From: an uncultured bacterium
Lineage (GTDB): Bacteria > Armatimonadota > HRBIN16
Reading direction: 5' to 3'
Length of the DNA stretch: 34,242 bases
Assembly: GCA_938027655.1 (NCBI GenBank)
Contig: CALJAP010000084.1
Span: 1-34,242 of the forward strand
The notes under the pieces were generated by a model. The model did no database searches. It had not been told where the DNA came from and saw only the letters and a program-made list of their open reading frames with translations. Shown piece after piece: positions 1 through 34,242 of this stretch (position 1 is its first letter; each line of letters starts with the position of its first letter). Both the position numbers and the translations under genes were made by a program.

Positions 1-467
1 CCGGTGTCCAGCAGGAGCAGAATCAGTGCCCTGTCTCGCAGGGGGAGCCATCCCTTGCCTGCACACGCCTGCAGGAGTTTCTCCACCTCTTCGGGCGTCA
101 GGGCACGCTTGAGCACCTGTTCCCGCTTCGGCGGTTCCACCTTCGCGAAGGGGTTGTGTTCGGTCAGTCCTTCACGGATGCACCAGTTCCAGAAGGTTCG
201 CGGGTTGCGGTAGCAGTTAAAGAGAGTGTGCGAGCTGATGCCCTGTTGCTGGCGGTGTAGAAGCCACCTGCGGATGTGCTGAGGGGTAACATCCTCAAGG
301 CGCACACAGCCCTGCTCGTGGAGGAATGTCACGAAGAGGGTAACATGCTCGCGGTACGTCTGGAGGGTGCGCACTGACACGCCTCTTGCCCGTAGAGCTT
401 CCAGCCACAGCTCCAGTGTGGTAAAAAGCAGGTTTGTGTCTGTGATGCGGAATCCGGCGGTCTGCAT
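1..467 (-). CDS. Tyrosine recombinase/phage integrase, N-terminal part (runs off left edge)
   Basis: 155 codons are present, read from the minus strand. The visible part has the SAM-like core-binding domain of XerC/XerD/phage integrases: a helical segment with LELWLEALRARGVSVRTLQTY, then LFVTFLHEQG and the PQHIRRWLLHRQQQGISSHT stretch, then the linker NPFAKVEPPKREQVLKRALTPEEVEKLL that opens the catalytic domain. The window ends at LILLLLDTG, just before the first catalytic Arg (TGLR in the family), so the Arg-His-Tyr residues cannot be checked. The ATG at 467 is preceded by an AGGAGG (complement of 477-482) at good distance. It lies 93 bases downstream of tRNA-fMet on the same strand, which fits either a XerC/D-type housekeeping enzyme or the integrase of an element inserted at the tRNA 3' end. 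Family is sure; role is not. Confidence 0.9.
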   Translation of the reverse strand, partial: MQTAGFRITDTNLLFTTLELWLEALRARGVSVRTLQTYREHVTLFVTFLHEQGCVRLEDVTPQHIRRWLLHRQQQGISSHTLFNCYRNPRTFWNWCIREGLTEHNPFAKVEPPKREQVLKRALTPEEVEKLLQACAGKGWLPLRDRALILLLLDT

Positions 468-563
468 GATTTTGTGCCTCCTGTTTGTGTTTGCTGGAGA
501 CACAAGATGTAGTAGCTGGCAGGCTGTTCAGAGGCTAAGCAGCACAACCTGTAGGGGGAATGG

Positions 564-636
564 GTGCGGGGGAGGGATTTGAACCCTCGACCTCCGGGTT
601 ATGAGCCCGGCGAGCTGACCGCTGCTCCACCCCGCG
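564..636 (-). tRNA. Initiator tRNA-fMet, anticodon CAT
   Basis: On the minus strand this folds as a complete cloverleaf. Acceptor CGCGGGG pairs with CCCCGCA except at the first pair, giving the C1xA72 mismatch that marks bacterial initiator tRNA. The anticodon arm is CCGGG-CTCATAA-CCCGG, with the three G:C pairs also typical of initiators, and the T arm is GAGGG-TTCAAAT-CCCTC. The base after A72 is C rather than the usual A73, followed by an encoded CCA (561-563). A promoter is directly upstream. Confidence 0.97.
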
Positions 637-648
637 TTAACACATCAT

Positions 649-677
649 ATTATATCACAAAATCGTCGTATGCGCAA
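649..677 (-). promoter_or_regulatory. Promoter of tRNA-fMet
   Basis: Read on the minus strand: -35 TTGCGC (672-677), a 17-base spacer, and a perfect -10 TATAAT (649-654) preceded by TGA, an extended -10. The predicted start is near 642, about 6 bases before the mature tRNA. The recombinase gene downstream has no clear promoter of its own and may be read from here. Confidence 0.75.
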
Positions 678-685
678 CTTGTGCC

Positions 686-1444
686 TCACCGAAAACGCCA
701 TAACAGGTTCGCTCCTCTTTCTTGAGCGAGAATGGAGGCGGCGGAGAAGGTTTTGGCGTGTCCGTCGGCAAAAAGAAGCGTTGCCAGCCCGTGATTGTCT
801 CCGGTGGCAAAGTGGCGAGCGTAGAGCGGTTTGAGCTGCGCGGGCGGCAGATGGTTTAACTCGCGCACGAGGTCGCGGTCGGCAACCAGCGGCGTTCCCA
901 GTCGCGGGTCTGTGGAGTTCGGTTGCCCAACGTAGGGATCAAACACGTATCCACGATACTTCTGCGCAGTAGGTCCACTGGGGGTGTCCCCGAACAGCGG
1001 TATACGGGCAGGTTCATCCATTTGCGCCAGCACTGCAGGGGTAGAGAACCCTTCCCTCTCCAGCGGGTCGTAAGCAGTGGCAGCGGTATAACCTATCGAC
1101 CCGATACCGCGCCCTGACCAATCGGCGGGAAAGCCAGCACTGCTAGCGCTGGGGCAGACAAAAATACGGGTATCACGCACGTAGGGCTGTATCAGGCGTG
1201 TCCAGATGCGCTCGGGCACGCTGGTGGACACCGCATAGTTGGTCGAAGGGGGAAGTGCTTCATCGTAGTCCTGGGTGTAGGTATAAACAGCCAACCCCAG
1301 CTGGTGCGCGTGCGAGAGGCAGCGCGTCACTCGACCCCGCTCCCGTGCCTGAGCAAATGTGGGTAACAGCAACGCAGTCAGCACGGCAATGATAGCAATG
1401 ACACCTATCAACTCCACGAGCGTAAATGCTGTGCTCTTCACCAT
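686..1444 (-). CDS. Type IV prepilin-like DUF1559/H-X9-DG family protein
   Basis: 252 aa. The N-terminus MVKSTAFTLVELIGVIAIIAVL is a type III (prepilin) signal: cleavage is expected before F7, with the conserved Glu at +5 of the mature protein and a hydrophobic helix after it. Then follow AQARERGR, a single Cys, and TQDYDEALPP. The C-terminal NHGLATLLFADGHAK matches the family's H-(8/9)-DG signature. Such proteins are made as pseudopilins and processed by a prepilin peptidase; their individual roles are mostly unknown. The start at 1444 was chosen over an in-frame ATG at 1492 because the prepilin leader must be short and GGGAG lies about 9 bases upstream. It is divergent from a paralogue at 1593. 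Confidence 0.85.
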   Translation of the reverse strand: MVKSTAFTLVELIGVIAIIAVLTALLLPTFAQARERGRVTRCLSHAHQLGLAVYTYTQDYDEALPPSTNYAVSTSVPERIWTRLIQPYVRDTRIFVCPSASSAGFPADWSGRGIGSIGYTAATAYDPLEREGFSTPAVLAQMDEPARIPLFGDTPSGPTAQKYRGYVFDPYVGQPNSTDPRLGTPLVADRDLVRELNHLPPAQLKPLYARHFATGDNHGLATLLFADGHAKTFSAASILAQERGANLLWRFR

Positions 1445-1474
1445 TTCACGAACTCCCAGAGCGACCTGCCCTGC

Positions 1475-1486
1475 ACATCTAGATGT
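1475..1486. promoter_or_regulatory. 12-bp perfect palindrome at the start site of the minus-strand prepilin gene
   Basis: ACATCTAGATGT is its own reverse complement. It sits just downstream of the -10 box at 1491-1496, where a repressor would block initiation. No protein can be named for it. Confidence 0.35.
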
Positions 1487-1490
1487 TTTC

Positions 1491-1496
1491 ATTATA
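1491..1496 (-). promoter_or_regulatory. -10 box of the minus-strand prepilin gene
   Basis: A perfect TATAAT on the minus strand, about 47 bases before the ATG at 1444. No good -35 is found at 16-18 bases (best is AGAACA), which suggests an activator-dependent promoter. The repeat array at 1509-1546 starts 12 bases upstream of it. Confidence 0.5.
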
Positions 1497-1508
1497 CATC
1501 CATCCGGT

Positions 1509-1546
1509 TTAGCATGTTCTTAACCTCCTGTTAATCCGTCCTTAAC
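1509..1546. promoter_or_regulatory. Four TTAAC-like pentamers at exact 11-bp spacing (Pho-box-like operator)
   Basis: TTAGC at 1509, TTAAC at 1520, TTAAT at 1531 and TTAAC at 1542: four direct repeats spaced exactly 11 bp apart. Direct repeats with one-helical-turn spacing are the normal target of OmpR/PhoB-family response regulators, and the TTAAC core resembles the Bacillus PhoP box. The array ends 10 bases before a plausible plus-strand -10 (CACAAT, 1557-1562) and starts 12 bases from the minus-strand -10, so one regulator could control both prepilin genes. Regulator identity is inference. Confidence 0.55.
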
Positions 1547-1592
1547 GCAGCTGTAGCACAATACACCTGCTGAAACTCACAGGAGGTGTCGC

Positions 1593-2441
1593 ATGGTCCG
1601 GAAAGCGTTTACGCTCATCGAACTGCTCGTCGTCATCGCGATTATCGCGATATTGGCGGCGATCCTGTTCCCCGTCTTCTCGCAGGCGCGTCTGTCCGCG
1701 CGTAACACCCAAGACCTGTCCAACATTAAGCAGCTGGGCTTAGCTGCGGCGATGTATGCTCAGGACTACGACGAGACTTGGGTACCAACCGGCTCGGAGT
1801 GGGACCCCAACTGCACGCCCCAGATTTCGCCTGTACGGTGTGACGGCACACCCCACCGCGGTTGGGGCTTGTTGCTGATGCCGTACGTCAAAAACGGCGA
1901 GATGTTCCGCTCACCGATGCTGGAGCGGGTGGGCTACTTTACCAATGAGTGTGCTCCTGCCAGCGGCACGCAGATGACAAATACGTACTCGATGAACTAT
2001 CTGCTGTCGCGTGATGGGACGTATCCGTTCGGCGACTACGCCAGAACGCCCTCTGGTTTTGAGCTGCGTTCCCCTGCAACGCTTGCAGAGATCGCTCAGC
2101 CGGCAAACACCGTAGCTATTCTGCTGTCGAACAGCGTGCCTCCGCGCGGAGCGTCGTGGGGATGCAATTACGTGACCCTCGAGGGTTCCGATTTCATCAA
2201 CAAGATTCGCTATCGTGCTCTGTACAAGGACGGTAGCAATATCGCTTTCGCTGACGGGCACGCCAAGTTCTTTGTTTCAAGGGAGCTGGACTCGGCGGGC
2301 AAGGGTTATCCTCGTTGCAACAACGGTCCAAGCCATACATGCTACATTTGGCCTGAGCGCGGCATTTGGATGGTTCCGAACTACCCCAACGACACGCTGG
2401 GCTACCAGGTCGGACTGATTCGGCATTCGTGCGCTCAGTAG
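1593..2441 (+). CDS. Type IV prepilin-like DUF1559/H-X9-DG family protein
   Basis: 282 aa. It has the classic prepilin leader [19 protein letters not shown], with cleavage expected before F6 and Glu at +5, then [13 protein letters not shown], a [18 protein letters not shown] stretch, and near the C-terminus the [12 protein letters not shown] signature. The product should be an inner-membrane pseudopilin processed by PilD-type peptidase. The globular part has several Cys (for example [10 protein letters not shown] and the C-terminal CNNGPSHTC), suggesting disulfides outside the cytoplasm. The start is fixed by AGGAGGTG at 1581-1588. The phosphoesterase gene follows 95 bases downstream with a hairpin between them, so partial read-through is possible. 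It is a paralogue of the divergent gene at 686-1444. Confidence 0.88.
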
Positions 2442-2489
2442 TTCCTGCTGCACCGCGCAGGAGATGAAGACTTTATCAGCGAAAGGAGG

Positions 2490-2510
2490 GGGCAGGAGCG
2501 GTTCCTGCCC
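2490..2510 (+). terminator. Intercistronic RNA hairpin, possible weak terminator or attenuator
   Basis: GGGCAGGA (2490-2497) pairs perfectly with TCCTGCCC (2503-2510) around the loop GCGGT. It is followed by accgtcttta, not a clean T-run, so it may only partly terminate transcription leaving the prepilin gene, or protect its mRNA 3' end. Confidence 0.45.
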
Positions 2511-2536
2511 ACCGTCTTTATGAGGAGGAGGCTGTC

Positions 2537-5119
2537 GTGAAGTCTTTTTATCCCGTTCTGCCCGTCGTGTTGTGCTTGAGCAGTCTTTGCTTCTCTGCAC
2601 CCGACGACCGAGTTGGCTCCCAAACGAACCGTTCTCACCTTGTGCCCACCTCTCAGCTCCTGCGTCCTGCGGGGGACAGCCTGCAGTTCGGTGGTAGACC
2701 GCTAGATATAGCACTGTCACCAGATGGACGCACTCTCTACGTGAAGGACAACCGCGGCATCGTGGTGGTGGATATGGAGGCGTGGAAGGTGCGTCAAGAG
2801 CTGCCTGTGGCGCGAGGAGGCAGCTCCATGCAGGGGATTGCGGTGGCTCCCGATGGAACACGAGTGTACCTCACCAATGCTGCCAGTGAGCTGCTCGAGG
2901 CGGTGGTGCAAACAGACGGTAGCCTGCAGTGGGGCAGGAGTATGGACATGCCGCGACCATCGGTGGGTGGGCAAAGCTACCCCTGTGGTATCGCTTTGAG
3001 TGCAGATGGCAACACGGCGTATGTTGCCCTCTCTCGTAACAACAGCCTGGCAGTAGTAGACTTGCGCGACGGCAAGGTGATTGCGCAGATTCCTGTGGGC
3101 GTCGCACCGTTCGCGGTAAAGGTCTCACCCGACGGTCATCGCGTGTACGTATCCAACTGGGGCGGACGCCATCCTAAGCAAGGCGAGAAAACCGCTGAAA
3201 CGTCGGGCACGCCTGCTCTGGTGGACTCACGCGGGGTTGCTGCCAGTGGAACGGTGTCGGTAGTAGACCTGCAGACGAAACGGGTTGTCGCGGAGTTAGA
3301 GGTTGGATTGCAACCGGGTGGGCTTGCTCTGGATGAAGTGCGCGGTCGGCTGTATGTTGCCAACGCCAATTCGGACACGGTGAGCGTGATCGATACCGGC
3401 TCGCTGCAGGTAGTGGAGAGCATTTCGGTGCGCCCTGACCCATCCTTGCCCTTTGGCAGTATGCCTAACGGGCTTGCACTGACGCCGGATGGCAACACGC
3501 TATTCGTCGCCAACGGGGGCAATAACGCAGTAGCAGTCGTGCGCATCGACCACCGGCGCAACCGCAGTAGAGTCGAAGGGTTCATCCCCACGGGCTGGTA
3601 CCCAGGCGCGGTGCTTACCGATGGCAAGAGGCTGTTTGTTGCCAATATCAAGGGGTTGGGTTCGCGCCATCCCCGGCCGGAGCAGAAAGGCTGGAACGTG
3701 TACAGCTTTTTGGGCACCGTGAACCGGGTGCCTGTACCTGACCGCCGGCAGCTCGCCCGCTACACCGCGCAGGTGAAGCGCGACGCGCGCGTGCCCCAGA
3801 TATTGCGGGCATGGGAACGCTCCCAAGCAGGCAAGAAACCTGTGCCTGTGCCGGAGAGGGTAGGCGAACCGTCGGTCTTTGAGCACGTGGTGTACATTAT
3901 CAAGGAGAACCGCACTTATGACCAGGTGTTCGGCGCGATCGGCAAAGGGGATAGCGAACCGTCCCTGTGCATCTTTGGCAGGGAGGTGACGCCGAACCAT
4001 CACGCGCTCGCCGAGCAGTTTGTCCTGCTGGATAACTATTACTGCAACGGGGTCAACTCGGCGGATGGGCACGCCTGGTCTACCGAGGGCAACGCCACCG
4101 CCTATCTGGAACGCTCCTTCGGCGGCTGGACGCGCAGCTATCCCTTTGGCGATGACCCGCTGTCATACTCCTCCAGCGGCTTCCTGTGGGACCATGTGCT
4201 GGCAGCAGGTCTCTCTTTCCGCAACTACGGCGAGATGGACTATGCTGAGCCGGTGCCCGCCGACGCTTCTTTCGTGGACATTTACAGGGATTTTGTGGAG
4301 GGCAAGCGCAGCATCCGGTTTACGCAAAAGGTTGGGGTAGAAAACCTGCGCCGCTATAGCTGCCCCAGCTATCCGGGCTGGAATATGCGTATCCCCGATG
4401 TACTCCGCGCCGATGTTTTCCTGAAGGAGCTGAAGGAATTTGAGCAGAAGGGATACTTCCCGAACCTGGTGATTATCTACCTGCCTCAAGACCACACCTC
4501 CGGTACGCAACCCGGTATGCCCACGCCGCGCGCGCATGTGGCGGATAACGACCTCGCACTGGGACGCATTGTGGAAGGCATCAGCAAAAGCAAGTTCTGG
4601 CAGAGGACCTGCATCTTTGTCATCGAGGACGACCCGCAGGACGGCTTTGACCATGTAGATGGACATCGTTCCCTGTGCCTCGTCATCAGCCCGTACACGA
4701 AGCGTGGGGCAGTAGTGAGCGAGTTCTACAACCAGGGCTCGGTATTGCACACCATCTGCCGTATTCTGGGCGTTCCACCCATGAACCAGATGGTGGCAAT
4801 GTCGCCGGTGATGACCGCCTGCTTTACCGAAAAACCGGACTTTACCCCCTACACCGCTTTACCGAACCGGATACCTCTGGACGAGCTGAACCCGCCGCTC
4901 AACGCGCTGAACCGGCAACAACGTTACTGGGCAGAAGCCAGTTTGCGCCTGCCGCTGGACAAACCCGACCGCGTGGAGGAGCACCTGCTGAATCGCATCC
5001 TGTGGCATGCAATCAAGGGTGTGGATGCACCATATCCTGCCGAATTCGCCGGCGCACATGGTAAAGGGTTGGCAGCGCGTGGGTTGGTGTTGGAATGGGC
5101 TCTATCACAAAAACAATAG
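2537..5119 (+). CDS. Secreted YVTN beta-propeller/phosphoesterase (alkaline-phosphatase superfamily) fusion
   Basis: 860 aa with a GTG start placed by GAGGAGGAG 6-7 bases upstream. A signal peptide (about residues 1-21, ending SLCFSA) points to export. Residues about 50-360 are YVTN/YncE-type propeller repeats: repeated SPDGRTLYV, APDGTRVYL, SADGNTAYVA, SPDGHRVYVS and TPDGNTLFVANGG units, each followed by a VVDL-type strand. From about residue 450 comes a PF04185-type phosphoesterase domain: FEHVVYIIKENRTYDQVFG at its start, LLDNYYCNGVNSADGHAW in the middle, and the metal-site region EDDPQDGFDHVDGHR. This two-domain form is known as the bifunctional YncE/alkaline phosphatase family; substrates may be phosphate esters or phospholipids but are not established. 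It sits downstream of the Pho-box-like array. Confidence 0.88.
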   Translation: MKSFYPVLPVVLCLSSLCFSAPDDRVGSQTNRSHLVPTSQLLRPAGDSLQFGGRPLDIALSPDGRTLYVKDNRGIVVVDMEAWKVRQELPVARGGSSMQGIAVAPDGTRVYLTNAASELLEAVVQTDGSLQWGRSMDMPRPSVGGQSYPCGIALSADGNTAYVALSRNNSLAVVDLRDGKVIAQIPVGVAPFAVKVSPDGHRVYVSNWGGRHPKQGEKTAETSGTPALVDSRGVAASGTVSVVDLQTKRVVAELEVGLQPGGLALDEVRGRLYVANANSDTVSVIDTGSLQVVESISVRPDPSLPFGSMPNGLALTPDGNTLFVANGGNNAVAVVRIDHRRNRSRVEGFIPTGWYPGAVLTDGKRLFVANIKGLGSRHPRPEQKGWNVYSFLGTVNRVPVPDRRQLARYTAQVKRDARVPQILRAWERSQAGKKPVPVPERVGEPSVFEHVVYIIKENRTYDQVFGAIGKGDSEPSLCIFGREVTPNHHALAEQFVLLDNYYCNGVNSADGHAWSTEGNATAYLERSFGGWTRSYPFGDDPLSYSSSGFLWDHVLAAGLSFRNYGEMDYAEPVPADASFVDIYRDFVEGKRSIRFTQKVGVENLRRYSCPSYPGWNMRIPDVLRADVFLKELKEFEQKGYFPNLVIIYLPQDHTSGTQPGMPTPRAHVADNDLALGRIVEGISKSKFWQRTCIFVIEDDPQDGFDHVDGHRSLCLVISPYTKRGAVVSEFYNQGSVLHTICRILGVPPMNQMVAMSPVMTACFTEKPDFTPYTALPNRIPLDELNPPLNALNRQQRYWAEASLRLPLDKPDRVEEHLLNRILWHAIKGVDAPYPAEFAGAHGKGLAARGLVLEWALSQKQ

Positions 5120-5147
5120 CCGGCCCCTGTGCAGACGGCCGGCTTTT
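5118..5147 (+). terminator. Rho-independent terminator of the phosphoesterase gene
   Basis: AGCCGGCC (5118-5125) and GGCCGGCT (5137-5144) form a perfect 8-bp stem with an 11-base loop, followed by a short T-run. The left arm overlaps the TAG stop codon at 5117-5119. Confidence 0.8.
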
Positions 5148-5180
5148 GGTGCAGTTTCACGCGGATACTTTCAAGGGGTA

Positions 5181-6212
5181 TTACACCCCTTCCTGTGCTC
5201 CAGCGGCTGTCTGCGGAGCGTAGATGGCTGCCATCGCCTGCGTCACCTTGGCGAACTCTTGTCGCAGGTATTCCGGCTCCAGCACCTCAGCATCCGCTCC
5301 CCAGGAGAGTATCCACCACGAAATCTCCTTCGTGCCGTAGGTTTCTGCCGTGCAGATCATGCTGCCGTCAGGCTGCATCTCCATCTTGTAGAACCGCCTT
5401 CCGTGCGTGTCCCTCACGATATGTGCCACGCGCGGTGAGAACTTAATCTTCACGATGACCTCATCGGTCTTGCCCCACACGCCCCACGACCGCTCGAACC
5501 AGGTATCCGGGTCAAAGCGGGTGGGCTTGCGGAACTTCTGAGGCAGCATCTCGGCTTCGCGGATACGGGACACGCGGAACAGGCGTACCTCCCCATGTCG
5601 CTCCGAGAAGGCGAGCAGGTACCAGTGGTGCTCACGGAAGGTCAGATGCAGAGGGTGGATAATAATCTCCTCTTCCTGGTTGGTGGACGCTGCCCAGTAG
5701 CGAATACGCACCTTGCGCCGCAGGGCGAAGGCGTTTTGCAGCGTGAGCATGATGGTCTGGAACGCGAAGTAGTTGGCGTAGGTATCGGTATCGATGCTCA
5801 CGTGCTGCTTTAGCCTCTCTACCTCACGCTGGGTAGCTGCGTCCAACATACTGCGGATTTTGTTCATCGCGCTCTGCAGGTCCTTAGCGAAGATGCTACC
5901 CTGCATGATAGCCGGGTTGGATGCTGCGATCTCCAGCGCCAGCGCCTCCTGCGGGGTGAACCGGATCGGTTCCAGAGATGTCTGCGGTTCCAGAATGTAC
6001 TGCCTCTGCCTGCGACTGTAGCGTTTCGCCAGCAAATCGTTGTTCTCCAGCAGACGCAGGTAGCGATACACCGTGCGCTCAGACACTCCCAGCTTTTCCG
6101 CCAGCCGCTTGGGTGTCAAATCCTCTTGCTTGTGAATCTCCTTCATCAGCGTCAGTAAACGCTCGGTCTTCGGACGCCTGGCTTGAAAGCCGTACACGTT
6201 TGCCTCGGGCAT
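5181..6212 (-). CDS. WYL-domain transcriptional regulator (HTH_11 + WYL + WCX)
   Basis: 343 aa. Residues 15-65 are a winged helix-turn-helix (KRLAEKLGVSERTVYRYLRLLENNDLL). Residues about 165-225 are the WYL domain (RKVRIRYWAASTNQEE, HHWYLLAFSE with W-Y-L at 197-199, LFRVSRI), and a WCX-type extension follows. Regulators of this form bind DNA as dimers and sense nucleic-acid or nucleotide ligands through WYL; members include PafC and the defence regulators BrxR and CapW. The start at 6212 was chosen over 6254 and 6227 because GGAGG lies 8 bases upstream. It has its own promoter, with a 70-base leader, behind the mrp-nfo-moaD operon. The target genes are unknown. Confidence 0.88.
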   Translation of the reverse strand: MPEANVYGFQARRPKTERLLTLMKEIHKQEDLTPKRLAEKLGVSERTVYRYLRLLENNDLLAKRYSRRQRQYILEPQTSLEPIRFTPQEALALEIAASNPAIMQGSIFAKDLQSAMNKIRSMLDAATQREVERLKQHVSIDTDTYANYFAFQTIMLTLQNAFALRRKVRIRYWAASTNQEEEIIIHPLHLTFREHHWYLLAFSERHGEVRLFRVSRIREAEMLPQKFRKPTRFDPDTWFERSWGVWGKTDEVIVKIKFSPRVAHIVRDTHGRRFYKMEMQPDGSMICTAETYGTKEISWWILSWGADAEVLEPEYLRQEFAKVTQAMAAIYAPQTAAGAQEGV

Positions 6213-6289
6213 GTCGCAATCCTCCATGTTTGGTTTTGACCGCCATGGGCGCATAATAATGGTTTGACGGTTAACCCTGTCTTTTCTAT

Positions 6290-6317
6290 CTTATAGCATA
6301 CTATACGCAAAAGTCAA
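6290..6317 (-). promoter_or_regulatory. Promoter of the WYL regulator, with a dyad in the spacer
   Basis: Minus strand: -35 TTGACT (6312-6317), a 16-base spacer, and -10 TATAAG (6290-6295) preceded by TGC (extended -10). The arms TATAG (6292-6296) and CTATA (6301-6305) form an inverted repeat overlapping the -10, a possible autoregulatory site. Its core resembles the helicase promoter at 34041-34068. Confidence 0.7.
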
Positions 6318-6384
6318 GCACTTCATCTAACAAACTGAATATCTTTCGAAAAATCATTTCCTGTAACAACATGTGTATATTCAC

Positions 6385-6627
6385 TTACCCCCCGCTCATC
6401 GGCGGAAGCAAAGCGATTTCGTCGCCTTCGTGCAGCGGCGTATCCGGGGAAGCGTACTCCATGTTGACAGCCACTCGCGTGAACCCCAGCCAATGCAGGA
6501 GTTCGGGATGCCGCTCGCAAAGGATGTCCAGTACATCCTTAACGGTAGCGGGGCTGGGAGCGTCAACCTGCTCCCATTCTCCCGACCGGTCCTTCAGATG
6601 ACCGAAGAACAGCACACGTACTTTCAT
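6385..6627 (-). CDS. MoaD/ThiS-family small sulfur carrier protein
   Basis: 80 aa, the usual size of MoaD. It has the beta-grasp pattern: MKVRVLFFGHLKDRSG at the start, TVKDVLDILCERHPEL in the helix, VAVNMEYASPDTPLHEGDEIALLPPMSGG at the end. The C-terminal Gly-Gly is the site adenylated and thiocarboxylated when these proteins donate sulfur, for MoaD in molybdopterin synthase. The ATG overlaps the nfo stop (ATGA, 6624-6627), so it is co-translated with nfo and belongs to the mrp-nfo operon. No moaE, moaA or moeB partner is in the window, so the pathway (molybdopterin or another thiocarboxylate-dependent step) is not fixed by context. Confidence 0.82.
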   Translation of the reverse strand: MKVRVLFFGHLKDRSGEWEQVDAPSPATVKDVLDILCERHPELLHWLGFTRVAVNMEYASPDTPLHEGDEIALLPPMSGG

Positions 6628-7487
6628 GAACCGTTCAGCAGCTCCTTCAACCGGCGCAAGTTCTCGGGATGCATCTTTTCTGCATCTGGCGTTTCCAGAA
6701 TAACCGGCACATGCATCAACTGCGGTTCCTGTAGCAGGATACGAAAAGTTTCCCTCCCGAGTTCCCCATCGCCGATATGTTCGTGGCGGTCAACGCGGCT
6801 ACCCAGTGGTTTCTTTGCGTCGTTGACGTGGATAACCTTCAACCGTTCCAGCCCGATAACCCTGTTGAACTCGTCCAGCGTGGTAGATAATGCTTCCGGG
6901 GTGCGGATGTCATATCCCGCCACGAACACATGGCAGGTATCGAAGCATACTCCAACGCGCTCCGAGTCTCCCGCCGCGTCGATAATACGTGCGAGATGCT
7001 CGAAGCGATAGCCCAGGTTGGTACCCTGACCGGCGGTGGTTTCCAGCGCGATACCCACTTTCATCCCTTCTGTTTGCTGCAGCAATAAACGTACACTTTC
7101 ACCCAGCACCGCCAGCCCTTCTTGCTCGGACGAGTCGAGATAAGCCCCCATATGGGTGACAACCCAGGGAATGTTCAGGGACTCCGCCCGCTCTAACTCC
7201 TCCAGAAAAGCGTCACGGCTGCGTTGCAGGATGTCTCCGTTCGGCGCAGCGAGGTTAATCAGGTACGAGTCGTGTGAGATGATAGTGTGGATGTTTGTCT
7301 CCTCACGCGCTTTTGCAAACGCCCGGATCTCTTCTTCCGAAAGGGGGCGCGCCCGCCACTGGCGTGGACTGGCGGTGAACAGCTGGACGGCGGTACATCC
7401 GATTTCATGTCCTGATATAATTGCCTTGTGTAGTCCACCGGTTGTGGGCATGTGCGCGCCCAACAGTCGTGTGTGGTGCGACATCAC
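6624..7487 (-). CDS. nfo: Endonuclease IV (deoxyribonuclease IV), AP-site repair
   Basis: 287 aa, near the usual 280-300. It cuts the DNA backbone 5' of abasic sites in base excision repair, using a trinuclear Zn centre in a TIM barrel. The expected ligand motifs are all visible in order: TIISHDSYLINLAAP, VVTHMGAY, ALETTAGQG, CFDTCHVFVAGYD, VIHVNDAKKPLGSRVDRHEHIGDG and ILETPD. The protein opens with LLGAHMPTTGGLHKAI, also typical. The GTG at 7487 is preceded by GGAGGAG with a 9-base gap; an ATG directly after it (7484) is the alternative start. The mrp stop is 5 bases upstream and moaD overlaps by 4, so this is the middle gene of a tight operon. Confidence 0.95.
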   Translation of the reverse strand: MMSHHTRLLGAHMPTTGGLHKAIISGHEIGCTAVQLFTASPRQWRARPLSEEEIRAFAKAREETNIHTIISHDSYLINLAAPNGDILQRSRDAFLEELERAESLNIPWVVTHMGAYLDSSEQEGLAVLGESVRLLLQQTEGMKVGIALETTAGQGTNLGYRFEHLARIIDAAGDSERVGVCFDTCHVFVAGYDIRTPEALSTTLDEFNRVIGLERLKVIHVNDAKKPLGSRVDRHEHIGDGELGRETFRILLQEPQLMHVPVILETPDAEKMHPENLRRLKELLNGS

Positions 7488-7492
7488 TGAGA

Positions 7493-8605
7493 TTAACTCC
7501 TCCGGATCAGCGGGATGTGCCGTAGAAGGGTATGGTCTGCCATACTCTGGATGCTACATTGCGCTGCCAACGCCTGCGCGATGCTGTGGAACGCCTTTGC
7601 CTGCGCCGATTCCGGGTGTGCAACGATAGCGGGCACCCCCTCGTCTCCGCTTAGCGAAATATTCGGGTCGAGAGGGATGGAACCGAGGAAGGGTACCCCT
7701 AATCTCTCTGCAGCGTGCTCTCCACCTCTACCTGCGAACACAGGTGTTACCTTGCCGCAGTGCGGACAGGCGAAGCCAGACATGTTCTCGATAATACCCA
7801 GTATGGGTATCGGGCGTCCTAAGCCTTCTTCTAGCTTGCGGAACATGGCTACCGCCTTCCCGGCGATGGTGAACGCTACATCTTGAGGGGTCATCACGAT
7901 GACTACGCCGGTGATAGGCACTGATTGCGAGAGGGTCATCGGTGCGTCGCCCGTGCCCGGTGGCAGGTCTACCACCAGGTAGTCTTTTTCCCCCCATTCC
8001 ACATCGGTAAGTAGCTGCCTGACCGTGCCTGCTACCATCGGTCCTCGCCAAATCACTGCCTGGTCGTCGGGCAAGAGAAACCCCAGCGACATCATCTGCA
8101 CGCCGTAGCGCTCGACGGGGATGATCTTTTCGTTAATGACATAGGGCGCTTGGCGCGTGCCCATAAGAAGCGGAACCGACGGACCGTATATGTCCGCGTC
8201 CAGCAAACCAACCTTCGTGCCCATCTGCGCCAACGCCACCGCCAGATTGACCGCCACTGTGCTTTTGCCCACCCCACCTTTGCCGCTGGCGACCGCTACC
8301 ACGTGCTTTACACCGGGCAGCAGGTCTTCCGCACCTATTTGCCTGGAGCGCACGCTTGCGGTCATCTCCACGTTGACCGATTTCACGCCAGGAATCTGAA
8401 GCACTGCCTGTGTCGCTTGCGATTTCATCATGTCCTTGACGGGGCAAGCGGGAGTGGTTAGTTCTATTTGAAAAGCGACGTTACCGTCGCAAATTTTGAC
8501 GTCCTTCACAAAGCCCAGGCTGACGATATCACGGTGCAGGTCAGGGTCTATCACCGAACGCAGGGCATCCAGTACTTGCTGTTCGGTAACGGTGTGGCTG
8601 TTCAT
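7493..8605 (-). CDS. mrp: Iron-sulfur cluster carrier protein Mrp/ApbC (P-loop NTPase)
   Basis: 370 aa. Residues 1-85 are a MIP18/DUF59-type domain (EQQVLDALRSVIDPDLHRDIVSLGFVKDV, with the TPACPVKDMM cysteine). Residues 100-350 are the ParA/MinD-like ATPase: deviant Walker A SGKGGVGKST at 107-116, DADIYGPSVP at 137-145, DLPPGTGD at 213-220, and the CPHC pair at 280-283 that binds a bridging [4Fe-4S] cluster in the dimer. The role is assembly and delivery of Fe-S clusters in the cytosol. The start at 8605 is set by AAGGAG upstream; the longer in-frame extension to 8773 runs through the promoter and is rejected. The C-terminal tail after residue 345 is not conserved in my memory of the family. 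Confidence 0.94.
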   Translation of the reverse strand: MNSHTVTEQQVLDALRSVIDPDLHRDIVSLGFVKDVKICDGNVAFQIELTTPACPVKDMMKSQATQAVLQIPGVKSVNVEMTASVRSRQIGAEDLLPGVKHVVAVASGKGGVGKSTVAVNLAVALAQMGTKVGLLDADIYGPSVPLLMGTRQAPYVINEKIIPVERYGVQMMSLGFLLPDDQAVIWRGPMVAGTVRQLLTDVEWGEKDYLVVDLPPGTGDAPMTLSQSVPITGVVIVMTPQDVAFTIAGKAVAMFRKLEEGLGRPIPILGIIENMSGFACPHCGKVTPVFAGRGGEHAAERLGVPFLGSIPLDPNISLSGDEGVPAIVAHPESAQAKAFHSIAQALAAQCSIQSMADHTLLRHIPLIRRS

Positions 8606-8644
8606 TGTTTGAACTCCTTTTGTCCCCGAAAGGCTTTTAACTGG

Positions 8645-8673
8645 ATTGTACCCCGAAGTATCCGAGAAGGCAA
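8645..8673 (-). promoter_or_regulatory. Promoter of the mrp-nfo-moaD operon
   Basis: Minus strand: -35 TTGCCT (8668-8673), a 17-base spacer, -10 TACAAT (8645-8650). Just upstream is a dyad CCTGCT (8675-8680) / AGCAGG (8688-8693) with a 7-base centre, between this promoter and the divergent gene at 8765; it could be an operator for either side. Confidence 0.6.
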
Positions 8674-8764
8674 GCCTGCTGTCCTTAAGCAGGAAAACAA
8701 CCGGCGCGGGCGAAGCATAATAATGAAGGAAGTTCAGGACGCTGATGGAGGGGAGGAGAATATC

Positions 8765-10219
8765 ATGGTGCAATTTCCGCCTGTAAAACTTGGACTTATT
8801 GCAGCCAACCGGGGCTTCTTCAGCGATGAACTCGCCGCGCAGATGCGCAACGAGACCATTACTGCCATGCGGGAAGCAGGCATCGAAGTAGTAGTGCCCG
8901 ACGAAAACATGACCAAGCTGGGCTGTGTGGAGACATTGAAGGAAGCCTACGTTGCGGGTAAGCTCTTCCGGGAGAAAGCGGTGGACGGCATTGTGGTCGC
9001 TGCGGTGAACTTCGGCGACGAGCAGGGTGTTGCCGCTGCCATCAAAACCGCCGACCTAAACGTGCCGATTTACATCTTCGGGTGTCAGGAAGAGGAGGTA
9101 CTGACCCCCAGAACGCCTCGGCGCGACTCGTTCTGTGGATTGCTTTCCATCGGTGAGGCGTTGCGCCAGCTGGGAGTGGATTACACTGTCGGACGAGTGC
9201 CCATCCTGTTCCCACGCGAGGAGGCGTTTCAGAAAGACATCCGGCGATTTGCTGCCGTGTGTCGTGTGGTCAACGGCATTCGCAAGGCACGTTACGGGCA
9301 AATCGGCGCACGCCCAGATGCTTTCTGGACGTGTCGTTATGATGAAAAGATGCTCCAGCGGCTGGGACCGACGGTGGTGACTTTGGACCTGTCGGAGGCG
9401 ATTGCAGGGGTACAGCGCATTCCGGCGGACAGCGCAGAGGTACAGCAGAAGATGGAACAGATTGCTCAGTATGCGGACGCGAAAGGCGTTCCTGCCGAGG
9501 TGCTGAACAAGATAGCCCGCTTCGAACTGTTCGTCGAGCGGTTCGTGGAAGAGAAATCGCTGGATGCACTGGCGATACAGTGCTGGACATCCATCCAGAT
9601 GAACCTTGGCATCTGCACCTGCACCACCATGAGCCGTCTGGGCGAACGGGGCATTCCGTGTGCGTGCGAGTCGGACATCATGGGCACGCTGTCCATGCAC
9701 GCCGCGCTACTGGCATCCGGCGCACCCGCTACCCTTGCTGACTGGAACAACCTGCACAACGAGGACCCTGAACTGGCAAACCTGTGGCACTGCGGCGTTT
9801 ATCCCACCACCTTTGCCAAGACAACGCCGCGCATCGGCGTGCAGGAGATTATCGCCACGGCCACCGGGCGTGAGAACGCTACCGGCGTGGTCGAGTTCGA
9901 GGTGAAAGAGGGACCGGTCACACTGTGTCGCATCACACAAAGCGCGGATGGCGAGTGGAAAGCCGCACTGGCGCAGGGTACCATAGAAGAGAATCGCGCG
10001 AAGACCTTTGGCGCATACGGCTGGTGCCGTATCCCCGGGCTACAGCGGTTCTATCGCGACGTGCTGTGCCGGCATTTCCCACATCACGTGGCGATGACGC
10101 TCGGTTCCGTCGGCGATGTGCTGTGGGAGGCGTTAGGCAATTACCTAGGCATGGATGTGTACGCGCCCGACGCTACTTCCGGCTACTGGACGCCCGAACC
10201 GCCCTTCTGGAGTGAGTAA
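8765..10219 (+). CDS. L-fucose/L-arabinose isomerase family protein
   Basis: 484 aa. It opens with VKLGLIAANRGFFSDELAAQMRNE, followed by an alternating alpha/beta N-terminal half (VDGIVVAAVNFGDEQGVAAAIK, VPIYIFGCQEEE), as in the FucI/AraA fold. In the second half LAIQCWTSIQMNLGICTCTTMSRLGERGIPCACESDIMGTLSM and NLWHCGVYPTTFAK carry the probable metal site: Glu-Asp in CESDI and the His in WHCG. Where E. coli FucI has a metal-binding Glu, this branch appears to have the QCW segment, so activity on L-fucose itself is not assured. The ATG at 8765 follows GAGGGGAGGAG; the upstream in-frame extension covers the mrp promoter and was rejected. It heads a plus-strand gene series. Confidence 0.8.
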   Translation: MVQFPPVKLGLIAANRGFFSDELAAQMRNETITAMREAGIEVVVPDENMTKLGCVETLKEAYVAGKLFREKAVDGIVVAAVNFGDEQGVAAAIKTADLNVPIYIFGCQEEEVLTPRTPRRDSFCGLLSIGEALRQLGVDYTVGRVPILFPREEAFQKDIRRFAAVCRVVNGIRKARYGQIGARPDAFWTCRYDEKMLQRLGPTVVTLDLSEAIAGVQRIPADSAEVQQKMEQIAQYADAKGVPAEVLNKIARFELFVERFVEEKSLDALAIQCWTSIQMNLGICTCTTMSRLGERGIPCACESDIMGTLSMHAALLASGAPATLADWNNLHNEDPELANLWHCGVYPTTFAKTTPRIGVQEIIATATGRENATGVVEFEVKEGPVTLCRITQSADGEWKAALAQGTIEENRAKTFGAYGWCRIPGLQRFYRDVLCRHFPHHVAMTLGSVGDVLWEALGNYLGMDVYAPDATSGYWTPEPPFWSE

Positions 10220-10269
10220 TCTGCCAAAAATAGTCCTGTGAAGGGCGAGCCTCCCACCGGGCTGCAAAT

Positions 10270-10286
10270 CCCCGCCGCGTGCGGGG
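10270..10286 (+). other. RNA hairpin between the isomerase and the deoxyhypusine-synthase-like gene
   Basis: CCCCGC (10270-10275) pairs with GCGGGG (10281-10286) around CGCGT. There is no T-run after it, so it is not a standard terminator; it may stabilise or separate the two messages. Confidence 0.35.
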
Positions 10287-10316
10287 AGAGCAAGCAAGCA
10301 AAGAAGGTGGACACAG

Positions 10317-11240
10317 ATGGAAAGAGCCATGATTGACCTGACCAAAATCAAAACCTACCCTATCGCCGAACGCCACAATCTGGTCAAACGGTCGGATTTC
10401 CTTGCCGACACACGAGACTTTCCCGTTTGGCAGAACCGGCAGTTTCTGCAACTGGCGAAGCGAGTGATACGGGCGGCGAAGGCAAAAAAGCAGATTATCG
10501 TCATGATGGGCGGACATGTGGTCAAGAGCGGGCTGTCGTTGCTGGTTATCGACCTGGTGAAGCGAGGCGTCATCACCCATCTGGCAATGAACGGGGCTGT
10601 GTCCATCCACGACTTCGAGATGGCGCTCATAGGGGAGACCAGCGAGTACGTGCCCCGCAGCATTGAAGACGGCTCCTTCGGCATGGCAGAGGAGACCGGG
10701 CGCTTTATGAACGAAGCCATCAACCGCTATGCGGAAGAAGGCATGGGCTATGCAATAGGGCGGTGGATTGTGGAACACAATCTGCCGTATCAGCAGTACA
10801 GCATCCTTGCCATCGCCTATCGTTTGGGTGTGCCCGCAACGGTGCACGTGGCTATTGGTACCGACATCATTCACCAGCACCCCACCTGCGACGGTGCAAG
10901 GACAGGGTTAGCAACTTATACAGATTTTAAGATACTTTGTCATAGCGTCGCGCAGATGAAAGAGGGATGCTACCTCAATTTTGGCTCGGCGGTCATCGGG
11001 CCGGAGGTGTTTCTGAAAGCACTGAGTATCGCCCGCAATCTGGGCTATCAAGTGCATCCGATTACGACGGCGAACTTCGACATCCGGCGCGGCTTGAGCG
11101 ACTACTTCTATCGTCCCTCCAAGAACATCGTGCAACGCCCTACCTCTCTAGGAGGCAGGGGATTCAACCTGCGCGTGGACCACAAGGTCAGCATCCCCTC
11201 GTTGCATCGGCTGATTGTGGAGGCTCTGGAGGCGCAGTAG
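10317..11240 (+). CDS. Deoxyhypusine-synthase-like Rossmann-fold protein, function unknown
   Basis: 307 aa, start set by AAGGTGG 6 bases upstream. The segment IIVMMGGHVVKSGLSLLVIDLVKRGVITHLAMNGAVSIHDFEMAL looks like the NAD-binding part of deoxyhypusine synthase-like proteins: Gly-rich turn, then an NGA-SIHDFE motif. Later AIGTDIIHQHPTCDGARTG and LNFGSAVIGPEVFLKALSIARNLG fit the same fold. Bacteria lack eIF5A, so true deoxyhypusine formation is unlikely; bacterial members can make homospermidine or act on other substrates. The C-terminal residues RVDHKVSIPSL align only loosely with the DHS active-site end. It lies between a sugar-isomerase-like gene and sbcD, 97 bases and 1 base away respectively. 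The family call is from pattern memory and should be treated as moderate. Confidence 0.5.
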   Translation: MERAMIDLTKIKTYPIAERHNLVKRSDFLADTRDFPVWQNRQFLQLAKRVIRAAKAKKQIIVMMGGHVVKSGLSLLVIDLVKRGVITHLAMNGAVSIHDFEMALIGETSEYVPRSIEDGSFGMAEETGRFMNEAINRYAEEGMGYAIGRWIVEHNLPYQQYSILAIAYRLGVPATVHVAIGTDIIHQHPTCDGARTGLATYTDFKILCHSVAQMKEGCYLNFGSAVIGPEVFLKALSIARNLGYQVHPITTANFDIRRGLSDYFYRPSKNIVQRPTSLGGRGFNLRVDHKVSIPSLHRLIVEALEAQ

Positions 11241-11241
11241 C

Positions 11242-12417
11242 ATGGCGGAAGTGTTAACCGTCGCCCATCTCAGCGATACCCACCTGGGGTATCGCTCGCT
11301 CTCTAAAGAGGACCCCAGAACCGGGGTGAACCAGCGCGAGGTAGATGTGTATCACGCCTTCGCCCACGCGATGAAGGCGATTCAGGATGCCTCTCCCGAC
11401 CTGGTGCTGATTACCGGTGACCTCTTTGATAAAAAGGTGCCGAGTATCTGGTCGCTTCGGCGCGCGTTCCGGGTGCTCCGCACAGTGCAGGAGTCACGCG
11501 ATGGCAAACCGTTAATCCTTCTGGGGGGCAACCACGACACCCCTCGCACGCGCGAAAGCAGTGCGGTGTTTCCTCTGTTTGAGGAGATACCCGGTATCAA
11601 GGCGGTATACGGGATGCCGGAGCAGGTGCAGCTACCCGAATTGAATGCTTCGGTGATGTGCGTGCCGGCAGCCAGCGCAACGAGGCTGGTAGACGAAAAC
11701 CTGAAGCCAGAACCCGACGAGCGGTTTCGCTTCAACATCCTTGCGGTGCATGGGGTACTGCAGGGGCTGTTCACCCACGAGTACACACCCTTCTTCTTGC
11801 CGATGTCGCGTGTGCTGGACGAGCGGTGGGACTATATCGCACTGGGCGACTATCACGACTTCCACAAGGTCAGTCACAACGCCGCCTACGCCGGAGCTAC
11901 CGAGTTCACCACCACCAACATCTGGAGCGAGAACCGCAAGAAGGGATGGGTGTGGGTGGAGATAGAAAAGGGCAAACGTCCTCACATTTGCCACCGAACG
12001 GTTCCCACGCGCAAGGTGCTGAGCCTGCCGGACGTCGATGCTTCCCGGTGCGCTTCGGCAGAAGAGGCGATACAAACAGTATTGACGGAGGCGCAGCGGG
12101 ATGAGGTCGGCGGCGCGCTGGTGCGGGTGCGCATCCTGAACCTGCCCTACGCAGAGCGTGCTAGAGCCCACCGCGCCATTGTGGAAGGGATGGAAAAAGC
12201 TTTTCATGTGCAGGTGGATTTCCGCGCTGCTCCCCGAACAGTATCCTCTGCGAGCGGACAGCAGACGGGAACAGGCATAGCACAGCCGATCGAGGAACGC
12301 TGGCGGCAGTTCGTGGAGGCGCATAAAGAGGAACTGCCTGCGGAAATCAGCTCGGACGAGGTTATATCACGCGGGCTACAGGCGCTGGGTGCAGTGGGTG
12401 AGGTGATGTCACCATGA
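11242..12417 (+). CDS. sbcD: Exonuclease SbcD/Mre11-type metallophosphoesterase subunit
   Basis: 391 aa. This is the nuclease half of the SbcCD (Mre11-Rad50) complex, which trims hairpins and protein-blocked DNA ends in an ATP-dependent way. Dinuclear metal motifs are in order: HLSDTHLGY (residues 9-17), LITGDLFDKK (56-65), GGNHDTPR (95-102), AVHGV, and ALGDYHDFH. The last third is the cap and the SbcC-contact region. The ATG at 11242 follows GGAGGCG by 7 bases; a longer start at 11215 would lie inside the previous gene. It overlaps sbcC by 4 bases (ATGA), the usual coupled arrangement. Confidence 0.93.
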   Translation: MAEVLTVAHLSDTHLGYRSLSKEDPRTGVNQREVDVYHAFAHAMKAIQDASPDLVLITGDLFDKKVPSIWSLRRAFRVLRTVQESRDGKPLILLGGNHDTPRTRESSAVFPLFEEIPGIKAVYGMPEQVQLPELNASVMCVPAASATRLVDENLKPEPDERFRFNILAVHGVLQGLFTHEYTPFFLPMSRVLDERWDYIALGDYHDFHKVSHNAAYAGATEFTTTNIWSENRKKGWVWVEIEKGKRPHICHRTVPTRKVLSLPDVDASRCASAEEAIQTVLTEAQRDEVGGALVRVRILNLPYAERARAHRAIVEGMEKAFHVQVDFRAAPRTVSSASGQQTGTGIAQPIEERWRQFVEAHKEELPAEISSDEVISRGLQALGAVGEVMSP

Positions 12418-15392
12418 AGTTACATCGTTTGCAGCTGACCAATTTCCGACAGTACGTGGATTTGGACCTTACCTTCGGCGATGGCATTACCGCAATCATC
12501 GGGGCAAACGGGTCGGGGAAGAGCACGTTACTGGAGGCAATCTGCTGGTCGCTGTACGGCGCGGAGGCACTGCGCAGCAAGGTGGAGGAGGTGCGCCCGT
12601 TGTTCCTGAGCCTGCTGGATGGTGCTTCCGGGAGAGGCAGAAGCACGAACCCCAAAGCGGTTCTCACCTTCTCGTTAGGCGACGCTATCTACGAGATAGA
12701 GCGCACCGCACAGGGCGCACGGCTGTATCGTTTGCAATCGGAGCGTGAAGCGGTAGCGGACGGCACGACAGCGGTCAATAACACGGTGCAGCGGTTACTT
12801 GGGGGAATGACCTACCGCCAGTTCCTTACCTCGTTCTTCGCGCAGCAGGGCGAACTGGAGTTCCTGCACTTTGACAAAGCACGTCGGCGCGAAGAGGTGT
12901 TGCGGATGCTTGGTCTGGAGCGCGTCACCCGTAGCGTGAAGTGGATAGATGAGGAGCTGGCGAAAGGGCGTTCGGAACTGCGTGGCAAGCAATCACTGCC
13001 TCTCAGCCCCGAGGAGGCGAAGATGCAGCTGGAGCGGGCGAAAGAGGAGATGGAGGCGGCGCGCACCGATTTGCAAGAGGCGGTAAAGAGGCTGGAGGCT
13101 GCGAAAGCGGACTGGGAGCACTGGAGGCCAATAGCCGAGCAGTGGAACGCCAAGAAAACCGCCCACGACAGCCTTCAAACGCAGGTGCAGCTGCTGGAGC
13201 AAAATATCCGCGCGCGCGAAGGGGAGCTGAGCCGCCTGCAGGGTGAACTAGCTGAGGCACAGAGGGCGCGAGCACGCCTCGAGGAACTGCGTCCACAAGG
13301 CGAGCGATACAAACAGGTGCGCGAACAGCTGCAACGTCTGGACGAGCTGCAACGATATGAACAGCGCCGCGCCGAACTGCGGGTGCAGAGGGAGAATCTA
13401 GCGGCACAGATCAAAGAGAGGGAAGCACAGCTGGCGGAGGCAGAAACAGAGCTGTCCAGATTGCAGAGCCAGAAAGAGGAGCTCGACGCACAGGAACGGC
13501 GTGTACGGGAACTGAACGAGAAGGCGAAGCTGGCGGAAGAGTTGCGCCGCCAACTAGAGCAGTTGGATAAACACAAAATGGCTGTACAGAGGCAGTTATC
13601 CGCGCTGGATGCACAAATCGCCTCCTTGATCGAGCAGGCAGAACGGGTAAAACAACAGATTGCTTCCACAGAGGGTATCGCTGCCGACGAGCAACGCATT
13701 GCCGGGCTGGTCGGTGAGGCGGAGGGTAGAGTGCGCGATCTGGAAGCAGAGCTGACGAAACTGGAAAGGCAACGCGCCAGTGCCATCGCCAGCGCGGAAA
13801 CAGAAGCAAAAAGCGTGCGCCAGCAGATGCAAGAGATAGAAAAACGACGCAAGAACGTAGAGGCGCTGGGGCCCGACGGCGAATGTCCCGTCTGTACTCG
13901 TCGTCTGGGCGAGGAGTACCCCAGCGTGGTGAAACACTTTGAGATAGAACTGCAGGAGGCGGAGAGACGCTTGCAGGCTGCGCTCAGCCGCAAGGCAGAA
14001 GCAGAACGCGACACCGAAGCTATTGAGCAATGCCGGGCGAATTTGCAGGAGGCGCGTGCCGACCTCCAGCAGTACCGCGAGCAGCTTGCCCGTTTGCAGG
14101 AGCAGTTGCGCCAGCGAGAAGGCTGGCTTCAAGAAGCGCAAAACCTGCAGAAGCAGATAGATGGGCTGACGCGACAGCGTGAACAGGTAGCCGCCTCCTA
14201 CGACGCGCAGCAGCACGAGCGGGTGCGTCAGCAGGTGGAAGAACTGCAACCGGTCGTCCAGCAGGCGTTGGCGGAAAAAAGGGTATGGCAGGAGCGTTAT
14301 ACTCAGTGGCAGCGCGAAATGGAGCGGATGAGTAACGAAGTCCAGCAGATCAGGGTTGCCATTGAGCAGTTGGTAAGCGCCATACAGACTGCCGAGAATG
14401 AGTTACAGCAGCTACCGACGGGCTACGATGCAACGTTGCACGACCAGCTGCGCCGCGAACTGACGCACCTGCAACCTGTCTGGGACGAAGCGTTGCGCTT
14501 GCATCCTGTTGCACAACGTCTGCCGGACCTGCAGGCGCGTTTCAGCGAGACGCAAGGTGCATTGCAGACGGCGCAGAATCAGCTTGAGCAGACTCGCCAC
14601 ACCCTGCAAGAACTGGCTTACAACGCGGAAGAGTATGAGAACATCATGAGCCAGTTCGCTCTCTGCGAAAACGCCCTGCGGGATGCGGAAACGCAGGTGC
14701 GTGTGCTACAAGAGCGGGTGGAACAGCGGGCGAAACAAGTAGCTGCCCTCGAAGAGCAGTGGCAACGTTTGCAGGAGCATCTGCGCGAACTGCGCGCACT
14801 GCAACGTGCCGTGCTCCGGGATGAGACCGTACGCAACTGGCTGCGCACCTTTGCCGACCTGTTAAACGGCGAGGTGGTGCCAGAGCTTCAGGAACGCGCG
14901 GGCGAATTGCTAAACCTGCTGACCGACGGGCGATACACGCAGCTGCAGATTAGCGAGGAGTTTGAGTTCACGCTGGTTGATGAAGACCGCCCCAAGCCCA
15001 TCATCTCCGGCGGAGAAGAGGACATTGTGAACCTCAGCCTGCGCCTGGCAATGGCGGAGATGATTTGCGAACGTAGCGGTCAACCGCTGGGGTTGCTGGT
15101 GCTGGATGAGGTGTTCGGTTCGCTGGATGCCGACCGCCGCGAGAACACCCTGCAGCTGTTACGCCGTCTGCGCGACCGCTTTGACCAGATTATCATCATT
15201 TCGCACATTGAGGAGATACAGGCTGGCGCCGACCGCTGTCTGCAGGTAGACTACAGTCCGAGCCAGCATCGCAGCACCGTGCGAGAAGTAAGCGTGCTGG
15301 CAAGCGCGGAGTTTCCCGATGAAGAGCCTCTACTGGAGACGACAGCCTCCGAAACGGCGCCGCAGGGATGGGGAGGGCTGTTTGAAAGCTAA
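12414..15392 (+). CDS. sbcC: SbcC/Rad50-type ATPase, DNA-end processing
   Basis: 992 aa. It is an SMC-like ATPase that opens and tethers DNA for SbcD. The Walker A GANGSGKST is at residues 30-38. A long charged coiled coil rich in Glu, Gln, Arg and Leu runs from about 180 to 840, broken near 491-494 by the zinc hook CPVC that joins two molecules. The C-terminal lobe has ISGGEEDIVNLSLRLAMAE (ABC signature) and LLVLDEVFGSLDADRRE (Walker B and D-loop), then IIISHIEEI. The length matches the family. The gene is coupled to sbcD upstream and to a small HEPN-like gene downstream (TAATG, one-base overlap). Gln- and Glu-rich antisense reading frames in this gene are shadows. Confidence 0.95.
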   Translation: MKLHRLQLTNFRQYVDLDLTFGDGITAIIGANGSGKSTLLEAICWSLYGAEALRSKVEEVRPLFLSLLDGASGRGRSTNPKAVLTFSLGDAIYEIERTAQGARLYRLQSEREAVADGTTAVNNTVQRLLGGMTYRQFLTSFFAQQGELEFLHFDKARRREEVLRMLGLERVTRSVKWIDEELAKGRSELRGKQSLPLSPEEAKMQLERAKEEMEAARTDLQEAVKRLEAAKADWEHWRPIAEQWNAKKTAHDSLQTQVQLLEQNIRAREGELSRLQGELAEAQRARARLEELRPQGERYKQVREQLQRLDELQRYEQRRAELRVQRENLAAQIKEREAQLAEAETELSRLQSQKEELDAQERRVRELNEKAKLAEELRRQLEQLDKHKMAVQRQLSALDAQIASLIEQAERVKQQIASTEGIAADEQRIAGLVGEAEGRVRDLEAELTKLERQRASAIASAETEAKSVRQQMQEIEKRRKNVEALGPDGECPVCTRRLGEEYPSVVKHFEIELQEAERRLQAALSRKAEAERDTEAIEQCRANLQEARADLQQYREQLARLQEQLRQREGWLQEAQNLQKQIDGLTRQREQVAASYDAQQHERVRQQVEELQPVVQQALAEKRVWQERYTQWQREMERMSNEVQQIRVAIEQLVSAIQTAENELQQLPTGYDATLHDQLRRELTHLQPVWDEALRLHPVAQRLPDLQARFSETQGALQTAQNQLEQTRHTLQELAYNAEEYENIMSQFALCENALRDAETQVRVLQERVEQRAKQVAALEEQWQRLQEHLRELRALQRAVLRDETVRNWLRTFADLLNGEVVPELQERAGELLNLLTDGRYTQLQISEEFEFTLVDEDRPKPIISGGEEDIVNLSLRLAMAEMICERSGQPLGLLVLDEVFGSLDADRRENTLQLLRRLRDRFDQIIIISHIEEIQAGADRCLQVDYSPSQHRSTVREVSVLASAEFPDEEPLLETTASETAPQGWGGLFES

Positions 15393-15991
15393 TGGATGAA
15401 CTCAGCAAGCGACGCAAGTGGCGACGCTGGCTCACGCTGATAGATAACGAAGTGCACCACCTGCAAGAGGAGCACCGCCTTTATACTGAGCTGCGAGAGC
15501 ACCTTGCGGGGAAGACGGAATGGGTCTCGCTGGTGGATAATCTATACCTGGTAGGGGTATCCCTCGCTATCCGCCGACTGGCAGACGCCAATCCACGACA
15601 CCGCACGGTCTCTCTGACCAAACTGCTCAGGGAGATGGAAGCACACGCTGAGTGTCTTTCTCGCCGAAGCGTGCTGCAACGGACAGGCGCCGCACAGCGC
15701 GCGGAGGTCCATCGCCTTTTCGACAGCATCGCGGGCGAGGACGCCCTGTCCGTACCAGCTTCCGTGATTCATCGGTGGATGGAAGACCTCGACCACCTAA
15801 CTGCCCCGTTCCGTGCATGGGTAGACCACCGCGTTGCTCACCACGACCTGTCTGTGGACTGTTCCCCGCCCAATAGGCAGCAGCTGGAGCAAGTATTGCG
15901 GTGGCTGCGGGATGCCCTGGAGGTTCTGAAACTGTTATTGGGAAGGTGGCGCAGTTCATCTGTGTGCCGTTTTCCCGAAGGACACGGATAG
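15392..15991 (+). CDS. Small helical protein, HEPN/AbiU2-like, coupled to sbcC
   Basis: 199 aa, all-helical in appearance. The first half (VDNLYLVGVSLAIRRLADANPRHRTVSLTKLLREME) resembles the RLxD..SL..LL pattern of the HEPN_AbiU2 family, and WVDHRVAHHDLS near residue 145 resembles that family's RDKxxAHxD segment. In that alignment the usual catalytic Arg is replaced by Val; an alternative R-X4-H (RAWVDH) exists. HEPN proteins are often RNases in toxin and phage-defence systems, but non-catalytic adaptors also occur. The ATG overlaps the sbcC stop by one base, so translation is coupled and a role with SbcCD is plausible. No recognisable Shine-Dalgarno of its own is needed. The family call is tentative. 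Confidence 0.5.
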   Translation: MDELSKRRKWRRWLTLIDNEVHHLQEEHRLYTELREHLAGKTEWVSLVDNLYLVGVSLAIRRLADANPRHRTVSLTKLLREMEAHAECLSRRSVLQRTGAAQRAEVHRLFDSIAGEDALSVPASVIHRWMEDLDHLTAPFRAWVDHRVAHHDLSVDCSPPNRQQLEQVLRWLRDALEVLKLLLGRWRSSSVCRFPEGHG

Positions 15992-16021
15992 GCGATGATG
16001 CTACCGCCTGCGTCCGCTGAC

Positions 16022-16053
16022 AAAAAAAGACCTCCTCGCGGAGCGCGAGGAGG
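16022..16053 (-). terminator. Rho-independent terminator of the dioxygenase-like gene (and dnaE)
   Basis: A perfect 10-bp stem (CCTCCTCGCG 16031-16040 / CGCGAGGAGG 16044-16053) with a three-base loop. On the minus strand it is followed by TCTTTTTTT (complement of 16022-16030), 25 bases after the stop at 16078. For the converging plus-strand genes there is no T-run, so it serves mainly the minus strand. Confidence 0.88.
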
Positions 16054-16077
16054 GGTGAGGGGGGAGCACGAAAAGCA

Positions 16078-16896
16078 TCACACGCATCGGACGACCGCGT
16101 TTCCTGTGCCGATAATGCCCTGATAACTGAGCACCTGCACCTCACGGGCTTGCTGCGCGAAACCCGATAGCACCGCCAGGTGATGCATTCCGCCAACGGG
16201 CTGTGCCCGCGCCGAAAGCAAGGGGTCTATGTTCAGCAGGTCGCTCCATGCCCTGCTCTCCAGTACACGCAGAACCTGCTCGTCATGCTGTTGTCCCTCA
16301 GGCGACACGGCGGTAATTTCGCGGTGGTCTAGCCTGCCGGATAGCCCACCTACTGCCAGCAGTACAACGCGCTTGCCCCACGACGAGGCGGTTTCGGCGA
16401 GCACGCGCCCCCACCGATAGCTGTCGCGCAGAGAGAGCGGGCAGATGCTCAGAGGGACTACCTCCATTTCCGCGCTTAGCTGCAGAGCGTGTAGAGCAAC
16501 CACCGTGCTGGCGTCCAGCTCACAGCGGTCTGCTACCAGTTGAACCGGTAGGGAAGCGTCTGCCCCCCGTTCCACGAGAAGTTGCGCCAGCTGGGGAGAG
16601 CCGCAGTAGTGATAGGGCATCGTGCCAATAAAGTTTTCCTCTAAAAACCCGGTATACTCTGCGCACGCTCCCACACTGAAAACGTCGGGGGTTACCCAAC
16701 CCGCCGAAACCACCAGCAGTACCTGCGTAGCGTTCTCTTTCAGCTCCTCCGACACGCGGCGGAGCGCGCTATGCAAAGACAGAAAATTGGACGCCAGCTC
16801 CTCATCCAACAGTAACGATTGCGCCGGTATGACGTAACTACGTAGCGCCGACAGGCTGTCAGGCAAACGGTGTCTCATTGTGTGAATCGGATACAT
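16078..16896 (-). CDS. Class III extradiol dioxygenase/MEMO-like (LigB fold) protein
   Basis: 272 aa. The features recalled from the LigB/MEMO superfamily are RSYVIPAQSLL and a VLLVVSAGW strand at the start, then FIGTMPYHYCGSPQLAQLLVERG, LDASTVVALHALQLSAEMEVVPLSI in the centre, and VVLLAVGGLSGRLDHREI near residues 180-200. True ring-cleaving enzymes bind Fe(II) by two His and a Glu; here the early SxGHxP-type His is not obvious (VVSAGWVTPD instead), so the iron site may be incomplete and the enzyme activity is uncertain. No aromatic degradation genes are nearby. It follows dnaE by 42 bases on the same strand and shares the strong terminator at 16022-16053. The start at 16896 is supported by GAGGTG four bases upstream. 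Confidence 0.6.
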   Translation of the reverse strand: MYPIHTMRHRLPDSLSALRSYVIPAQSLLLDEELASNFLSLHSALRRVSEELKENATQVLLVVSAGWVTPDVFSVGACAEYTGFLEENFIGTMPYHYCGSPQLAQLLVERGADASLPVQLVADRCELDASTVVALHALQLSAEMEVVPLSICPLSLRDSYRWGRVLAETASSWGKRVVLLAVGGLSGRLDHREITAVSPEGQQHDEQVLRVLESRAWSDLLNIDPLLSARAQPVGGMHHLAVLSGFAQQAREVQVLSYQGIIGTGNAVVRCV

Positions 16897-16938
16897 TTTT
16901 CACCTCTTTCCTATACAGATACTGCGCTTGGTGCGCTC

Positions 16939-19900
16939 CTACTGCAACCACACACTGTCGCGTCCGACGATGCGCACCAGGTCCTGTTGTGTGTTATCGC
17001 TCACGTCTACGTTCAAGTGCGAGATGACGCGATACCGTTGTTTACCGGAGTCCACATGCAACACCAGCCTTGCTTCGCCGGGGTGCCTGGTAAGAATCTC
17101 ACGCAGCACCCGTAGCGCGGGACGGTGGGCAGGCGTCAGGCGAATATGCAGTGTGCGGGTGGTATGCTTACCGTTCCCGTTATTGCTACCGTTTCCGCTT
17201 GGCGTGCTGCCATTGGTCAGGGCGTGCGCCTTCTCACACACCAGTTCCACCTGCACCTGCGTTTCGCCGGATTCCGGGTCTTCGGTACGCAGGCGGTCGC
17301 GATGCTTCACTCTGCCTTCCAGCACCACCAGGCTGTCTTTGGTGAGCAGCGACTTATGTTCCTCGTACACGTTGGGAAATGCGGTGACGGAGACGGTTCC
17401 GGTAAGGTCTTCGATGACCACTGCAGCCATACGGTCTCCCCGTTTCGTGCGCAAGTAACGCACGCTGGTAATCACGCCGGCAACGCGTACCTGTGCGCCG
17501 TCCGACATTTCGCGCAGGTGGCTGCATGGCACGACGCCCAATTGCTTCATGCGCGTTTGCAATGAGCGCAGAGGATGGTCGGCGAGGTAAACGCCCAGCA
17601 GCTCTTTTTCGAAGGCGAGTATCTGTTCGCGCGAGAGCTCGGGCACGTTGGGTAAAGGAGGCTCCTCCACCTCCTGCATCTGACCGCCTGCGAATAGCGA
17701 CTCCTGCCCGATGCGCCGGTTGTGCACCGCTCGTTGTGCTGCCGCCCAGGTGTCTTCCAGCGCAGATAGCAGCTTATTACGATTCGGTACCAGCGAGTGA
17801 AACGCTCCTGCCTGGATCAGGGTTTCCACCGTGCTCTTGCCGAAGTTGCCCTGTTGCTCCAGTGTGCGCACGCAGAAATCGAACAGGCTGGTAAACGGTC
17901 GCTCAGCTCGGGCGCGCAGAATCACCTCCACTGCCGCCTTTCCCACGTTTTTGATAGCACCCAGCCCGAAGCGGATAGCCTGCCCTTCCACCGTAAAGTC
18001 TATGTCGCTGCGGTTGATGTCCGGAGGCAGTATCTGGATGTTGCGCCGACGACACTCCTCGACATACTGCACCACTTTGTCCTGGTTATCGAAGTGTGCT
18101 GCCATCAACGCAGCGAAATACTCTACCGGGTAGTTCGCCTTCAGGTAGGCGGTTTGGTAGGCGACCATTGCATAGCAGACGGCATGCGCTTTGTTAAAAG
18201 CGTAACCGGCAAACGGCTCTATCAGTTCGAACAGCTCTTCTGCCTGTTTGACAGGGATGCCACCGCGCACCGCGCCCTCGATGAACTTGGACCGCATCTT
18301 CTCCATGTCCTCGGCTTTTTTCTTGCCCATAGCGCGGCGCAAGATATCTGCCTGCCCCAGCGTAAAGCCCGCCAGCGCACGCACAATCTGTAGCACCTGG
18401 TCCTGGTAGACAATGACGCCGTAGGTCTCCTTGAGGATAGGTTCCAGAGAAGGATGCGGGTACTCGATGGGCTGTAACCCCAGTTTGCACCGGATATACT
18501 GGGGAATATGGTCCATCGGTCCCGGACGGTAGAGAGCGACCATCGCCGCCAGTTCTCTCACGTCGCCCGGTTTCAGCTCCGCGATGTTGCGCCGCATCCC
18601 CTGCGACTCCAACTGGAAGACGCCGGTGGTATCGCCCTGCCCCAACATCTCGTAGGTTTTGCGGTCGTCCAGCGGGATGCTATGCAGGTCGATGCGCTCG
18701 CCCCGCGTTTTCTCGATGTTCTGTAGAGTCTTGGCGAGGATGGTCAGGTTGGTCAACCCAAGGAAGTCCATCTTCAGCAAGCCGATCTTTTCCAGTGAGC
18801 CCATGTCATACTGGGTGACGGGCGGACCGTCCCCGACACGTGCCAGAGGAACGTGCTCCGAGAGCGGGTCTCGACTGATGACCACCCCTGCGGCGTGCGT
18901 GCTCATGTGTCGGGCGATGCCTTCCAGACGCCTAGCGATTTCAATCAACTCTTGCAGGCGGTGGTCGTTCTCAATCATCGCCTGCAGTTCTGGGTTGTTC
19001 TTCAGCGCGCTGTCGATAGTCACCTTGGGACCGACCGGAATGAGGCGGGCAATCTGGTCTACAGTTTGCGCGGGGATACCCAGCGCCTTCCCCACATCGC
19101 GCACCGCCTGTTTGGCGCCCAGCGTCCCGAACGTGCCGATTTGCGCCACTCTGTCCTCGCCGTACTTCTCGGTAACGTAGCGGATGACCTCATCGCGGCG
19201 GGTGTCCTCGAAGTCCATGTCGATATCGGGCATCTGCACGCGCTCGGGGTTCAGGAACCGCTCGAACGTCAGCCCGTAGTAGAGCGGGTCGATATCGGTA
19301 ATACCGACGCAGTAGGAGACCAGGCTCCCCGCCGCCGAGCCGCGTACGCCGAAGAAAATCCCCCTGTCGCGAGCGAACTGGGCAAAATCGCGCACGATGA
19401 GGAAGTAGGGGGCGAAGCCTGTCTTGTCAATGACGTCCAGCTCGTACGCCAGCCTTTGCTCCACCTCCGGGGTAACGGGGCGGTACTTCTGCTTCATTCC
19501 CTCGCGGGCGAGGTGTGTTAGGTAGCTGATCGCTGTGTGTTCTGGGGGAAGGTCTGGCTCAGGAAGGTGTACCCGTCCGAACTCCAGACGCAGCTCCACC
19601 ATCTCCGCGATGCGCAGGGTGTTTTCCAGTGCCTCTGGGTGGTCAGGAAACAGCCTCGCCATCTCCTCGGGGGCTTTCAGGTAGAACTCACTCGAGCCAT
19701 AGCGCAGGCGGTCTTCGTCGTGTATCGTTTTGCCTGTCTGCACGCACAACAACACATCGTGTGCATGGGCGTCGTCGGCGTTTAAGTAGTGCACGTCGTT
19801 GGTGCATATCAGCGGCACGCCCAAGTCGCGCGATAGTTTGATGAGACCTTCTCGTATCGCCTTTTGTTCGCTCAGCCCATGGTCTTGCAGTTCAATGAAG

Positions 19901-20418
19901 TAGTTCTCCTTGCCGAAGAGGTCGCGATAGAAACCGGCGATACGCAGCGCTTTGTCATAGTCACGATTAATCAGCGCAACGCACACTTCGCTGCTCAAAC
20001 ACCCACTGGTGGCTATCAGCCCCTCGCTATATTGCTGCAGCACCTCATGGTCTACACGCGGTTTGTAGTAGAATCCCTCCAGCGAGGCGATGGTGCTGAG
20101 GCGGATGAGGTTTTTGTAACCGGCAAGGTTCTTCGCCAGCAGAAGCAGATGGAAGGGGGAAGAGTCTTTGCGCGGGTCGCGGTCGGTGCGCTTTCGCGGG
20201 GCAACGTACACTTCGCACCCGATAATAGGCTTGATACCAGCTTGCAAACACGCTTCGTAAAACTCGATAGCGCCGCTCATCACACCGTGGTCGGTAATTG
20301 CGAGGGCAGGCATCCCCAGGCTGGCTACTTTTTGCACAAGTGCTTCTATACGATTGGCGCCGTCCAGCAAGCTGTATTCCGTGTGCGTATGCAAATGCAC
20401 GAATTGCGGTTGTGACAT
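16939..20418 (-). CDS. dnaE: DNA polymerase III alpha subunit
   Basis: 1159 aa, the usual DnaE length. It copies DNA in the replisome. The N-terminal PHP domain begins FVHLHTHTEYSLLDGANR and continues ALAITDHGVMSGAIEFY; several PHP metal residues look intact. The polymerase site carries PDIDMDFED at about residues 397-405, the Asp triad typical of C-family polymerases, and HAAGVVIS, GVFQLES and LGQADILRRAMGKKKAEDMEKM follow. Around residue 970 is the OB fold (VRVAGVITSVRYLRTKRGDRMAAV), then the tau-binding C-terminal part. The start at 20418 has only a weak GGGGGT upstream. A probable promoter lies at 20562-20590 with a palindrome in the leader. Confidence 0.97.
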   Translation of the reverse strand: MSQPQFVHLHTHTEYSLLDGANRIEALVQKVASLGMPALAITDHGVMSGAIEFYEACLQAGIKPIIGCEVYVAPRKRTDRDPRKDSSPFHLLLLAKNLAGYKNLIRLSTIASLEGFYYKPRVDHEVLQQYSEGLIATSGCLSSEVCVALINRDYDKALRIAGFYRDLFGKENYFIELQDHGLSEQKAIREGLIKLSRDLGVPLICTNDVHYLNADDAHAHDVLLCVQTGKTIHDEDRLRYGSSEFYLKAPEEMARLFPDHPEALENTLRIAEMVELRLEFGRVHLPEPDLPPEHTAISYLTHLAREGMKQKYRPVTPEVEQRLAYELDVIDKTGFAPYFLIVRDFAQFARDRGIFFGVRGSAAGSLVSYCVGITDIDPLYYGLTFERFLNPERVQMPDIDMDFEDTRRDEVIRYVTEKYGEDRVAQIGTFGTLGAKQAVRDVGKALGIPAQTVDQIARLIPVGPKVTIDSALKNNPELQAMIENDHRLQELIEIARRLEGIARHMSTHAAGVVISRDPLSEHVPLARVGDGPPVTQYDMGSLEKIGLLKMDFLGLTNLTILAKTLQNIEKTRGERIDLHSIPLDDRKTYEMLGQGDTTGVFQLESQGMRRNIAELKPGDVRELAAMVALYRPGPMDHIPQYIRCKLGLQPIEYPHPSLEPILKETYGVIVYQDQVLQIVRALAGFTLGQADILRRAMGKKKAEDMEKMRSKFIEGAVRGGIPVKQAEELFELIEPFAGYAFNKAHAVCYAMVAYQTAYLKANYPVEYFAALMAAHFDNQDKVVQYVEECRRRNIQILPPDINRSDIDFTVEGQAIRFGLGAIKNVGKAAVEVILRARAERPFTSLFDFCVRTLEQQGNFGKSTVETLIQAGAFHSLVPNRNKLLSALEDTWAAAQRAVHNRRIGQESLFAGGQMQEVEEPPLPNVPELSREQILAFEKELLGVYLADHPLRSLQTRMKQLGVVPCSHLREMSDGAQVRVAGVITSVRYLRTKRGDRMAAVVIEDLTGTVSVTAFPNVYEEHKSLLTKDSLVVLEGRVKHRDRLRTEDPESGETQVQVELVCEKAHALTNGSTPSGNGSNNGNGKHTTRTLHIRLTPAHRPALRVLREILTRHPGEARLVLHVDSGKQRYRVISHLNVDVSDNTQQDLVRIVGRDSVWLQ

Positions 20419-20525
20419 CGCTTTTTGACCCCCGGCTCCCGTTCCTGCGAGGCTCAGCCCGGTGGGCTGGGAAAAGGTAGATAAAAGTCAGCACAAACAA
20501 CATGTAGTAAATTGTATCGCTACTC

Positions 20526-20541
20526 ACACAATATATTGTGT
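20526..20541. promoter_or_regulatory. 16-bp perfect palindrome in the dnaE leader
   Basis: ACACAATATATTGTGT equals its own reverse complement. It lies about 108 bases before the dnaE start, roughly +14 to +29 from the predicted transcription start, a position suited to repressor binding. Confidence 0.5.
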
Positions 20542-20561
20542 TCTGTACGTTACGCGCTGAT

Positions 20562-20590
20562 ATTCTACAAGATTTGGGATACGGTTGTAA
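20562..20590 (-). promoter_or_regulatory. Probable promoter of dnaE
   Basis: Minus strand: -35 TTACAA (20585-20590), a 17-base spacer, -10 TAGAAT (20562-20567). The predicted start near 20555 gives a leader of about 137 bases. Confidence 0.5.
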
Positions 20591-20711
20591 AGGGGTTTTC
20601 GAGGAACTTTGAAAAAAATTTTCTTTATCTGCTCTACCCTCATGAAGAGCCGGCACGGGGGAGAGAACACCCTTCACAATATTGCTTCTTGCCCTGCGAG
20701 ATTCCTGCCTT

Positions 20712-21272
20712 TTATCGGCGCATCCATTGCTGAATCCACCACAGGGCGATCAAATCGTACAGGGCGTGGGCGAGGCAACATCCCCACAGGTTGCCGGTCA
20801 CGAGGTATAATCCCCCCAGTAGCAGCCCAAAAGGCATGTAAAACGCCATCATCTTGATGCCGTCGCTATCCCATCGTAGCACGTGCACCACCGCAAACAA
20901 CAGTGAGGACAGCCAGACGCCCGATAGCGGCTGGATGACGCCTCGAAACAGCGCTTCCTCGCCAAAGCCCGCTACCACCGAAAGCAGTATCATCTCGCGA
21001 GGGCGTATCTCGGCGAACAATGGGGAGACCTGAAGCATCCAGCGTTTCAGAAACGCCCACGCTGCCCAGCGTTCCGACGCCGCGGAGCCTGCTACCGCCA
21101 TTCCCAGCATGAGCATAGCCAGAAGCACCCCCAGCGCGGTGTCTTGCCACGTGGGATACATCACCTTCTGCCATGTTGTGCGCTGAAGGTATATCCGTGC
21201 GGTGAGTAGACCAAACCCCGCTACCGCCAGCGCGCTCTCCAGCCAGAACAGCGTAGATACCAGACGACGCAT
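20712..21272 (-). CDS. CPBP-family intramembrane metalloprotease (CAAX protease-like)
   Basis: 186 aa, mostly hydrophobic, with about five membrane spans. The CPBP (Abi/Rce1-like) motifs are present: GFGEEALFRGVIQ (EExxxR), FAVVHVL (first His), and HALYDLIALWW (second His region). Members are integral-membrane glutamate/metal-dependent proteases; substrates of most bacterial ones are unknown, and some give immunity to bacteriocins. The ATG at 21272 is seven bases after AAAGGAG, while the GTG at 21278 would leave only one base, so 21272 is the start. The gene is divergent from the TPR gene at 21432, and both have clear promoters in the short shared interval. Confidence 0.87.
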   Translation of the reverse strand: MRRLVSTLFWLESALAVAGFGLLTARIYLQRTTWQKVMYPTWQDTALGVLLAMLMLGMAVAGSAASERWAAWAFLKRWMLQVSPLFAEIRPREMILLSVVAGFGEEALFRGVIQPLSGVWLSSLLFAVVHVLRWDSDGIKMMAFYMPFGLLLGGLYLVTGNLWGCCLAHALYDLIALWWIQQWMRR

Positions 21273-21298
21273 CGACACGCTCCTTTATCAGCACACGC

Positions 21299-21328
21299 AG
21301 TATAGCCCAAAGGCGTCTCGCAGGTCAA
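21299..21328 (-). promoter_or_regulatory. Promoter of the minus-strand CPBP protease gene
   Basis: Minus strand: -35 TTGACC (21323-21328), an 18-base spacer, -10 TATACT (21299-21304). The predicted start near 21292 gives a leader of about 20 bases. Confidence 0.68.
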
Positions 21329-21334
21329 ATCACG

Positions 21335-21364
21335 TTGATTTTTGCCCCCGATTCCCCGTATACT
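21335..21364 (+). promoter_or_regulatory. Promoter of the TPR-yggT-divIVA operon
   Basis: -35 TTGATT (21335-21340), an 18-base spacer, -10 TATACT (21359-21364). The -35 lies only 7 bases from that of the divergent promoter, so a protein bound here could affect both. Confidence 0.66.
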
Positions 21365-21431
21365 ACTACAGGACAGTGCGGTTGCCGACAATAGAAGTAA
21401 ACGCCTGAGAAAGGGAAAGGACGTATCCACA

Positions 21432-22049
21432 ATGAGATGGCTCTGGATGACCGGTCTGGTATGTGCGCTATTCGCATCGGTGCAAGCGCAGCCGCAGCCT
21501 CTACCGGCGGAGGTGCAGAAGCGTATAGACGCTATCTTCGATGGGGTGGTGGACCGGTGGATTGTGCAGATGGACCGCTGGTGGCATGATGGTCAGCATG
21601 AACACCTGATTAACATGACCTATTTTGCCATCGTGCTCGACCCGCACAACATCTCTCTGTATGAGAACGCGGGATGGCTGCTGTGGAGCTCCGACCGCGA
21701 TGATGAAGCGGTGGCACTATACCAGCGTGGTCTGCGTAACAACCCCGACGCCTATGACATGTACTACGAGCTGGGACAATACTACTATATTCGCAAGAGA
21801 GACTACGCCAAAGCCAGGGAGTATCTGGAACAGGCGATAAAGTTCCCCTGCGAGTGGTTCGTGTGGAACACATTGGGACACGTATACGCCCGGCTTGGCG
21901 AGCGGGAGAAGGCAGTAGAAACGTGGCAGGAGCTGCTACGTCGTTTCCCGATGATGCCGATGAACCAGATGGAAGCCGTGCGTAAAAACATCCGTGATAC
22001 CATGACTCGTGATACAACGCCTGCTGTCGGGGAGAACAAGCAGCAATGA
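21432..22049 (+). CDS. Secreted TPR-repeat protein
   Basis: 205 aa. The N-terminus MRWLWMTGLVCALFASVQA is a signal peptide with likely cleavage after AQA, so the protein should be periplasmic or outer-surface. After a helical segment come three or more tetratricopeptide units: NMTYFAIVLDPHNISLYENAGWLLWS, EAVALYQRGLRNNPDAYDMYYELGQYYY, AKAREYLEQAIKF, and GHVYARLGEREKAVETWQELLRRFP. TPR arrays bind protein partners; no partner is known here. The start at 21432 was chosen because it begins the signal peptide and follows AAAGGA; the upstream in-frame extension overlaps the promoter. The stop overlaps the yggT start (ATGA). Confidence 0.85.
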   Translation: MRWLWMTGLVCALFASVQAQPQPLPAEVQKRIDAIFDGVVDRWIVQMDRWWHDGQHEHLINMTYFAIVLDPHNISLYENAGWLLWSSDRDDEAVALYQRGLRNNPDAYDMYYELGQYYYIRKRDYAKAREYLEQAIKFPCEWFVWNTLGHVYARLGEREKAVETWQELLRRFPMMPMNQMEAVRKNIRDTMTRDTTPAVGENKQQ

Positions 22050-22306
22050 TCGGTATTCTGGACCTGCTCCTGCAGTTGTTGACGTGGGCGATACTGGCGG
22101 ACGTGATACTGTCGTGGCTGATGTACGCCAACGTGGTGAAATGGAGCCCCTCGCACCCGGTACCGCGTACGTTGAACCAGATCACCTCACCGATTCTGGA
22201 ACCGATTCGCAAGATGATGCCTCCGTGGCGATATGGGCTGGACTTCAGCCCGTTCGTCGCGCTGGTTGTCATCCAGATTGTACGTCAGGTATTGTGGCGG
22301 TTGTAG
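22046..22306 (+). CDS. YggT-family small membrane protein
   Basis: 86 aa with two membrane helices (about 3-25 and 63-83) and the family core VILSWLMYANVVKWSPSHPVPRTLNQITSPILEPIRKMMPP between them, including the typical NxIT.PIL.PIR pattern. YggT/YlmG proteins are linked to cell division, nucleoid or membrane organisation and osmotic tolerance. Being directly before divIVA matches the order seen beside ftsZ in Gram-positive ylm clusters. It starts inside the stop codon of the TPR gene and ends two bases before divIVA. Confidence 0.9.
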   Translation: MIGILDLLLQLLTWAILADVILSWLMYANVVKWSPSHPVPRTLNQITSPILEPIRKMMPPWRYGLDFSPFVALVVIQIVRQVLWRL

Positions 22307-22308
22307 CG

Positions 22309-22839
22309 ATGAGTACACCGGTAAGGCTAACACCGATAGACATCACCAACAAGCGTTTTCGGCGCGCGTTACGCGGCTACCGTATCAGCGAGGTGGACGA
22401 GTTCCTTGCAGAGATTGGGGCAGATTACGAGGCGGTGGTGGTAGAAAACGCTCGCCTGAAGGAGCAGGCTGCGCAGATGCAGCAGGAGCTGGAGCGCTAC
22501 CGCGCTATCGAAGAGGCGATGAAAGAGGCGCTGGTACTGGCACAGCGCACCGCCGACGAACTGCGTGCCAGCGCGCACCGCGAGGCAGAGGTCATCCGCG
22601 CTCAAGCCGAACTACAAGCGCGCCAGCAGTTTGAGCAACACCGCAAGGCGATTGAAGACCTGCGGGCGGCACGCCAGCGATTCGCCATTGAGTTGCGTTC
22701 GGCTCTTCATGGTATGCTGGAGTTCGTGGAGCGGTACCTGTCCATTTCGCCTCCCGAAGCGACGGTGGAGTTCGAACGCGCGGAAGGTGATACGGAACAT
22801 CCCGAGCCGGAGAGTTCGCATGTGGAACAACCCACCTGA
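22309..22839 (+). CDS. divIVA: DivIVA-domain protein, cell pole/division organiser
   Basis: 176 aa. Residues 5-40 carry the DivIVA N-terminal signature: LTPIDITNKRFRRALRGYRISEVDEFLAEIGADYE, which binds curved membrane as a dimer. Residues about 40-135 form a coiled coil (ENARLKEQAAQMQQELERYR, AQAELQARQQFEQHRKAIEDL). The acidic tail is probably disordered. DivIVA proteins scaffold division-site selection, polar growth or chromosome attachment; which role applies here is unknown. The ATG at 22309 comes two bases after yggT; the longer upstream frame is out of family and rejected. It overlaps the next gene by 20 bases. Confidence 0.92.
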   Translation: MSTPVRLTPIDITNKRFRRALRGYRISEVDEFLAEIGADYEAVVVENARLKEQAAQMQQELERYRAIEEAMKEALVLAQRTADELRASAHREAEVIRAQAELQARQQFEQHRKAIEDLRAARQRFAIELRSALHGMLEFVERYLSISPPEATVEFERAEGDTEHPEPESSHVEQPT

Positions 22840-24262
22840 TGTCGAAGAGCGCTCGCAGGGGGATGGATTTGCGTTTTGGGTGGCGTTGCTGCTGTTTGGG
22901 CTTATCGTGCTGTCGAACCTGCTGATGCTGCGCCCCCGCTTGACCGACCGCTTCGACATGTGGAGCACCCGGGTGATGCAAGCCGAGTTCGCCGCCCGGA
23001 TGTTGTATGGGGAGGTATTGCCCTTCAGGGCGATGCAGGGGACAGATTGGGACGAACCGCTGAAACTGCTGACCGCAAAAGATGCACCGCTTGGCGCGCT
23101 GGTGCGGGCGATTGTTCTCCTAGAGGACCAGGCGAGTGTCACCGGGCGAAAGAGCACGCAGCAACGAATAGACCAGCTGCTGCGACGGATGCCCCATGCC
23201 CCTACGCGCTTTTCTCCGCAGCAAAAGCAAGCCATCCTGCGCTGGTGTCGGTCGGTATACGGTGAGCGCCGCCGTCCGTCTCCAGTAGAGAAGGAGCAGT
23301 TCCGTCGCGCGATTGAGGAGGCAAACCTCGGCTGGATACGTTTGCTCGCTCTGAAGCATCTGGAGTTTCTGGCAGGGGATACAGAAGCCGCCCGCAGGTG
23401 GGACGTGCAGGCGCGTCAGCAGGCGGACCGCTTACAGTGGGGCATCGTCGCCGTGTTTGCGGCGGTGGCAACGCTGATGTTGGGTGGGGTAGCCGCATGG
23501 CTGGCGTACGCCGTGTGGAAAAGCGCCTTACGCTCTGCCCGTCCGGTCGTACCTGTGCTGCCGCCTCGCTACGCCGACACGGTGATGTGGGGTCTGGTGG
23601 CTTATTTTGCTGCAACGTATCTTGGCGGGTGGATTGCCGGGTTGTTTGCCCGTATGTTACCGCCATCTACGCCGCTACTGGTGGTGCTGGTGTTGCTGGT
23701 GCAGGTGACAACAGGTGGGTTGGCTTTATGGGTGCTACATCTGCAGATGAGACGGAGTGGAGCCAGCTGGCGCGACCTCGGCTGGACATGGAGACCTCTG
23801 TCGGAGCATCTTGCCTGGGGGACGGCTGCTTATGTGGCGATGGTGCCGGTATTGCTGATTACGGTGGTGGTTGTGCAGGTGCTGTTGCCGTCAATGCCCA
23901 GTCCGGCTCACCCTATCGCTGGTGTGGCATCGTCGGAGAATCCCCCTTGGGTGACGGTGTTGCTGTTTCTGGTGGCGGCGGTGTTCGCGCCGTTGTTCGA
24001 AGAAGTCTTCTTTCGAGGGGTGCTGTTGAATGCGCTGTGGGCGCGTACCGGTAACCGGTGGGCAGGCATTGTTGTTTCTGCTCTGGTCTTTTCAGTGCTG
24101 CATCCGCAGCTTTACCTCGGCTGGATAGCGGTGTTCGTGATAGGCTTGATGCTGGGCGGGTTGTTCGTGGAGCGCCGCAGCCTGTTGCCCTGTATCTGGA
24201 TGCACGCGCTGAACAACACCGTCGCGCTGGTCGCGGCGCAGCTGCTGAGGATAGGGGGATGA
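22820..24262 (+). CDS. Large CPBP-family intramembrane protease with N-terminal extension
   Basis: 480 aa. A first membrane helix (about 20-39) is followed by a soluble helical segment of roughly 150 residues (QGTDWDEPLKLLTAKDAPLG onward to the ARRWDVQARQQADR region) that I do not recognise. Further membrane helices follow from about 210. The protease domain is at the end: LFEEVFFRGVLLNALW (EExxxR), FSVLHPQLYLGW, and MHALNNTVALVAAQ, the expected catalytic and metal motifs. The start at 22820 follows GGAGAG and lies inside the end of divIVA. It shares the operon with yggT, divIVA and DUF167. It is a second CPBP gene within 4 kb of the one at 20712, but the two differ greatly in length and are probably not recent copies. 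Confidence 0.85.
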   Translation: MWNNPPDVEERSQGDGFAFWVALLLFGLIVLSNLLMLRPRLTDRFDMWSTRVMQAEFAARMLYGEVLPFRAMQGTDWDEPLKLLTAKDAPLGALVRAIVLLEDQASVTGRKSTQQRIDQLLRRMPHAPTRFSPQQKQAILRWCRSVYGERRRPSPVEKEQFRRAIEEANLGWIRLLALKHLEFLAGDTEAARRWDVQARQQADRLQWGIVAVFAAVATLMLGGVAAWLAYAVWKSALRSARPVVPVLPPRYADTVMWGLVAYFAATYLGGWIAGLFARMLPPSTPLLVVLVLLVQVTTGGLALWVLHLQMRRSGASWRDLGWTWRPLSEHLAWGTAAYVAMVPVLLITVVVVQVLLPSMPSPAHPIAGVASSENPPWVTVLLFLVAAVFAPLFEEVFFRGVLLNALWARTGNRWAGIVVSALVFSVLHPQLYLGWIAVFVIGLMLGGLFVERRSLLPCIWMHALNNTVALVAAQLLRIGG

Positions 24263-24525
24263 GCGAATGGTTGTTGAAGGTGCGGGTAACCCCCCGCGCA
24301 TCACGCAACGAGGTGGAAAGTTGGGATGGCGACACCCTGCGCGTGCGGGTGACCGCACCTCCCACAGAGGGGCAGGCAAACGAAGCCTGCCGTGAGCTGC
24401 TGGCAAAAGCGCTGGACATCCCCAAGAGCAAAGTGGTGCTGGTGCAGGGCGCACGTAGCCGCGAGAAAGTGTTCCGCATCGAGCAGGGCGAGCCGGGCTT
24501 GATAGATAGACTGGCAAAACGGTAG
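24259..24525 (+). CDS. DUF167/YggU family protein (UPF0235)
   Basis: 88 aa. It matches the family along its full length: LLKVRVTPRASRNEVE, LRVRVTAPPTEGQANEACRELLAKALDI and SKVVLVQGARSREKVFRIE. The function is unknown; in many genomes it sits beside yggT and related division genes, as here. The start codon overlaps the stop of the CPBP protease (ATGA, 24259-24262) and GGGGG lies just upstream. It is the last gene of the operon; the trp promoter begins at its 3' end. Confidence 0.92.
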   Translation: MSEWLLKVRVTPRASRNEVESWDGDTLRVRVTAPPTEGQANEACRELLAKALDIPKSKVVLVQGARSREKVFRIEQGEPGLIDRLAKR

Positions 24526-24552
24526 ACGCCCCTTGCTCAAATCTGCTATAAT
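24523..24552 (+). promoter_or_regulatory. Promoter of the trp gene cluster
   Basis: -10 TATAAT (24547-24552), perfect and preceded by TGC (extended -10). The -35 is TAGACG (24523-24528), 18 bases upstream, overlapping the stop codon of the DUF167 gene. The predicted start near 24559 leaves a leader of only about 34 bases, too short for a leader peptide, T-box or TRAP-type attenuator. Confidence 0.72.
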
Positions 24553-24592
24553 AACGCTACCATCCAACGAAGGTATCGGAGGGGAAACGCAG

Positions 24593-26074
24593 ATGTTCTC
24601 TCCCTCGCGAGAGGAGTTCCACCGTCTGGCGCAGCAAAGCAATTTGATACCTGTCTACCGCGAGATACTGGCGGATATGGAGACGCCTGTTTCGGCGTTT
24701 CGCAAAATCGCGCGGGGGAGGTACTCGTTTCTGCTGGAGAGTGTGGCGGGTGGCGAACGCATCGCACGCTACTCGTTTTTGGGCACGGAGCCTGCCCTCG
24801 TGTTCCGCAGTAAGGGACGCGAAATACGCCTCATCCGTGACGGAGAAGCAACTACTGAGACGCTTCCGCAGGGGCAAGACCCGCTACATCGTCTCAAGAG
24901 CCTGTTGAGCCCCTATCGTATTGCACTGCCTGCGGAACTACCTCGCTTCGTCGGGGGACTGGTAGGCTACATCGCTTACGACATGGTGCGCTTCTTCGAG
25001 CGACTGCCCGAGCAGACGGTGGACGACCTGCAGGTAGACGATAGCTGCTTTTTGCTGGCGGATTCGCTACTGATTTTTGACCACGTGCGCCATCGCATCA
25101 TCGCGCTAAGCAACGCACATGTGCAGGGTGACGTCGATAAAGCGTACGATGAGGCGTGTGCGCGAGTGGACGAGATGATAGAACGGCTGCGTGCGCCTCT
25201 GCCTCCGTCTCCCAAGACGCCGGTGAGGCAAACGCCTGTGGTGTTCACACCGAACCAGAGCCCGGAGCAGTATCAGCAGGCGGTAGCACGAACGAAGGAG
25301 TATATCGCTGCAGGCGACGGCACACAGATGGTCATCTCGCAACGGTGGCAAGCTCCAATCCAAGCGCATCCCTTTGATGTGTATCGCGCGTTGCGTTCTC
25401 TGAACCCTTCGCCCTACATGTTCTATCTGGAACTGGACGACGTGGTGCTGGCGGGGGCGTCGCCGGAGATTCTGGTCACGGTGGAGAAGCGCATTGCGAC
25501 CACACGTCCCATTGCCGGTACCCGTCCGCGCGGCAAGACGCCCGAAGATGACAAACGGCTGGCACAGGAGCTGCTGGCAGATGAGAAGGAGCGTGCCGAA
25601 CACGTCATGCTGGTGGACCTCGGTCGCAACGATCTGGGACGGGTATGCGCCTACGGCACCGTGCGCGTCGACGAGTTGATGACCATCGAGCAGTACTCGC
25701 ACGTAATCCACATCGTCTCCGATGTGAAGGGCAGGCTCGCTCCCGACAAAGACGCTTTCGACGCTTTGCGTGCCTGCTTCCCGGCGGGCACGGTTTCGGG
25801 CGCGCCGAAGGTGCGTGCGATGGAGATTATCGAGGAGCTGGAACCCACTCGGCGCGGCATCTACGCCGGAGCGGTCGGCTACTTCAGCTTCAGCGGCGAC
25901 ATGGACACCTGTATTACCATCCGCACGATAGTGATAAAGAACGGGGTCGCCTACATTCAGGCGGGGGCGGGTATCGTGGCGGATTCGGTGCCGGAGCGTG
26001 AGCATCAGGAGTGTTTGAACAAGGCGCGTGCGCTGATGCGGGCAGTGGAGATGGCAGAGGCAGGCTTGGAGTGA
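24593..26074 (+). CDS. trpE: Anthranilate synthase component I
   Basis: 493 aa. It makes anthranilate from chorismate and ammonia in the first committed step of tryptophan synthesis. LLES at residues 47-50 is the tryptophan feedback site motif, so the enzyme is likely inhibited by Trp. The chorismate-binding half has PSPYMFYLELDD, ASPEILVTVEKR, TRPIAGTRPRGKTPEDD, DEKERAEHVMLVDLGRNDLGRV, IVSDVKGRL, FPAGTVSGAPKVRAMEII and IQAGAGIVADSVPEREHQE, all as expected. The start at 24593 follows GGAGGGG by 8 bases. trpG begins 12 bases after the stop. Confidence 0.97.
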   Translation: MFSPSREEFHRLAQQSNLIPVYREILADMETPVSAFRKIARGRYSFLLESVAGGERIARYSFLGTEPALVFRSKGREIRLIRDGEATTETLPQGQDPLHRLKSLLSPYRIALPAELPRFVGGLVGYIAYDMVRFFERLPEQTVDDLQVDDSCFLLADSLLIFDHVRHRIIALSNAHVQGDVDKAYDEACARVDEMIERLRAPLPPSPKTPVRQTPVVFTPNQSPEQYQQAVARTKEYIAAGDGTQMVISQRWQAPIQAHPFDVYRALRSLNPSPYMFYLELDDVVLAGASPEILVTVEKRIATTRPIAGTRPRGKTPEDDKRLAQELLADEKERAEHVMLVDLGRNDLGRVCAYGTVRVDELMTIEQYSHVIHIVSDVKGRLAPDKDAFDALRACFPAGTVSGAPKVRAMEIIEELEPTRRGIYAGAVGYFSFSGDMDTCITIRTIVIKNGVAYIQAGAGIVADSVPEREHQECLNKARALMRAVEMAEAGLE

Positions 26075-26086
26075 GGGCGAACGGCA

Positions 26087-26659
26087 ATGTTACTGATTAT
26101 CGACAATTACGACAGCTTCACGTATAATCTGGTGCAGTATTTCGGCGAGCTGGGTGCAGACCTGAAAGTATACCGCAACGATGCCATCACGCTGGAACAG
26201 GTTGAGCAGCTGCAGCCGGAGCATATCGTCATCTCGCCGGGTCCCTGTACGCCCAAAGAGGCGGGGATTTCCGTGCCCCTCATCCAGCGTTTCGCGGGCA
26301 AAGTGCCCATCCTCGGCGTGTGCCTGGGGCATCAGTGTATCGGTGCGGCGTTTGGCGGAGAGATTGTGCGGGCAAGACAGCTGATGCACGGTAAAACCTC
26401 CGCCATTTACCACGACGGACGCGGGGTGTTCCGCTCGTTGCCCAACCCCTTTGAAGCCACGCGATACCACTCGCTGGTGATTGCCCGCGAAAGCCTGCCA
26501 GATTGTCTGGAAATCTCGGCGGAGACGTACGACGGAGAGATTATGGGTGTAAGACACCGTGAGTTCCCCATTGAAGGGGTGCAGTTTCATCCGGAATCCA
26601 TTCTGACGCAGCCGGGCAAAGAGCTACTGCGCAATTTTTTGAACATGCGTACAGGCTAA
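26087..26659 (+). CDS. trpG: Anthranilate synthase component II (glutamine amidotransferase)
   Basis: 190 aa, full-length class I amidotransferase domain. It releases ammonia from glutamine for TrpE. The catalytic triad is Cys79 in GVCLGHQ, with His168 and Glu170 in VQFHPES; the oxyanion segment [11 protein letters not shown] is at 50-60. TrpG and PabA cannot be separated by sequence here, and this subunit may also serve 4-amino-4-deoxychorismate synthase. The context beside trpE and ahead of trpD-trpC makes TrpG the main role. Confidence 0.95.
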
Positions 26660-26704
26660 CGGTCTCTTGTGGCGTCTGTGAAAAAGAGGACAGGGGGGAC
26701 AACG

Positions 26705-27820
26705 ATGAATACGGATATTCTTCATCGCCGTCTGACGATGATGCAGGAGGCGATGCTGCGGGAGGGAGTGGACTGCTTCGTTGCCGCGCCGTCAGTCAAC
26801 ATGCAGTACCTCACGGGCTTCGTGGAACCTGCACATGAGCGTTTCATGGCGCTTCTGGTTCCCGCAGAGGGGGAGCCGGTGCTGATTGTTCCCGCGCTCA
26901 GCGCAGAGAGCGCACGACAGGAAGCGTTCGGGGTAGGTGAAATTCGGGTGTGGGAAGACCACGAGGGGGTAGACCCGGTGCTGCGCGAGGTGGCGCAGGA
27001 GATGGACCTGGCGGCAGCGATTATCGCTATCGACGAGGAACTGCCCGCGCTCTTTCTGCTAAAATTGCAGCAGATTCTGCCCACCGCGCTGTATCGCCCC
27101 GGCACCGAGATCTGGGCGGCGGCACGCATTCGCAAAGACGAGGATGAGCTGTGGCACATCACGCAGGCGTCGCGTTACGCCGATAACGCCTTCGCAGCGG
27201 GGCTGGCGCTCTGCGCAGCGGGCAACACCGAGCGTGAAGTGGCCTGCGCGATACAGGCGGAGATTGAGGCGCAGGGTGCGGAGATGGCTTTCGGATTGCC
27301 CATCGTGGCAGCGGGCAAACATAGCGCCCAGCCTCACTACCGCACCACCAATACGGTGCTGCATCCAGGCGATGTGGTGCTGATGGATTATGGCGCAAGG
27401 CTCAACGGCTATAATTCCGACATGACGCGCACCGTGTGCATTGGCGAAGCCACCCCGGAGATACAGAAGATTTACAGAATCGTATACGATGCACATTACG
27501 CCGCGCGCGCGGCGGTGAAGCCCGGTGTGACCGCCGAGTCGGTAGATGCCGCCGCCCGTGCCGTGATTGAGAAAGCGGGCTATGACAAGTTCTTTGTGCA
27601 TCGTACCGGACACGGCATCGGGCTGTCGGTGCATGAGCCTCCGTATATCGTGCAAGGCAACAAGCAGATTCTGGAAGAGGGCATGTGCTTTAGCGTGGAA
27701 CCCGGCATCTACCTGCCCGGACGTTTTGGGGTGCGTATCGAAAACGTCGTGGTGGTTACCGCCGACGGGTGTCGGTCGCTGAATGCGGAACCGCCACCGC
27801 ACATTCGAGAAATAGGGTAG
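26705..27820 (+). CDS. M24-family Xaa-Pro aminopeptidase/dipeptidase
   Basis: 371 aa. The N-terminal creatinase-like domain (about 1-135) precedes a pita-bread metallopeptidase domain. All five metal ligands are in place: D228 (VLMDYGARLNGY), D239 (SDMTRT), H303 (HRTGHGIGLSVHEPP), E332 (SVEPGIY) and E346 (VRIENVV). It removes N-terminal residues before proline or cleaves Xaa-Pro dipeptides in the cytosol. The start at 26705 has GGGGGG upstream; the GTG at 26669 is less likely. It sits between trpG and trpD with no visible promoter of its own, so it should be transcribed with the trp genes. Whether PepP or PepQ specificity applies cannot be told. Confidence 0.9.
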   Translation: MNTDILHRRLTMMQEAMLREGVDCFVAAPSVNMQYLTGFVEPAHERFMALLVPAEGEPVLIVPALSAESARQEAFGVGEIRVWEDHEGVDPVLREVAQEMDLAAAIIAIDEELPALFLLKLQQILPTALYRPGTEIWAAARIRKDEDELWHITQASRYADNAFAAGLALCAAGNTEREVACAIQAEIEAQGAEMAFGLPIVAAGKHSAQPHYRTTNTVLHPGDVVLMDYGARLNGYNSDMTRTVCIGEATPEIQKIYRIVYDAHYAARAAVKPGVTAESVDAAARAVIEKAGYDKFFVHRTGHGIGLSVHEPPYIVQGNKQILEEGMCFSVEPGIYLPGRFGVRIENVVVVTADGCRSLNAEPPPHIREIG

Positions 27821-27831
27821 GGGGGTATGGT

Positions 27832-28863
27832 ATGACCGTTCAAAATGCGATTGCTAAACTGGTGGATAAACAGAACCTGACGCGCGCCGAAGCCGCCGCC
27901 TTGATGGAAGCTACCATGAGCGGACAAGCCACGCCGGCACAGACCGCCGGCTGGCTGATTGCCCTGCGAATGAAGGGGGAAACCGCTGAGGAGATTGCCG
28001 GCTGTGCCGAAATCATGCGTCGTCACGCGATAGCGGTGCATCCTCGGCGCAAAGCGGAGCTGATAGACACCTGCGGTACCGGAGCAGACAGGGTCAAAAC
28101 ATTCAACGTATCCACGGCGGCGGCATTTGTGGCGGCAGGGGCAGGAATCCCCGTCGCCAAGCATGGCAACCGCGCCGTCACCAGCAAATGCGGCAGCGCG
28201 GATGTGCTGGAAGCGCTGGGGTGTCGGCTGGAGCTGCCCCCAGAGCGCGTCGCTCAGGCGATTGACGACATCGGCATCGGTTTTCTGTTCGCACGGGCGC
28301 ACCATCCCGCCATGAAATACGCCGCGCCCATTCGGCAGGAACTGGGGGTGCGTACCGTGTTCAACGTGCTGGGACCACTGACCAATCCCGCAGGCGCGCC
28401 CCGCCAGCTGCTGGGGGTCTTTGCGCCAGAGTTGACCCGTCTGATCGCCGAAGTGCTGCGTGAACTGGGTACGGAACGCGCCATCGTGGTATATGGCGAG
28501 CCGGGGCTAGATGAGCTTTCCACGCTGGGCGAGACGATTGTGGTGCATCTGCAGAACGGGCAGATTCACGAGGAGCGCGTTCACCCCGAACAGTTCGGTT
28601 TCTTGCGTGCTGTGCCTGAGCAGGTCTCTGCGCCGGATACTCCGCAAGCCTGCGCCGAGATGATGCGCCGTGTGCTGGCAGGGGAGAAAAGCTCCGCACG
28701 CGACCTGCTGCTGCTGAACGCCGGCGCGGCGCTTGTGGTGGGCGGTAAGGCGCAGACCATCGCGGAGGGCATCCGACTGGCTGAGGAGGTGGTCGACTCC
28801 GGCAAAGCGCTGCATGTGCTGGATCGCTACGTGCAGTTCACGCAGGAGGCGGGGGCTTCGTGA
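27832..28863 (+). CDS. trpD: Anthranilate phosphoribosyltransferase
   Basis: 343 aa. It joins anthranilate to PRPP, the second tryptophan step. The PRPP loop is GTGADRVKTFNVST (residues 82-95), where most family members have GTGGDG; the Asp is kept but G to A and G to R changes flank it. Then come AVAKHGNRAVTSKCGSADVLEALG-type residues (IPVAKHGNRAVTSKCGSADV here), HHPAMKYAAPIRQELGVRTVFNVLGPLTNPA and the EPGLDELSTLGET segment, all typical. The start at 27832 follows GGGGGG by six bases. Its stop overlaps the GTG start of trpC (GTGA). Confidence 0.95.
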   Translation: MTVQNAIAKLVDKQNLTRAEAAALMEATMSGQATPAQTAGWLIALRMKGETAEEIAGCAEIMRRHAIAVHPRRKAELIDTCGTGADRVKTFNVSTAAAFVAAGAGIPVAKHGNRAVTSKCGSADVLEALGCRLELPPERVAQAIDDIGIGFLFARAHHPAMKYAAPIRQELGVRTVFNVLGPLTNPAGAPRQLLGVFAPELTRLIAEVLRELGTERAIVVYGEPGLDELSTLGETIVVHLQNGQIHEERVHPEQFGFLRAVPEQVSAPDTPQACAEMMRRVLAGEKSSARDLLLLNAGAALVVGGKAQTIAEGIRLAEEVVDSGKALHVLDRYVQFTQEAGAS

Positions 28864-29651
28864 GCATCTTGCACACCATTCTCGCCCACAAACGTCGGGA
28901 GGTTGCCGAAGCCGAGTCGCGCGTGTCTTTCTCTGCGCTCGAGCGGCGGCTGGCTGAGGCGCCGGTGGTTCGCTCCCTCCACACTGCCCTCAATCGCGCC
29001 GACGGTCGCGTGGCGGTCATCGCTGAGGTCAAAAAGGCGTCGCCGTCCAAAGGTGTACTTTGCGAGCGGTTCGATCCCCTGCATATTGCCCAAACCTACG
29101 CCCAGCACGGGGCAAGCGCAATCAGCGTGCTCACCGACGAACGTTTCTTTCAGGGGCATCTGGATTATCTGCGAAACATACGGCAAAGCGTCTCCGTGCC
29201 GGTACTGCGCAAGGATTTCCTCATCAGCCGTTATCAGGTGGCAGAGGCGCGCGAAGCAGGGGCAGATGCGGTGCTGCTTATCGTTGCTGCGCTGTCACAT
29301 GAGCAGCTGCGTGACCTGTTGCACTATACGCAGGAACTGGGCATGGATGCACTGGTGGAGGTGCACACCGAAACCGAGTTGCACCGTGCGCTGGATGCAG
29401 GCGCGACGGTCATCGGCATCAACAACCGCGACCTGACCACCTTCCACACCACGCTGGAGGTGACCGAACGCCTTGCTCCTCGGATACCCCCCGGGTGTAT
29501 CGTGGTGAGTGAAAGCGGGATAGAGAGCGCAGAGGATGTGCGTCGTGTGGCGCGGGCAGGAGCACACGCGGTGCTGGTCGGCGAGTCGCTCATGCGGGCG
29601 AGGGAGATTGGAGAGAAACTGAGGGCGATAGCGGGAGTGGAACGGATATAG
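28860..29651 (+). CDS. trpC: Indole-3-glycerol phosphate synthase
   Basis: 263 aa, a single-domain TIM barrel not fused to trpF. It closes the indole ring from CdRP with loss of CO2. Catalytic and binding motifs are visible: VAVIAEVKKASPSKG, LTDERFFQGHLDYL, VPVLRKDFLI, ALVEVHTETEL, IGINNRDLTTF and IVVSESGIESAEDV. It uses a GTG start overlapping the trpD stop, with GGAGG about ten bases upstream. It is the last trp gene in the window; trpF, trpB and trpA are not here and must be elsewhere. Confidence 0.96.
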   Translation: MSILHTILAHKRREVAEAESRVSFSALERRLAEAPVVRSLHTALNRADGRVAVIAEVKKASPSKGVLCERFDPLHIAQTYAQHGASAISVLTDERFFQGHLDYLRNIRQSVSVPVLRKDFLISRYQVAEAREAGADAVLLIVAALSHEQLRDLLHYTQELGMDALVEVHTETELHRALDAGATVIGINNRDLTTFHTTLEVTERLAPRIPPGCIVVSESGIESAEDVRRVARAGAHAVLVGESLMRAREIGEKLRAIAGVERI

Positions 29652-29665
29652 CGCAGGTATACACC

Positions 29666-29695
29666 TAAGCAGATATTTTTCCTTGCCTTTGCTTA
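29666..29695. terminator. Possible weak terminator between converging genes
   Basis: TAAGCA (29666-29671) and TGCTTA (29690-29695) can pair around an 18-base T-rich loop. The stem is short and AT-rich, so it is only a weak candidate, but it lies exactly between trpC and the converging helicase gene. Confidence 0.25.
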
Positions 29696-29701
29696 AACAT
29701 A

Positions 29702-32700
29702 TCACGCTTGACGAACTACCAGAGTCTCCCCTCGCATATCTGCTTTATTTTCGTCAACGAGCGCTTTTACCTGCTGCAAAATCACAACCCGTGTCTTTTC
29801 CGTTACCCGCTCAACTCCCAATAACAGCCTGGCGACCTCAGAGCAAACCTCATTCATTCTAAGCCCGAACGAGTGGCGCACAGCGAATAGGATAGCCTCT
29901 TGTATCTCTCTAGGATGGATGTATTCTAACTTCTTATATTGGGGAGGATGTTTGGCACGGCTGCGCGCCATAATTGGATTACGAGGAACTATCCAAATGA
30001 AATCTCCGTCAATCTCCACTTCGCCCGAACGTGCAGCAATTTGCAAGTGGTCTAGAATGCCCTCACGGATTCGCCCTCCCGCTCGTCCATACCCTAAGGC
30101 TTCGCGTACGCGCCGTATCAACTCCTCAATGTGCACTGGAGATTCTACTTTCACCACTTGCACGATGATGTCTGTCAGACTCTCAATGGTAAACGGCTCC
30201 CTCGGCGAGGCGAACTGGTATGGCGGCAAACAGAGCACCTCGGCTGCTTCTCCAGCTGCTGGCCGAATCGATCCGGGTGAGTTGGACACCGCTACATGCG
30301 GGGACGGGTCCGTTGGTTTTTCTCGTTTGTGCGTTGACTCGTTGGGAGGCTGCGATGCGAGGTCGATAGCAGTCTGCACAGCCTGCAAGAGCCGCCTTTT
30401 CTCAGCTTCAGGATTGCGGTACCAGCTGGTGCTCCAGATGCGATGGATACGCCATCCGCGCTGTTCAAGTATCTGCTGTCGGAGTCTATCGCGATCACGG
30501 GCAGTCCTGCTAGAGTGGTACTGCGCTCCATCACACTCAACACCTAATACAAAACGGCTGGCGTCGTTGGGGTCTACAATCCCGATGTCAACATAAAAAC
30601 CTGAGCTACCAACTTGTGGAACAACCTGATAGCCCTGTTCCTTCAAGAAGTTGATCACCGCTTCCTCGAACGGGGACATTGGCTCGTTTTGCGTGGGGGA
30701 CGGAATGTCCATTTCCCCTGTTTCAGCATAATGTAAGAAGGTGCGCAGTGCATTAACTCCTGCGCTTGAGCTGTCCTCTATGCGGATATCGGAACTGCGA
30801 ATGCTACTAAACACCACGCATCGCATGCGGGCTCTGGTAATGAGCACGTTAAGTCGTTTCTCTCCTCCTTCTTTGTTCAGGGGCCCAAAGTTCATGGAGA
30901 GATAGCCATTCTCATCTTTGCCGTAACCAACGCTGATAAGGATAACATCCCGTTCATCTCCTTGCACTGTTTCGAGGTTTTTGACAAACAGAGGTTCGTG
31001 TTCGTGGTGCTTGTCAAATTCAGAGAGCATCCTATCATATTCTGGGTTTGTTTGCCTTAGCCGCTCTATTTCATCTTGAATAGCCTCTTGCTGTGCAATA
31101 CTAAAAGCTGCCACTCCAAGCGATGCGTCGGGAACATCCTTCACATGTTCTATAACAGCCTGGGCTACTACCTGCGCCTCCTTCATATTGCGCCTGGACC
31201 CGCCACGGTCGTAGGTAGCATCTGGCACGTAGCGGAAAGTAATGCCTAACTGTTTCGGCTTAGTCTCTGGGTTGGGCGCAACTATCAGACTGTCTCCATA
31301 GAACAATCGATTCGAACAGGCGATCAAGGTATGGTGCTTGCTTCGGTAGTGCCAGCGTAGACGTTTCCTTAGTGGATGGCCTTCCGGTATGGCGCTACCA
31401 GCTAGATCAAGAATGCTCTCCAATCCGGTAGTTACATCCTCTTGATCGTCATTGTCCTCTGTTATGCGGTCGAAAAACGTTGTAGGGGGCAGCTGTTTGC
31501 TGTCACCGACGATAATCGCCCTCTTTGCACGCAAGATGGCTCCAAAGGCGTCTTCTGGTTTTACTTGGCTGGCTTCGTCAAAAATCACTATGTCAAACTG
31601 CGGACCGTCACGGGGGAGGTACATTGCTACTGACAGGGGGGACATCATAAATACGGGCTTGATTGCTAACACTGCTTCGCCAGCTTCCGCCATAATCTGG
31701 CGAATGGGCTTATGCGCTCGCGACTTTTGAAGTTCCCGCTGTAACTTACCAAGGTTGCCCACGCCGCGATGGCGTGGTAATCTCTCCAGATGCTTGGTGG
31801 CTACTCTTAAACGGTTGATTTTCAGTAGCATTCGATCAAGGTCTCGGAATTGCTGAATAATGTCTTCATACTCGTCCGCAAAATCGCGGAGAATGGGATG
31901 TTGCTCGAACGCCTCTGACAGTATTCCCTTGAACCACGTACGCTCTAACGTGTTAAGCAGTTCGGTCGCAGCTGCCTCGTGTTTCGCAGCCCACTCCGCA
32001 TACTCGTGAAGGTTCTCTTTCTGCGCCTCTTCACGTAGTCTATTGAAGTAGGCGATGGTTTGAAAGGTATCCAGATCAGTGTTTACGAGCTGGGATAGCC
32101 ACTTCTTTTGTTCTTCGTAGGGTTCATTCCTGAGATTGGCTAGGGCATCCATTACCTGTACAGTGTGGAGAACTCTGTCTAAGCAGCGGTCCGCCTCCAT
32201 AATCGCTTTCGCTGTTTGTATCACCTGAAGCATTGAATCGTCCTGTACCGATCCCCCCCATAACCTAGTTAAATACCTTGACCACCACCAATATTGTGGC
32301 GCGAAGTAACGGGTCCATTTGCCGTGATACCGTTGCAGGGCTTGTTCCATATGTTCTATCGAACGCTCCCAGTGCGGTTGCGTAAGCCTGATACGCTCGC
32401 GAATCTGGTGCGGGTTTAGAGGTGCGAGGCCTTTAGCATAATCCAAAGCCTTTTGGATGCAGACAATAGCCTCGCTAGCCTGTTCCCGAACCTGTTCGTA
32501 GTCTTCAGGAAGCACCGACTTCAGTCCGCACCCCCACAGAGGAGACTGCGAGGGAACGCCATTATGCTTGACGAAGTTCTGTAACTGCTGGACAATCTCC
32601 CATTTGCGCTGAAAATCTTGGGCGTCCCAGTCTTTCATGACACGGAAGCTTCCGATGAAGGGCCTTTGCTCCTTACCCAGTCGACATATCTGCGAAATAC

Positions 32701-33991
32701 ACCTATACGGCGTGACACCTCTCCCGGGCACGGGAGTATGCAGTGCACGACAGTACGAATTGAGCTTCTCGCGCAGCCGGGCCAGTTGCTCTAGCTCCTG
32801 GCGTTTCTGTTCATCGCTTTGAGGGATCTCTCGAAGCGTATTGTTTAACTGTTCATAGAAGTTTTTCTTTCTCGCTTTGCCGCTGTGCAGCTCTAGACAT
32901 GCGCTGGCAATCCCGGCCTCCTGCAGTCGTTGCCAAACAACGTCCAAAGCCGCTCTTTTTTCGGAGACAAAAAGCACTCTTTGCCCCTCATAGATAGCCT
33001 CTGCAATGAGATTAGTGATGGTCTGAGATTTACCTGTACCGGGTGGTCCTTCTATAATCATCAGAGTTGCCTGCTTTGCTTGCATCATAGCGGTAATCTG
33101 AGATGAATCGGCGTCGTATACCTCTATTGCTTGCTCTACCGGTCTATTCGCGTCGATATCAGTGCTATCGTCAACGAGTAAGCCACTACAATCTGGGTCT
33201 TCTTCTCCCAGCAATATCTGAATCACCTTGTGGTCGCTTGGGGAACGCTCCGTGCCCCAGTTATCAGGGGAAAGGTCCTGATACATGATATACTTTGTAA
33301 AGTTGAACAAAGCCATCACCGCGAAGCTATCGTCTATGTACCATCTGCTCTGCTCCCGTACTGTCTTCTGAACCCGCTCAAAATATTGCTGTAAGGTGCC
33401 CTTTTCTTTTTCCTCATTTGCAGACTCGAAGGGACTGAGAGTGATATTGAATTGCTGTCTCAGCATCTCAGAGAGTGACAGATTACCCATCACCTCTGTC
33501 CCTTCAAATCGTACAAGGAACTTGTTGCCCTGTTCCCTCTCTATGACAACGGGAATAAATACAAGCGGTGCGCAACGAGGTTCTTGTGTGGAGTCGTCCT
33601 CATACCAAAACAAGGCGCCTAGTGCAATGAAAAGCAGGTTCACTCCTTGTTCTTCTTGAATAGAGGTGGCATCACGCCATATCTGCAACAACTTTCTGTC
33701 CATGTTTTGCTTGTTCTCATCAGTGATGAAAGTTGCCTCCGCACTGCTCGACTTAAATGTGTGCGTGTCTGTGTTTTCAACACGGAACAGTTGAGGTTCA
33801 GGTTGCTCCATGAAGCGGACGCCTTTGCCTTGATCCACAACGATATCAAATATGAGCTGGGGGGGCGGGTTTTTAATTTTCAAGCTGGCTCTCTTGGGTC
33901 GGTAACTCAAGAAGCGATTGCGTCGGCTCACGTCAATAAGCCGCTTTCTGGCAGTTTCCAGTCTCTGTAGAATACTACCTCCTTCCACCAT
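29702..33991 (-). CDS. DUF4011 - superfamily 1 helicase - Vsr-like nuclease - DUF3320 protein (candidate defence gene)
   Basis: 1429 aa. Residues 1-60 (LETARKRLIDVSRRNRFLSYRP) open a DUF4011-type domain. A split SF1 helicase follows: Walker A EGPPGTGKSQTITNLI near 313-325, then a long helical insert, Walker B VIFDEASQVKPEDAFGAI near 800, GDSKQLPP, VQGDERDVILISVGYG and LNVLITRARMRCVVF. Around 1110-1190 is a Vsr/DUF559-type PD-(D/E)XK nuclease: PFEEAVINFL, FYVDIGI, GVECDGAQYH and LEQRGWRIHRIWSTSWY. A DUF3320-like domain (about 1270-1350, HIEELIRRVREALG) closes the protein. The same order is known from proteins recovered in phage-defence gene screens (I recall the label Hhe). Coding DNA is visibly AT-richer than neighbouring genes, suggesting transfer. 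The ATG at 33991 follows GGGAG. A methyltransferase gene ends 110 bases upstream. Confidence 0.85.
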   Translation of the reverse strand: MVEGGSILQRLETARKRLIDVSRRNRFLSYRPKRASLKIKNPPPQLIFDIVVDQGKGVRFMEQPEPQLFRVENTDTHTFKSSSAEATFITDENKQNMDRKLLQIWRDATSIQEEQGVNLLFIALGALFWYEDDSTQEPRCAPLVFIPVVIEREQGNKFLVRFEGTEVMGNLSLSEMLRQQFNITLSPFESANEEKEKGTLQQYFERVQKTVREQSRWYIDDSFAVMALFNFTKYIMYQDLSPDNWGTERSPSDHKVIQILLGEEDPDCSGLLVDDSTDIDANRPVEQAIEVYDADSSQITAMMQAKQATLMIIEGPPGTGKSQTITNLIAEAIYEGQRVLFVSEKRAALDVVWQRLQEAGIASACLELHSGKARKKNFYEQLNNTLREIPQSDEQKRQELEQLARLREKLNSYCRALHTPVPGRGVTPYRCISQICRLGKEQRPFIGSFRVMKDWDAQDFQRKWEIVQQLQNFVKHNGVPSQSPLWGCGLKSVLPEDYEQVREQASEAIVCIQKALDYAKGLAPLNPHQIRERIRLTQPHWERSIEHMEQALQRYHGKWTRYFAPQYWWWSRYLTRLWGGSVQDDSMLQVIQTAKAIMEADRCLDRVLHTVQVMDALANLRNEPYEEQKKWLSQLVNTDLDTFQTIAYFNRLREEAQKENLHEYAEWAAKHEAAATELLNTLERTWFKGILSEAFEQHPILRDFADEYEDIIQQFRDLDRMLLKINRLRVATKHLERLPRHRGVGNLGKLQRELQKSRAHKPIRQIMAEAGEAVLAIKPVFMMSPLSVAMYLPRDGPQFDIVIFDEASQVKPEDAFGAILRAKRAIIVGDSKQLPPTTFFDRITEDNDDQEDVTTGLESILDLAGSAIPEGHPLRKRLRWHYRSKHHTLIACSNRLFYGDSLIVAPNPETKPKQLGITFRYVPDATYDRGGSRRNMKEAQVVAQAVIEHVKDVPDASLGVAAFSIAQQEAIQDEIERLRQTNPEYDRMLSEFDKHHEHEPLFVKNLETVQGDERDVILISVGYGKDENGYLSMNFGPLNKEGGEKRLNVLITRARMRCVVFSSIRSSDIRIEDSSSAGVNALRTFLHYAETGEMDIPSPTQNEPMSPFEEAVINFLKEQGYQVVPQVGSSGFYVDIGIVDPNDASRFVLGVECDGAQYHSSRTARDRDRLRQQILEQRGWRIHRIWSTSWYRNPEAEKRRLLQAVQTAIDLASQPPNESTHKREKPTDPSPHVAVSNSPGSIRPAAGEAAEVLCLPPYQFASPREPFTIESLTDIIVQVVKVESPVHIEELIRRVREALGYGRAGGRIREGILDHLQIAARSGEVEIDGDFIWIVPRNPIMARSRAKHPPQYKKLEYIHPREIQEAILFAVRHSFGLRMNEVCSEVARLLLGVERVTEKTRVVILQQVKALVDENKADMRGETLVVRQA

Positions 33992-34026
33992 TCTTTCTCC
34001 CTACCTTTTCGTTACCATTGAGGAAG

Positions 34027-34045
34027 ATAAGACACCATATCTTAT
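34027..34045. promoter_or_regulatory. Inverted repeat over the -10 region of the helicase promoter
   Basis: ATAAGA (34027-34032) and TCTTAT (34040-34045) are perfect inverted arms with a 7-base centre. The site covers the -10 box and the predicted start, the normal position for a repressor operator. Confidence 0.5.
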
Positions 34046-34068
34046 ACCATACGATGCATTATTGTCAA
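34041..34068 (-). promoter_or_regulatory. Promoter of the DUF4011-helicase gene
   Basis: Minus strand: consensus -35 TTGACA (34063-34068), a 16-base spacer, -10 TATAAG (34041-34046) preceded by TGG (extended -10). The predicted start is near 34034, with a leader of about 43 bases. The helicase therefore can be expressed separately from the methyltransferase upstream. Confidence 0.78.
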
Positions 34069-34101
34069 TCTGCGTAGTCACGATGGAACTTGCCGCACAA
34101 A

Positions 34102-34242
34102 CTACCTCTTCTGAAAAATAAGGATAAACTCGTGCACTTTATTGATTCGAAACACGCTGGGATAGCCCAGAGGGCGCAGGTTGTTGTACTCCTGCCGTCG
34201 GTCCCAGATGATGAGGTCATCCCATTCGAAACCGATCTCCTG
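34102..34242 (-). CDS. DNA methyltransferase, C-terminal 46 residues (runs off right edge)
   Basis: The minus strand reads from the edge in one open frame to a TAG at 34102-34104. The visible residues include WDDLIIWDRRQEYNNLRPLG and YPSVFRINKVHEFILIFQKR, the end of site-specific DNA methyltransferases (N6-adenine or N4-cytosine type) as I recall them: an I-I-W strand, an NLRPLGYP turn, and a final HEFILIFQK strand. Catalytic motifs (SAM-binding FxGxG and DPPY) would lie outside the window. It ends 110 bases before the helicase gene on the same strand. The fragment is too short to give specificity or class. Confidence 0.7.
   Translation of the reverse strand, partial: QEIGFEWDDLIIWDRRQEYNNLRPLGYPSVFRINKVHEFILIFQKR

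Follow-up and report, generated by a model that had tools for sequence, protein, structure and literature searches.

The four TTAAC-like repeats between two divergently transcribed pilin-like genes of the window (the whole stretch of DNA that was analysed, 34,242 bases long) very probably form a Pho box, at which a PhoB-type regulator is predicted to respond to phosphate starvation by activating the pilin–phosphoesterase operon of the plus strand. By its testable sequence features, the array belongs with the Pho boxes of the PhoB type. The elements of the region are:

686–1444, minus strand: divergent DUF1559 pilin-like gene (Pfam)
1491–1496, minus strand: TATAAT of the divergent pilin promoter, read from the sequence; its spacing from the array varies among relatives
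1509–1513, plus strand: unit 1 of the predicted Pho box, TTAGC, which aligns with units in seven orthologous promoters
1520–1524, plus strand: unit 2, TTAAC (sequence, shuffles and the matrix of relatives)
1531–1535, plus strand: unit 3, TTAAT (sequence, shuffles and the matrix of relatives)
1542–1546, plus strand: unit 4, TTAAC, proximal to the promoter (sequence, shuffles and the matrix of relatives)
1557–1562, plus strand: CACAAT, a −10-like hexamer that begins 15 bp after unit 4 does, with no −35 box (sequence)
1581–1586, plus strand: Shine–Dalgarno sequence AGGAGG of the plus-strand pilin gene (sequence)
1593–2441, plus strand: DUF1559/N-methylation pilin-like gene of 282 amino acids, the first gene of the operon (PF07596, PF07963, TIGR02532)
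2537–5119, plus strand: secreted β-propeller and PF04185 phosphoesterase of 860 amino acids (Pfam PF04185, E=2.8e-16)

The preliminary description of this DNA had placed TTAGC, TTAAC, TTAAT, and TTAAC at 1509, 1520, 1531, and 1542 with an exact period of 11 bp, and all four units are present there. The triplet TTA at four successive 11-bp steps has a single match in a pattern scan of the window and none in 100 dinucleotide-preserving shuffles of it. The site is intergenic, as had been claimed, and it is flanked by the two DUF1559 pilin-like genes. The product of the plus-strand gene combines an N-terminal prepilin cleavage/methylation motif with a DUF1559 domain, as expected of a DUF1559 pseudopilin. 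The gene that follows it does encode a predicted secreted phosphoesterase: PF04185 scores above the gathering score, the motifs ENRTYD and DDxQxGxDHVDxHR are conserved, and the N-terminus is signal-like.

Published Pho boxes consist of 8-bp repeats separated by 3-bp linkers and are positioned 10 bp upstream of a TAN3T hexamer (PMC1906773). The array of the window occupies the same fixed position, with some 10 bp between it and a −10 hexamer, and takes the place of the −35 box. The promoter region of the window contains no full sigma-70 promoter match on either strand. Both promoters had been described as weak and lacking good −35 boxes; the −35 boxes are indeed poor, but the −10 element of the minus strand (1496–1491) is a perfect TATAAT. 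At the window site, at the promoter of pstS, at two further pilin promoters of the same genome (contigs C27 and C127), and at about 20–25 related sites, the −10 hexamer starts at an offset of 15 bp, counted from the first base of the last TTAAY. The −10-like hexamers at this offset are CACAAT in the window, TAAACT at C27, TACACT at C127, TAACAT at C65, and TACGAT at pstS. The composite element can be written as TTAAY at an 11-bp period, 10 bp, and TANNNT.

The genome to which the window belongs (G000) comprises 3.53 Mb in 219 contigs. Near-identical named contigs, HRbin16 among them, point to the HRBIN16 group, which is assigned to the Armatimonadota and whose name occurs together with that of the phylum in the literature. 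A check of its phosphate genes, proposed together with the original observation, finds the composite element in front of pstS, the first gene of an operon on contig C92 that continues with two permease-like genes, pstB, a calcineurin-like phosphoesterase gene, and phoU. The pstS promoter reads CTTAAAATGATTTTAACAATTGTGCGCTACGAT, with the units TTAAA and TTAAC 11 bp apart and TACGAT at the 15-bp offset; it has only two units as opposed to the four of the window site, and no equally good site was obtained in 500 mononucleotide shuffles. The pattern of two units plus a −10 hexamer has only two perfect matches in this genome, one of which is the pstS promoter. Another four-unit array (C27:1914) is located directly upstream of a DUF1559 pilin gene, which is followed after 6 bp by a PF02333 phytase gene (E=5.8e-49). 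A shorter array precedes the pilin on C127, and a second pair of pilin and PF04185 phosphoesterase, on C65, has a two-unit version of the element. When 50 pilins of the genome were scored with a matrix built from relatives only, the window pilin ranked first with 30.3 bits and 41 pilins scored below 9 bits; the classes behind this matrix were partly found via related patterns, which leaves it not entirely independent of the motif. The counts against reversed patterns and the cross-class test given below provide cleaner evidence than these scores. A pilin gene on C87 (L265, 4668–3841, minus strand), which has no obvious enzyme partner, is preceded by a fairly strong site, TTAAC..GCAAT..TTAAC..TACACT, which scores 22.5 bits. 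Weaker pattern matches on C13, C120, C144, and C200 were not counted, as they lie in or beside unrelated genes.

The motif was compared across ten genomes of the genus, with reversed patterns as the control. The three-unit pattern has 11 matches and its reversed control none. The two-unit pattern with the −10 hexamer has 14 matches, again compared with 0 for the reversed control; five of the 14 represent one orthologous locus, that of a candidate RNA, and are therefore not independent. The earlier proposal that conservation at orthologues be examined was followed with a matrix derived from other gene classes only: the box is retained, together with its spacing from the −10 hexamer, upstream of the orthologous pilin–phosphoesterase operon in eight of the nine genomes scored, each of the eight promoters being matched by at most one of 500 mononucleotide shuffles, and it is absent from this operon in the ninth, G007. 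Neither of the two conditions that the preliminary description named as refuting, a lack of conservation at orthologues and absence from the phosphate genes of the genome, therefore holds. The flanks of the orthologous promoters have diverged to a mean identity of 47%; nevertheless, the columns of the array still align. In G002, the array leads an operon whose phosphoesterase is 81% identical to that of the window. Arrays also lead pilin–phytase operons in G004 and G007, a Porin_O_P–PstS–permease operon in G004 (with four units), and a pilin gene close to a contig end in G009. In front of the phytase gene of G009, the box immediately precedes the enzyme, with no pilin in between. A matrix trained on sites of the three-unit class gives no significant score to the two-unit sites at C65 and in G001 and G005. 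A third class of PF04185 paralogues, of about 928 amino acids, has neither a pilin nor a correctly placed box in nine genomes, and is a useful negative control. Contig C263 of G009 contains a Pho-box-like site of 28.8 bits (L266, 1491–1533) before the gene of a secreted protein whose tail is PEP-CTERM-like.

Exactly one Trans_reg_C domain, the DNA-binding domain of the OmpR/PhoB type, is encoded in the genome of the window; therefore, any operator of the OmpR type there has one obvious binder. The 225-residue-long regulator, encoded on contig C102, has PhoB as its best NCBIfam model, with a score of 267.4 compared with a cut-off of 296.2. The neighbouring PAS-HisKA-HATPase kinase has PnpS and PhoR as its best models (367 against a cut-off of 400, and 305.3 against 334.2). 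Since neither protein reaches the curated equivalog cut-offs, "PhoB" here means PhoB-like. The regulator and kinase genes are side by side on one strand, in the arrangement of a PhoB/PhoR pair. PhoU and PstS of the same genome score above the NCBI cut-offs. The closest solved relative of the regulator is RegX3, followed for the DNA-binding domain by PhoB of Escherichia coli, which the region of its recognition helix resembles. The claimed operator layout of the OmpR/PhoB family is thus borne out by the 11-bp tandem repeats and by the single PhoB-family regulator with its PhoR/PnpS-like kinase.

The same regulator also scores highly to the models of YycF/WalR, MtrA, and RpaB. This score pattern, together with the failure to reach the PhoB cut-off, is what could be expected if the array were the operator of an OmpR/PhoB-family regulator responding to another signal, such as envelope or osmotic stress, with phosphate genes forming only a part of its regulon. 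The sites at the C127 pilin, the candidate RNA, and the PEP-CTERM-like protein, which have no obvious role in phosphate metabolism, agree with such a regulon. However, the identified sites are dominated by pstS, the Porin_O_P–PstS operon, phytases, and two phosphoesterase classes, and the regulator and the kinase match PhoB and PnpS/PhoR best. A lone OmpR-family regulator in a genome with a full pst–phoU operon is most simply PhoB, and control by another signal is improbable.

It is less probable still that the array serves mainly as a bidirectional operator of the divergent pilin pair, to which the phosphoesterase would be incidental. The array does lie between both promoters, the TATAAT of the minus strand has a poor −35 box, and a closely divergent pilin is found beside the operon in G003 and G006. 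Nevertheless, these are the only relatives with such a pilin, and the array and the plus-strand operon are retained in others that lack it, for example G002. The distance from the array to the divergent TATAAT varies, while the spacing on the plus strand is fixed. The match of the window array on the minus strand is weak (13.8 compared with 30.3 on the plus strand, with the relatives-only matrix), and in front of the G009 phytase the box stays with the enzyme although the pilin is absent. The divergent gene at 686–1444 was rejected as a candidate on these grounds and is probably not the conserved target of the array. Of the phosphate-controlled pilin pair and phosphatase suggested in the preliminary description, the plus-strand operon is retained, for which we infer the control from pstS and the orthologous sites, and the divergent pilin is not. 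Promoters often contain TTAA-like words, but a chance periodicity of AT-rich sequence with no bound regulator has a negligible probability given the shuffles, the ten-genome counts, the conservation across diverged promoters, and the lack of an array at most other pilins of the genome.

The published operator closest to the predicted Pho box, among those compared, is the SphR/PhoB box of cyanobacteria, which has the consensus CTTAACCT and contains three or more repeats of 8 bp separated by linkers of 3 bp (PMC1906773). The two share the TTAAC core, the period of 11 bp, the presence of three or four units, and a position in front of pst genes and the genes of extracellular phosphatases. They differ in that the element described here occurs in another phylum, the flanks of its repeats are less fixed, and its operons start with DUF1559 pilin-like genes. 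The E. coli PhoB box consists, in its structural definition, of two 11-nucleotide repeats with the core CTGTCAT (PMC4415409), followed after about 10 bp by a TAN3T −10 hexamer (PMC4415409, PMC1906773). Tandem 11-bp repeats, a fixed distance from the −10 hexamer, and a homologous winged-helix regulator are common to both systems; however, the window site has a TTAAC core and three to four units, and the aligned recognition helix of the regulator differs from that of E. coli PhoB at several positions. The PhoP boxes of Bacillus are TTAACA repeats with phytase and phosphatase genes among their targets. They share a nearly identical core and period and similar targets with the array, which had been described as near to the Bacillus PhoP core; this assignment is refined here in favour of the SphR box. 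The element described here, unlike PhoP boxes, is next to the −10 hexamer throughout, and its regulator may not be an orthologue of Bacillus PhoP.

In the proposed mechanism, phosphate starvation would be sensed through Pst/PhoU and the PhoR/PnpS-like kinase. One or more dimers of the phosphorylated PhoB-type regulator would bind the 11-bp direct repeats in a head-to-tail manner and, 10 bp upstream of the −10 hexamer, take over the role of a −35 box by recruiting RNA polymerase. The operon of the DUF1559 pilin-like protein and the secreted PF04185 phosphoesterase would thereby be switched on, and the pilin may help to export, anchor, or display the enzyme. In Pseudomonas, Hxc type II secretion with the phosphatase LapA is phosphate-controlled. 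The similarity to the operon of the window, a phosphate-starvation phosphatase tied to a pilin-related apparatus, is a lead at the level of function only; unlike in Hxc/LapA, each enzyme is accompanied by one DUF1559 pilin only, and the operon contains no secretion apparatus.

The kind of operator is already known from the Pho regulon, and the less expected part is the recurrent combination of a pilin with a phosphatase. At least four of the about 54 DUF1559 matches in the genome are apparently under Pho control, and in three cases the gene of a phosphate-releasing enzyme follows directly, which makes the idea of pilins as carriers or scaffolds of cargo testable. Among the named loci scanned, a pilin beside this phosphoesterase family was found only at the genus's own three, and no general link of the family to pilins or Pho boxes was seen beyond the genus. 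Literature searches combining DUF1559 with phosphate, or Armatimonadetes with the Pho regulon, returned nothing on point. With the predicted regulon, a nutrient signal would be connected to the DUF1559 pilins, a large family with no assigned function. The phosphate regulon of an uncultured lineage of hot springs would also become readable, with a consensus for scanning any HRBIN16 genome or metatranscriptome.

A conserved candidate small RNA led by a predicted Pho box is also unusual. At C21:31990–32145 (L049, 3991–4145), a strong box with a −10 hexamer leads a highly conserved sequence of about 100 nucleotides, GGTCGCC..GCACCTGAGGCGYCCCGTAATCCCCCGGCTTCGGCGGCGG..CCGCCGCTTTTT, which ends in a hairpin resembling an intrinsic terminator. 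The sequence is also present in L229, L230, L233, L234, and L240; it has no Rfam match at the gathering threshold, and a cytidylate-kinase-like gene lies downstream of it in five of the six genomes in which the contig reaches that far. It is a candidate for a phosphate-controlled small RNA or leader.

A more speculative possibility, to which we give limited credence, is that HRBIN16 bacteria respond to phosphate starvation with modules in which a pilin acts as the dedicated exporter or surface scaffold of a phytase or of one of two PF04185 enzymes, while the Pho-box-driven RNA of about 100 nucleotides tunes the response. Elsewhere in the genome, DUF1559 pilin genes are positioned directly before the gene of a ZnuA-like zinc-binding protein (C20, L202) and before a GH43-like gene (C154, L199). 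These neighbours suggest that nutrient-specific pairing of pilin and cargo may be a wider habit, and if the paired modules exist, the ZnuA-like and glycosidase neighbours would make such pairs a general strategy.

At the start of the window, an integrase-like gene judged by eye (3–503, minus strand) is truncated by the window edge and lies beside a tRNA-Met gene (561–636, minus strand); the two may mark the edge of an integrated element.
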